Source: Gymnopus androsaceus JB14
Lineage: Eukaryota; Basidiomycota; Agaricomycetes; Agaricales; Omphalotaceae
DNA: 64,000 nucleotides
Assembly (NCBI GenBank): GCA_009733575.1
Contig: ML769430.1
Location: forward strand, 124,001 to 188,000
Direction of reading: 5' to 3'
Positions within the stretch are counted from its first letter, which is position 1. Every line of letters starts with the position of its first letter. The notes below the pieces were generated by a model, which saw only the letters and a list, made by a program, of their open reading frames with translations, did not search any database and was not told the origin of the DNA. Below are positions 1 to 64,000 of the stretch, one piece after another. A program made the position numbers and the translations under genes.

Positions 1-109
1 TGCCTCCGCTTCCCTCCCCTCCCTCGCTGCGCTCGGGGGGTCCCCCGGGCTGGGAAGTTGTCGGCAGGCACTCTAAAGCCTCGTTTGCGCTTATTTCGAT
101 AGGCGGAAA

Positions 110-231
110 CCCCTAACCCTAACCCCAACCCCTAACCGCTAACCCAGCATGTTTGGCAATGCCAGACTAGCTCTCTTATGTTAGGGTTCACCCTTCGGGC
201 GAACCCTAACGAGAGCTAGCCACGGCATTGC
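110..231. repeat. Telomere-like motifs and long inverted-repeat hairpin
   Basis: Positions 110-146 hold degenerate CCCTAA-type units. Directly after them, 156-231 forms a near-perfect inverted repeat. GCAATGCC and CTAGCTCTC on the left pair with GAGAGCTAG and GGCATTGC on the right, and the centre is a palindrome, GTTAGGGTTC with GAACCCTAAC. The hairpin centre itself carries TTAGGG. It could be a foldback MITE or a remnant of a telomere-healing or fusion event. No target duplication was clear. Confidence 0.55.
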
Positions 232-1124
232 GTAGAAAGAAAAATAAAAAATGCTTAAAATTGTACACATCAATGATTCGAACACTCATCGACAGGTATG
301 TAATTTATCACACATGGCTAATTTCGTAGCTGAGAATACCGCTTTACCATCAGGCGCATGTAAATTCCGTAATGTAATTTAACTACATTACATCACCGTG
401 GTTAGGTGTATTTAGGTGTATTACAAATTGTAGTAATTTGTAGAATAAGTTAAAACCGACAATTGTCATCATTTGTCAACAAGACTGGTGTCGTAGGTTG
501 GAATCGCAGTAGCGGCATCACCATGATTTGAAGTCGGGACTCGGTATTGTCCGAGTCGGAAATACAAAGATGCAACGGTAAGTCGAGATGAAGCCAGAGA
601 AAAACTGACCATTCGGAAGCTGAAATCCAGCGAAAGTACAGCTGTGAGAGGCTGATGCAACAGTCCTTGATCAAAATATTGTTTGAATGATGTGGATCTA
701 TGGTTGAATCAGATACTACTTAGTATAGAGAATGTTTTGACTGTTTCGATTACCGAGAGCATCGCTCAAGCAGTGATTACTTTGACCGCGCAATTGGATG
801 GGAGTTCAGAACGTTCAATGGACGCGTCATCATGTCATGGCAAAAATCGCGCGCGTCTAATGCCGTGTTTTAGACGCCTGCCGCTTCGCTCATCTGCTCG
901 AGGCTCTGTATCACTAGAGTCTGGACTACTCTCCCACGATTGGGCGGAGCTTGGGATTACCGACTGCAGCGATCATGAAGACTGCTTCGAAAATCCTCTC
1001 TTTGAGGCACCTTGCAATCAGCTGAATAGCAACTGTGCATTTTTCTTTGATCGCTCAGTCCGAAAGGACTCGCTTAGAGAATCCCACCAATACATGACAA
1101 CATGTAATACAAACAATTAAGTTC
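232..1124. other. Intergenic stretch without supported gene
   Basis: Only short unrelated open frames occur on either strand. None has recognisable protein similarity or a consistent splice chain. I see no RNA gene. Confidence 0.4.
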
Positions 1125-1461
1125 TAGGGATCCGCACCGTAACCGTATAATACGGTTTACGGGTACGGTTATACGGGTAGCCGTAACCGTCCCGTATGGC
1201 AAGCCGACGCGCCCGTATACGGTACGGCTTTATTACGGGTCGACAGCTCTTGAGGTGGGGGACATTTGGGCCACTTTGTGGGTCTTCAAACCGCTGAAAT
1301 AAACCATTTATTCAACATCCCTCGACATTGACCCAGTGTACCTCCCAAAATGACATACCGTATACGGCTTTTACGGGTGCTGCGAGCCGTCCCGTAACCG
1401 TACCGTAAGGCCTTAAAAAGGGACCCGTATTGACCGTAATTTATACGGTGCGGATCCCCTA
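1125..1461. mobile_element. hAT-like MITE with CCGTA subterminal repeats
   Basis: The ends are inverted copies: TAGGGATCCGCACCGTA on the left, and its complement with one extra base on the right. Both flanks are crowded with CCGTA/TACGG motifs in both orientations, the layout of subterminal transposase-binding repeats in hAT elements. At about 337 bp there is no room for a transposase, so the element is non-autonomous. A clean 8-bp target duplication was not seen. It sits about 100 bp upstream of the NACHT-WD40 start codon and may have altered that promoter. Confidence 0.65.
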
Positions 1462-1560
1462 CTTGAATTAACCTGCCCTTAACAGCCATGTGACAATCTT
1501 GAGAACTGTGACAGTGCGACAGCTGTCTCTTGCACCCGAACCACCACCATCATCTTGCAG

Positions 1561-4500
1561 ATGTTTGATCAAGCTCATGATTTTAACATCTATGATGGAC
1601 ATTTCAGTAATAATACATACTATGAGATATCTCAAGGTAAGAAAAATGGCAGCTATAAGTATGACAAACTGATTCATTGTTTAGATACTTTGAACAAACT
1701 GAATCCTGTTGAAAATGCCTCTTTCAAGGCTGACAACCACTCTCCTTGTCTCAAAGGAACCAGAACAGAACTCCTTGAAACTCTTTTGGAATGGGCTAAA
1801 GATCCCCACAGTCAACCCATCTTCTGGTTAAGTGGACTTGCTGGCACTGGTAAATCCACAATTGCTCAAAGCTTTTGTGAAATCTTGGAGAAACATAACT
1901 TGCTTGGTGGAAGTTTCTTTTGCTCCAGAGAGTCAGAAGACCGTCGAGAAGTGGGAAAAATTATTCCTACCTTAGCATATTTCTTGGCACAGCAACTCAA
2001 GCTGTACTATGACCAGATTATTCTTGCTTTGAAGGCAGATGCAACCTTGGCCTCCCAAGGAATCAAAAGGCAATTGGAGTCTTTATTCTTGCATCCATTG
2101 CAAAAGGTCAATTTCAATCAACATTGGCACCTCATCCTGGTCATAGATGCATTGGATGAATGTGCAGATATGGATGCAACTCAGAAAGTGCTTTCCATTT
2201 TGAGGATAATGCCAGCACAATTTTATTCACATATTCATGTCTTCATCTCCTGTAGGCCAGAATATTATATACAACAGGAATTTGAGAAGACTTTCAACAA
2301 AAACTTGTTTAAGCTCCATGACATAGAAAGTGAAATAGTTCAAAAGGATATTTTGCTATACTTGCAAAGGTCATTACATGACAAACCCATTTCTGAGAGT
2401 GAAATAATTCATTTATCAACACAGGCTGGCAAATTTTTTATCTATGCCTTTACTCAAGTGCAATATTTGAGGAAAGCTCCTGGTCAAGTAGCTCTAAAAT
2501 CCAGATTGGATGATCTTCTAAACAATAAGGTCATTGCTAAATCAATTGATGGCCTCTACAATCTTCTCTTGACAAAAGCAGCTGACTGCTTGGAAGCTGA
2601 TGAGAAGGAGGATGGAAAATACTTTGTAAATTTGATTGTTGCTCTATCTGACCCATTGTCACAACATGCATTATCTGAGCTGTGGAAACCTTGCGATGTC
2701 GATCCATTTAGATCAATCCTTGATATTCCTGAGTCTGAAAAGGCACCTATACATATCTTCCATGCATCATTTCCAGATTATATTTTGGACAAAGGCCGAT
2801 GCCATGAGGCATTTTACTGTGATTCAGATAATATTCAGCGAACAATGACTTTGGCATGTATTAAGCAGATGAACAAAAATCTGAAGTACAACATATGTAA
2901 CATGGGCATAAAGGACAATGTATCACTCTTCTCCAAAGCAAAAATTTCTTTGCCTCTACTATATAGCTGTAAATATTGGACATTTCACTTGACAAAATGC
3001 AAGAGTCTTTCAAGTGCAATATTAGTGCAGTTAGAGAAATTCGTTAAAGGATATTTCTTCTTTTGGATGGAAACTATTTGCATTCTGGAAGTCATAGAGA
3101 GTGCAATATTGGGATTAAAAGATGCTTTCAGCTGGTTTCAGGTAATGTTTGAATTGTGAAGTATAATACTACATAATGACTGATTTATACTTTAAATTAC
3201 AGCAATATAAAGATAAAAGATCAAAATATGTTCAGTCCATTATGTATGAGAGTCAAAGATTCTTGCAATCAATTGTTAGCCTTATAAAAAATTATCCACT
3301 ACAGTTATATTCTTCTGGATTAGCTTGGCTACCCAAGGACTCAGCTTTGCAGGACATCCGAAGTATCTGTAAAGACGCCATTCCGAAGGTGATTCATGGC
3401 CTAGAAGATACTTGGAATGCATGTGAGGTCATTATAAGAGATGCAGATGTGATAAAATGTGTTGAGTTTTCACCAGATGGTAAACATGTGATGTCTGGGT
3501 CTACTCATGCCATTTGTATGTGGAATGTTGTTACTGGACAGCAGATCCAACAACTTGAATGCCATGACACAATCCTTTCCATTGCCTTCTCACCAGATGG
3601 CAAAATGGTGTCTGGGTCCATGGACAAAGCCATTTGTATTTGGGCTATAGCTACTGGCCAGAAGATTCAAACAATTCAATGCCATGATGGTTCTGTGTTC
3701 TCAGTAGCATTCTCCCCAGATAGCAAACAGCTGATATCTGGATCTGAAAACACAATGTGTGTTTGGAATCCAGTCATTGGCCAGCAGATTCAAAAACTTG
3801 AAGGTCATGCAGACTGTGTGTCCTGTGTGGCATTTTCACCAGATGGAAAACAAGTGGTGTCTGGATCTAAAGATAAAACAGTCTGTATCTGGAATGTGGG
3901 TATAGGAAAGCAAATTCAAAAACTAAAAGGTCATTCAAACTATGTCAACTCTGTGGCATTTTCTACAAATGGCAAGAAAGTTGTATCTGGTTCTGATGAT
4001 GCAACAATATGTATCTGGAATGCAATTACTGGAATGCAAGTTCAAAAACTTGCAGGTCATTCACATGGGGTAATTTCTGTGGCATTCTCCCCCAATAGTC
4101 AAGAAGTAGTGTCTGGATCATGGGATACCACAGTTCGTATTTGGGATATATCTACTGGAAAGCAGACTCAAATTCATGAAGATCATTCTGGTGGGGTGAA
4201 ATCTGTCAGATTCTCATCAGATGGGGAAAAAGTGGTCTCCGGTTCAACTGATTGCACAGTTAGAATCAGAAATATAGCTACTAGACAATATCATCCAAAG
4301 TTGGAAGATCAGTCAGATAGTACACCTAGATCTCAGAATAAAATAGCTCATATCTGGAATGTTATCACTGGGAAAGAGATTAAAAAACTTGAAGGCCATT
4401 CTGGTTCAGTAGCATGTTTAGCATTCTCATCTGATGGCAAAAAAGTTGCCTCTGGCTCTTGGGATAGCACAGTTTGTATTTGGAATGCTGTAACTGGAAA

Positions 4501-5214
4501 GCTGATTCAACAACTTGAAGGCCACTCAGATTGGTTGTGTTCTGTAGAATTTTCACTGGATAGCATGCAGGTCGCGTCTGGCTCTCGGGATAACACAATC
4601 TGTATCTGGAGTGTTGATACTGGCAAGCTGATCCAAAAACTTCGAGGCCATCTTGATTGGGTGAATTCTGTTGCATTCTCACCAGATGGTAAACAAGTTA
4701 TATCTGGCTCTGATGATGAAACAGCCTGCATTTGGTCAATAGCTACAGGCAAACTGATCCAATTGCTTACTGGTCATTCTCGTTCCATAAAATTTGTTGC
4801 ATTTTCATTAGATGGAAAGCATGCATTGTCTTTCTCAAAAAAAGACACTGTGAACGGAACAGTCATCATCTGGGATGCATCTAACTGGATGCAGATTCAT
4901 TGTTTTGAAGCTAATATAATTGAGATGCCTAATCCAAAAATATTTTTTCCAATACCTGAAGTTTCAACTCTCAAAGGTGACTAAACTTTTGGCAATTAAA
5001 TTTATTTGCTGAATTTATTACTTTAGAAACATATACCTATAATTATGATTCACATTTCCTTGAATTATACACCCAAGATTCTAGTTCTGTGGAACTTTGG
5101 ATTTCACCGGAATATCAGCAAATCGAAACCCTTATTCGACATGAATTTACAGTTTCCTTTGGCTGTGATTCTGGTGCTGTTGTAATTATTCAGATGCCAG
5201 TCACTTGGGAATGA
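1561..5214 (+). CDS. NACHT-WD40 (NLR-like STAND NTPase) protein
   Basis: Predicted signal-transducing NTPase of the fungal NLR-like class; relatives act in non-self recognition and heterokaryon incompatibility. I join three exons: 1561-3141, 3203-4976 and 5027-5214. The introns are 61 and 50 bp with GT-AG ends and phase that closes exactly, giving about 1,180 residues. Residues 92-100 are a Walker A (GLAGTGKST) and 191-201 a Walker B (LILVIDALDEC). The start FDQAHDFNIYDG is typical of the basidiomycete family. The second exon holds about 11 WD40 repeats, one of them degenerate. The third exon adds about 62 residues ending in VTWE. An AG lies directly before the ATG, so an upstream exon is possible. 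The hAT-like MITE just upstream may have truncated the 5' region. Confidence 0.85.
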
Positions 5215-6290
5215 AAGTCTCACATCAGCAAAAGGTCAAATTACTTCTGGGACTTGTTGGAATATCAAAGGTATTTTTACTTTGTACTATCTATGGAATG
5301 CTTGCTTATAGTCTCTGCATTGATCAAATCCTTTTGTACTAACACCTCATACACGACATCTTACTCTCTCAAGGTATCTACATATGTTCTCATGTAGTAG
5401 CCACAGATTTTCTTGCAGTAGCCACCTACTATTTATACCTATATGACATTGCTAGCTAGGACTTGTATATAAAGCCTAAATACTTACTGTACAATAACAA
5501 GTGGTCTTTTTGTCCCCATCAATCTGTGTGATTGTTTTACTAAGTGCCATGTGCATTTACTGCTGCTACTTCCTTTTTAGGGTATATCTCTAATAGGTTA
5601 TGGGCCCTGCCCTTAACCATTGACACACTATAGTGGTATAACCCTTGTTCATGTCACAGAGGATTAATTCACTGCCACCAGTAACATGAAGAACTGCATC
5701 TGGCCAAGCTGCAGCAGCAGCTGCATCTAAACAGACACCACCACCCCCATAACCTCCTGCCACAGACCCAAAAGCTCACTGTGCATGTGAACCACATGTT
5801 TATGTTATTGACAATATCCTAGATAGGTATCCAAACCCCAGCAGTGGCAAGTAGGCAGAGTGCAAGAAGCAACCTTGCCCAAATCAATACAATGTTTCAT
5901 GGAACAAAGAATATGAACCATTTGCCAGGCCAATCAAAAAAAGCCAAGAAGAGGCTATCAGAACCCATTTAGCCCACATTGCTATATTACCAAGCAAACG
6001 ACCAGTAGCATCATCCTCATCCTCCCAAAGACCCACTCATGCACCACAGCAGCTCCAACTCCCCAAACACCAGCTCCATTACCAAAACCAGAACCTACTC
6101 CTATCCCCCAGCTTACTGCACAACAAGATTGACCAACCAACCTTCCACATCAATCTCTATCACCAGATCCAGATCCAGATCCTAGACCACCAGACACTTT
6201 AGTTACAGATCCAGATTCTGATGATGACAGCATGTCAAAAGCATTGAAAGCCTTCGATAAGGTAGTCTCGAGAATCCAGACTCAAATGAT
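5215..6290 (+). pseudogene. Decayed coding sequence between the WD40 genes
   Basis: From about 5,700 to 6,120 one forward frame reads as protein-like sequence broken by stops. Segments include HVYVIDNILDRYPNPSSGK and YNVSWNKEYEPFARPIKKS, followed by a Pro/Ser/Gln-rich tail. The regular composition suggests a once-coding exon, perhaps of a retroelement or an unknown protein. I do not recognise the family. 5,215-5,640 shows nothing else. Confidence 0.35.
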
Positions 6291-6409
6291 ACTATGTATG
6301 TAGAAAGGACACCCCATTTATACTTAAGTATTATTCCATTTTGGAAGAACAGTTTGCAATTTAAGCCTCAAGTAAAAAAGAGGTTGAGGATACAAAAGCA
6401 AGTACAAAG

Positions 6410-7995
6410 TCAGATCACTCATATAATATTGAATGGACACAATCATTGTGTAAATTCAGTGGCCTTTTCACCTGATGAAACAAGAGTTGTATCTGGCTCT
6501 GCTGATAAAACTGTAAGGATCTGGGATGCCACTGTCACTGGTGCTCAGATAGGTGATCCTCTGGAAGGCCATGATGATTCAGTTCTTTCTGTAGCCTTTT
6601 CACTGGATGGAACTAGGATTGTCTCTGGCTCTGATGACAAGAAGCTGAGGATCTGGGATGCAAGCACAAGTGCTCAGATTGGTGATCCTCTGGAAGGACA
6701 TGGTGATTGTGTCAATTCAGTGGCCTTTTCACCTGATGAAACCAGAATTGTTTCTGGCTCTGATGATAAGACACTGATGATCTGGGATACCACCACTGGT
6801 GCTCAGCTAGGTGATCCTCTGGAAGGTCATGGCTATTGTGTCAATTCAGTGGCCTTTTCATATGATGGAACCAGAATTGTGTCTGGCTCTGCTGCCAAGA
6901 CACTAAGGATCTGGGATGCCACAACTGGTGTTCAGATTGGTGATCCTCTGGAAGGTCATAATACTTATTGTGTCTATTCAGTGGCCTTTTCACATAATGG
7001 AACCAGGATAGTGTCTGGCTCTATGGATAACACAGTAAGGATCTGGGATGCTACCACTAGTACTCAGATAGGTAATCCTCTGGAAGGTCATGTTGATTCA
7101 GTTATGTCAGTAGCCTTTTCACCAGATGGAACAAGGATTGTGTCTGGTTCTAAGGATAGGACAGTAAGGATCTGGGATGCCACCACTGGTGTTCAGATAT
7201 GTAATCCTCTAGAAGGACATGACAGCCATGTCTCTTCAGTGGCCTTTGCACCTGATGGAACCCAAATTGTGTCTGGATCTGATGACAATACAATAAGGAT
7301 CTGGGATGCAATGACTGGTGCTCAGAATGATGATTCTCTGGAAGGTCATCATGATTGGGTCCATTCAATGGCCTTTTCACTTGATGGAGCCAGAATTGTG
7401 TCTGGCTCTAGGGATAAGACCATCAGGATCTGGGATGCCACCACTGGTGCTCAGATAGGTAATCCTCTGGAAGGTCATGATGATTATGTCCATGCAGTGG
7501 CCTTTTCACCTGATGGAACAAGGACTATTTCTGGCTCTGGTGATAAGACAGTAAGAATCTGGGATGCCACTACTGGTGCTCAGACAGGTGAACCTCTAGA
7601 GGGTCATGTCTATTCAGTCAATTCAGCAGCCTTTTCACCTGATGGAACAAGGATTGTGTCTGGCTCTATGGATGAGACAGTAAGGATCTGGGATACTGTG
7701 ACTGGCACTCAGATAGGTAATCCTCTGGAAGGTCATGATGATTTTGTCCGCGCAGTGGCCTTTTCACCTGATGGAACCAGAGTTGTGTCTGGTTCTTGTG
7801 ATAAGACATTAATGATCTGGGATGCCACCACTGGTGATCAGACAGGTGATCCTCTGGAAGGTCATGATGATTATATTCAATCAGTGGCTTTTTCCCCTGA
7901 CAGAACAAAGATTGTTTCTGGCTCTTCTGACAAGACAGTAAGGATTTGGGATGCCACCACTGGTGCTCAGATAGTTGATCCTCTGGAAGACCACA
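6410..7995 (+). repeat. Tandem 129-nt WD40-coding repeats
   Basis: Twelve consecutive units of about 129 nt (one with 3 extra nt) carry nearly unchanged blocks such as GTGGCCTTTTCACCTGATGG and AGGATCTGGGATGCCACCAC. Conservation at the nucleotide level, including silent positions, indicates recent amplification or gene conversion within the array. Confidence 0.85.
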
Positions 7996-8003
7996 ATGAT
8001 TCA

Positions 8004-8523
8004 TAGGGTTTTAAGGTCCAATTCAATTCAGTTTATTTGCCAAATTTTCAATGAATCATGAATTGCACCAGTGCAAGATTTTTTGAAACCTGGATGAACT
8101 GTAAACTGGCACTGGTTTAAATGGTCCATCAGTGCAATCTTTAGCAGTGCATTTTTCAGTGCAGTTCAATGCAATTCACAATTTAAACTGGCTTGAACTG
8201 GTCATTCTTATATCTAAAGATAGAGTACCTCAGCATAATAATGCCAACCCAGCTGGTAATTGTCCTGTTTATCATGTATATACTATTGGAAATGTAATTT
8301 CAGCATGATAAGAGTGCTCAAAGCTCTGTTTGTATTAATATTAATTTGCACAGATTTAAACTGATGCAAGGCAGTTTAAGTAATTTTTAAAAATTGAATG
8401 CACCATGAACTGGCACTGATTTAAACTGTGCATCAGTGCAGCCTTCAGCAGTGCATTTTGCAGTGCAATCCAATGCAATTCACAGTTTATTTGCAGTTCA
8501 TTGAATTGGACCTTAAAACTCTA
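8004..8523. mobile_element. hAT MITE inserted in WD40 gene, 8-bp target duplication
   Basis: The element starts TAGGGTTTTAAGGTCC and ends with the inverted form (TAGAGTTTTAAGGTCC on the opposite strand). It is flanked by perfect 8-bp copies of ATGATTCA at 7996-8003 and 8524-8531. An 8-bp duplication is the hAT hallmark. At 520 bp it has no coding capacity. Inside, two imperfect direct repeats (about 8105-8185 and 8411-8490) carry clusters of CAGTGCA. Removing it restores the host WD40 frame exactly. Confidence 0.92.
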
Positions 8524-9089
8524 ATGATTCAGTTCTTTCCATGGCTTTTTCACTTGATAGCACTAGGGATGTCTCTGGCTCTGATGATAATTCACTAAGG
8601 ATCTGGGGTGACTCCCTAATACCATGCAACACAGTTGCATACCACCATCAACTATCACAAGGTAGTGTTCCAATTCATTCTTTTATAATTGTTTTCTAAC
8701 TGTATGTGTCATAGCACATAATAAATGGAGTCTGTCAAATGATGGATGGATTACTTTTCCCAATTACCCTCATGGTATATTTTGGATTCCTCCCCAGTTT
8801 TGCAAACCCCTATGGCTTCCTCAGAACACATGCATTATATCTCAGGCAGGATACACTAAGCTATCCTTTCAAGGTTGTGTATATGGGGAAGAATGGTTCC
8901 ATTGTGTTGAATAATGTGTTGTTGACTCCTGATCTTGTCCCCAATTGGAAAAAAAAAACCACCCTATAACTATACTAGGAACCTAAGTATGTATGTAGTT
9001 CACAGAGCAGTTTTTCGCACCAACATACACTTCCCCATTACTGTACAGTGTATTATTTCAGTAGTAAGTACTTGCAAGTTTCACAAATG

Positions 9090-10113
9090 TACTGTACCGT
9101 TTCAACCAAAAGTTCACGGTATGTGACCCACAGCACTCATAGAGCCCATAGCAAGGTACCCCTCTGTACAGAACTGTGGGATGCTACTAATGGGTTGCTG
9201 TGGATCGCTGTGGATTTCGTGGGAACGCTACTCATCAGGGTTCTATTCAATACATATATATTACTCCTTTGTATTATTTTGTTGGCTTCGCGTGCAGTTA
9301 AAACCAGACCAAAATAATGCTAAAATCATATTGTATTCTTCATGCTCAAAGTACTAGTAATGAAGTATAGTAAGTAGTGTAGCGAAAATAGTAGAATGAC
9401 TAGTACAACTACTGTACTATTAGCAGTGATGATATAAGTTAAGTATAAGTGGCACAGTGGTATGAGGGCCACCGTGAGCTTGACCGTGAGTGTCCAAAGT
9501 GACCCAGAATCAAACTGGGGAAAAAAATGGAACTTAGGGAGGTTGCGCGATGATGCATTGAGTCTTATGTAGTGCTCGCAGGAGAGAATGACAGCTGTCA
9601 ATGTGTTGACAGCTAACTTGAATTCTCAGCAATCCCACAGAGCTCGTAGAAGCTCACAGGAACTCATAGAGCTCATAGAACTTCACAGTTCTGTACAGAA
9701 CTGTGAAGTTCTATGAGTTCCTGTGAGCTTCTATGAGCTCTGTGGCCAACACCCAGGTTTTTCTGATGCATGACATGCCCTGTTCACAATTTTTGGTGTT
9801 CACAGATGGAAGTGAGCTGTGACATAGCCATGAACAGTTCACTTGTGCAGTGTGTAGGGGTTCACTGAACCACTGCACAAGTGCCCATTAACTTGTTAAC
9901 TTATTTTTGGAGTCATTTCTGGCTTGTTTGCAGGTAGACTGAGCTAAATTTGAATTTCCTCAGCATTTTTGGACTGTTTTTTGAGGAATTTTTTTTTCTG
10001 TTTTGGTTGTCACAGTGTTCACAACCCAGAGTGACCGGTGACAGTCTGCTGTGAACTGTTCATTTTGGGTTGATGTGACCCGTGACTGAACTTTTGGTTG
10101 AAACGGTACAGTA
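9090..10113. mobile_element. 1-kb inverted-repeat element with nested foldback
   Basis: The ends are long inverted repeats beginning ACTGTACCGTTTCAACC, followed by AAAAGTTCA and a shared GTGACCC block. Both ends are flanked by TA. No transposase is encoded. A separate foldback element (9626-9768) and a fragment resembling the arm of another foldback (about 9147-9180) lie inside, so it was itself a landing site. The 8915-9089 flank is only the 3' region of the WD40 gene. Confidence 0.6.
9626..9768. mobile_element. Foldback MITE copy A
   Basis: A 111-bp palindrome (9635-9745) rich in CACAG, GAGCTC and GTAGAAG is followed by the terminus CACCCAGGTTTTTCTGATG. The left terminus is eroded to TCAGCAATCCC. 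It belongs to the family whose complete terminus is CATCAGCAAAACCTGGGTG. Confidence 0.65.
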
Positions 10114-10362
10114 TGCAATCTTGGACTACACTTTCTTGACACTTTCTTCCTCCTGCCTTTAGGCTCTCCCAAACTGACTATCTAAATCATTATCCTTGCC
10201 TAGCCTAGCTGGGACTGTTTAATCTAACCCACACTTTTATCCCTCATCCAGTTCATAAAATGAGTATAAATAAATCAAATCAGTGAAGAAACATATGTAG
10301 ATTCCATACCACTACCTCCCACTCTTTTATTCTATTGTCACACCCTTTGTAAGTGTTTGGTA

Positions 10363-10540
10363 CATCAGCAAAACCTGGGTGATCCCATAGCAAGGTCCCC
10401 TTCTGTGCAGCTCTGCACAGTTCTGTACAGCAACTGATCTATATCAATTCCCGATCAATTGCTGTACAGCTCTGTACAGAGCTGTACAGAGCTGCACAGA
10501 GGGGGACCTTGCTATGGCGAACACCCAGGTTTTGCTGATG
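10363..10540. mobile_element. Foldback MITE copy B (complete)
   Basis: The best copy of the family: perfect 19-bp terminal inverted repeats CATCAGCAAAACCTGGGTG, a TA on each side, and an inner inverted repeat (CCATAGCAAGGTCCCC with its complement) around CTGTACAGAGCTG motifs. Length is 178 bp with no coding capacity. TA target duplications suggest a Tc1/mariner-like mobiliser. Confidence 0.75.
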
Positions 10541-11233
10541 TAAGTGTTGTCACCTAGGACTGCCTGTGCATTGTGAGTCGATTGGACCAGTTCTGACAAC
10601 ATAACAACAACCATATTACCTGGTAAATGGCTAACTTGTCTTAGTTGGAGTCGGAATTGAGATGTGGAATACTGTAATGATTCAGCGAGAATCGAGAGTT
10701 CAAGGAAACCTAAGTTTAGTTAGTGCCAAGTAACTTGAATAATGACCTGAAATACCTCTTCGCGTCGATGAGCTTTCACTTCTATTGTCGTCGAAGTTGG
10801 AAGTCGAATCAGTGAGCTTGCGCGTCTACTGGGCGGCTTCCGTCAATCTTACGTTCACACGTGAAGATTAAACAAAGGGTACTTGTATTTGGTCAAAGAG
10901 TTAGTTAAAGTTACATTCGGGATGTTCTATTCTTTAAGTATTGTTACTGTATGTACTTATAGAAAGTTATAGAAGGTCAAAGAAAGGAAAGGAATATTCT
11001 TCATAACTGAGTCAGTGAGGAATGACTCTGCTGAGGGACTGTCAACTAACCTATCAGATGTCAAGGTCCCATCACAAATACCTGATTATTCTTGTGGCTC
11101 AGTCTCTCTACAAGTCAGAATTGTCTTCCTGGCACCAGGCATTCCACTGACTAGCAGCCAATGCTTTGAAACAAAGCTCTATGATACCCGGACCGCATTG
11201 GAGACCTTGGAAATTAACAATATAAGATTGCAA
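10541..11233. other. Intergenic stretch without supported gene
   Basis: No open frame with protein-like content or splice pattern was found on either strand. Confidence 0.35.
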
Positions 11234-11456
11234 CATCAGCAAAACCTGGATATTCTCCAGAGCTCTCCAGAGCACCCAGAGCACCCAGAGCTTCTGGAGC
11301 AGCCAAAGCAAGGGTAGTTCCAGAGTGCTCCAGAGAGCTATGAAACCCCTTAGTAACCATGAACGTCTGCAAAACCTGGGTGTCTGGCTAAGCAAGGTAG
11401 GGTCTCCAGAGCGCTCTGTAGCTCTCTGGAGCATGAAAACCCAGGTTTCACTGATG
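11234..11456. mobile_element. Foldback MITE copies C (tandem or nested)
   Basis: A left terminus at 11234 (CATCAGCAAAACCTGG) is followed at about 11366 by a second one (GTCTGCAAAACCTGGGTG). A single right terminus ends at 11456 (CCCAGGTTTCACTGATG). The interior is built of CTCCAGAG/CTCTGGAG palindromes. The structure reads as one copy inserted next to, or into, another. Confidence 0.6.
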
Positions 11457-11918
11457 AATTAACAATTACATAGTCATCATTCAATTCACTATATACATAT
11501 ATACAACAGAGGCACCCGCTTGCCCGTTCCGAGAAAAGTTTCCTGATATTTCTCAACACGCAACTTGAGTCTCCCAGTTTCAGCTCTCTCTGCCCCCAGC
11601 TCTGCAATTCCTGCAATTCCCTGGATTCTGCAATTAATCAACAATTGAACAAAAACTTATATGGTAAGGACTTACAGCAGAGAAAGATTACATGCCATGA
11701 CACTGGGAGGCTGGAGCATGAGCGTGAGGGAGGGTCAGAAAAGAAAGTTCAAGTTCTACTTTGCATTGGATGGCCAGCATTTTATATAAGTACATAATGG
11801 TTTACAGCATCGTTGCATCATTGACAGTTATGTGATATAAGTAAATGAAAACAGTCGGCAATGGTAACACTTCCTTCTATTTTGGGCAAATGACCGACAT
11901 GTCAAGTGCAAATCAGCC
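11457..11918. other. Intergenic stretch without supported gene
   Basis: Nothing recognisable beyond short spurious frames. Confidence 0.35.
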
Positions 11919-12043
11919 CATCAGTCCAAATTAGCTCTGAGTCTGACAGCTCGGAGCAGCCAGAGCAGCCAGAGTCTCCAGAGCTCTTCAGAGCATAATT
12001 CAATGCTCTGACTGCTCCAACAAACATCCAGGTTTTGCTGATG
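11919..12043. mobile_element. Foldback MITE copy D (degenerate)
   Basis: The left end CATCAGTCCAAA is diverged; the right end CATCCAGGTTTTGCTGATG is clear. The interior again consists of GAGCAGCCAGAG and CTCCAGAGCTC palindromic units. Confidence 0.5.
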
Positions 12044-13201
12044 AAGACGGAAGAGAGAGTGTGCTAGATACGGACAGGTTGCGGACAGGTCGAGTAATAG
12101 GCGTGAGTGGAATATTTCAGCTTATGGCGAACATAAACTCTTTTGTTTGCGGCACCTATGATGATACTAACACGGCTGCAAGTGAAACGAATGAAAGTCG
12201 ACCAGAAAAGGAGACATTTGGTGCCAGATCTCCGAATCTCTCCATGTTCAAAGTTTGCTTCGCTCTCTGTATCAGTAAGTATATTAATCAACGCATGCAT
12301 AGCGATAAGTAGTGAAGACGGTTAATAGCTATACTAAAATTCAGGAAATTTTATCGTACCTTGGGCCAAGGTCAAAATATCGCCTTGCTTGAGGCAATCA
12401 TATTTCTGTCTTTGAGATGAAAATGAACTGTTATGATCATCCCGCCAGAAATTGGCAGCTGCCACAGCTTCTTCAAAGCGAAATTCCGAACTAAGAAAGC
12501 AATCTTACCTACTTTTCTTTCACTACTACTTCTGCTGCTTCTCAAAACGCCGTTTCCAAGTCATTTCCGTTCATTCCACTCAGGCGAAAAGTCTTGGTCA
12601 CGGCGAGGCGGGTCTCGGTCTCGGTCTCGAAATGATACATACATGAACTCCATGGAATTATACAGGTATTGCAGTGGGAGAGAGGTAGACATTATTACGT
12701 GCAGGGTAAGGGTAAGAATAATACTGTTCAATGCGTGCACGGTGGTAGGTGATGCGGTGTGACAGACAGACAAATAGAGACTCGGAGTCGGAGAAAAAAA
12801 AACATAATAAGTAACGCATGGCCAAGGTTCGTTGAAAACAGGACGAGTGAATGATGCGAGCGAAGCGAGATGAAACTACAACAATATCTATCAGAAAACC
12901 GGCACGCGCGAAAACCAGATTGAACGAAACGAAACGGAGACGGAGACTGAGAGAAGACCTGCAAATAGAGAAAACAATAAATATCGCTCATACGGCTACA
13001 AGAAGGCTCTGTTGGGAGCAGTGACAAAATTACGTTTACGATTACGGTTGACAGAGATAGCAAACTTGAATGCGAGGGGAGTGCGTGGAAATGATGCAGT
13101 TCGGTAGCTCTTTGCCTAGAGCACAAGACGGATGGACAGGGAGAGAGCTGATGCTGATGCTGGGATGCGATAACCTCGTTACATGGCGACCAACTTGATG
13201 A
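12044..13201. other. Mostly non-coding; one possible exon on minus strand
   Basis: A minus-strand frame at about 12,365-12,493 lacks stops and has plausible composition (FRFEEAVAAANFWRDD), with an AG before it and a GT after it. I could not link it to other exons or a family. The rest, including the stretch just past the G-alpha stop codon, shows nothing. Confidence 0.25.
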
Positions 13202-15341
13202 TCAGACCAGAGCAGCAGATTGCAGATACCCGCGGAAGATAGAATCGCGGACTAGAAGTGAGGTGGTCTGAGTGGGACATTCTATTGAGATAGTCAATGT
13301 ACTTACCATTCCCAATGATGCGCTGAGTAGCTTTTGTGTCCTGTATACAAAGAATGTGGATCAGGGGTCTGTAGAACTGCGCACGCAGTTGACGCAGGGA
13401 CATACCACGACACTAGTAAAATGGGTATAAAGGACTCTTCGGTTTTCGTTGTTCTTTCGGTGGACTTGAAGAAAATGAGCACGGAAATACTGGACGACAG
13501 TTTCGTAGTCATTGGAGCGATTAGCCAAAAGAAGTGATGCTTTGGTTGGTGATGATCATGTCAGTTGACAGACGAACAGATAAACTGTAAGCAGACCCCT
13601 TACTATTTCTGGACTCTCAAGCCATTGTCTAGCTTCGATCGCAAAAGGTCGGTTTTGTCTGTAGAGTGAAAGTGAGTATGAGCAAGGACGCAAGGAAGGC
13701 CACATACTCAAGAATAAAACGAGATGTACGTTCTTGAGAAGAGGACTGGAGCAAATTTGAGTAAAGAGTTGTAGAGAATCGTCTATCCGGTTCGTCCTGG
13801 GATCCTCCTCTGCTCTAAATTAGAATCGCTTTGGGGAGTGAGAATAACGGCACATACCGAGATACTACAACATAGAATCAGTTATCAGTAACCCCGTTGT
13901 TAATGATGGATTCCGAAAAAGCGATCTGCAGACAGGCTAGAGAAAAAGTTTACCTGATCAAAGGCGCTCACAGGCGCCACGAAGATAATAGCATTCGCAT
14001 CATCTATAGATCAACAATAAGATTCCAAGTACTTGGAGAAAGGATGAAACGGTGCACGAACCGAAGTAGGGTACCCATGTATGACGCTGTCCACGAGCGC
14101 CACCGACATCGAAGAGGTGCCAAGAGACCGCTTTTCCGTGGATATTGACCTGTAGTGGGTGCGAATCAGCTTTGGAAGAAGAGGAAGGACATTTGACCTA
14201 CATCGAAAACATGCTCCGCAACGCCCATCGTTTGAATGCGAGCATGAAGAATGTCGTCTATCAAGGTCACAATGAGAAAGCGCATACATGCATTTCAATG
14301 TCGAACATACCTGTCGAGGGAATATAGTCGGAGGCAGCCACACGGGTGATATGTCTCAAGAAACTAATGGGATTGTTAGTAACAATTGCGACAAAAATTA
14401 AATGGAATCATCTTACAATTCCGACCATTCATCCAGTTTCAACCTCCTCCTTGCGATCAATCCCTTGACAGTCGGATGAGCCCAGAGTTCACGGATATCG
14501 TCCTTGGAAGCCTCGAGCATACGGCTGACATCCTGCACGAGAGGATCCTGAAGCTCGTCCTTCTTGAGTTCAAAATCCTCAGTTGGACGCGCACGTTTAC
14601 GACCCAAAGCGTTCTCTATAGTGCGTGCCTGCCAACCAGTTCGCACAAAGACACCGCCTTTTCCAGACCCAGAAACAGTGACGCCTCCACTGAGCCTATC
14701 TGCGAGTGCGCCATCGGCTGCCACGAGTGGTGAGAGACGTCTCCGAAGGCCTGCAATGGTTAGATCGAGAAGCCGCCCCGTTGCCCTGGAACGGAGATGA
14801 TGAGCGCGAATGAGCGCCATTTGGGCCGAAAGGAGAAGTCATTACAGCTGGAGAAGAAGGACCGGAACGAGAACCATCGACCCATTCTGGCTCCAGGGCT
14901 GTCGAACGCGGAATTGTCATCTAAAGAGTCGTCCCAGGACTCCAAAGTGGTCAGAATGTGTTTGATGGAGCGTACGACGTTGAAATAGATAACAGTGCGC
15001 CAGGAAGCCCGCTCCTGCTCGAGAGAATGAGGTCTGTACATGAGTTGGAACTGCTTTTGCAGCGTTGATTTGCCGCTTTCAGCTTGACCCAGTAACAGAA
15101 GCTAGAACAATACTCAGAGCGTGTCCTAACAAGCGCGAAAAGATAATACCTTTACATTGCCTCTTTTCCTCTTCAAATCTTCTCTTTCCAACCTCAATTC
15201 CTCGTCGATCTGCTCGGATATTCGCTTTGCCTCCGCTTCCTGTTCGAGACGAATTTGCCTCTGAAGCTCAGTTTCTGATTCTGGAGGCCTAAGTGCCTCG
15301 GTGAGAGGGTCATCTTGGCTGTAAATCGAAGGAGTCCTCAT
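13202..15341 (-). CDS. Atypical heterotrimeric G-protein alpha subunit
   Basis: Switch GTPase coupling membrane receptors to effectors. Motifs in order: GQAESGKST (G1), RIQTMG (switch I), DVGGARGQR (G3), NKTD (G4) and TSVVDTKATQ (G5), ending QSAALV. Fourteen exons can be traced: 15150-15341, then 15101 down through the insert, 14417-14750, 14311-14363, 14202-14257, 14062-14149, 13954-14003, the 7-nt exon 13858-13864, 13708-13809, 13604-13658, 13406-13539, 13307-13340 and 13202-13251. Most phases close exactly. A variable insert precedes switch I. There is no MGxxxS myristoylation start and no cysteine near the C-terminus, unlike canonical fungal G-alpha. Two problems remain: one extra base at about 13523 between ITSFG and NRSNDYE, and an insert at about 14,750-14,900 that cannot be read in one frame. 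The gene may carry sequence errors or be inactivated. Confidence 0.85.
13858..13864 (-). other. 7-nt microexon of the G-alpha gene
   Basis: The exon reads TATCTCG. It is bounded by TAG on its 5' side and GTATGT on its 3' side, and flanked by introns of 89 and 48 bp. Including it gives FDQ-YLE-EDP, the conserved G-alpha sequence; skipping it loses the frame. Confidence 0.75.
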
Positions 15342-15466
15342 CGCACTGGGAAAAAAAGAGAGCAAGATGAAGGAAGGAAAGAAGATGCGAAGATGCGAAG
15401 ATCAAATCTGCAGTGCTGATCTCGGCATCAGATGCGCGAATGTCAACAGTCATTCCCACAGATGCA

Positions 15467-16221
15467 ATGGTACTCTTTTCCACGACGTTCCTTCTTCATA
15501 TGCTAATTTCTATCAGTCAGTAACGCTTCATACGACGCATGGGGAGCTAAAGGTACCATTAAAGCTCTTCTGCGCTTTACATCCATTAACTATCTGCTTT
15601 TCAGATTGAACTTTTCTGCGAAAGTTGTCCAAAGGCCGCAGAGGTATTCACCTGTGAATCTCAGAGATACAGGAGCTAATGCAGATCTCCAGAACTTCCT
15701 AGCTCTATGCGCATCAAACTACTATGATGGATGCATCTTTCATCGTAACATCAAAGGATTCATGATACAAACTGGTGATCCTGCTGGAACCGGTAAAGGT
15801 GGTCAGAGCATATGGGGCAAGCCATTTGCGGACGAAATAAAGTCTACTATCAAGGTAAGCTTGGCTTCAGAGGTTCTTCTAGCCGCTCTAACCATCCGCT
15901 CTAGTTCAATTCTCGTGGTGTAGTCGCAATGGCCAACTCCGGCACTGACACGAACAAGTCTCAATTCTTCATCACCTATGCTAAACAACCCCATCTTGAC
16001 GGTAAATACACCATCTTTGGAAAAGTCATTGATGGTGCCGACTCGACGCTTGACGCAATGGAACGAGTACCTGTCAATCCTAAAAATCGGCCATTGTCGG
16101 AAATCAAGTTGACTCATGTGCGTATTGAGCTCTTCGTAGTGACCTACGACGTCCTAATCGTGAATGGTCTTAGATCACTATCCATGCCAATCCAATAGCT
16201 GACGCTCAGCTTGTTCGGTGA
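15467..16221 (+). CDS. PPIL3: PPIL3-type cyclophilin (peptidyl-prolyl isomerase)
   Basis: Small single-domain cyclophilin related to human PPIL3, a spliceosome-associated isomerase; nuclear role inferred. Six exons: 15467-15469, 15517-15552, 15605-15643, 15693-15854, 15905-16117 and 16174-16221. The first exon contributes only the ATG, immediately followed by GT. All phases close, giving 166 residues against 161 in human. Recognisable blocks are [28 protein letters not shown], the [13 protein letters not shown] core and QFFITY. Head-to-head with the G-alpha gene across only about 125 bp, so the two probably share a promoter region. Confidence 0.9.
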
Positions 16222-17248
16222 CTGATTCAGGAGGATCCTTGGTTCTACCTAGCTCGGAACTAGCTGGTTGCGGCTAAAAATCTATGTGGTTATACGTATC
16301 ACTCTATTCCATGTTGTTTTGACCTCGGGCATTTCTTATACCGATTCTTGATTGGTGCTTAACGTTCATGTGAACGATTTGCAGCTTGCATTGGTATCAC
16401 ATATGGTATAATCAGCGCGTTCCTGAAACGCCCAAAGGCTGAACAAAGACACGGCACCCGGGCACGTCTTTTTGGGAGTCGGAGCGTCCTACGCGCGCCA
16501 GTGAATTTTGAACTCCTGTGTACCGGACCCAGGCGGTGCCAGTAAGGCAGATTTAACGGACAGACCTGTGCAGATGATGCTAGTAGGTCTCTTCGTTCGG
16601 CCCATCCACTCAACGTGGAGGCCAATTTCGCTATCGGGCCCAGGTACAGTGTTAGTAAAACACACTGTATAGTGTGCTCCCCATGCATGGTAATCTTTAA
16701 TATCATTGAACCTTTAGACCTTTACGTTTTCGGGGCGCGCTTTATCTGCCTATGTCAATTAGACTTCAGACTTCTCGCATACTACAATAGGAATATACAC
16801 AACGCGTTTCCTCCGAATCCTGATTTCTTCGAGTGCAACTCAATATTTACGACGCGAGGTGTGCGAAGATATACAGACTTCAGAGAAGACTATTTTATGA
16901 GTCGGATTTTTTTTTCAGAAATCCTTGGCTATCCGATGTGACTTCGCGGAGTTCAACTTCTGGGGACTTCTGACTGTGTACACTCATATTTGCATGACAT
17001 TACAGTATTATTTAGCGATTCGGGGCACGAGGAAGAGCAACGAACTGCCCTGCAATTGATCTGAGTTCCATTTTTATGAGTCGTTTCCGAGTCTTCCATT
17101 CATTTCCACTTTCCTAGAGGCTCGACCCTGGCGGCCATACTCCCAGTAAGCTAGTATAAGTATGTAAATTGCCGGGAATCCAGCTTATTAACTTTCCTTG
17201 CGCGAATTCTTGTTCTCCCTCCACCTTCCTCAGTTCATTACCCTCAGA
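16222..17248. other. Intergenic region
   Basis: Contains the cyclophilin 3' region and the upstream region of the next gene. No other coding segment is supported. Confidence 0.4.
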
Positions 17249-17890
17249 ATGGCCGAACAAGCTCCCACCCACCTTCACCCTCAGCAGCTCATGAACTTCA
17301 AAATGGCCCAACCAGCACCATCCCTTCCATCCAATACCACCGTCAAACTCTCCTCTCTCGCACAATGGTCTGTAGAACGTATAGCTGCCATCTTCGAGGC
17401 AGCCACAGAGGAGGACGCTCTGAAAGCCATCGCAGAGACGTTCCCCGACGACGTACACGCTTCGCTGAATGGGTCACCTCTTCCCAGACCTATGATTGAC
17501 AAAGCAGTGTTGGCGATGAGGCCAGGTCCCAAGGGAGGGTTGAAGGTGGTCTGGAAAGAAAAAACGGAGGCACCTACAGACTCCAGCAACCGGGTACGTA
17601 TTTGACGACTACTGCATTTCACGTCTATTGAAGCAATTTCGCATGTAGAATGGCGCGTTCGGTGGATACTACCATATCACTGGCATATTGAAACCAGACC
17701 CCGAAACGAAGCAGCTAGTTCCGTTTGTTAGGCACAAGATAGTGACCGTGAAGTAAGCGTTGTTGCGTCTACTAACATGGTCTCTGAATGTCCCACTTGC
17801 AGGATTCAGTCCCAGTCCGAAGACTTGTCGTACGACAGCAGGAAGATTACAGAGCTCGTATACGTAGCTTGCGACCATCCAACGGCGTGA
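17249..17890 (+). CDS. Hypothetical protein, 178 residues
   Basis: Three exons, 17249-17593, 17649-17752 and 17803-17890, join in perfect phase; the introns are 55 and 50 bp. The N-terminal part is helical and Ala-rich. The C-terminal part (GGYYHITGILKPDPETKQLV, then the EDLSYDSRKITELVYVACD region) looks like a small alpha+beta fold, loosely reminiscent of NTF2/SnoaL-like proteins. I do not recognise a family with certainty. There is no signal peptide. It converges on the DAP1 gene, and its last exon has a degraded copy at about 18,370-18,450. Confidence 0.7.
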
Positions 17891-17899
17891 ATGAGGGGT

Positions 17900-18460
17900 A
17901 CCGGAAAAAGTGTATTTCATTGTGATTGGATAGCGTCATTGTGATTGACGTAGAAATGTTCTGGACCTGTTAGATAGCACAGATATTCTTCGTGTTCCCA
18001 CTAGGCAGAAAATTAGTGTCTCGATGTTTAAGAAATGGAAAAGATACACTTACATTTCATGCGGGGTAGATGCCTACAAGAGCTTGGTCAACCGGAGTAG
18101 GCATTTCTAATCAATTCAACCGCGTCTAGATAACAGTGAACTTGCACAAAATCTTACTCACCAAGGTCAAAAGACTGCTTGGTCACTCTCCTGAAAACGT
18201 TTCTTCCAGCAACGTTCCGATATGTTCCATTTAATTTTCCTCGAGAGGTAGTTTTGTAGCATTGCTCCATCACTGCGTCGGCCAAGATTCATCGACTTCA
18301 AAATCTTTACAAGGACGCTGGCTCGAGCCTTGATCGTGAATGACTCAGATCGCAAAACAAGACTGAATCCCCCATGCTCGACCTAGCTCGTATGACGGCA
18401 GGAAGAGTACATAGCTGGTACACGTAGCGTCTTACAATGGGCGTAAAATAATGGGCACTA
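17900..18460. pseudogene. Decayed tandem copy of DAP1 and neighbour 3' ends
   Basis: On the minus strand, 18,060-18,300 repeats the DAP1 segment around KQSFD and NFAGRDASRG in mutated form (compare CTTCCAGCAACGTTCCGATATG with CTTCCAGCAAAGTTTCCATAC). 17,930-17,990 repeats the DAP1 tail (GATAGCGTCATT). On the plus strand, 18,370-18,450 repeats the last exon of the upstream gene (TCGTATGACGGCAGGAAGA against TCGTACGACAGCAGGAAGA). One tandem duplication of a block spanning both convergent 3' ends explains the order. Each gene kept its proximal intact copy and the other copies decayed. Confidence 0.65.
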
Positions 18461-18560
18461 GAAAGGGAAACTTTCGACGGTGTCGACGACAGCAAAGAAA
18501 AGCAGGAAGTCATATAAAATACATTCGGATTCGAAATCACATACGAGTCTATCATTATAA

Positions 18561-19278
18561 TTAGATAGCGTCATTCTCGACGAGTTTCCCGCAAACGATG
18601 TACTTGTTAGAGAAATGTTCAATCCAACCTAGAATTCGGATGAGCTGGGACAACTAAGAAAGCATGAATGAATTGACGTACCCTTCATGTTCTCACTGAA
18701 TGTCGGAAAGGGAATGGCAGTTAGCGAAGATTAAGGAATGGATGGAAAGGTAGACATACATCTCATCCGGCTGAAGGTCGGTGAGTTTATCAAGAGGTTG
18801 GTCGACCGGAGTAAGCATTTCTGTTGGCGTGTCAAGATCAGGCCATGGAAAGAAACTTGCACGCAATCTTACCAATGTCAAAAGATTGCTTGGCCATTCC
18901 CCTGGACGCATCCCTTCCAGCAAAGTTTCCATACATTCCATCTAATTTGCATCATCAATAAGTGCATATTGAACGACAACAAACCAACTTACTAGGACCA
19001 TAAAAGTTCCTTCCAGCAGTTACATCAAACACAATGCCATTAATCGCCAACAGAATCCTTCCATTGTCTTTGCCGCTGAAAGGCTCCAGAGTCTTTGCAG
19101 TATAAACTTTGAAGAGAACTGTGGGTTGGTGAGTTTTGGGCAGCCATGAGTATCCGCCCCGAAACTCGTGAGGGATCTCTTTTGGCGGTGACGCCGAGGG
19201 AAATACGATACGTTGGACAGAGTAAAGGATGAAAATGAAAAGAGCAGTGTTTACAGGCGTTCCAATGTCGAAGGCCAT
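18561..19278 (-). CDS. DAP1: DAP1, cytochrome b5-like heme-binding (MAPR) protein
   Basis: Membrane-associated progesterone receptor family; in fungi it supports Erg11 P450 in ergosterol synthesis at the ER. Five exons (18993-19278, 18873-18941, 18760-18820, the 14-nt exon 18682-18695 and 18561-18628) close in phase to 165 residues. The N-terminus carries one membrane segment (NTALFIFILYSVQRIVF). The heme fold shows EPFSGKDNGRILLAINGIVF, GRNFYGP, MYGNFAGRDASRGMA and LTPVDQPLDKL. It ends KYIVCGKLVENDAI. The gene is complete, and it converges with the hypothetical gene at 17249. Confidence 0.93.
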
Positions 19279-19615
19279 GGTGGTGAGAAGAAGACGTACG
19301 GGCGCTTATAATTAGAAATCGCGTTCTTGCTCACGACCTTCATCTCGATACTCAAGTCGATATTTGATCACTCAAACTATTCTGGTCTTGCTGAATCTGG
19401 ACAGAATATAACTAGCTTTTCCCATCTATTCTGACCGCCCTGTCAGGTCATCGCTGTGGAAAATATTCGCCTCATGACGCCCTTGCATGCTCTTCCTTTC
19501 CTTTCCGAGGTCTCATGATGATGAATAGATTTTGCTCAACGGTCCGACCATAGAGCTCATAAGCCATAAGAGTGGGGTGTCATGATCCTGAAAATATCGC
19601 GTCCTTCGACTGACC

Positions 19616-21560
19616 ATGATCCTTGCTAAGTCTCTTTCGAATATTCTCATACTAGGCGCTGGCTTGCTCTCTGTGCATGCCATCCAAGTACTTAACGTTA
19701 CAAAACTTGGTCCTGATCCGCAGACGGTGAATCGCTTGAATGGAGAATCATTCCAACAAGACGCGCTCGTTTCTTTCAACGGCTTCCAATACGGCGTGTT
19801 GTGGGTAGCGACACCTTCCAATGCCTCCTGTCAGACATGCTGGTGTAAGGAGGAGGGCTCTTCCCGATGGTGACTGGGAAGGCTTTGAATTCACCGATTA
19901 TGCCCAAACTGACGATGATGGCCACGATATGTATGTTCTCGATCCTTGTCATTTCTCTTGATTTATCGAGTGCAGTATTTCGTTGGGAATCTCGCGGGGC
20001 GATGGAAGCCTTCATTTGTCTTGGGACCAACATGACAACCCGCTGAACTATCGATCCTCTGTTGCCGGCGTCGCGACCAACCCCACCGCCATAAACTTCA
20101 CAGCGGACTTGTTTTCTCCACTCACTGTAAGTGCATCTGTCATTGGCTTCTCAGTCTTCGTTTAACTCACAGCCGTATTACAGGATTTCCTGCCTGGTTT
20201 GGAAAACCTCGATAAAAATATTTTTTTCATCAATGTCACCTACCCTCGCTTTCTCCAGATTCCAAACGCTACTGACCCATCGCCCGATCTCCTCATGGAG
20301 TTCCGTGTTGGACAATCTGGCGAAGGTGATGACTGGCTGTACCACTATACACCTTTCTCCAACTGGACGCTGATTGGGCGTTATCTTGAGGTCAGTAGAA
20401 AGATATCCTTCGCCCAAGTATAGATAAAGCTGACGATGAAGTGATTCAGGGTGTAAACAGTATGTTATGTTTCCTCTTGTATCGAGCGTTATTCGAAGGC
20501 TTCATGTGAACCGTTTCTCAGATAATGCCTATATCAATGGTTTGGATTTCTCTAGCAAAAATGTTCTGGAGACTACATGGTACGAAAGTTGTTCTTGGCC
20601 GCAGTCACATTTATGGAAAGCTTGCGTAGGACATACCGTGACTTCGTCAACACTAATGGTCAAGACGTCGCCGTTGAAGCTGGTCCTAATGAACCTAGCA
20701 ATGTAGAATGCATTTGTCTTTATTCAATTCCAGGTAGTAAACTCACGTTTCCACTACAGAATCATGATATGGACTTTGCGTACAGTCGAGACTTGGGTTA
20801 TACATGGCATAACACCTGGGGACAAACGATCGCTAATCTCACCATCCAATCACCAATTCTACCGAATTCGCCAGGCATAACCGTATTCAGTATTCCAAAA
20901 TTTAGGTGAGCTTTCTCAGTAGTAAAGTCAGATCATGGTACTAATGATCCCGAACGCATAGCGGAATCTTAAACCAGGTAAATCAAAACAAATGGACCTC
21001 AGATTCACTTGCCTGACTCTGTTAAACAGGAAGCCCAGGTTATCGATAGCTCCGATCGAATGCATGTTCTTAACAGAGAGAATACTACGGTATCGAGCAG
21101 TGGTCAGTCTCTTCTCTTTTGAATACAACTTTGCCTGACCTCGGGATGTTCCTTTAGGTATCACTACTGGCGTAGCACCACCAACGAATGGACGCGCACT
21201 CCTTTACCCTTGTCTCTTGCCGCTCATTCTATCAACAATATAACCAGAACTCCCACTAACATCGGCAAGAGAGGAAAGCTCATTGCACCCACAGGATCCG
21301 ACATGCTGTTAGCGCTCCTGCCCGATAATGCGCCTAACTCCACCGGTCTCAGTATAATAGGCAGCACCTCGCGGGGGGATTTTCGGGATTGGAAGATCCT
21401 GTGGGAGGTCGCTAGCGGGTGCGGCTGGGAGCCATTGTTCGATCGCTACCGATTGAACTTGGAAGATGGAGGAGATGGCGTGTTGAGCCTCTACTTGATA
21501 AACGGTACGGAGGTGGTTGTCACAGATTTCGATCTCCAACTGGGACCTGTAGGCGTTTGA
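19616..21560 (+). CDS. Secreted BNR-4 repeat (sialidase-fold) protein
   Basis: Predicted extracellular beta-propeller carbohydrate-active protein of the BNR-4 family. A signal peptide (MILAKSLSNILILGAGLLSVHA) opens it. Ten exons: 19616-19930, 19976-20126, 20184-20390, 20450-20459 (10 nt), 20522-20579, 20630-20702, 20760-20905, 20962-20977 (16 nt), 21030-21102 and 21158-21560. Diagnostic stretches are LGISRGDGSLHLSWDQHD, GQSGEGDDWLYHYTPFSNW, NHDMDFAYSRDLGYTWHNTW and GCGWEPLFDRYRL. About 483 residues if two frame breaks are ignored: one surplus base in exon 1 near 19,842 and one missing base in exon 9 near 21,092. With all splice sites intact, these could be sequence errors or a very recent pseudogene. 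Confidence 0.8.
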
Positions 21561-23029
21561 TCAAGGCTCTAGGCGGTGGAACTCAATATCTTTGTATGTC
21601 CGTACGGGTTCACAAAATATGTCAAGTTTATCCAGTTCATTCTTGGACAAGTAAGACTCGATACTGGCGTACCTCAATATGTCCAAAATCTCTTCATGAC
21701 AAGGAACTGAGGTGGGACTTGGACAAGCCTGCCATGAACAACGTTTGTGGACTGAGGTAAAATGCTCGGTGAGTCCAGCAGCGAAGACGTTGCTATGTAT
21801 GTTCTCTACAATTTCAGGATTCCCATAAATCGTTTGCGGAACTTCAAACTCCACTTGAATTTCTCTTGATGAAAGATCATGATGCTAAGGACATTTCTCT
21901 ATACCGCAATCTGCCCTCCTTACACGAGAGGAACAATCTGCCAAATTCAAAGCAGATAGATCATCAGTTCGGCGTCACAAAATTTTCCGATGGCTAAGCA
22001 GCTTGTAATCTTCACTCAGTTCTAAGGGTAACCTTGGAGATGAAGAGGGATCTGCCATTACTAAGACTTGTTCAAAGATACTGAAAGAAATCTTACAAAG
22101 ACTCGGCAGCCTGTTACTCGTACAGTTACTGAATGGTGGAAGAGTGCGACGAGTTTCCATGAATTCTAATTTCTAATAGTTCCGAGGGTGTCAGGACTAA
22201 GAATAAAAATACCTGTACATAGACTACTCATCCTATGCTGCTCAGTAGCAAGTAATGGAGTGATCTGTATCTACCCGAACTTTAAACTATCTGCGCAATT
22301 AAGGAAAGGCGATGTGGGCTTTGATCCCTCCTCCGAGCATTGTCAAAGCACTGTTAGCAGAAATTGAGCCGAGGAATCCGTTCTTGCTGTGTTGTGACTT
22401 GTCAACTGCTCGGGAACGGCGGGCGCACTTTTGAATACCGACGATTGATTACTCAAAAAGGCGAAACCGATAACCTTCACGATCGAGTTCAACTTCCGTT
22501 CCGATCATGATCGATCAATGCAAGACTCAAGTATACATTCGCGCCGGCTTCCTCTTTTTTTGTGTAACAGTATCGCAAAGAAAATGTCGATAGTTTTACA
22601 ATACGGTGTACATTGATGTGTGATATATCCAAACAGTTGAAGCTAAAGGAAAGTATGTAGCAAGAGGGAGTGGATTGCTGTCCGGGATGTGGAAAAGAAA
22701 CAAAATATAGAAAGAACAAGTCCCAGAAAGCCGCAAGTCCATGAGCTTGAGATATAAAAATATTATCTAGCAGTGTAAGAACCAGTAAAGTAAATAAGAC
22801 CGTTATGTACAAGTAGACGAAAAATGATAATAATTATAAATATAATGTAAACTGTCCATGAAAAATATGTGAAGATAAGTTACAGCACTGGTGAAAGAAT
22901 GACGATCGAACAAGTCGTACAAGAAGAAAGATTATTAGAGATAAAAGTAAGTTAACGTTACCAATCATACGGCGCGTTAAGAAGAAAACACAAAGGAACG
23001 AATTATTACGCGAAGGGAAGAAGAGAGGT
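21561..23029. other. Intergenic region
   Basis: A 97-codon minus frame at 21561-21854 has no recognisable similarity or splice partners. The remainder is AT-rich 3' flank of the bHLH gene. No gene is supported. Confidence 0.35.
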
Positions 23030-24341
23030 TCAATCGTCCTCTTCTTCTTCCTCGTCTGCCTCGCCTTCTTTGCCACTACCGCCCTTCCATTCCCTCTCCC
23101 ACAGCGGTTGTGGATCTGAGGGTGTCCCGGAAGGATGGTTGGGAGCAAGTGAGGCTCGCGCGCGCTCTAAGCGAGAAAGAAGATCCTGACGGTCACTCAA
23201 GAGCTCCTTGATGTACTCGATAGCTGAAGGTGGTGTCAGACCTTATTTCAACCGACAAGATGGGCGACTTACTCTTTCCCAGCACAATATTTTCGCTTCT
23301 CGGTCCCGCTCGACCGTCGATTTTCTCCCCGGTACCATCATCAATTTTTGCTCGTCTACCTCTCTTTGGCTTCTTTCCATTTCCGTTGGTTCCATCTGCA
23401 GCCAACTGAGCCCCCTCCTCTAGTCGAATAGCCTCCCGAAGAGCAGGTACTGTTTCACACAGAGCCTCATACCCTCGACGAATATTAGCTCGTCGTTTTT
23501 GCTCTGACTGGATGTGGTTTGCCTTTTTCTGGGATGGAGAGAGAAGTGACGTTTTAGTTGGAAGTGATGAAGTAGCCGGCGGAGAAGGACGTGAACGTTT
23601 ATTAGATGGGAGATAGGACATGGAATCTAATCCGCGTTTGTTGGAGCCAGCTCCAGGCGACCCTGAATTTTGTAAGGATTCAGCTGAATTAGTGGGGGAA
23701 GGAAGAGTCGAGGTGCTCGAATTTCCGTGGCCACTAGAGCTCGCGAACGAGAATGAGGATGATGACGCCGGTGTGGGCGGAGATCCCATCGAACTGAAGG
23801 ACGACCGCATGTTCGATCCGGTACGCGGATCTTGACCAAGTGTATGTGAAGGGGTGATGGATATTGGCTGAGGCAGATGACCATGGTTCATCGAGTGTGA
23901 AGGAACAGAATGAGAATGAGTAAGAGGAGGATGTGGTGACTGGGAGCCTTGTTTAAGAAAAGGGAATGCTTCATTTTGTGAGCGCTGCTGATAGAGGTCT
24001 GGCTGCTGTCGATGATTCGGTAGTTCATAGCCATACTGTGATGACTGGTGGTTCATAAAGTTATAAGAATGCTGCTGCTGCTGCTGCTGATACTGATGCA
24101 TCACTGGAGCAGAATTCCAGGCGTCTGCGTCAAGAGACATTAAATCTTTGGTAGCTTTCGCTAAAGCTTCCCGGCCCTGTAAATGAGGAACATCTGGCAT
24201 ATTGTGGCCTTGGGCACCATTGTTATAAGCTGACCAATCTGCGTTGTGAACGTTTCGCATATCGTTCGATTCGTTATAGTCCATGGAAGATAGGAATGTC
24301 TGAAATGCTTGGGATTCTGAAGGAGTTAAAAGGTCAGACAT
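23030..24341 (-). CDS. bHLH transcription factor
   Basis: Nuclear DNA-binding regulator of 420 residues, encoded by two exons (23273-24341 and 23030-23223) around a 49-bp intron that lies inside the bHLH domain. The basic region and helix 1 read KKANHIQSEQKRRANIRRGY and YEALCETVPALREAI. A Lys/Arg-rich loop insert (KKPKRGRRAK) follows, then helix 2, SENIVLGKTIEYIKELLSDR. The NHIQSEQKRR basic region is of the Max-like/Ino type that binds E-boxes. The long N-terminal part is Ser/Pro/Gln-rich with a six-Gln run, typical of activation regions. The C-terminus is acidic (DEEEEDD). Confidence 0.9.
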
Positions 24342-27300
24342 GATTGATGATTGTTGGACGAGAATAGCCAGATCGGGCAGCGGGAATAAAGGACGATGAG
24401 AGGGAGAAAGAAATAAAAGAGGGGGTTGGTTCGAAAGATTTTGATGGTGAAAGCTCTGGTAAAATACAGTTGTGTTGCAACCCCGGATTCGGGCGCATGA
24501 TCACCCCGCATCCGTTTCCAACCGGTTGTTTTTCTCACAAACTTCCATCTTCTGACCATTCTTTCACTTGTCGGTTTCGGTTGTTATGTTCTTCTGTACC
24601 TCAAAACAACCCTCAGGTACTGAGCCCAATGCCTTTTGCTCTGCTGTCGTTTCTAGGTGCATAGGTGCAACCAAGTATACACTGACACTCCGGTTTGATG
24701 CCTTCCTGCCCAAACGTATACTCTTCACATGGCAACTAATAAACTAGCCGCTCGCGTGCACGGGCGTGGAAGCGCTGGCTATGCCTTTGATATATTACAG
24801 CTGCGGTATCTGTAAATCCTGAAGTACTAGTTGGCCAGTGTACAGACTCGCTCGTCGCGCTGGCTACAGTACAGTGGGGTTTCTTCTTCAACTTGTCTCT
24901 GCTCTAGTGGGTCTTTTTAATATCTGCAGCTAAGTTATAATTGAAACCTTCTTACGATTGGTGGATATGGAAATCTCTCCAAAAATCCCGATTTAGAACT
25001 TTGAGCGATTCTACTTGGGGACAGAACTACGTCACCTTGTTACTTTATTGAACTCACTGCTTGGCGAGGCTGCAGTACCAGTGACGGCGGGCACAAAGAA
25101 TAATCCGATCTAATGAATTCATCCTACGATAAGTACACACTGTCCGTGCGGACCGTGTATCCTTTACTCATTCAGTAAGACCAGTGGGTTGGTTTCGTGT
25201 CGCAAAGGAGCTTCGTTTTCGTTTGATGATCATTTGAGTGACTGACCTACCCATATGCATTCCTTGCCTTGCTGATGCTTGGGCGCCCTCTAGTCTATCT
25301 CCTACCTTGGTATAGCGCTGGGATGCAAGCGTTCCGACCGAGGGGAATACACAAATAAAGTTCGGACATTCCAACTCAGAGTCCAATTCGGATTGGATTG
25401 TATCGCAACGTTGACATTTCTCTCTCAGGACGAGGCCGGCTAGTGCTAGTCGCCATGCTACTCAAAACTATATGTATGGCGTGTCCTCTTTCCTAACTGA
25501 TTAGCTTTCCATACCTCGTATAGTTCGCAGATCAATCGTTTTCTCAATAAATAAACACTCTATGTCCTATGTCCGATGCCATTTTTCACTCATGAAAGCC
25601 ACATCTTCACGACGTGACGAGGATCCACATTTCTCTCATTTCCCCGAGTTGGGTTTCGTGGGGCGTGACGGCGTGGGTTTTCTTGGACGGATATCAACAA
25701 GAACCCTGTTCTACTCACTATTAGGTAGTCTTTCGAACTTGTACTCATTGGAGGACAATGATATCGGATATACTTTCATCTAGCGAATGTTCATCTCATG
25801 TACCCGAGGTCTTTGCGTCCAGGGCAACAAGGGAAAGTCCGAATCCTCATCTCAGAGTCGTTCTTCATTGTGCGTACATCGGCTGGGTTTATTGTCGCTA
25901 CTTTGTAGCCTACGAGATGGTGGACCCTCTTGCGGCTTCTCTACATACATTGCATCATGATATAGATTGAGTCGACAGGAATTCTAATATGCTTGGGTCT
26001 TCAACGGCGCCCTGATTATCTTTCCTTCCTTCCAGACCAAGAGTTTGAATCTAAGTTCACGAAGACGCTTTATCTTATGTCTGGCCATACATTCAGTGGT
26101 CAGTCCACTGCGTCGTTTCGTCTTGGCATGGCATCCTACAAAGTAATTACTTTCAATTGTTTACTTTCATTCTAATGCACTCTGGCTCTTATAATTACCT
26201 TTAAATGCTTGTCAATGCCTATAAGTATTCTCTATAATTTCCCGTGTAATCTGTCTGTAATTATACAATCGACAGCTCTAATAAATGTCTTTTCAGCACC
26301 GCACTTCGTGTATCCGCGATTCTTTCGCATTCTCAAACGATATACGTGTTTCCTTTAGTAGAATGCTTGTGCATAGACATCGGTGGGTTCTCAGTTCTGC
26401 AAAGTATCATATACAGCGTATACTTAGCTTGCCGAAAACGGCTTGAGCCTATAAGTAAATTGTCACTGCTCCCGCTTCCGGCTCGCATGCCAAAATTCAG
26501 ATTTTCGGTGTATCAATACATTCAGTTCACTCTTGGTTCGCTCAGTTGCATTAATCCTCAAAGGACATCGGCATCGAATTCCTAAATCAGGTCTCATCTA
26601 TGCGCCTAAAACACGAGGCCTAGGTCCATGATAGGAACTGAGATTGTTTGGCAGTGAGTTAGCAGTTGGCATTGGATTGATTTTGAAGGTACAAACCTGC
26701 TCTCGCATCTTCGCATTGAGGGGCGGTCCCTAGAGATCATGGGTATGTTATTCCTTCCATGGTGCTATGCGGAGGTTTGAAGTGAGTCCTAAGCGGTCCT
26801 CACATTAGAATGATGTGCTTACCATGGAAATACAATATAGTTTACCTCGTCAAAGGATCGAGTTCAAAAATACCAAGTAGATTAAAGTAGATTAAAGTAG
26901 GGAAAAATCAATGAAACACAGCCTCAGACATATTGCTGAGGCTTCCTTCGATATAAGCGGGGAAAGCAGTTGAGGAAGAAGATTGAACCGACAAAACTGC
27001 TGTATTGGTGTATATTCGTTTTGGTTCGCTCAACAACTCACTTAAAGCAGAAGACGGTGACCGTCGTCGAGGCTTACTGTAAAGAACTAGGTATGATCTT
27101 ACCTGATTTCGGGAACGTCGAATACTTACTCATACAAGTGGTTCAGAATGATACATTGCAAGCAATTCAGTATATGCATCTTGAGTAGACTGGGGAGTGG
27201 GGGAAACGTGCAGCTGTGTTAGGCGTGTGTTAGGCGTGTGTTAGGCGTGTTTTCAACGTGCTCGCTCCCGACTTTCTGGAAAACGGGTGTGCTACCTAGA

Positions 27301-27700
27301 TAATTCCATGGACGCGGTCTCTCATCCATGACCGATTATTACAGCACCCGGGTAAAAGGGGTAGCACGAAAACAACTGAAGCCACAAAGGACCGATCGGC
27401 GGATTATTGGAGAAAATTCTTCGACATACCTGGGCTTGAGGATGTGTGGAGCTGATACTCTAATAGATAGATTAAAAGTTGGAGAAAAAAGCTGTTCAAG
27501 CTCTTGAATCTTCGCGATCGTCCGTCCGAATCACATCATAATCATGAATCGGATACCCGAACATCTTGCTCCCCTGTCGAATATTCAGCAAAATAAACTG
27601 ACCAGTGAGAGCGAAAGAGAAAGGGAATATTTGGCGCCCGTCTGTGTCGCGGCCCGCAACTGGCTACTAGCGTCTATTTGTCTCTTGCGCATACCACGAA
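24342..27700. other. Long intergenic region with possible gene relic
   Basis: 24,342-25,500 is upstream sequence of the bHLH gene. From about 25,600 to 26,150 several short forward frames have coding-like composition (GFLGRISTRTLFYSLLGSL; FTKTLYLMSGHTFSGQSTA) but are separated by stops and do not splice together. This may be a decayed gene I cannot name. 27,190-27,250 contains three tandem GTGTTAGGC units. The rest shows nothing. Confidence 0.3.
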
Positions 27701-28955
27701 ATGGCCGATTCAAAACGCAAATCGCAAAATTCCGATAAAAGAAGGAAGAGAAGATATCTCTCGGTAAGTCTGTTCCGTCTTCTGCAAGATTTTCACTACG
27801 ATGCTGAAGGTTTAAAAGGACGGAATGTCGAGCAAAAAACATGTTGAGGGACCTGGAGTTTGGGTAAGCTGTGAGTACACTGATCTTAAACGATGGCTGC
27901 ATCGCTGACTTGACTTTTTAACTAGGTGTCAAAGGAAAGGAAAAACAAACAGTCGGCGAGCTGTATGATCTTTTTGATTCGGTAATGGGGTGGAAATGCT
28001 GGAAAATAGGTTCTTTATTGATCAGGCCATAGGTTGCTGCAGATCTATGGCCGATAGACACACCAGGTCTGTCGGACAACTCTGAGGATGAGGATGGAGG
28101 AGAGCTCTCCATTGAAGATCAAATCAACTCTGAAGTTACCGCGTTTAAACGTCCCAGGTCAGAACAGAGATTTGGTGAGTAAAATAAGGAATGGGCACAG
28201 TGATTCCTCTCCTAAATCTGATTTTTTTTCCAAAACAGCCAGCTGTCAAACAAGTACACCATGCGGTATGCAGCTCCACTTCCTAGTTCTAAGTACCAAA
28301 CTTACATGCGTAGTGGTGTTTATATCTTGCAAGTCTCCCGTTGATCCCGTCCAACTAGTGGAAACGCACATTCGTAACGTCAAGGCTACCGGTGTAACAC
28401 GGACGCGGTAAAGCCTTTAGCAGGGCATGAGTCCTAATTTTAAGGGTGACCGTTGATTTCAGGTATACACATCGATTTGTCCCGGTCTCTGCGACATGCT
28501 ATGCCAGTTTAGCTGATATACAAGCATTGTGCAAAACGATTCTGGAACGTTGCCTTTCCCAGGATTCTGAAGAGTCTTCACATACCGTAAGTCGCAATGC
28601 GTTCTCAACGAATTGTAATGCCTCAAGCTTCTTCCTTACTTCTAGTACAAGATTGAACTACGGATGCGGAATCACACTACTTTAGCTAGACTCGCGGTCA
28701 TACAGGCTATTGCAGAATGCGTTCCGGACAGGTATAAGGTTGACCTGTCGGATCCAGATATGTTTATTTTAGTTGAAATGTTCAAAGTGAGTTCTTTGCA
28801 TTGGTACCAAGGGAACATATGTAATGTGCTTTCAGAGTGTTTGCGGAATGTCTATCACCAAAGACTATTATACATTGCACAAATACAATGTCGTGGAACT
28901 TGCTAACGACAATGCTAAAGCGGTCCAGGAGGAGAGCCGAGTCCCGCAGACCTGA
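27701..28955 (+). CDS. TAN1: TAN1 / THUMPD1-like tRNA acetylation cofactor
   Basis: THUMP-domain tRNA-binding protein that works with the Kre33/NAT10 acetyltransferase to make N4-acetylcytidine in tRNA-Leu and tRNA-Ser. Nine exons (27701-27763, 27819-27870, 27926-27981, 28033-28174, 28239-28265, 28314-28407, 28463-28586, 28646-28786 and 28836-28955) close perfectly to 272 residues. A Lys/Arg-rich start (KRKSQNSDKRRKRRYLS) is followed by EGPGVWVSCVKGKE and the THUMP core, including RYTHRFVPVSATCYA and RNHTTLARLAVIQAIA, then DYYTLHKYNVVELAN. All splice sites are GT-AG. It converges with the TEA-factor gene, with only about 130 bp between stops. Confidence 0.92.
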
Positions 28956-29083
28956 CAATAGATGGTTACACTGTGTAGGATTGCCCCAACCAAAATGTAC
29001 ATGCAAATTAAACGAGATCATTACATACAGTAGGCAGACCCAAAAAGATAGTTATGTCCAAAGCAACAGCCCACGAATACAAA

Positions 29084-30680
29084 TCAGCAATACGACAAAC
29101 TAGTAGACAAGGCCTGTGGGGCATACTTGGGTCCATTTACCCAGGAATCTGTCGGACAAGTCAGCCCTCTGCCATTTCGAGATATCGTTGGTATCTCGTA
29201 TCGAGGGGTCAAGTCGGAGTTCATGGTGTTGAGTTGCGAGTAAGAGCCGAACGAGCTTGACCAGTCGATGTCGCCGGAGTTCATAACCCCCGTATTCCAG
29301 TTGCGTTCCGGAATAGAGGCCAAAGGTTGGTCATTCATCTAAGAATGAAAGATCAGAGCGGAAATTACTGATAGCGAGACAAAAAAAACTAACGAAGGAA
29401 AATCCACTCATCGTGTAGGCTGGTACCGCGGGTAGCAACTCGGTACTCGATTCTGGATATGTGAAATTATAGACGACAGAAATATGTGCGTGGTCGTTCG
29501 AATCACTTGAAGCTATCGGGGAAGCAATATACAAAGTCTGGACAATAGTAAAACGAGTAGGTGCTTTCCCAAGATTAGATGCAAGACATAAAAATTGATC
29601 TCATTAAATCGCAACTCACTGGTACTTTCACAGAGTGACTGCCAGAGGCTAGGAACCAAAGAAACGCCGTACAGGCTTCCAGAGCTTCTTGTACGAGGGT
29701 ACTCCGTCAAAACGGCAGATTCGGTGTGTATGGGTAGTCCAGTGTTATCGGCAAACACGGAGAAAGAACAACGACGCTCGAGAGAATAAGGTGAAGCGAA
29801 GGTAACCGTTGGCTCTAGATTCGATAACAATCCGGCGTTCATGGAATCAAAGCACGAGAGTGGCGGGTTAATGCCCGAAGTTGGTGCAAGATGGATGACC
29901 AGGGGCATGACCTTCTCGGTTGTTTACAATGTTGATGACTGGTGGTAGAGAAGACCACGATAGTCGCTCCAAGACAATGTTCACCCAGACGGGTTTTCCA
30001 TCAGAAAAACTGCCTTGAGACAGTCGCATTTCCGGAGCAGGAGATGGGGAACCGCTGTACGTGGATCCACCTGAATCTCCGTCATTCTCAACATTGCGGC
30101 GAGAAATTAATTGCATGACTGCAACCATAAGTTTAGAACTTTCATTCATAATCAAAGATAACGACACAAACTTTTATCGCTCTTGCAGGTATCTCGTAGC
30201 TGCTGGAGACGACTACCAACTTGTTTTGGAGTCCTTCGCTTTCCAGCAGTTTCGAATATGTAGTCCGAAATGAAACGGTTTCTCATGCTGAAACGACCCA
30301 AAGTCTTGCTTGATCGCGAATCGTCGGGTCTGTACTTCTCCAGCGCTATTGAAAATCAGCAACTCGTCATGGTATGAGGAGGAAGATGGAGGTTTACCTT
30401 CGATTAGAGCGGCCTCCCTGTTTCATAAAAAATTAGGAACATAGATAATGCCATGAAGATGGTAGACATACAGATGAGGGGGCCAAACCGCTTCGCCTCT
30501 ACCCTTTAACGTTTTCCAACTTCGTCGTCCGGTCGCTACAATTTGAGCGGCATCGCGCGTCTTCTCCTCCACCGAAGGAGTGTATGACAGATCTTCGACA
30601 GTGGACATGGAGACATAACCAGTATGCGGCTTCTTAGATGAGTTGGTCTTGCGAGAGCTGTGGTCAGAGTAAGGAGCCAT
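29084..30680 (-). CDS. TEA/ATTS-domain transcription factor (stand-alone copy)
   Basis: DNA-binding regulator of the TEAD/AbaA/Tec1 class. Exon 1 (30472-30680) begins MAPYSDHSSRK and ends at WPPHL. A 20-nt exon (30398-30417) and then 30172-30345 complete the TEA domain, with LGRFSMRNRFISDYIFETAG and KRRTPKQVGSRLQQLRDTC. Exon 29620-30118 encodes a Ser/Pro-rich start and a conserved-looking block (KPVWVNIVLERLSWSS, ERRCSFSVFADNTG). Later exons end at a stop at 29084. Compared with its paralogue at 59 kb it has one extra base in AACAACCGAG (about 29,917), and the following exon junction does not close cleanly, so the C-terminal half may be disrupted. This is the intact parent of the domain fused to the kinase at 60 kb. 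Confidence 0.78.
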
Positions 30681-31537
30681 CGTATGAACAAGGGGGTTAG
30701 TGCACGGTGCAGGGAAGCAGGGTCCCCTGTTTTAGAGTTTTATAACCGTCAGGGAGATTCAATCGATTTAGCCCAAATCCAGAATCCATATGTGCTTTGT
30801 CACGAGGAATCACAGATCCGCAGACTATCGAAAAATTTCAGTACATAATACTAGGAAGAAAAGGGAAACATAACGTTCAAACTGATGCAGATGATTGCCT
30901 GGCACAAGAGAAGCCCATTTCGTTACGCCTGTTTAAGTTTGAAGTGTCCAACAAGGAATTTGTTAAGCCCTTTACTATATTGGATGACTGCCCTTTATTC
31001 AGCACAATTCAGCGAGTGGCGTCCTCGAAGTATTATCCATTGCAACAGGGCTCAGAGTACCTCTGAATACTACAATCAGCACTCCAATTCCAGAAACCAG
31101 GGATAGCGAAACTCAGATTCCAGTGTTCAAAAAGAGGTAAAATCCACCATTTAATATAACTTTTTGATCGGTTTCTTTGATAGTATGGCATTGGTTAGAG
31201 CTGAGTTGTTACTTCCAGTTCTGGATGAGCCTCGGACGAAGATTTCTGAAGCGTTTGTGATATAGTATGATTATTTCAGTCCCCTATCAGCATTCGTTGC
31301 GTCAACGTCCCTTGAGATATGTCGTAGCAAGCCTGAATAAGTATGTAGTTCAGCACGGGAGCTTTCTAAGTATTTAACTCACGGTGAAGATTCACAGTAT
31401 CATTCAATGTAGCCGCGAATAAAATGAACCGAATTGGATCGTCTAAACGACGCGACGTGAACCAAGCGGTGGTTCAAAAAAGACATTGATTAACACGCCA
31501 CCGGATCTGTTATGGCCCGGGAGCTGACATCAGCCCT
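30681..31537. other. Intergenic region
   Basis: Upstream region of the TEA-factor gene. A plus frame at 30,797-31,066 has mildly coding-like composition but no family and no splice partner. No gene is supported. Confidence 0.3.
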
Positions 31538-32640
31538 ATGCTAACCTCCTCCACCTTGAGCCTTAATCTTTTACAAAAATGCAGAGCCTTTTCTGTCTCA
31601 GCCCGATGGTTGGATCACTATAAGACCTTGGGAGTTGGTCCACAGGCAAGCAAGGCGCAAATCAAAGTAGGATATAAATTCCGAGATGAAAAGATATTCA
31701 GGTCGCTTATCACGACATTCTAGTCTCATTTTTACCAGGTACCTTGATTCAGGAGACATTCTACATCTTCTCTCTTGATTGAACGCTTTTCAGTTGAGCA
31801 AGAAACACCATCCTGATGTTTCAAAGGACCCAAAGTCAAAGGAGATATTCGCTGCAATGAGCGCAGCCTATTCGGTACTAAATGATGACCGTGAACGGTA
31901 CGCATCCGGTACTATACGACTTGCCTGGACTTTATGACAAAACTTCTTGCTTACTAGCCGCGCGTATGACAAAAAGATACGACAGGAGCATAGGCCTTCT
32001 TCGCCCCACAATCATGCAAATGCTCATCCAGCCGCAAATCACAATGGGGAATGGTCCAGACGACGTCCCGGTGCTACGTACGCCTGGGCACGCAGACAGC
32101 CTCCTCCGCCCCCTAGGCATACTTCAAGCCCGAACACGGCGAGACCGTCTGGTCACAGTTCCACACAGAAGGATCCCAGTGGATATGCTAGTGCGTCTGC
32201 CACGCATGCAAATGTAGCGACGGATGGAGGCAAGAGCCTGTTTCGAAGACGAACAGAAGCGCTTCATAGGGAACGAGAGAAGATAGAAGCAGTCTCTAGC
32301 ACATTAAGAGCTTTACAGGTTTTCCTGGCTCTGGTTCTCATTTCGGTTTTTGCTGCACCATCTATGGGTGTGACTCGGTACGTGGCTTGCTTATTGAAAG
32401 CGTTTCTGACTCTGACTGGTGCGGTAGAACGACTTATTTACCTTCAGGGCAACTGAACCAACGGCGGTCAGACGAGGAATCCACTACAGATACAAAAGAA
32501 GATTCAGATCCAACTTTTCATACAGCTTTCAAACCAGACTGAACAAGAAAGCTCTTCCAATATTAATGTTCCATCTATTACACCTGATCCTCTCATTGAT
32601 GCTTTTCATATTATACCTCGAATCCGCATGGTCACAGTGA
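31538..32640 (+). CDS. Mitochondrial-type J-domain (DnaJ) protein
   Basis: Hsp70 co-chaperone. Five exons (31538-31666, the 15-nt exon 31724-31738, 31794-31897, 31958-32377 and 32448-32640) close to 286 residues. An N-terminal Ser/Arg-rich leader ([18 protein letters not shown]) resembles a mitochondrial presequence. The J domain follows directly: [21 protein letters not shown] from the microexon, [11 protein letters not shown] with the catalytic HPD, then [21 protein letters not shown] hydrophobic stretch ([20 protein letters not shown]) suggests a membrane anchor. The last exon, with a second hydrophobic segment, is the least certain part. The client is unknown. Confidence 0.83.
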
Positions 32641-33978
32641 AATCGAGTCTTCTGGAGCTACAGTCTCAGCACCTTACCTGTGCGGCGATATCGTAGTATC
32701 TGAGTACAACAGAACGCCAAACTTGGGGCGCGAAGCTTCTATGACCGTTATGTGAAGCCAGAAAGCTGTTGAATAGTTGGTAACTCGTCGGTTGTCAAAA
32801 TAGAAGCGCGTTGAGTTAGACGCTTCAATCTGAATATGGAGACAAGACTGTAGAATAAGCATTCGACCATATCGCGCGAATCATGGACACGGCATAGGAT
32901 AAACAGTATCTGCATTGGAAACGAGTTTCATTATTAGCCTCCACTGTATTAGAACCATATGACGGTAAAGTTTGTGGTCGCCAGAGCTCCGGTCATAATC
33001 TATCCCGCGAACAAAAGCGACGTAGATAGGCTTATTCCAGAGGTGCGCGCGAAAAAGGAAATGCATTAACCAACAAATCTGACAGTGGAGGAAGCACCAA
33101 TGTTTGAATGATTGCAACCGAGAGACCTACGTAGATTGGGATACAGTATTGCAGTGTAAAGACTAAAGCTATATGAGAACCAACTCACACATTTGTCTAT
33201 GGCCTTCTCAGAAAGATCACCAAAAGTACATATGGAAACTCAGAGGAAACTATACCTTTGGAAGTATCAATTTACGAGCTTTCTCCGTCTGGGCGCCACT
33301 GAGAGTGTCGATTTCAACTCCGATTCTTCCTCGCAAGCGATCGTATTTAGTCGGTTTTCTATCCTCGAAGCTGTTGCTAAGTGGAAGTGACAGAATTGTC
33401 GATTGCCTGACCCTGACCAGGAAAAGTCACCCTCAAAATACAGCCTAATTCAAATCCACGTACGGAGAAAGTTGAAGGACTGTCGAGCGAGCTCACCTTT
33501 CACATAAACCTTTGGATGCAAGCGAGTAAGCTTGGTACGTCTAGCTTGAGGTCTTTGAGTGGAGTTTGGAGTTTAGGTTGTCTCCCGCGTGCAAGTGGAA
33601 ACGCGACAGAAAGTCTAATAAGGTTTGCGGTTTCCAAGAAGAATGCCTGTTGACCGAGGAAGACACATACTGGTTAGGGATTCAAGTTGGAACGACTCAT
33701 TTCCCTCTGCAATTTGTTGCCAGAACCTATAGATGAAGGGCAAACAGCCACGTACGGTGAATAGCGGGAAATTAAGATACTCGGAGCTTTCTCTTGTTGT
33801 AGGCTTCGGTAATTCACAATCGCAATCGGCTGTCTCCAAAATCGGCTGTCTCCAATTCCAGGAGTTAGCGGTGAGTGTCTCAGCTGAAGATTCCAATAAG
33901 GTGGGAAAAGAAAACGCGTGAGGTCACAACAAGTCACGCGCATCGTCTTCTTCTCTACGTTGATCTTCATTTGCCACA
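32641..33978. other. Unassigned region, possible minus-strand gene
   Basis: On the minus strand, several stop-free segments look coding (for example about 33,290-33,400, PTKYDRLRGRIGVEI or an overlapping frame, and about 33,690-33,780, LNFPLFTVRGCLPFIYRFWQ). I could not decide frames or assemble a chain, and no family is recognised. If a gene exists it is divergent from RFC3. A 16-bp unit (AATCGGCTGTCTCCAA) is tandemly repeated at about 33,825. Confidence 0.3.
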
Positions 33979-35598
33979 ATGTCTCTTTGGGTTGATCAAG
34001 TCTGTCCTTTTCTTCTTCTAAATTTTCTCTTAGCCTGAATACTGTTACAGTATCGTCCTCGCTCATTAGAAGATCTTCATTATCACCTTGAACTTTCCAA
34101 CCGACTAAAGTCACTGGCAAGTTCATTTTGGTAGCGCCGCGACACAGATTCGGTATTCAGATCAGCATGTTTTAGGCTTCTTCTGGTGACTTTCCGCATA
34201 TGCTATTCTATGGTCCTTCTGGAGCAGGAAAAAAGACGCGCATTACTTGTACATTGAGGCAGTTGTTTGGAGCTGGGGTAGAAAAGGTGTGTCGCTTGTA
34301 GTTTGTTCAAAACCCATCTTACTTAGAACATTCTCCATATTGTAGCTCAAAATCGACCAGAGAGTTTTTCTTTCTCCCTCAAAAAGGAAGATCGAAGTGA
34401 ACATTGTGCAGAGCAATTTTCATATCGAAATTACGCCTAGGTTCAAGCGACAAATCCTAGTAAATCCTTCCATTCTAATATCTCTTCTAGTGAGGCCGGA
34501 AACTATGACCGTGTGGTTATACAAGAACTTTTGAAGGAGATTGCGCAAACGCAACAGGTCGATTTGAATGCAAAGCAAAGATTCAAAGGTGTGCTTCCTG
34601 TCTCGTAAATTTTCAAGCCGATTGGCTGAATAGGAAATTAGTGGTGATTATTAACGAAGCCGACTCTTTATCAAGAGATGCACAAGCGGCTCTTCGTCGG
34701 ACAATGGAAAAATACATGTCAAATATGCGTATCATCCTCTGCGCCAATAGCACAAGTCGATTGATTGCCCCAATCAAGAGTCGATGTCTTCTCATGCGTG
34801 TTGCTGCTCCTAATGCAGAAGATGTAGGCCTAGTGTTGTCTGGAGTGGGCCCCGCTCTGATGATTCCGTATGATAGATGCAAGCGGTTATGCAACATGTG
34901 TCAAAGCGTGCTGGATTTGACCTACCTCCAGACGTCGCCGGGAAGATTATTGATGACTCTGGTGGAAATCTCCGCAAGGCTATATTATGCCTTGAAGCCC
35001 TCAAAATGCAGTCGTGAGTCACCTTCGCAAGATAAATGTTTGCAATCAGTGTTGTTGACCAGTTGTATCAGACCGGACCTGTCGGGCGCGCTCACGATTG
35101 CGAAGCCCGACTGGGAGACCTATTGTCACAAAGTGGCGGATCTTATCATCAGCCAACAGTCCCCCGCTCGTGTAATGGAAGTTAGGCAAAAATTCTATGA
35201 ACTCTTGAGCCATTGTATACCCCCGACGATCATTCTAAAGGTAAGACTTAAAGCGTCAATTTTCTCTGACTCTTCATTGATATCGAATCAGACGGTAGCA
35301 GACCGAGTTGTGGAGAGAGTCGATGAAGCCATCAAAGCGGACGTTATGCATTGGGCTGCTGTATACGTGAGCAACATTCATACCCTTTATCGACCTTGTG
35401 TTTACACTATCTGCTTGTAGGAGGTGCGGATGCGCACTGGCTCCAAAAAGATTTACCATCTGGAAGCTTGGGTCGTGAAGGTCATGAGCCTGTACAAGGT
35501 AATCACCGCGTTTATTATTTATGGCCATGGTTACTGACCATGTGCTTCTACAACAGCACTTCTTATTCGACATGGATTTGACTGGGTTCGATGACTGA
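33979..35598 (+). CDS. RFC3: Replication factor C subunit (human RFC3 / yeast Rfc5 type)
   Basis: AAA+ subunit of the clamp loader that opens PCNA at primer-template junctions. Eleven exons (33979-33999, 34051-34116, 34176-34286, 34346-34440, 34491-34588, 34642-34823, 34877-35013, 35072-35240, 35292-35366, 35421-35498 and 35557-35598) close exactly to 357 residues, the family length. Motifs: MSLWVDQYRPRSL, Walker A GPSGAGKKT, degenerate Walker B INEADSL, sensor region NSTSRLIAPIKSRC, and C-terminal QQSPARVMEVRQKFYELLSH. Intron 2 (34117-34175) has a GC donor (GCAAGT). A large minus-strand open frame over the first exons is only a shadow. Confidence 0.95.
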
Positions 35599-35823
35599 AA
35601 TGTCGGAGTAGTGTTGTTGATGGTTGATGCCGTTTAACTCGTCTGTTTAACTATTCCTTTTTCATCTGTAATTTATACCGTCTATCAATGTATACTTGGA
35701 GGAGTTAGTACCCGGCGGCTTCTGTCGTCGATAAATTAAACAAGCACGTTTAACCAGCGTTGTGCGCACCGAACAACGTGTTAGACTGGAGGCGCATGTA
35801 ACCGAAAAGAGAACAAGGTGAAA

Positions 35824-36786
35824 TTATGAATTCGGTACGGCGAACTCCTCGTCCACAGAGTCCATGAAATCCAGTAAGCTGTAGTTAGATAGAATTAAAA
35901 TTGTGAACCAATTCGAATTCATCAGTTTCTTACGAGCTGGTGTCTTTTGACGGCGAGCTGTTTGCCCAGGTCAGTCTTTAGTCGATCGCGAATATGGATT
36001 AATTTATCGGTAAAGTGTTGAATAGCAGTGCGGGCAACAGCTGCATCGTCTGGTGGGGTATGTAAAGGACTGCAGGATGAATGAAGAGCCGGACAAACAG
36101 CATGGCAAGGAACAGACATACTTGTTCTGGGAGGCGTTATAAGCGGCACAGCGCAGTATACCTGACGAGATGTTAGGACTCGGAGTAAGAGGATCAACAG
36201 ATTTGTCCATACCGAAAGCTCCTATCGCATCCAATCGGTCTGCATCTTGAACGCAATGGAGCTCTACACAGCTATCGTGCCATTCACTCCACTGGTCAGC
36301 AGCTTTTAATTTCGTTTCTGTAGACCAGGATACATTGTCTACAATCAGAGCAATCAGACGCGCTCGGCCGTCTGCGATAATGTCTATGTTAGATTCCTTG
36401 GCTGCTGCTTGAAATAACGGGAGGAAAAAGGAGTAGGGGTCTGCCGCTTCCTCTGATTTAACGTATTTCTTATCTAGCACGTCGTGAAGAAGAGCAGCTA
36501 GAATAAGATTTAATTTTTCTTTGTTCACGACCTAGAAACGAAGCGGATACACACCCAGCTCCACAATCAATAGATCTGGTTGGGGGGTGGAGACAGTCGC
36601 AATACGCATTGCAGTCTTTCTGACGCGTTGAACTGGTTGAAAATGGGGTCAAAATGAGCTATTAGTATAGGGATCATGGTAGTCACCATGGTACACATCA
36701 TGAGAAGGGTCGTATCGAGCCATTGTTTTAGCCATGAGCCCCTCAGCAGCTTCGATATAAACCTTTTCGTCGGCAGAGGGATACAT
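35824..36786 (-). CDS. HD-domain phosphohydrolase
   Basis: Metal-dependent HD-superfamily hydrolase of the YedJ-like type conserved in fungi and bacteria; substrate unknown. Exons 36687-36786, 36555-36632, 36213-36497, 36122-36161 and 35934-36069 close in phase. Metal ligands are visible: His in SHDVYHVQRVR, HD in AALLHDVLDKKY, Asp in QDADRLDAIGAFG. It starts MYPSADEKVYIEAAEGLM. The last exon, after the 35879-35933 intron, is off by one base if it is to encode the natural-looking end LDFMDSVDEEFAVPNS. In the nominal phase it instead reads a less plausible longer tail, so a one-base frame problem may exist here. Confidence 0.8.
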
Positions 36787-36938
36787 TCTTAAGTTGGCAG
36801 TTAATTTTAGGAAGATGAGAGTCAAGTGGGACGGTTAATGTGAGTCACCTGCTAAGCGCTGATGAGCAATCTTTCTACCCGTCACCGTTACCGACGTTTC
36901 AGACGTGTACCGTGTCAGTCATCTTGCCTCTCTCTCTC

Positions 36939-39234
36939 ATGCCGCTCATTCTCCAGCATAGATCTTTGCTATTCCTCGGTCTTTTGGCTTGCTGTATACT
37001 ATGGACAAACGCATCGAAGCCCATGGCTGCGTTAAAAGTCACTGTACGTGTCAAATCCACAATATAATTCTTGGTTCTCAACGATTTATCTGCAGAATGA
37101 AGACATCAAGCAATGTCTTCCAATTCAACAACTAGATGCTCTCAAACTCAAAATAGAAGAAGCAGAGAGTCCAGTTATGAGAGTAATATTTAATTATTTG
37201 TTTCCGTTCGGTGAGTATTGGTAGAATATCAGCTCTGAATATATATATACTAATGATCCCTATAGGCCCGGCTTGGAACTCGGTGCGCTTGTTCTCTTTG
37301 AATTGAATTGAGGCAACTAATACTCAACCACCCCTCCAAAAGATTCTGGGGACGTTCTACATCAGCTCGTGAGTCGTAAGATCTCTGCTGTTTCGAGCTG
37401 CTTGAATCTTAACTTTCATTAATCACGGTGGCTTTTCATCTTGCCCTTCATTGACCCCGGCCATTCGAAGAGTTCCCAACTTCATATTGGCTTTCATACC
37501 TTCCTCCCTGAACAGGGATACATTGAATACAATGACCGCCTTCGCAGTCAGTCGAGTTTTCGAGATCTTTGAAACAATCTCGCAAGCTCAACTTCTTCTT
37601 CATAGACCGGCGGTCTTCTGTCAGACGTGTTCCTGCACCTTGTGCCTCATTCGTTTATGGGAGAACATCAAGATTCAGGCGTACATGTTATCATGGTTGA
37701 AGAGAAGAGAAACATCCTGACTGGGTTGGTCCTCTATATCTCCTTCTTTTCATCGAATTGACTTTTGGTCAGCTTGGCAGTCTTTTTGGGATTTGCGTCT
37801 TTTTTCATGATGGAAAAGACGCTTCGTGTCCTTGGAGGGGACGAGGAAGGGTCAACAGGCTCTCACTCTCACTCCCATTCCCACTCTATAGATGGCGAAG
37901 CAAAAACGACAGGGCGATCTGTCGCGGCTACTGAAGGGTCACTCAAATCTAGAGGCAAAGCCGAAACGGCTTCTGCCGCCGATGAATCCAACTTAGAAAC
38001 ACCCACTACTTCTTCCGTTAATGGTCCCTCGAAATTATCAGCCTATCTTAATCTTTTTGGGGACTTTGTGCACAACATGTTTGTTAATCTCCTTGCGCTT
38101 TTTATCTGCTTCATAAGAGCTAACAATCAATTTTCTACAGTACTGATGGACTTGCGTATGTGGGATTCTCTTTAATGCGAATCCAGCCCATCTGACTGAG
38201 AACATTTGCTTTGCAAATCTTGTTTTTACAATGGCACAGAATGGCTGCTTCGTTTTACGCGTCTCCTCTTATCGGAGCAACGACTACACTCGCCTGCTTT
38301 GCTCATGAGATTCCGCATGAAATCGCAGACTACTCTATCTTAATTCGAAGTGGATTTACGAAAAAACAAGCTATGCAGTGGGTTGTCTTTTTGAGTGAAG
38401 CGTTCAGTCATATGTTGACTGGCTATTTGAAGATCTCAATTCATTACTGCTATTGGAGCATTCGTGAGTTTTTCGATAGGACAATATCGGGGCAACTTTG
38501 CTGAGCTCCCGCTTCTTCTTTTCATATATTAATTCACGCTTCGGATTCGTTGACGAACAACTACGTGCACTATATGTACCAATCGGAATAGGTTGGGTAC
38601 GCCCTTCCGCTTTTGACCCTGCATCCCATTCTGATATTCCTTCTGTCTTTCTTTACATGTCCCCCATAATCCTCTGGACGATGGTTCTTCCCACTTAAAC
38701 AGCACCTTCATCGGCATTGCGGTCCATAACGCCACGGCATCAGAGACGACCGTGCATGCAATGGATTTCGCAGGTGCGATACGCCAGGTTAGTGTATCGT
38801 TTATTTTTCCTTCATCCATTCTAACCACACACGTCACAAGGATGCTGCTGGTCTTTTGGGAACTACATTGCAGATTGCGGACTTGGTTAGTTTTCTTATC
38901 TCCTAGTTTCCCTGAGCCTTCTGCCGCACCTTGAGGCTTATAGCTATCCATAGGTAATACCCTTTGTGGCAGGAGGCTTCCTGTACATAGGTGCTGTCGC
39001 TGTATTACCCACGTATGTTCACTCATTTTTCCCTTTCGTGTTGAATGCATATGAATGCACTATCGCAGGTTACTTGCCGACAGCAAATCCGGAAAGCAGG
39101 CTTTGCGCGAATTCGTAGCAATGTTTGTCGGTGTGGCTTGCATGTTTGCTGTAGCGTATGTGGTTCTTCTTCCCTTCTTCCCTTGACCTGAATTTACGCT
39201 CAATGGGGTCGTTGTGTACAGATGGAATGAATAA
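36939..39234 (+). CDS. ZIP-family zinc transporter (KE4/SLC39A7-like)
   Basis: Membrane metal transporter, probably moving zinc from the ER or Golgi to the cytosol. It opens with a signal peptide (RSLLFLGLLACCILWTNAS). Exons 36939-37043, 37096-37210, 37266-37282, 37343-37368, 37471-37546, 37606-37724, 37773-38078, the 15-nt exon 38141-38155 and 38240-38377 close in phase. They encode GGLLSDVFLHLVPHSF, a His-rich loop (HSHSHSHS), VHNITDGLAM and the signature HEIPHEIADYSIL. Downstream exons give FIGIAVHN, LGTTLQIADLVIPFVAGGF and end AVAWNE at 39234. The link from exon 38433 (SQFITAIGAF) to the segment at about 38,702 would need an intron near 235 bp and does not fit phase, so an exon or one base may be missing there. 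Confidence 0.85.
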
Positions 39235-40069
39235 ATGATCTAGACCACCACCCGACAAAGGAACAATGTTCTAGTTTGATCCATAACGGCGAGGAGGGTT
39301 TATGCCAAAACTGGTCATTGGTTGGAGGATTTGGACCGAATTCTTTGAGTCGCTTCCGGATCAAAGAATTTCTCGTGTTCTAAGTACATGTGGTGCCGTG
39401 AATAGAGCAAATACAGTTCCTGATTGCAGAACAAGCGTTATGTGATTCCTAGAGAGAAGGAATCTCATGACAGCCTTAGGCCCACTGGCAAGTTATTCTC
39501 TTGAGAAAAAGTATGTTGTGAAGTGTCGCTTGAACCACCACCTTAGAATCAGCACAAAGTCGTGCGTCGAGAGATGCCGAAAGCTGCTGGCGTCTACCTC
39601 ATTCTCGAGCGCTTACACGCACGTTCGTCGGCGTTCGCGGCAAAATAGGCACCATTGTAGAACGTAATTCACACTTTTTATTGAAGCTCCTCTTTCAACA
39701 CTAGCGTCTTCATTTTTTTGGGAAACCTCCTCGTTATTTTTGCAGGAAAATACTGAAAATCTTCGCTACTTACGAGGTACCCGATCTTCTCAATTTACAT
39801 CCAACCTCCCTGCAGGCGACCAATTAATCCCTTCAAACTTCCACTCCCGGGGTGTATTCTTTCCTTCTTTCCATAACGCCGCACCTATATCATACGACTG
39901 GTCCTGCACATCCATCCCCGCTACATAGGCACCAAAAACGACACCAACTTCACGCTTTAGTTGGCCAACTGTCGTACGACACGCAGACACTTTTCGTGTC
40001 TCTGCTCGGAGTTTCCTTCAGTCTATGAAGAAAGCTTGAACCTTTGCTCAGAAACAAACTTTATCTTCC
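39235..40069. other. Intergenic region
   Basis: No coding segment is supported. This is the 3' flank of the transporter gene and the upstream region of the Nudix gene. Confidence 0.35.
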
Positions 40070-40728
40070 ATGGGCAACAAAGGCCGTACTTCGCCGCGTA
40101 TCGTGTGCTGCGCCATCCCTATTGCCAGGGCTGCCGGAAAGGTGCTCGTAATTACGAGTCGAAAGAGACCGGATAACTGGGTTTGTGAGTTGCTTTCTTC
40201 GTCGTGTATCTTGTTTATGTCAACGTGTCCGCTTGATCTTGGGCATTTAATTCAACTCTTTCTAATTATTACTTCTTTTCGATTTGCTTCACAGTACCAA
40301 AAGGTGGATGGGAATCGTCAGATGTCGTGCTGGAGAACGCAGCGTTGCGGGAAGCCTTGGAAGAAGGTCCTACCCTTTGTCCCTCTCTCCGTCTTCTCAC
40401 ATCCTGATTTTCACCTTTTCGCGCTGCCCCCTTTTCACCTTATTCCAAACCGGTTCCACACTTGAATTTGCCTTGCAATTCGTGTGTTGACTCTACCACC
40501 ATTACAGCTGGCGTCCGCGGGACAATAACACGATTTGTCACCACAATACCGACACCGTCAGTGACATATCACTTTTATGAGCTTGACGTTGCGTCTCTTG
40601 AACAAGACTGGCTGGAAAGGAACGAACGGAGAAGAGAATGGGTTGACTACGGAGAGGCCGTACGCAGATTAGAATGGAAAAAGGAGCTTTCGCAAGGCCT
40701 GCGTCTTTCGTCTTTAGCCCCTAGATGA
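40070..40728 (+). CDS. Nudix hydrolase, diphosphoinositol polyphosphate phosphohydrolase type
   Basis: Nudix enzyme of the DIPP/Ddp1/Aps1 class, which hydrolyses inositol pyrophosphates and diadenosine polyphosphates. Three exons (40070-40184, 40295-40366 and 40508-40728) close to 135 residues. The core reads VLVITSRKRPDNWVLPKGGW, then ENAALREALEEAGVRG, which is the REUxEExGU half of the Nudix box split by an intron after EE. The C-terminus is Arg/Glu-rich (ERNERRREWVDYGEAVRRL), as in fungal DIPPs. The introns, at 110 and 141 bp, are longer than usual for this window. Confidence 0.88.
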
Positions 40729-42559
40729 CCAAAACCCTACATCCCCACTAGGTCGTGGCATTAGATTGCGCCTCCCTAAAAGTTGTGGGATACATTCCTT
40801 GTTCTCCCGTTTAACTGTTGCATTTTCTCCACGTTAGATTTCAAGCTCGCTTGTTCACCACTCATCATGAATCATGGATTATGTCCTTTTTTTTCGTACT
40901 CTACTCTTCATTCCATTAACAATACCCAGACCGTACGCATCCACTTAACTATCCTTTCGTCATTTTTCATCCCATACGTCTACCTTTTGTCGTTATTAAT
41001 TGTCCATTTCTGCATCCATTCTGCAATTGCTGTCTCTGTATATTTACTCTCAAACCAAGTTTCGTCTACGCTACCATCTCATCATCCCCAGTCATCCTTT
41101 GCCTCCCACAAACTTTGCTTCACCGTCCACATCTATGGATACTTGCGCGTCTGCGTATACGTTCTGATCTGGTTTACCAAAGTTGAGGACTGGATTTCGT
41201 CTCCGTTCTTACCCTACTCTTGATTCTGCACTTTGCTTACTACCGTAAACCACAACCCTAGATGTAATTTTATAGCATTTTCACCATCGTCTTGGATGAA
41301 ACAGGATTTATAAACTGCCATTATGCGCGTTGTCTGCAGTCTGATGGACGTTCTTTGGCATGTCGGTCGATCCTTACTTGCTGTCACACTCCCGTTGACT
41401 TTGATAATGCATCGAGAAATTTTACACGAACAGTTGCGCTGCTCCGAGAGCCACCAATCACAGCAGGAGCTGGGACGGAAATGGAAACGTCGAGCGAGTA
41501 AACACTTCGAGTAACACTTTGCATTTCATTTTCCTTGTGTCTTCTTAGTACTTTGTGGTTGAGTCATCACACTTCTGAAGTATTACAGTCATAGTTTTTT
41601 TTCAATTCCCCATGGCGTCCGCTTAACGTAGGAATCAGCTTCAAGCTTGATGGGCGACCCAAATTATGCATGCTCGCTGAAGATGTCAGTGATGTATTCA
41701 AAGTGGCAAACTCCATGTAGACTGTAGACAACCTTCAGAACTGTCCGATTATTTACAACGGCGGGCCTCGCAGGGGACGTGATGAACCAACTCGGAACTG
41801 GATGAGGCCAGAGGGGTAACGTAACTGTACCAATTAGACCGATATTGTACGCTTTGACATTCACATCAGAAATTAGCTGTAAGAGATCCCTCAAGAGATC
41901 CTCAAGTCTCAAGTCTCAAATACAGCATGAATGACAGAAAAGAGTTGGGTGTAGGAGTTGTGTAGGAGTCTTAAATGAGTCGTGAAAGCGCGGCGGACCA
42001 GAGTTTAAATACCGACGTCATTCACACGGCGACTCGGTTACTTAGCTTTTGAAATATTTATCTAATAATCGCGCCACAGGCGCCACCTTGGGAGCTGGGG
42101 AAAATTAAATTTCCGCAAGTGCCTCCGCAGACTCCGCTGGGATCATTCTATTATCTATTACTAAAGCGCGACGACTGCCTCGGAGCACTACGCAAAACCC
42201 GATTCGGTGAAAGGCCGCTGTGCAAGTATGTACTAGGCCGCACTAGGTTTGGGGGGAAGGTCTAAGAGTCTGCAGGAGTGGAATCCGGGCTGACGGTTAA
42301 ACCGCACGCCAATGACGGAGCCGGAAGCCGAGCGGGCGGACCGTACGTCAATGATGATCTTTCGACCAACCAGTCATGTAAAGAGCCGAGCTGTAAAACC
42401 CGCCTGCCCCTGTTCCGACTCGGATTATAACACCCACTGAACCCCAAAAGGGCCTCATCCAAATCCAAGGTGAAGCTCGACTTATTCCATATAGAGAACC
42501 TGTTTATTGACCCCTGCTTTCTCAAAGGCCAAATCTGTTCTTCGAACGTTCGTCGCCTC
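40729..42559. other. Long intergenic region
   Basis: Pyrimidine-rich sequence downstream of the Nudix gene (40,800-41,230) resembles an untranslated region. Open frames here are low-complexity. I see no gene, RNA or repeat. Confidence 0.35.
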
Positions 42560-45500
42560 ATGCCAGCAGTCCTTTCTACTCTGCGCAACCGTCTCCTGAC
42601 CCGACGAGCTCTTATTTATGCTTCGTCGTCACTTCTCGTTGGCGCCGGGGCAACATTTTACTATCTAAACTCCGGACCTTCATTTCCTCCCAGTACCAAA
42701 GAATCCCGCAGGCCTCCGCCGCCATGGACTCCTCCCTCTCGATTTACCAATTTGCAGGCTCTGAAGACTTCATCTCAACATGAACCGTTTGATCTGTTGA
42801 TTGTTGGTGGAGGTGCTACGGGAGCAGGAGCAGCCCTTGATGCTGCTTCTCGCGGTCTCAAAGTTGCTCTCGTCGAACGGGACGATTTTGCTGCAGGAAC
42901 ATCTAGCAAATCGACGAAACTCGTACATGGAGGAGTCCGATATCTCCAGAAGGCTATCATGGAGCTTGACAGGGAACAGTGGGCGCTGGTCAAGGAAGCG
43001 TTAAAGGAGAGGAAAGTCTTCTTGCATACCGCACCCTACCTCAGTCATATGTTGCCCATCATGTTGCCTGTGTACAAGTAAGTTGTGTTGGGTCTTTCTG
43101 CTCTTATTTAACATCTGCATTTCAGTGTGATCCAATTACCATACTATTTTGCTGGTTGCAAGATGTACGACATCCTTGCTGGATCTGAAAACATGTCCAG
43201 CTCTTATATTATGTCGAGGAACAAGGCATTGGAAACTTTTCCAATGTTAAAACGCGAAGGGTGAGTGTTAACTCGTTCGTCCCAAAGTAATAGAACTAAT
43301 CCAGCTCTAGCCTTGTTCGGTGCTGTAGTGTACCATGATGGACAGCACAATGACTCTCGCATGAATACGGCTTTGATCATGTCTGCTGTGAAGCATGGTG
43401 CTGTCGTAGCCAACTATGCTGAGGTCATGTCATTTTACAAGTCTGGTGAAAAGCTCAGTGGTGCACGAGTACGCGACGAGCTCACGGGTGAAGAGTTTGT
43501 TGTACACGCTAGGGTGAGGAGATATGACATTCTATCTTCGTATATAATGCTGATAGTTTCGCCCAGGGTATCATGAATGCCACCGGTCCCTTCTCTGACG
43601 CCTGCTCCATCTTTCCTCTCAGGCCTCGAGTGATCCTGCTTGCCCTAAGCCTTCAAGCTCCGTGGCCACACCTGCATCTACACACAAAAACATCGTCGCT
43701 CCATCTTCCGGAATTCATATCACGCTGCCAAATTATTACGCACCCAAAACTATGGGTTTATTGGATCCTGCAACTTCCGACGGACGCGTTATTTTCTTCT
43801 TACCATGGCAGGGAGGCGTAATTGCTGGTACCACTGACGCGCCGGCTCCCTTAGAAAAGGACCCTATAGCTCCTGAAGAGGAGATCCGGTGGGTGTTGGA
43901 GGAGGTTAGGCATTATTTGAGTCCAGATATCAAAGTGTGTTGCTTTTCTCCTTCTTATATCTCCTTCTCATATGTACCTGAATAGGTTCGTAGAGGAGAC
44001 GTTCTCTCCGCCTGGTCTGGACTTCGTCCGTTAGTGCGGGATCCAAAACATGCAGAAGAGAGTGGTAAGCATTGATATTTCTCCAATGCCGCCCTGCTTC
44101 TGAACTTTGTTATAGGCACTGCGGGATTAGTTCGGAGCCATATGATTTATGTCGATCCGCAGGGAATGCTTACCGTCGCTGGAGGAAAATGGACCACATA
44201 CCGTGCGATGGCAGAAGAAGGTATCGACCGTGCTGTCAAAGAGTTCAATCTTCGGTGTGTGATATCTACCTTGTCCCATAGTACCTGAACTCATTGCGTT
44301 CAGGTATGACCTTGCAGGAAAAGATCGTGGCTCGCAGATAGAAAAGTGTGTCACGGAAAATGTACGACTTATTGGTAGTGATCATTGGGGAAGAAATATG
44401 TTTATTGGATTGATTCAACGAGTGCGTCATTGCGATTTTCTTTATTTTATGTTCCGCTCTAACGGCAATCTTCTGCAGTACGGCCTTGACAATGAGGTAG
44501 CCAAGCATCTGTCAGATTCATACGGTGATCGTGCATGGACCGTCTGTGATCTCGCAGAACAGTACGATGAGACGGATGAGGGAGGTTGGCCGTTGCATGG
44601 GAAGAGGTTGTGTGATCTGTATCCTTGTGGGTATTTTCCAGCCTTTTCTCTCTTCCTTAGGCTCATAACATACGATTGTAGATATCGAGGCAGAAGTTCG
44701 TTATGCAGTTGAGCATGAGTATGCCGTGAAGGCGACCGATGTTCTCGCGAGACGGACACGTTTGACATTCTTGAACGCACAGGTAAGCTTTACCCATTCT
44801 ATTTAACGTCTTTTTCTTATCTTCCTTTCACTAGGCCGCCCTTGACGCACTACCAAGAGTTGTCGATATCATGGCAGACCATCTTGGCTGGGACCTCTCA
44901 CGCAAGAAAAAGGAAATCCGCAACACAGTCAAGTTCTTGGAAAGCATGGGTCTGAAACGCGAGGTCGTCGAAGCACAGTACAAGGACGTTGGAGGGGTTC
45001 CGGAGCCTATCCCTCGAGGATGGCGAGAAAATCTTGTCGTTGGATCCGAACGAAACCTACGGCACGCCTTTTCTTCCATCGCTACTGGATTCGGGTTCTT
45101 CGGTCATGCTACACCGGAGCAAAAGAACACTTTGGCTTCGGGTACAGTTCTCCCTGTCTACTCCCGAGCCAAATTCGACAGAGGTGAACTCGCGGCATTG
45201 AGAGCAGCCTTTGAGTCTGTCGCTACTGAAACTTCGTCGCTGGTCGAAATTACTACCCCTCCGGTAACGTTAACGGCATCGACTACGCCTAAACTACTAC
45301 CCATTTCGCAAGTGGTGCAAGTGCTTCAACATGTTCCTGGATATCAGGATTTAGTGGCGAAGGGTTTGGAGAAAGATTTGCAGTATGTTATCCAGGAGGC
45401 TGGATTCCAGGGATATAAGGAAGTTGGTTCGAGGAGTTTGTTGAGGTCAGTGCATGAAGTGATTCTTTTCTCGTTCTTCATTCACTGACGCATGCGCTTT

Positions 45501-45600
45501 GTAGATATGTGGAGACCTCAAAGAAATTACCTTTGCACCTGCCGGAACTAAGAAGCAGCGCAAAGCGATCCCTGTGGAGAAGAGTGGTGGTGGTGTCTAA
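42560..45600 (+). CDS. GUT2: Mitochondrial FAD-dependent glycerol-3-phosphate dehydrogenase
   Basis: Inner-membrane flavoenzyme oxidising glycerol-3-phosphate to DHAP and feeding electrons to ubiquinone. The N-terminus is basic with a hydrophobic anchor (ALIYASSSLLVGAGATFYYL). The FAD-binding motif IVGGGATGAGAALDAASRG lies at residues 81-99. Further blocks are SSKSTKLVHGGVRYL, FAGCKMYDILAGSENMSSSY, APSSGIHITLPNYYAPKTMG, AGGKWTTYRAMAEEG and an EF-hand-like C-terminal region. Eleven exons are traceable (42560-43077, 43126-43260, 43305-43513, 43567-43934, 43986-44064, 44116-44254, 44304-44421, 44479-44636, 44682-44782, 44835-45445 and about 45505-45600). Frame does not close at the exon 2/3 junction (GGG before the donor), within exon 4 after GPFSDA, or at the last junction. 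These breaks may be sequence errors or inactivation. Confidence 0.87.
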
Positions 45601-46256
45601 ATCATTAGAGGCAAATGAAGTGTCCAGTGTTCAGTTATTCCATGTCTTTTGCAACGCCATACACATCTCTTTTAGAACATTCATACAAGTTTATTACTTA
45701 TTCTCTCAGTTATTTTGGGTTTTACCTATCGGCTCTAGAACCTACGAAATCTAACTTCCCTTCACCCTTCATGTACGTTAGTCACCTTTTTCTATGAAGC
45801 GGTACTCGAAATTATGAAAGGAACGACGATTTATTAGTACACCAGCGCAGATCATTTCTTATTTAAAAAAATCCAAGGATTGCCACAGGAGCCTGAACCT
45901 CTGTCCTATCCCTGTTGGGCACCCCACAGCGTTCTCTAAGAACTTGTCCATCGGATCCACAAGAATGGATTCCCGCTCAATTGCGGCCGTACCATAGCGA
46001 TAAAGACTGCGACAACATATCGAGGTAGGCCGATGATAGCCTACCCTGCGCTGCGTGAAGTTCTCCTGGATCAAGCAAGAAGATAGTGTGATTAAAGCAT
46101 TGACTTTCGGACGGGTGAATGCCCTTTATAGGCAGAGAACAAATTGAACGAGGATTAGATGAATGTTAGAAGCAAATGTCGACCCAAATTTTAGAACGAC
46201 TCCGTAGACGACTACGAGCGCTAACAAGTTTGCGCACTTGGACGCTTGTTTCTGCT
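45601..46256. other. Intergenic region
   Basis: 3' flank of GUT2; no supported gene. Confidence 0.35.
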
Positions 46257-46452
46257 ACAGCAAAACCCAAGGGCAAAGCAAAACCTGTATTCTCGCTGGA
46301 GCAAACCAATATAATTCGAGCATCTCTGGAGCAAGGGTACCCATTCCAGAGAGCTCCGGAGAGCCTGGAGATGTTTTAAAGCTTTTTTTGGCAGTTGTCA
46401 GCGCTCTTGAGCTCTCTGGAGACCTCCAGCGAAAATACAGGTTTTGCTGATG
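46257..46452. mobile_element. Foldback MITE copy E
   Basis: AGCAAAACCTGTATTCTCGC on the left pairs with the inverted right end, which closes TACAGGTTTTGCTGATG. The interior carries GCTCTCTGGAG and CTCCAGAGAGCTC palindromes like copies C and D. It is about 34 kb from the cluster at 9-12 kb, so the family is dispersed. Confidence 0.6.
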
Positions 46453-46596
46453 CTAGTCTCGCTTCACAAGGTCTCTACCGGGCATGGTCGCTAACCAGCT
46501 TCGTAGATTTTGACTTTATTTGAGTACTGGCTAGTACGGAGCCCGGCCCAGACATCATACAGGTCAATCAAAGGTTAATCATCTCGTATTCTACGC

Positions 46597-47105
46597 CTAT
46601 GGCTGCATTCCCCTATAGATTCGAACAATATCATCAGCCTGCATAGAGACATATCCCAAGCAACATCAACTCACACCAAACGCCGTATAATCCTCGACGA
46701 TAATCAACGCGAACTGACCCGTCATTGACGAATCAGCCTCAAACCGTGGCGTAAGTAATGCAGAATATGTTGGGCCCTCTTCTCCAAAACCTAGTGCAAC
46801 GGGAGCCAAGTCTGTTGCGAGAATGAGACCGTCTATTTCAGTGAGGGTTTCCGTGCCAGCTGGAACGGCTTCGAGGAGGACAGAGATAGATTGGCTGGAT
46901 TCTTCAAAGAAACGACTGGAGACCCAGGTGACGTTAATTGCCTGTAAAATGATGTTTTTAGTGCAGAAGCTGAGATACGATTTGATAGTGATTAGCGCAC
47001 CCCATCGACCTCAACTACAGTTGACCCAGCAGTAGGTGAAACAAAGGTTCCAGCTGATACGAAAGCTGCAGAGATGGCGAAGACTAGGCTTCTTAAGCCA
47101 AGCAT
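46597..47105 (-). CDS. Small secreted protein
   Basis: Predicted secreted protein of about 137 residues. It starts with a signal peptide (MLGLRSLVFAISAAFVSAG). Exons 47001-47105 and 46675-46941 are joined by a clean 59-bp intron. A last short exon (46597-46638) gives ADDIVRIYRGMQP, but it requires a very short 36-bp intron, so the C-terminus is uncertain. The mature part (TVVEVDGAINVTWVSSRFFE, ALIIVEDYTAFG) has no cysteines and no recognised domain. It could be a cell-wall or effector-like protein. Confidence 0.6.
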
Positions 47106-47464
47106 CATTCAAATGTGTGTGTTGATTCGGATTACAACTTCAAGGGGTGAATGAAGAGGCAAGTACAAATCTACAATTTTTCGTTCGTTTTATACAATTT
47201 CTAGAATCAATTGGTCTTTGCAAAAGGCGGTCTGGTCACCCCGCAAGGCTGTCCGTATCAATTTCGTGACATTGCCTGCAATACCCTTGGGCCTTGAGTG
47301 GGCACAGCCCGGGTTTTAGGGAGTCTGAGCGGTGAATAGGAGTGAGGACCGTCAAACCAGTTCATACGATGCTCCGCTCAATTTGAACCTTTCGGTGAGA
47401 CTCGGAGGATGTGAGATATAGCACAACATAACGAGGACTAGTACAGATATACATATCGATAATA

Positions 47465-47800
47465 ATGGAAAGTCTAACGCCTCCAGCTGGTGCGGGCATT
47501 TATTTTTGTCCAGACAGCGCTAGAAACCTTGCTGCCCGTGTAACCGGAAACGCGACTAATAATCGCGCAGAACTTTGTTCCATTCTAGTGGCGCTTCAGA
47601 GAACTCCTTTAGACCGGGATCTATTTATCTCAGTATTCATTCCATTGTGCACTGTGCCCCACGCCACGCTAAATGCAGCTGGGAGGCTGGGTCTGTACTA
47701 ACGGTGACGTGTCGCAGGCTAGATATCTGCTCACTTGGCTCCAGTCTACACCGGAAAGGCGCACAACGAAACGGCGAATCTGGCAAACATCGGTGCTCCT
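47465..47800 (+). pseudogene. RNase H1-like gene relic
   Basis: The frame from 47465 encodes an RNase H fold fragment (GAGIYFCPDSARNLAARVTG, then NATNNRAELCSILVALQRT with the catalytic Glu of NNRAE). Downstream, in other frames, come remnants of the later motifs: a QYSFHC-like strand, WVCTNGDV, and APVYTGKAHNETANLA, the usual KAHxGxxxNExAD block. The conserved N-terminal TDG strand is missing and frames shift at least twice, so this is a decayed copy. Beyond about 47,800 nothing matches. Confidence 0.55.
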
Positions 47801-50304
47801 CTTTGCTCCTCTACCTGCACCATACTTACATCTTTCTTCAATGTGCCCCCTCCCTCTTTACTTGTCTGTTTTCAAAGGAACGTATTTGCATATCAAGGTA
47901 CCTAGGGACGGATTTTTCGGAAGACACCCTTCACACAAATCGAAACGTCCCAGCCAGCTCCCTGGCCATCTTAATAATCGACACAGATCCTTCCAAGACA
48001 GAGCCCTGAATCGTTTGATGGAAGCCTCCTTGGACATTGACCCGAAGTTCATCTCCGTAAGTAATACTGGTAAAATGCTGCAGACTCAGCTTGGATTTGA
48101 GCATGTCAAGCTTGCAATTGACTTCTTCAAGTTGCTCATTCAAAGAGCAGAACATGGGAGCTTTGTCATCCCTTAGGGAAAAATGACTCGTTGTCGTTTG
48201 AACCATCATAAGATTCGTAAAAATACCCGTAGTTACACCACCAAATTGATGAAAGGTTTTGTAGAAGTTCGAGAGATAAGCTTGTAGATATATTTATTTG
48301 ATGTCTAACAATGTCCTTCCAGACATTGCTTGATGTTGAATACCGGAATCAAATAACGTTTCTTGAGATCAACGTTCCATAAACGTTCCCTTACAACATT
48401 TCAGCGACCTCTATGTTGAGGATGGGGCTATGTCGCTACAAATAGTTCCAGCACATCTGTCGTAATGTTCCCGAGTAGTCAAGCTAACGATAACAGTACC
48501 TTTCAGTTGAGGCATCTCAGAAGATCAGGAAGATGATGTTATGAGCAGACATTTGTTATTGTGCATTCTAGATACTATGTATATACTATATAAGAGGCAG
48601 TCACTACGGAAGCTGTCCAAGGATACAAATAATTATGAATACAGCGAACAGTAAATAATAAACAAAAAACAATGAGAACAAATGAGCACAAAAGAGTGAG
48701 CAAGAGTGAGGGATGAATGATAATAAACAAGGCAGAGTTAAATGATGTATGAGAGGCACGAAAACAAGTGAGGATGTATGGAAGGATGAACCGGGCACAC
48801 TGCGCAGGAACGAGTGAGGACAGCGGACAGTGGAAATGACCTCAATCTAAGAGGACTGTCAGCAATGGACATGAATGAGATAAAATATGAACTGACCAGC
48901 GCAATAACCGGAACTTGATAGTGCCGCAACCCAGTTGCTATTCCACAGTGCTGAGCTTCCAGAAGCAGACGGGTTCTGGGTTTGGTACCGGTAAGGCAAG
49001 TGTTGGGTGGGCTTCGAGTGTTGCGCACTGCAGTTGAACTGAATGTTGAGTGTGGAGATTGAACATTGAATGTTGAATATTGAACGCGAAAGGCTTGAAG
49101 ACTTGGGCATTGACAGGTGCAGTGGTTGTGGGGAAAAGGAAGCGAGAATAACAACGAGTCGTGTCACTGTCTTCATTTATATTAACGTTTTATCACATGA
49201 TCGAGGAAAAGCCGGGATAAAGCCCAAGAGGCGTCAGATTCCACGGATCGCCATAGCCGTCGGCTAAGGGGGGGGGGTCGTGAGAATGATGGCGGAATAT
49301 ATCGGAATATGTCGGATATGTCGGAATCACTCAACAATCGCTGACGGTATTGACAAAGTATGTACTTAGCAATGGCAAAATTCTATGTATATGTGAGCTA
49401 TATATGATTGTGAAATGTTATATGTAGAAGGGTTGGGTAGTAGTCAATATCTTTTGGGTTTTGTATGCCCGAGTAGGTGATGCAGACAGTGAGACTGAAG
49501 GAGGATGCTTTCGGTTGGACTGCTGAGGAATGTTTTCCTTGTCGGTGGCTCAGGGCAGCCCTCAGCATGGGAGGATGTAAAGTCTCTAAAGAATAACTTG
49601 GTGTAATGTGTCGACGCGTTGAACGCGAACGCGAAAATTTAAAACGTTCGATTGATGCTCGAACTGACACATGACCATCTTTCGGAACAGCGGAAATTGC
49701 TAGCCGACGTCTGTGGAGATCTGTGAGATCTGACGCCTCTTGATAAAGCCGGTTTAGCTCCCACCAACATCTGCCGCAAGTTACTTGGTGCGCTGAAAAG
49801 AAATACTTCCATTGTTTATGGGAAGATATTCACTTTAACTACTCATGGAACAACTTGAGGGGAGTTTTATATACTAGTACTTAAGTACTTGATTGTTGAA
49901 CATTGCAATGATGTTTTCAAATCCTTGTATTCACCATTTATAAAACATCTGTGACAACATTATAATTTGAGGTTTACAAAACATTTTGCCAGTGCATTTT
50001 GTGACCTTCACCACAACATAAATCAACATCAATGCTTAGGCTCTCATTACAATCAAGCCCTTTTGGTGGTGTAGTAACTGGTGGTCGGTCATTACCGGTC
50101 AGTGCGTACACTACTAGTATGTAGTACCAGTTTTCCCATTAAGCGGTCTCATCCACCTACTGCTCTTCGTACTTGCTTCGTACCCTTAAATTCCATTCAG
50201 ATTTGTGAGGGCCTAGTACTAGTAATTCATGGAGATGGATAAACGGTCTTCAATACTGTGCTCAGTGTTCAGTACCTAAAACAGACTAGTAGCTTTTAAT
50301 ATTG
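47801..50304. other. Long intergenic region
   Basis: No recognisable gene. A 92-codon minus frame at 47931-48209 is unassigned. 48,600-48,780 is AAAC/AGTG-rich. 49,268-49,277 is a 10-G run, followed by short TATCGGAATATGTCGG repeats. Confidence 0.35.
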
Positions 50305-52517
50305 TCAGGTAGGTCCAAGCTGATACAAGCAACGGTAAGAGGTAAAGTCAAAGGTAGGAATGACTCGACAGGGAGTTTTATATACTAGGGAGCCTGGGTA
50401 AATAATTACATCGTTATACTGAGGATCTGAAGAAGTATAAGCATAAGGGGGAGGAAGAATCTCTGCCATCAATGGAGAACCTCGAGTAGATGGCTGGTTA
50501 TGCAAGGGTACGGACGGAAAATTACGAGGCGTAGGTGGTGCCAGAGGTCTCCGCTTGGGAGATAACTGCTTGTGATGAGGCCTAGAATGCGTACGCTCAA
50601 ATTGCCCACATAACTAGTAAATGTCAAAATAAATATATGTAACTCTTCAAGCACTGAAATTTCAGCTCACCACTTTTCCGGGAATGACGCTGCTTCTCCT
50701 CCAGGTACTTGTTTTGGTAGTAGAGCAATTAAAGCACCTTGGGCGTACATAGTTCAGAGTGGATCCCCTGCCCAGATCAAAATGAGGGCTATGAATAAGA
50801 AGACCACAAAGAAAAAAAACCTTAGAGGTTTCAACCTTCTGGAATCACTATTCCTCTCTCGCTTGGTCCATTCCTGCATTGATAGTTCAACCATAAATGT
50901 CTTGACAGTATGCCTTTTATCCGGAGCTAGCCAGCATCTCTCTACTGCTGTCCATAGTCGATCAGAGAATCCCTCTACTGGTCGCAGTGGGCGAAATCCA
51001 TGCATGACTTGGATGGATACTGCAATATCAGGCTTTACTTCAGAGAAAGGAGGCGAACCAGTAATGATCTATAACAAGTTTAATATGAGTGTTCTGAACC
51101 CAAAGTTGAACAGCTGGCCTCAAAAACTGTACATCCAAGCGAGTACATATCCGTTGAAGTGGATAGTTTTGAACTTGTTGTATAATCAAATAATTCCGGA
51201 GCCATCCACCTGATACTTCCGTTGGTACCATGTCCTGTCGAAGCCGGCGTTTGCAATGTGCTCATCATTCCTGCTAGACCGAAATCAGCGAGACAACATT
51301 GCCCAAGATCAGATACTAGAATATTGGCCTACATTCAAAGTATCAGTTGAAAGGGTAGTAGAAAGAAAAGAAGCTGGCATACGCCTTTGAGATCCCCATG
51401 AACTACTGGCGGATTTCGTGTGTGTAGGTATTCCAGCCCTTGCAAGATATCCAATATCTAAAGCGGGAGTGGTAAGTGTTTGGATGTTAAAATCATAATG
51501 GAGTGACTTGCGATTCCCGTCTTGTTGGCTTCAGGATGAGTGCTCAGATAAATCATAACATTGCCATGGCTGCACCAGGGCGAAACCAAGCAATAGGTGT
51601 CCGGGAACAGGTCCATGTTTGTGCCCAGAAAAGGAAGAACATTTGGATGCTCCAGCTGGCTCCAAACCAGTGCTTCTTGGGAGAACTCCTAGATCGCAAT
51701 GAGCGGGCATCTATGTAGTAAGATATCACATAGCGGAGTAGAAGGTACCTTGAATAATTGTTTCCTTGAGGCCTCTGTTGTGAAAACGCGAAGAACCTTG
51801 AGACATACGGGTTCTCCACTTGCCGTCTGCCCTTTCCAGATATCCTACAATACAGTAATTAACAATCAAGAGTCACTGTATAGCTGGATGAAATGTGCGC
51901 ACCGCGTACCCTCCACCCCATTTCGGATGATTTCCCCCCTTCGTAAGACCCCGAAGGCAAAGTGAAGAAGGAAGTATCTCGAATTCTCGTGCAATACGTC
52001 GAGTGCATCTGAATAGTTCAAATTTTAAGTCATCTGTAGTTGAGAGCCTGGATTCCTGTCCCAAAGCATAAATTAATCTCAACAGAACAATCTGAGTAAA
52101 GAGCACATACCCAATAAAGCAGCTCAAGAAGAACATCAATCCGTGATGATATGCTCCATTCTACACGATCCCATGGCTTTTTACTGGCAAGAACGTTTCG
52201 AAATGAGGGATCGTCGAAACTTGACAATGAAAGCTCCGTGGTTTTCCGTCGGAATGGATAGACCATACGCCACTAGTTGAACGTACAAGATGTGCTTGTG
52301 TCTGGCCGTGGCGATCAAGGACTTTGCTGGTAATGTGTTCTGCTGTCCTAGGTTCTGATCCAAGGGTAACAAGGTCACTTTCCACAACTTGAACATGACT
52401 GCAAGTTGAAACTGTATGACCACGGCCATGATTTAGATCTCTAGTGGTAGGACGAGAGGGTCCCTGAGAGCGTGTACGACGATTTTCATGACCTCCGTAA
52501 GGACGATGACGGTTCAT
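50305..52517 (-). CDS. TKL-type protein kinase fused to a GATA-like zinc finger
   Basis: Predicted Ser/Thr kinase of the basidiomycete tyrosine-kinase-like expansion with a C-terminal GATA-type DNA-binding segment. Nine exons: 52111-52517, 51903-52055, 51749-51844, 51512-51688, 51383-51457, 51119-51328, 50821-51068, 50671-50767 and 50305-50613, about 589 residues. Kinase motifs are VCLKVLRVF, VVHGDLKGANILV, LADFGLAG and RWMAPEL. After HTVKTFM the frame passes a 53-bp intron (50768-50820) into PRCFNCSTTKTSTWRRSSVI, PGKVLCGQFERTHSRP and a Pro-rich tail, a GATA finger whose second Cys pair has lost one Cys. Exon 1 has two surplus bases (about 52,210-52,225) relative to the 61.8-kb paralogue. Introns after exons 4 and 6 use GC donors. 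Confidence 0.72.
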
Positions 52518-52630
52518 CTTGACTTTAGTCAAACAGTGTGGGATAGTGCGATCTGAAGAGCGTACTAGAGGCAAATTTTGGGGCCTACTAAATCTCTGAA
52601 GTTCAAGAAGCTGTTGAGAAGCTGTTTCTT

Positions 52631-52754
52631 CTGTAAAAACCTGCCCAACACATTTGGAGCCTCTCTAGTTCCAGACTCCTAGAGAGCTCCAGACGCGTTG
52701 ACAACAGATCTGTACAGTGTCAGAGTCTCTGGAGACTGCCAGGCTTTGCTCATG
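52631..52754. mobile_element. Foldback MITE copy F, between kinase and F-box relic
   Basis: The ends read TAAAAACCTGCCC and GCCAGGCTTTGCTCATG, with GAGAGCTCC and CTCTGGAGAC palindromes between, like other family members. The paralogous block at 61.9 kb is collinear up to GAAGCTGTTTCTTCTG and then lacks this segment, which suggests insertion after the duplication. Confidence 0.5.
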
Positions 52755-53328
52755 ATCATAGCCTGGAACAAGCCTGGAGACCTCTGGAGACCAAGTTGAA
52801 TCCGACGTCATATCAGTTTTCCAGATATCTAAAGAGTAGAACGGGGAGGCTCGGTCCTGATACAGCATACATTACCGCGAAATTCTCAAATTGGAGAACT
52901 GAAAAACAACTCATATTCAGGTTCAGAATTTTAGAATAAAAAGTTCGAATATAATCTCACCTGACACCAAGATACTTATATCTTCCGCCGTAGCGTACCT
53001 CCATCAACTTCATGCCCATTTTCCATACTCGGAATTCCAACGGGGTAGTGGAGAAAGACGAGCTGGTGATGGATCTCACCCTTACTCCGACTCGTGCGCA
53101 AGTATTTGTGCTGGGAGTAGCCTTCCAGCCTTCGACTGAGCATTCTGCAGTAGAGGAATGAGCTCACGGCATACACTCATCAAAAGGAAGCACCAAAAGG
53201 AAAAGCCCAACGATTCGATCAACGCAGTGAAGATAGCGGAAGCGGAAGCTACTTTTTTTTTTTTTTCGCGGAATCCATGTTCTGACTCCCTACATCCACT
53301 TCTGCATCCTCGATCCTAGTAAGGAACC

Positions 53329-53950
53329 ATGTGTTCTCAACTCTACCCTAAGCCATATACCATCTACGAACTCGGACTCGGATCACCGAGGGCCTTACCA
53401 TTCCCGATACAGAAAATCTAGCCTCGATCCCACAGACGCCGAAACCTCTAGATCAAAAGCGGCCCAGGCAAAGTAGTAGAGGATTATTCACTGGCTCTGG
53501 GTCCACTATTACATCCACTGCTGGCATTCCGAAGTATCCCAAATCCCAGGATCGGAATCTGAATCAGTATGCATAAAAATATCAAGTATCATCATCGTCC
53601 TAGACCGCGCCTCTGTGGACTAGACTCCCCGGACCCCGTGCCTTGGTTGAACATGAGTTGTTGGAGTCTGAGAGCGGAGGTGATGAGGGTATAGTTGTAC
53701 GAAGCTGTTTAGAGTCTGGTAGTGCGAGATCAATCCGCTTTGAAGGAGGGAGAGGACAAATCCCAAAACGTGCCTATTATCCGAGTCCTAGCGAGCCTGA
53801 TTCCAGATGGATGTAACGCATAGGATAATATTAATGCTAGTCCAGTATCAAATGGAGTCTGTGATTTAAGCGCTAGAGTTGACGTGCATTGGGAGAGCGA
53901 AGGTGATATGAGTAGCATTCAATTCGAATGGTCCCATGGGCAGATACAAT
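53329..53950 (+). pseudogene. F-box-like gene relic (copy 1)
   Basis: From ATG 53329 the DNA follows the F-box-like gene at 62,420 (both begin with TCTCAACTCTACCCTAA-type sequence and share CTCTGTGGACTAGACTC). Frames break repeatedly by small indels, and the long C-terminal part is missing. It is divergent from the kinase, as in the other copy. The 53,255-53,268 stretch upstream is a poly-T run. Confidence 0.65.
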
Positions 53951-54249
53951 CAGGTTGGCACCACAACGATGTTTGGAATATTTGGGAAATCCTTGCTGCT
54001 CTTCAAGTTCGTGGCTCACGGTACGAGGTCGCTTTATAATACCTAAACTTAAAGTCAATAAATTGGAATATCGGAAGAGTCTAAAATATTTTACTTTCTC
54101 TGACCCCGATAGAGGTTCGGTCCCGCTTGTCCAATTCTGTTTCCCTATCCATCACGCAGTCCCTCGATTTTCCGCACGATATAGAAAACGATAAACGTAC
54201 TACCGCAGGAGTATACAACAACGCATAAAGCTGCAGGAAGGAAGGCAGC
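53951..54249. other. Short intergenic segment
   Basis: No supported feature; 3' flank of IND1. Confidence 0.3.
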
Positions 54250-55593
54250 TTAACGCACGGGCGCATTGCTATGCGCTATTTCCTTCCAAACCCTCTCCGC
54301 AACGTTTCGCATTGCTGTTTGCCATACCTCTCCTGGCTCCTCCACTGCTCCCCGTCCCAGCAAAGCAAATGGAACACCGTTCTCCCCTCCCCTCCCCACG
54401 TCCACCACCAGAGGCAGCTCCCCGACGATTTTATCTCCTCCCATTCCCATTGATTTCACTCCTTGGCCTGCGAAAATAGAAATAGTAAGGACGAGCCGAT
54501 AGAGAAAATAAATCAGACGACTAAATAATAAACGTATACGTACTAAATGCGTTCTGTTCGTCTTTAGGGTTTCCGCCGAAGAGATAGTGTCTCTCCTTAC
54601 ATCCAGGACAAATGAAGTACGAGTTGTTTATGACGAGTCCGGTAAGTGGGAGATTGAGCTTGCGGAACATGGCGACACCCCGACGAACATCGGAGAGAGC
54701 AAGTGTGTCGGGTGTTGTGATTATTAATGTGCCTAGGGAGGAGAGTGAGTAAATCTCAAAGATGAAAAAAAACCAATCCTCACTATCAACATCGACCAAC
54801 TGACCGACACTAAGGGGTATATCGCCCGTTCCCGGGGGTAGATCCACGACGAGTACATCCAATTTCGATCCAGCAGACCTCGCCGACCAGTCAGTCTGGA
54901 ATAAGAGCTGTTGGACGGCTTTTTGGACCATGAGGCCACGCCATACTACGGGTGTATCTTCGTTAGTTGGTGTTGGATCATGGGAGGAGGGTTGAGCGAG
55001 CGGAGGGAGGAGGTACGCCATTGACATTGTGGGTATGCCGTGGTTTGTGATTGGGATCAGGGCGCCATCTAAAGAAAGAGCCATTTAGTAAATGGAGAAT
55101 TAAATTGAATGAGACCTCACCTTCTGTCAGCTCGGGCTCCTCAGCTCCCTTCAAGCCCATAAGCGTGGGTATAGAAGGACCAAATATATCAAGATCAAGG
55201 ATTCCTACGCGTAGTCTCTGCGGGAGAAGGGAAAGACAAACTGCCAAGTTGACTAAAGAGAATAAATCATTATAAAATAACACAAGAGAGGTCTTTCACT
55301 CACCGGCAATCGTACTCTTTCCGACTCCCCCTTTACAGCTTGATACTAGCACAACATGCTTCACGTTTGGAATTTTGCGTTTCGGAGGTAAACCTCCGCT
55401 AACAGGACCTCTACGGGGGATTTGTGGAGGGACTCGGGACGTGTTGGAGGGAAGGCCCTAGAACTGATCGGTGAGCGTGAGAAGCACTGGTTCAAGGTCA
55501 GCTCACAAGAGGGTTTTCATGACTTCGTGGCAAGGAAGACGTGAATAAACTTCGTATTATTGTCCGGTTCAGTGAGGGTAACGATCGTAGCAT
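54250..55593 (-). CDS. IND1: IND1/NUBPL-type mitochondrial Fe-S P-loop ATPase
   Basis: Mrp/NBP35-family ATPase that delivers Fe-S clusters to respiratory complex I in mitochondria. Six exons (55507-55593, 55304-55457, 55121-55252, 54784-55068, 54544-54732 and 54250-54467) close exactly to 354 residues. An Arg/Ser-rich presequence (MLRSLPSLNRTIIRSLFTSS) opens it. The deviant Walker A is SCKGGVGKST. Also visible are DLDIFGPSIPTLMGL, VVDLPPGTGD, ITTPDTLALSDVRRGVAMF and the cluster-binding CxxC in FICPGCKE. It ends VWKEIAHSNAPVR. The promoter and first exon have a degraded copy at about 58,480-58,640. Confidence 0.93.
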
Positions 55594-56078
55594 TCGTGAA
55601 TGGAAGACGAAAAGCAAGTAATTAAGCGCTCGTTTTGGCGCCTATTACCATGATTTACTGGTACTGAAAATTCAAAAGATTGAACTCTTTCTTTTCGCGC
55701 TTTGGAGTCTGGAAAAAGTCTGGAAAACCTCCGCATATCTGATTCGTCAAATTCCTCCACCTTTTCCCTTTCTGGTGGAGTGGATACGAGGCATATATAC
55801 ACTAGAGCGTAAGTTACTTGCGTGTCTCAAATTGGTCTCAAAATGTTTTTGGTCAAGTTTTATTGGAGTTTTGAATTGCTTTTGAATAGCTCCACCTCTC
55901 GAAATCCTTTTGAGACGCGCAAAAAATACGCTATATAATACAATCGTCACCGACGGTAGTGATTCTGCCTAGACTAGTCCTTCTAAGAATTGCGCTTGTC
56001 GGCGCATTTCAAATTTATTTGAAACAGGTGAAGAACGTACTGGCCACGCGAGTCTATCATTGAACCATTACTACCGTC
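55594..56078. promoter_or_regulatory. Divergent intergenic region of IND1 and kinase gene
   Basis: These 485 bp separate the start codons of two divergent genes, so both promoters must lie here. No defined element is recognised. Confidence 0.4.
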
Positions 56079-57296
56079 ATGAACATGGACATGCAGCTCA
56101 TCTCGAAGTTGGATAAATGGCCATCGTATCATCCTGCTAGAAACGTCACCGATCTACTTGCTTGTGAAGCTCCCCCCTTCAACGAGTGCGCTGTTCCGAA
56201 GGAATTTGTCAATGTCGTGATCACGGAGACTCTCAGTGCACACCGACACTCAACTGTCTATGGTGCACACTTCACCAACAAGGATGGCGTCGCCTGGGAC
56301 ATAGCTGGAGAGCGAGTTAAGGTCGCGGTCAAGATAGGAAGCTTGTATCCCATCGCTCTAGAGACGAAGGTCTACTGCGCCATGCAGCCCATTCAAGGTC
56401 GCGTTATACCTCGAATGTTTGTATTTCTCAGGGCAGACAATGGTACGGAAGAGGGTCTAGGATGCTTGATCATCGAGCGCTTTGGGAAGGCGGTCAACAT
56501 GCCTTTAGATATGCTCGAAAGATCGGAAAAGTACGCTTCCATTTCGACTTGCGATGTGACTTGACGTGAATTTTCCTCTCAGAGTCATTATTCTCTCTCA
56601 TCTACAAAACATGCACAACATGGGCTTCATACATCGCGACCTGGACTCCAGAAACGTGCTCTACCGTGACGAGGAATTCCGTATTATCGACTTGGAGGAC
56701 ATGACAGTCAATCACCATAAAGATTGCAAAGTTTTCCCCAGCCTACTAGACTTCGCCGTGGCACCTGCGTACTTTCAGCAAGAGGTAAATGACTATATTT
56801 GTGGCACCCTTATTCGTCAGGCGAGAGAGACGTTAAGATTTTGGGACGATGGTACTGTTTTTCCTTCCTCTCTCTCTACATACCAACTCACAGAATATGA
56901 TAGATATCGCCTGTGTCAGAGATTTCAAGATCAAGAAAGGTCCTGACATTCCGACAGAACGCCTGATGGCTTCCTTATTCCCCATGTTCATGGTCTATTA
57001 CTACACCAAGGGACCTGAGCTGAAAGACATGATAGAGGAATACTTCCGGCGTATCCAAAAGCTGGTCTCGGAGGGATACACATATGAGAAGTTGGAGGCC
57101 GTCGCTCTGGATGTTATGGAACAGGTGCGAGCAGATGCCAGGGCAAGGTGCGTTATATCTTTTTCGCGTATAACTACGCCATTGCTGAACAATACGTAGG
57201 GGCGTAGAGCCCGAATGCCGTTCGAAATCAATTACTCCTGAGTTCTGTGGACAAGAGCTTGGATATATTTATGTCCCTCGCCATTTGTTACCGTAG
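56079..57296 (+). CDS. FunK1-like atypical protein kinase
   Basis: Kinase-fold protein of the kind expanded in basidiomycetes. Exons 56079-56530, 56583-56851, 56904-57147 and 57200-57296 close to 353 residues. Visible motifs: beta-3 lysine in VKVAVKIGS, catalytic loop GFIHRDLDSRNVLY, and metal-binding Asp in FRIIDLEDM where DFG would stand. The usual C-lobe is short and the tail (PEFCGQELGYIYVPRHL) is unrelated to TKL kinases, so this is a different family from the two kinase fusions nearby. Substrate unknown; small-molecule phosphorylation is also possible. Confidence 0.75.
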
Positions 57297-58480
57297 ACGA
57301 CTATTCTGTGGTTATATCGATGCTTTCTATATTCGATCAATGACAGTCCTCCTTGAAACTTAAATTATACGTCGTCTTTTCCACCGTTTTCTCGATCTTC
57401 TTTCAATCTGATACTTATTCGTTGGATGAGCTAGTATATATCCTGCATGAATATTGAAGCCTCAACGATAATTCATAGAAGAAAGGATAGTAACATCCGG
57501 TCTACATGTGGTAATCCTCTCGGAAGACGGAATTGAGAAAGTCGGTTTTGTCTATGTGAGGAGCCTAGGAGAATTTTTGAATCATGAGTGAAGTACGATA
57601 CTGACCGCTTAATGCCCACCATTTCTTTGTCAAAGTACACTTGGATCATACTCTGGATGGTATCTCTGATATGCACTAACTCAAAGAACTGCAAGAGCGG
57701 GGAAGCACTTGTTAATAACGTAGTACTAAGTACTACGATTTTCCCATTAAGCCGTCTCATTTTTCTCTCAAATAGCTCGTTTTGTCCTCCTATGTGAATT
57801 ATACTTCCTCCGGCTCCCGGAAGAAGGTGATGTACCATGGGTGTTTGCTTGGTAAGGAGAGGGTGATGCATTAGTGTCCGTGCCCTTCCCGTGAACCAAA
57901 CCATAATGTGCTAGTTAAGTAGATGAATTTATCAAGAATGCCTGGCAAGTCTTCTGGTGCCTTCCAAGGACATTTTGGTACCAGATGAGAAACCGCATGC
58001 AGTGCAAGAGTAAGTACAGTGCGAGTTGATATGATCTACAAAATATCCAGTAAGTTAAGCAGCGTGCGAATGTCAGGGCTTACGGTTCATGTTATAGCGC
58101 GCAGTGAGTGTTTCGCGCCACTGAGGACAACTGTACATTTTCCCTTGTTTAATTGGTCCACGCCGCCTCCTGCTAGCGGCTAAGAGTAGTAAGACTCTGG
58201 GCGAAGCCATAATGGAATGTGCATTAGGATCTTGAAAGAGTTCCCGAAATGCCTTCGGCTGTTCATGACCATGATCATTTTCAGAACCAGCAAGGTAGCC
58301 GCATAAATCGAAAAAGCTTGAATAGTCGGACAGCGTTGAACTTTGAGGAGATCCAGAGTCATAGTACTGGTTTCCATCTGAATAGAGGGGTGAATAGTGC
58401 GAGGATGTAGTATCAGTGGATGCGAGTCGAAGGAGGAGTGTTCCAAAGTGATGATAAGATCGACTCATACTGATATTTTC
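57297..58480 (-). other. Unassigned minus-strand frames, possible gene
   Basis: Two minus frames (57473-57904 and 58073-58468) have fairly protein-like composition, for example SRSYHHFGTLLLRLAS, and FERKMRRLNGKIVV with LLQFFELVHIRDTIQSMIQV. Between them, a frame with RTVLTLALHAVSHLVPKCPW is open. The pieces do not join in phase with the obvious splice sites. I do not recognise the family; it may be a damaged gene. A segment TTTTCCCATTAAGC at about 57,738 also occurs at about 50,132. Confidence 0.35.
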
Positions 58481-58640
58481 AGTGGCTCACAAGAGGGTTT
58501 TCATGACTTCGGAGCAAGGAAGACGTGAATTAACTTCGTATTATTGTCTGGTTCAGAGAGGGTAACGATTTGAATGGAAGAGTAATTAAGCGCCTGTTTC
58601 GGCGCCTACGGGCAAGGCAACTTTGAAGCTTCAAGTCCGA
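58481..58640. repeat. Degraded copy of the IND1 first exon and promoter
   Basis: TCACAAGAGGGTTTTCATGACTTC and the following 120 bp match 55,502-55,655 with scattered substitutions and deletions, in the same orientation. It includes the IND1 exon-1 coding segment and the GTAATTAAGCGC promoter stretch. The copy lacks the ATG context and cannot encode the presequence. It marks the edge of a duplicated block next to the TEA copy. Confidence 0.7.
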
Positions 58641-59034
58641 AACGAGTTCAGCAATGAGCGCTAGTATTACAAGGTTTCCCCATAGCTTACTTATACTCTC
58701 CTCTTAGCTGTTGCTGATTCCTGTAAATATAGTTGGAATACGAGAACATGAATGTTCAATGAATATCATGGCAATGATGGCATGTAGTACCAGCTGTTGA
58801 CCAGCTGGCAAGTACCAGGACAAGTCGAACTCGTATTCGTTCCAAGAATTCCAAACCATCGTAAAAGTCTCCGCAGAGGCGGTCACGGGAAGGAGTAGTA
58901 ATGTCTCATCGTCTTACTCTCCCCCATTATACCTCTCCCCGTTAAATGAACTCTTCCGTCACTGCGGCTAAAGAATGCAGTCACTAATCAACATCGACCA
59001 CCGTATAGGCGCTCTGTACCAGCAGGGATAATTA
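58641..59034. other. Intergenic segment before the TEA copy
   Basis: No supported gene. Homology to the 29-kb TEA gene starts near 59,035. Confidence 0.35.
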
Positions 59035-61817
59035 GAGTCATAGTTCATAGCCCCGTATTCCAGTTGCGTTCCGGAATAGGGTCATTCATCTAAGAATGAA
59101 CGATCAGAGCAGAAATTACTGAGAGCGAGACAAAACGACTAACGAAGAAAAATCCACTCCTGTTGCGGGCCGGCACTACGGGTAGCAACTCGGTACTTGA
59201 TTCTGAATATGTGAAATTATAGACAACGGAAATACGTGCGTGTTCCTTCGAATCACTTGAAGCTGTCGGGGAAGCAATATACAAGCTTTGGACAATAGTA
59301 AAGCGAGTAGGTGCTTTCCTAAGATTAAATGCAAGATAGAAATATATCTAGGATCGCGACTTACTGGTGCTTTCGCAGAGCGACTTCCAAAGACTAGGAC
59401 CAGCGAAACACCGTACAGGCTTTCAGAGCTTTTCTCACGCAAGTGCTCCGTCAAAACGGCAGACTCGGTATGTATCGGTGGTCCAGTTTTATCGGCAAAC
59501 ACGGAGAAAGAACAATGACGTTCCACAGTATAAGGTGAAGCGAAGGTAACCAGATTCGATAGTAACCCGGTATTGATCGAGTCAAAGCGCGAGAGTGACG
59601 GGTTAACACCAGAAGCCGGTGCAAGATGGATGACCAGGGGCATGACTTTCTCGTTGTTAACAATGTTGATAACCGGCGGTGGAGAAGACCATGATGATCG
59701 CTCCAAGACAATATTAACCCAGATGGTTTTTCCGGTATGTTGAATATGTTCATCACGCATAGCTGCAATACACAATTTAGAACTCATTCATGCTCAAGAA
59801 AAGAGAATGAAAATGAGACTAACTTTTATCCCTTTTACGGGTGTCTCGTAGCTGCTGGAGACGATTGCCCACTTGTTTTTGACTCCTCCGCTTTCCAGTG
59901 GTTTCGAATATATAGTCCGAAATGAAACGGTTTCTCATGATGAAACGACTCGAAGCCTTGCTTGATTGTGAGCCATCAGGTGTGTATTTTACCAGCCCTG
60001 AGTGAAAATAAGCAATTGTATGAGGAGTAGCGAAATGATGTTTGCCTTCTATTAGAGCGGCATCCCTGTTCAAAAATGAGTAATGAATCAGACTATGCAG
60101 AAGGTAGACATACAGATAAGGGGGCCAAATCGCTTCGCCTTTACCCTTCAAGGTATTCCGAGTTCGTCGTCCCGTCGCTACAATTGGGACGACATCCCGT
60201 GTCTTTTCCTCCAAACTTTCCGAATCATCATAGCTTACTTCCGTAATCCATGCCCGCATCGACGGATCTTCCATGAATGTCTTGACGGTATGCCTGTTAT
60301 CCGGATTCAGCCAGCATCTCTGCACTGTCGTCCACAGTAGATCAGAGAACCCCTCTACCGGCCGCAACGGTCGATATCCACGCATGACCTGGATGGATAC
60401 TGCAATGTCAGGCTTTACTTCAGAGAAAGGAGGCGAGCCGGTAACGATCTATAACAAATTTAACATGAGTATTCTGAACCCAAAGCTAAACAACTGGCCT
60501 CAAAAACTGTACAACCAAGCGAGTAAACATCCGTTAACGTGGATGGTCTTGAATTCGTTGTAAAATCAAACAGTTCTGGAGCCATCCATCTGACACTTCC
60601 ACCGGTACCGTTTCCTGTCGAGGATGAGAGCGTTTGCAATGTGCTCATCATTCCTGCTAGACCGAAATCAGCGAGACGACATTTCCCAAGATCAGATACT
60701 AAGATGTTGGCCTACAATAAAAATTCAGTTCAAAGGCAATAGGAAAAAGGGATTGACGAACGCCTTTGAGATCCCCATGAACTACCGGTGTATTTCGTGT
60801 ATGAAGATATTCCAGCCCTTTAACAATATCCCATATCTATGGTGAGTGTTAAGTGTTTGGACGTTGAAATATAACGAAATGACTCGCAATTCTCATCTTG
60901 TTGGCTCCAGGATGAGTACTCAGATAAATCATAACATTACCATGGCTGCACCACGGCGATACCAAGCAATAGCTTTCCGGGAAAAGATCCACGTTTGTGC
61001 CCAGAAACGGAAGGACGTTTGGATGCTCCAACTGGCTCCAGATCAGTGCTTCTCGGGAGAACTCCTAAATCGCAATGAGTGGCCATCTAGTATGTATAGC
61101 GGAACAGAAGAGACCTTGAATATTTCTTTCCTTGAGGCTTCCGTGGTAAATACGCGAAGAACCTTGAGACATACAGGGTCTCCATTTGCTGTTTGTCCTT
61201 TCCAGATATCCTACATTACAACAAATAGCGATCAAAAACTCACTACATAACAGGATAAAAAGTTCGTACCGCGTACCCTCCACCCCCTGTCGGGTGATTT
61301 CCTTCCTTCGTAAGACCCCGAAGATAAAGGGAGGAGGGGAGTATCTCGAATTCTCGCACAATACGCCGAGTGCATCTGAATAGTTCAAATTTGAAGTCAT
61401 CTGCTACTGAGAGCCGTGATTCCTGTTACAAAGCATAAATCAACTTAATACAAGGTCTGAGCAAAGAGCACATACCCAGTAAAGCAGCTCAAGAAGAATA
61501 TCAATGCGAAGAGGTGTGTTCCATTCTACATTATCCCATGGCTTTTTACTGGCAAGAACGTTCCGAAATGAAATGTCGTCAAACTTGACAGTGAAAGCGT
61601 TACCCATGGGCACCGGATGAATAATCCATACGCCGCTAGTTGAACATATAAGATGCGCTTGTGTCTGGCCGTCGCGATCGAGGACTTTCCTGGTAATGTT
61701 CACCGTCCGGGATTCCGCTCGAACGTGACTGTCAGTAGAAGGACCAGGAGTATCAGTGATTCCCTGAGAACCCGTACGACTATTTTCACCACCTCCGTGA
61801 GGATGATGGCGACTCAT
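59035..61817 (-). CDS. TKL-type protein kinase fused to a TEA/ATTS DNA-binding domain
   Basis: Chimeric gene. Kinase exons are 61476-61817, 61270-61422, 61115-61210, 60888-61064, 60762-60836, 60499-60711 and 60114-60448; they match the 50-kb kinase. Motifs: VCLKVLRVF, VVHGDLKGANILV, LADFGLAG, RWMAPEL, RCWLNPDNRHTVKTFM. Within exon 60114-60448 the frame continues without a stop into LEEKTRDVVPIVATGRR and GEAIWPPYL, the start of the TEA gene. Then come a 20-nt exon (60046-60065, GC donor) and 59824-59997, with SSRFIMRNRFISDYIFETTG and KRRSQKQVGNRLQQLRDT. All phases close through the TEA domain, about 528 residues. Exon 59365-59762 continues the TEA-factor body but has one missing base near 59,415 against the parent. 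The last roughly 60 residues of the parent are absent. Confidence 0.75.
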
Positions 61818-62419
61818 CTTGGCTCTAGTCCAACTGTGAACCTTGTACTAGGACAGTGCGATCTGAGGAGGGGAGAAGAAGGAAGGAAGATGATTTAGGG
61901 CCCACTAAAGTCCTAAAGACCAAGAAGCTATTGAGAAGCTGTTTCTTCTGCCACGAACATTCAGATTGTGACATAAATACCCTGGACACCCTGTTACCAC
62001 CGGCAGTCTGTACTAGTGGAGGCTCGGTTCCGATATAGGACGCATTATCCCAGCATTGTATGTAGTCAGCCGGATTCACATCATGTCGTCTTTCTAGATA
62101 CAGATACAGACGAAGAATGCAAAGTAATCTGAACGTATGATAGGTACAGATTTCCAACCGTCATGGGCAATTCGTAGCGATACCCCAACCTCCGATCTGT
62201 CCAACCCGAAGGCCACAAGGAAAAGCCTGAAGAACCCGTCGATTTAATCGACGCACGATAGCGGAAGCGGAATCTAATCTAACATTAATTTGAGTGAGGA
62301 GGCTTAGCCAGGCTAGCGCCGGAAAAAAAAAGCCTACAGAATTAAATTTGCTTTGTTTTTTTCTTCCTTCCACGTCCGTCCCTCTGTAATAATCGCTTCC
62401 ATATCGGGAGCCAGCGACC
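61818..62419. promoter_or_regulatory. Divergent region between kinase fusion and F-box gene
   Basis: About 600 bp between two divergent start codons, paralogous to 52,518-53,328. Both promoters presumably lie here. No defined element was recognised. Confidence 0.4.
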
Positions 62420-64000
62420 ATGACCTCCTCTCAGCTCTACCCTAAACCATCTACCGCCTACGACTTCAGACTCGGAGCACAGAGGAACCTTTCCTGTCCC
62501 TACAGAAATCCTAGTCTCGATCTTCCAGATAACGTTCGCATCGTTGAAGCTGACGCCGAAGCTTCTAAATCGACACGAATCGTTAGAGGCCAAGGAAAAG
62601 CAGGAGCAGAACAGAGCTTGGGTCCCCTAGTATCTGCCGACGTCATAGCCCAAGATCGGAATCCGAGTAAGAATACATATCCATTGCGCTCATTACATCA
62701 GAGAAATATCTTATCACTCGTCTGTAAAACATGGAACATCATCGTCCTAGGCACCGCGCCTTTGTGGACTAGACTCTCCGTTCCTTGGTGGTGCCCTACG
62801 ACCACGCTGATTGAGTTGTTGGAGAGGTCTGGCGGGATGGGAGTCGAGATGATGATGTATGGCGCTTTGGATTCTGGTTCGACTTTTCAGGAGAACGAGG
62901 ACGACAGATTCCATAAGATGCATATTATCCGAGTCCTAGCTAGCCATTCATATAGACTCCAATGACTTCAAATGGATGTAACGCATAGCATAATGCTAGA
63001 CCTGTCGAGTATGGAAATGGAGTTTCGGGTCTTGGAAGAGCTGCAGTTGATGTGCATTGGGAGCGCGATTGTGAATGGAGAAGACAGTAGGAGGCATTTG
63101 TCGTTTAGCAGGAACCAGGAAGAGGGTGGGGATGATGGTCATGATGATGAAGACGGAGGCGAAGTGGAGAATCGTGTTGTTATCGGCGTTGGGATAGACG
63201 GAAACGCCGCTTCGGAGGTTGGACTATCAACGTTGAACGCCTTCCTTCGAGCACCTCGACTGGTTAGAGCCACCATCATCGACAACGAGAGTGTGTACAA
63301 CGGTCAGAGCTACAGCTCTTGCATACAGCTTCCGTGGTACCAGTTGTGTTCGTTAAGCTGTACAGGAAAATATCTCCCGCATATTCGTGCGCCTACACCA
63401 ACTACAGAAGATGCAGTTGAGCCTTCTACTAGCTCCATCTTTCCCCAGCTCACGCATTTTTCGATACTCCCCAGTCCCGGCATCGCCTCCTTCAACGCAT
63501 CCGGACTACTTTCCTTGATAATCCGGCCCTTGAAACCCTCACGATAGGGCAATACGCGCATATGGAAGCCCAAGCGTTCCTCCAACGCTCGGTGTCTGCA
63601 GGTGCCCGTGTCCGTAAACTAGATGCCAAACATGCATGGATCTTTCGCTCCTGCCTCCTACCCATGCTCAACACGATTGAAGGCAACCTTGAGGAGCTAT
63701 ACCTGACCGTCGACACGCATAGTGACTGCGGGAGATTGTGGAGGCATATGATATATCCTGCAGAGCATCCGGGTACAGTAAGAACATCACTGATGCCTCT
63801 CCGTCGTTTACCCAAGCTCCGTAAACTGGTAGTAACCATGAGTGAGTACACAACATCGTTTCCCGATTCCTTCGACGGTACGGGATTCGTGGACATGCAT
63901 CGGTCTCGAGCTGCGAAAGAGGGAGCGACGGAGGAGACGCCACGGCTCCAAGTAGAGATGCGAAACATGCATTATTATCCGAAGAAAGTGACAGATATTA
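62420..64000 (+). pseudogene. F-box/LRR-like gene, interrupted, runs off window
   Basis: Resembles the basidiomycete F-box-like family: an N-terminal region with RNILSLVCKTWNIIVLGTAPLW (F-box helix) followed by LRR-like strands (FRVLEELQLMCIGSAIV, TLNAFLRAPRLVRATI, and later ALETLTIG, EELYLTVD, LPKLRKLVVTM). The first frame stops at 62,963-62,965 (TGA in RLQ-stop-LQMDV) and resumes in the same frame, consistent with a TGG-to-TGA change. A second break near 63,490-63,530 shifts the frame before LDNPALETLTI. The 3' end lies beyond 64,000. Such proteins normally act as ubiquitin-ligase adaptors; this copy is probably inactive or contains sequence errors. Confidence 0.65.

Follow-up and report, generated by a model that had tools for sequence, protein, structure and literature searches.

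TKL kinases are known to have expanded in Laccaria bicolor, and that study records a Fungal_trans domain as occurring once in the kinomes studied (PMC2838846). Within the FslK lineage of fungal TKL kinases, 16 of 241 members carry additional domains, which are not pursued in the section of the paper that deals with them (PMC3937382). In plants, the extra domain of kinase fusions such as Lr9 (PMC10260399) and Pm4 (PMC12830362) has been proposed to serve as a decoy. In plant NLRs, decoys are described as having been integrated often and repeatedly (PMC5067614), and for fungal NLRs, too, domain fusion is known to recur (PMC4986451). Here, we confirm that a gene of the fungus Gymnopus androsaceus is an in-frame fusion of a kinase and a TEA domain, and that it belongs to a kinase family in which fusions are recurrent.

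The gene lies on the reverse strand of the analysed window, a stretch of 64,000 nucleotides of contig C48 to which all coordinates refer; the genome amounts to 83.3 Mb in 934 contigs. It occupies positions 59176..61817 in 11 exons, and its translation is identical, letter for letter, to P0001, a protein of 706 residues deposited as ‘kinase-like protein’ of Gymnopus androsaceus JB14 (Omphalotaceae). A model with ten exons had been built from splice sites before P0001 was found. This model reproduced residues 1-661 of P0001 identically, and exon 11 (59313-59176, reverse strand) was placed to fit P0001. The start codon is located at 61817 and the ten exons remain in phase down to 59365. The original prediction of nine exons in phase from 61817 to 59824 could thus be confirmed and extended by the two further exons that reach 59176. 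On the same strand, exon 1 (61476..61817) encodes an N-terminal region modelled with strands and helices, exon 7 (60114..60448) keeps one frame open from the late part of the kinase to where the TEA domain begins and holds the junction, and exon 10 (59365..59762) encodes the C-terminal part contributed by the TEA gene, whose ancestral frame is kept until the loss of one nucleotide near 59400. Introns 4, 6 and 8 have GC donors. The alignment revealed GC at the donor of intron 4 in 10 of 10 close paralogs and at that of intron 6 in 6 of 10. Since GC donors are common at these two positions among the ten aligned paralogs, we regard them as features of the family, and for these two of the three introns they were set aside as a suspicious sign. 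The third, intron 8 in the TEA part, has a GC donor in the fusion as opposed to a GT donor in the stand-alone TEA gene of the window.

Both halves of the gene have relatives within the window, on the same strand, as had been predicted. The kinase half shows 83% DNA identity to a kinase gene near 50 kb (60247-61699 compared to 50867-52336), and the TEA half shows 79-83% identity to a stand-alone TEA gene at 29.1-30.7 kb. The former paralog, kin50 (50754..52517), has no recognised tail domain and ends in a short hydrophobic stretch; its exon 1 runs into stops if the exon borders of the fusion are applied. The latter, TEA29 (29084..30680, its end being placed by eye), has a one-nucleotide insertion near 29919 that shifts its C-terminal frame. 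DNA similarity to the kinase ends at 60247 and similarity to the TEA gene starts at 60213, which delimits the junction zone on the reverse strand (60213..60247); translated kinase similarity extends slightly past 60247. At the junction, the motif TGGA is common to the fusion, to an unfused kinase paralog on contig C51 and to the TEA gene. The join has replaced the final few codons on the kinase side and the initial codons on the TEA side, and the unfused paralog on C51 likely shows the old ending of the kinase. In the frame of exon 7, kin50 and this C51 copy both reach a stop shortly past the kinase. These identities and junction limits support the earlier proposal that the fusion arose from two duplicated blocks joined in frame. 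The copied block was probably larger and included part of the next gene, because positions 62900-63074, within the neighbouring open frames on the forward strand (62393..63547), are 70% identical to positions 53752-53906 beside kin50. A scenario in which the sole TEA gene had been replaced by the fusion was dropped, as the genome has six TEA matches, although TEA29 is frame-shifted.

The kinase half was recognised by the Pfam model PK_Tyr_Ser-Thr with 124.5 bits against a cut-off of 23.1 (residues 160-411; 60272..61287 on the reverse strand, including introns). The Gly-rich loop, the Lys and the HGD, DFG and APE motifs, by which catalytically competent kinases are generally recognised, are all present, and D278 of P0001 corresponds to the catalytic Asp. 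With a domain score above the cut-off and intact catalytic motifs, the protein qualifies as a TKL-type kinase. In the first structure run the kinase was well modelled together with the region that precedes it, and ten-residue blocks from residue 41 to 160 of P0001 reached 88-94 pLDDT. Exons 2-7 contain neither a stop nor an indel within the kinase. The dN/dS ratios of the kinase half, which were obtained by pairwise counting as had been suggested for both halves, ranged from 0.18 to 0.29 in comparison with ten paralogs. Changes private to the fusion comprised 8 replacement and 5 silent ones, a ratio of 0.24 from small counts. Over all 11 kinase copies the private replacement-to-silent ratio, likewise from small counts, spanned 0.04 to 1.04. 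Constraint is therefore not uniform across the copies. As far as such sequence comparisons go, they nevertheless show the kinase half of the fusion to be intact and constrained.

The TEA half is less well conserved. Its domain (residues 457-523; exons 7-9; 59840..60136 on the reverse strand, the second intron having its GC donor at 60045) was found with 82.6 bits in the gene model and 82.7 bits in P0001, compared to a Pfam cut-off of 25.1. Thus, the expectation that all kinase motifs and a complete TEA domain are present was borne out for both halves. However, of 77 columns that are invariant in nine stand-alone TEA proteins of relatives, 19 are changed in the fused copy and 2 in TEA29 (Fisher p-value of 8e-5). 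At such invariant columns, a Trp immediately upstream of the domain has become Arg, and a Ser has become Asn in a helix that we take to be the recognition helix. Because of these 19 changed columns, we classified the fused copy as a carrier of a TEA domain and not as an ordinary TEA factor. Pairwise dN/dS relative to TEA29 was 0.31 for the TEA half (98 codons) and 0.25 for the C-terminal part (106 codons), and the protein changes between the two copies lie mostly on the fusion side. Part of the TEA gene's C-terminal region is retained in the fusion. A one-nucleotide change shifts its frame in the fusion and in TEA29 alike, at different places. The TEA half was left unmodelled in the first structure run, whose alignment had only one other TEA row. 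A second run with TEA rows still predicted the three TEA helices; blocks of ten residues reached 88-97 pLDDT, with 66-68 in the loop and the terminal part, although the model as a whole is poor, with a mean pLDDT of only 49.7. The fused domain also still aligns with the solved DNA-binding domains of TEAD proteins. Overall, part of the family's constraint has been lost from the TEA half, which is less conserved than the kinase half.

According to the original prediction, no other kinase with a TEA domain was known. This can no longer be upheld, since P0016 of Cristinia sonorae (Agaricales, Stephanosporaceae) has been deposited with a kinase followed by a TEA domain, the same order as in P0001, on a very distant kinase. 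A proteome search for proteins with both domains, which had been proposed as a check, was performed with the TEA half and covered lengths of 0.55 to 1.75 times that of the query. It returned 16 TEA proteins among 888 candidates, and P0001 and P0016 were the two that also have a kinase. A search started from P0016 yielded 88 TEA proteins among 204 candidates, with a kinase in P0016 only. In our tree, the kinase of P0016 forms a very long branch separated from the 64 remaining kinases, and the placement of such a row is unsure. The TEA half of P0016 is close, at 69-74%, to stand-alone TEA proteins, for example P0136-P0138, of which P0138 is from Cristinia. Because the kinase of P0016 is distant and its TEA half close to stand-alone TEA proteins, the combination of kinase and TEA most likely arose twice. 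Compared to P0138, which is changed at 1 of 54 columns, the TEA half of P0016 is changed at 5 of 54; this difference has the expected direction and is not significant (p-value of 0.21).

The TEA domain is one of several tails in this genome. Close copies of the kinase were found on many contigs, some of them paired on one contig, and these lists are lower bounds. When 16 kinases were compared, the fusion included, a tail could be identified in 8. The copy on C320 (P0017) carries Fungal_trans_2, that on C9 a C2H2 zinc finger with Fungal_trans_2, and C693b a tail of the same kind, seen in translation as 87% identical to that of C9, with one exon checked. Two copies on C32 (P0019 and P0020) carry DUF6699. 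On C81 and C51 the tails are PB1 and a second kinase, respectively, the joins to the kinase being deduced in these two cases. The tails of C97, C693a, C413, C291, C22 and C189 (6 of the 16) are outside this identified set. The splice junctions of the paralog tails are deduced ones, whereas in C9 and C693b the end of the kinase and the first half of the zinc finger lie within one open exon. Another genomic copy was found for all four of the tail types that were searched, out of five types: TEA29 for TEA, and copies on C82 for Fungal_trans_2, on C121 for the kinase and on C81 for PB1. The PB1 copy is located about 5 kb upstream of the fused one. Beside the copies on C82, C121 and C81 (206-208 kb) there was no TKL-head match among the matches listed. 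For four of the five tail types, the captured domain thus appears to be a copy of a gene that the host has retained, TEA29 itself being frame-shifted. The HCDLK motif of the C121 copy has become HCGLK in the captured kinase on C51, so that the catalytic Asp is missing there, a replacement which should abolish catalysis.

Similar combinations occur in other fungi. A search with the kinase half gave 1065 homologs with E-values of 1e-20 or better among 7992 scored. According to a precomputed column, 24 of 120 listed homologs have a non-kinase Pfam domain, P0001 and other proteins of the same genome included. A single kinase match is present in 64 of these 120 and several in 56; among the 64, another domain is present in 19. 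It should be noted that the search, through its length window, was biased towards long proteins, and that these fractions are not rates for the whole family. A Pfam rescan covered 20 proteins, namely 19 of the 24 and P0016; P0100, P0123, P0126, P0129 and P0135 were outside it. The rescanned domains included homeodomain, bZIP, Piwi with CCCH, RRM, dsRNA-binding, RhoGEF, CNH, PBD, SH3, response regulator, AMP ligase, a cyclophilin fragment, DUF6699 and others. The C1 domain of P0035 and the PH_10 domain of P0115 scored just below the Pfam cut-off, yet they are counted among the 24. P0029, P0079 and P0091 have their kinase C-terminally and may represent merged gene models, as may some other fusions of other species that are known from gene models alone.

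The relationships of these kinases were inspected in a tree of 65 kinase domains, from the 64 proteins with a single kinase plus P0016, the 56 proteins with several kinases being left out. Sister kinases carry different tails in this tree: TEA is found beside Fungal_trans_2 (support 100/96), PH-CNH beside response regulator (100/99), and DUF6699 beside dsRNA-binding (100/97). A single clade for the four DUF6699 fusions, a group picked after the tree had been seen, was rejected with a p-AU of 8e-7. Since sister kinases bear different tails, we conclude that tails have been captured repeatedly. Varied as well as identical domains appear to have been captured independently and more than once, with TEA on two very distant kinases, and the turnover of tails seems to be faster than the divergence of the kinases that carry them.

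A scenario that would account for these observations is that duplications and deletions have repeatedly joined a TKL kinase, equipped with its own start region, to surplus copies of other cellular genes. We infer that the kinase head is active. The captured TEA copy would then act as a docking or bait module which resembles a real TEA factor. Molecules that bind or modify TEA factors, be it a partner or a factor of a competitor or virus, would thereby be brought to the kinase, and the recruited factor would either trigger phosphorylation or receive it, a mode of action that has been proposed for plant kinase-fusion immune proteins carrying integrated decoys. We prefer this role for the fused TEA half because the conserved head, the changing tails, the retained copies and the loosened or presumably inactivated captured domains resemble integrated decoys. 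It is a tentative preference by analogy, to which we would give slightly less than an even chance. A loosened TEA half fits drift as well as it fits a bait, and several tails are enzymes or scaffolds for which we know of no role as pathogen targets.

The same loosening is central to the explanation that the fusion is a neutral product of a birth-and-death family, the TEA half being functionless and drifting. We judge this to be a serious rival, only a little less probable than the bait or docking role. The 19 changed columns and the frame shift near the end of the TEA part would be expected under drift, as would the frame problems in kin50 and TEA29, the abundance of kinase copies with some pairs on one contig, and the private replacement-to-silent ratios close to 1 in some sister kinases, such as C693a. 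However, drift does not readily explain why the kinase half has remained free of stops and indels at a dN/dS of 0.18-0.29, or why the capture of TEA tails, and also of DUF6699 tails, took place on more than one occasion. The ratio of 0.31 between the TEA half and TEA29, being below 1, also argues against it, even though the changes have accumulated mostly on the fusion side.

The original prediction envisaged a link between phosphorylation and promoter binding. In such a bifunctional regulator, the TEA domain would bring the kinase to the promoters of TEA target genes, where it would phosphorylate promoter-bound proteins. This notion has been weakened. The domain score, more than 80 bits where about 25 suffice, stands in its favour, and so do the alignment with solved TEAD DNA-binding domains, the existence of a second kinase-TEA fusion, and the homeodomain, bZIP and fungal transcription factor domains of related kinases. 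Yet residues that are invariant in the nine relatives have been lost, among them the Trp and the Ser mentioned above, and a frame shift affects the end of the C-terminal region. In addition, other tails of the same kinase family do not bind DNA. As the TEA half loses constraint and many tails of the family are unrelated to promoters, we consider a promoter-bound kinase unlikely.

It is far less probable that the locus gives rise to two products. A small intron of 61 nucleotides can be drawn across the junction (60178..60238 on the reverse strand; GTAAGC ... TTGTAG), with its donor at 60238 and a TAG acceptor at 60178. If it were spliced, a stop would follow soon after the kinase, as judged by eye. 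A kinase-only protein would result from this splicing or from separate transcripts, and the TEA part would rarely be translated. It had been claimed that the junction lies inside one exon and hence does not depend on splice prediction. The first part holds, as 60448-60114 is open throughout, and the second was slightly too strong in view of the GTAAGC donor. However, the TEA half lacks its own first codons and there is no in-frame Met between the junction and the TEA domain. No branch-point-like motif could be seen by eye in the candidate intron, and the deposited model, in which this intron is absent, reads through. Lastly, an artefact in which two reads or two gene models were falsely joined, for which one might invoke the 934 contigs, the clusters of similar copies and the length of the P0001 record (307,593 bases as compared to 296,636 for C48), is hardly credible, because the junction lies within a single open exon, C9 and C693b join another tail in one open exon in the same manner, and the halves differ by 17-21% from kin50 and TEA29, so that a misjoin or chimera of those copies was rejected.

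A docking or bait role of the TEA half, which we still prefer, can be viewed against related systems. The ordinary TEA/ATTS factors TEC1, AbaA and TEAD share with the fusion a TEA domain that scores above the cut-off, and their C-terminal region is partly kept. The fusion differs from them in that its N-terminal codons have been replaced by a kinase, 19 of 77 invariant columns are changed and the C-terminal frame is shifted. Regarding the kinase, the likeness to FslK consists in its belonging to expanded TKL-type kinases of Agaricomycetes, and the homolog P0041 is labelled TKL/TKL-ccin. By label and taxonomic resemblance only, membership of the fusion kinase in FslK is likely.

As to precedents, a search by title and opening of the abstract, with most subscription journals and bioRxiv outside its scope, returned no paper on a kinase-TEA fusion or on recurrent domain capture by these kinases. 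Within that scope, a capture pattern in kinases like that of plant decoys was not found described for fungi. The kinase-TEA fusion is no lone curiosity, and even if the decoy reading is wrong, the family represents a natural experiment in the shuffling of kinase domains. In this experiment, the same head bears different tails among sister kinases, and some of them, including the present fusion, were joined within a single exon.

The fungal NLRs resemble this family in the repeated and independent swapping of domains on a conserved module (PMC4986451). They differ in the arrangement, as it is the part following the kinase that is exchanged in the mushroom fusion, and a Pfam search of P0001 gave no match to NACHT or NB-ARC. 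At the left end of the window, a gene with NACHT-like and WD40 parts was noted by eye.

The closest parallel is with the kinase-fusion and tandem-kinase immune proteins of plants, exemplified by Lr9 (PMC10260399) and Pm4 (PMC12830362), which likewise consist of a kinase with an extra domain. The mushroom protein, in which a kinase is fused in frame to a non-kinase domain, shares this architecture. The resemblance extends to tandem kinases, as more than one kinase match is present in 56 of the 120 listed fungal homologs and a second kinase looks inactive. Disease resistance is proven for the plant proteins, whereas the mushroom fusion is a finding at the level of sequence. By analogy, mushrooms might possess a counterpart of plant kinase-fusion immunity, in which recognition would be based on the expanded TKL kinases. 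Copies of host regulators captured by their heads (TEA, homeodomain, bZIP, Piwi, RhoGEF and others) would serve as integrated decoys and sense viruses, bacteria, competitors or foreign mycelium whose attack is directed at the genuine proteins. We regard this broad proposal as doubtful, and clearly more so than a bait or docking role of the TEA half by itself. If it were true, the captured domains would constitute a list of the proteins that are attacked by the enemies of mushrooms, and fungi would have evolved the immune trick of plants independently.

Ahead of the kinase in P0001, the deposited 706-residue protein of the kinase-TEA fusion gene (positions 61817-59176 of the window, reverse strand), residues 41-145 are modelled confidently as strands followed by helices. 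A scan of the deposited protein yielded no Pfam match for these residues, and they may constitute an output part of the kinase head. It should be noted that the record from which P0001 derives (307,593 bases) is longer than C48, the genome contig carrying the fusion (296,636 bases), and that C48 encodes P0001 letter for letter.

The C-terminal parts of both TEA copies of the cluster contain single-base frame differences, located near 29919 in the stand-alone copy and near 59400 in the fusion. These differences may represent either real decay or assembly errors.

Relatives of the TKL kinase head carry other tails. On C51, another contig of the same genome, the head is followed by a second kinase (approximately 135.4-136.1 kb; L046, L063) with the catalytic loop HCGLK, whereas a relative of this second kinase on contig C121 has HCDLK. 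In P0090 of Moniliophthora roreri, a TKL kinase head is fused to both a Piwi domain and a CCCH zinc finger; this protein would tie a kinase to an Argonaute-type protein, which is an unexpected pairing.

Elsewhere in the window, an inverted self-similar stretch lies at 10361-10542 (190-column alignment), and a reverse-strand gene at 54.2-55.5 kb, in which the P-loop SCKGGVGKST was read by eye, probably encodes an Ind1/NUBPL-type ATPase. About 55 kb from the fusion, the forward strand at 1483-4984 encodes a NACHT-like NTPase, with the motif GLAGTGKST read by eye, and then WD40-type repeats; this gene looks like a fungal NLR-type gene. The forward strand at 6261-8006 holds a WD40-type array of about 12 units (period 129 bp, 78% matches), and arrays of this kind are known in fungal recognition genes.
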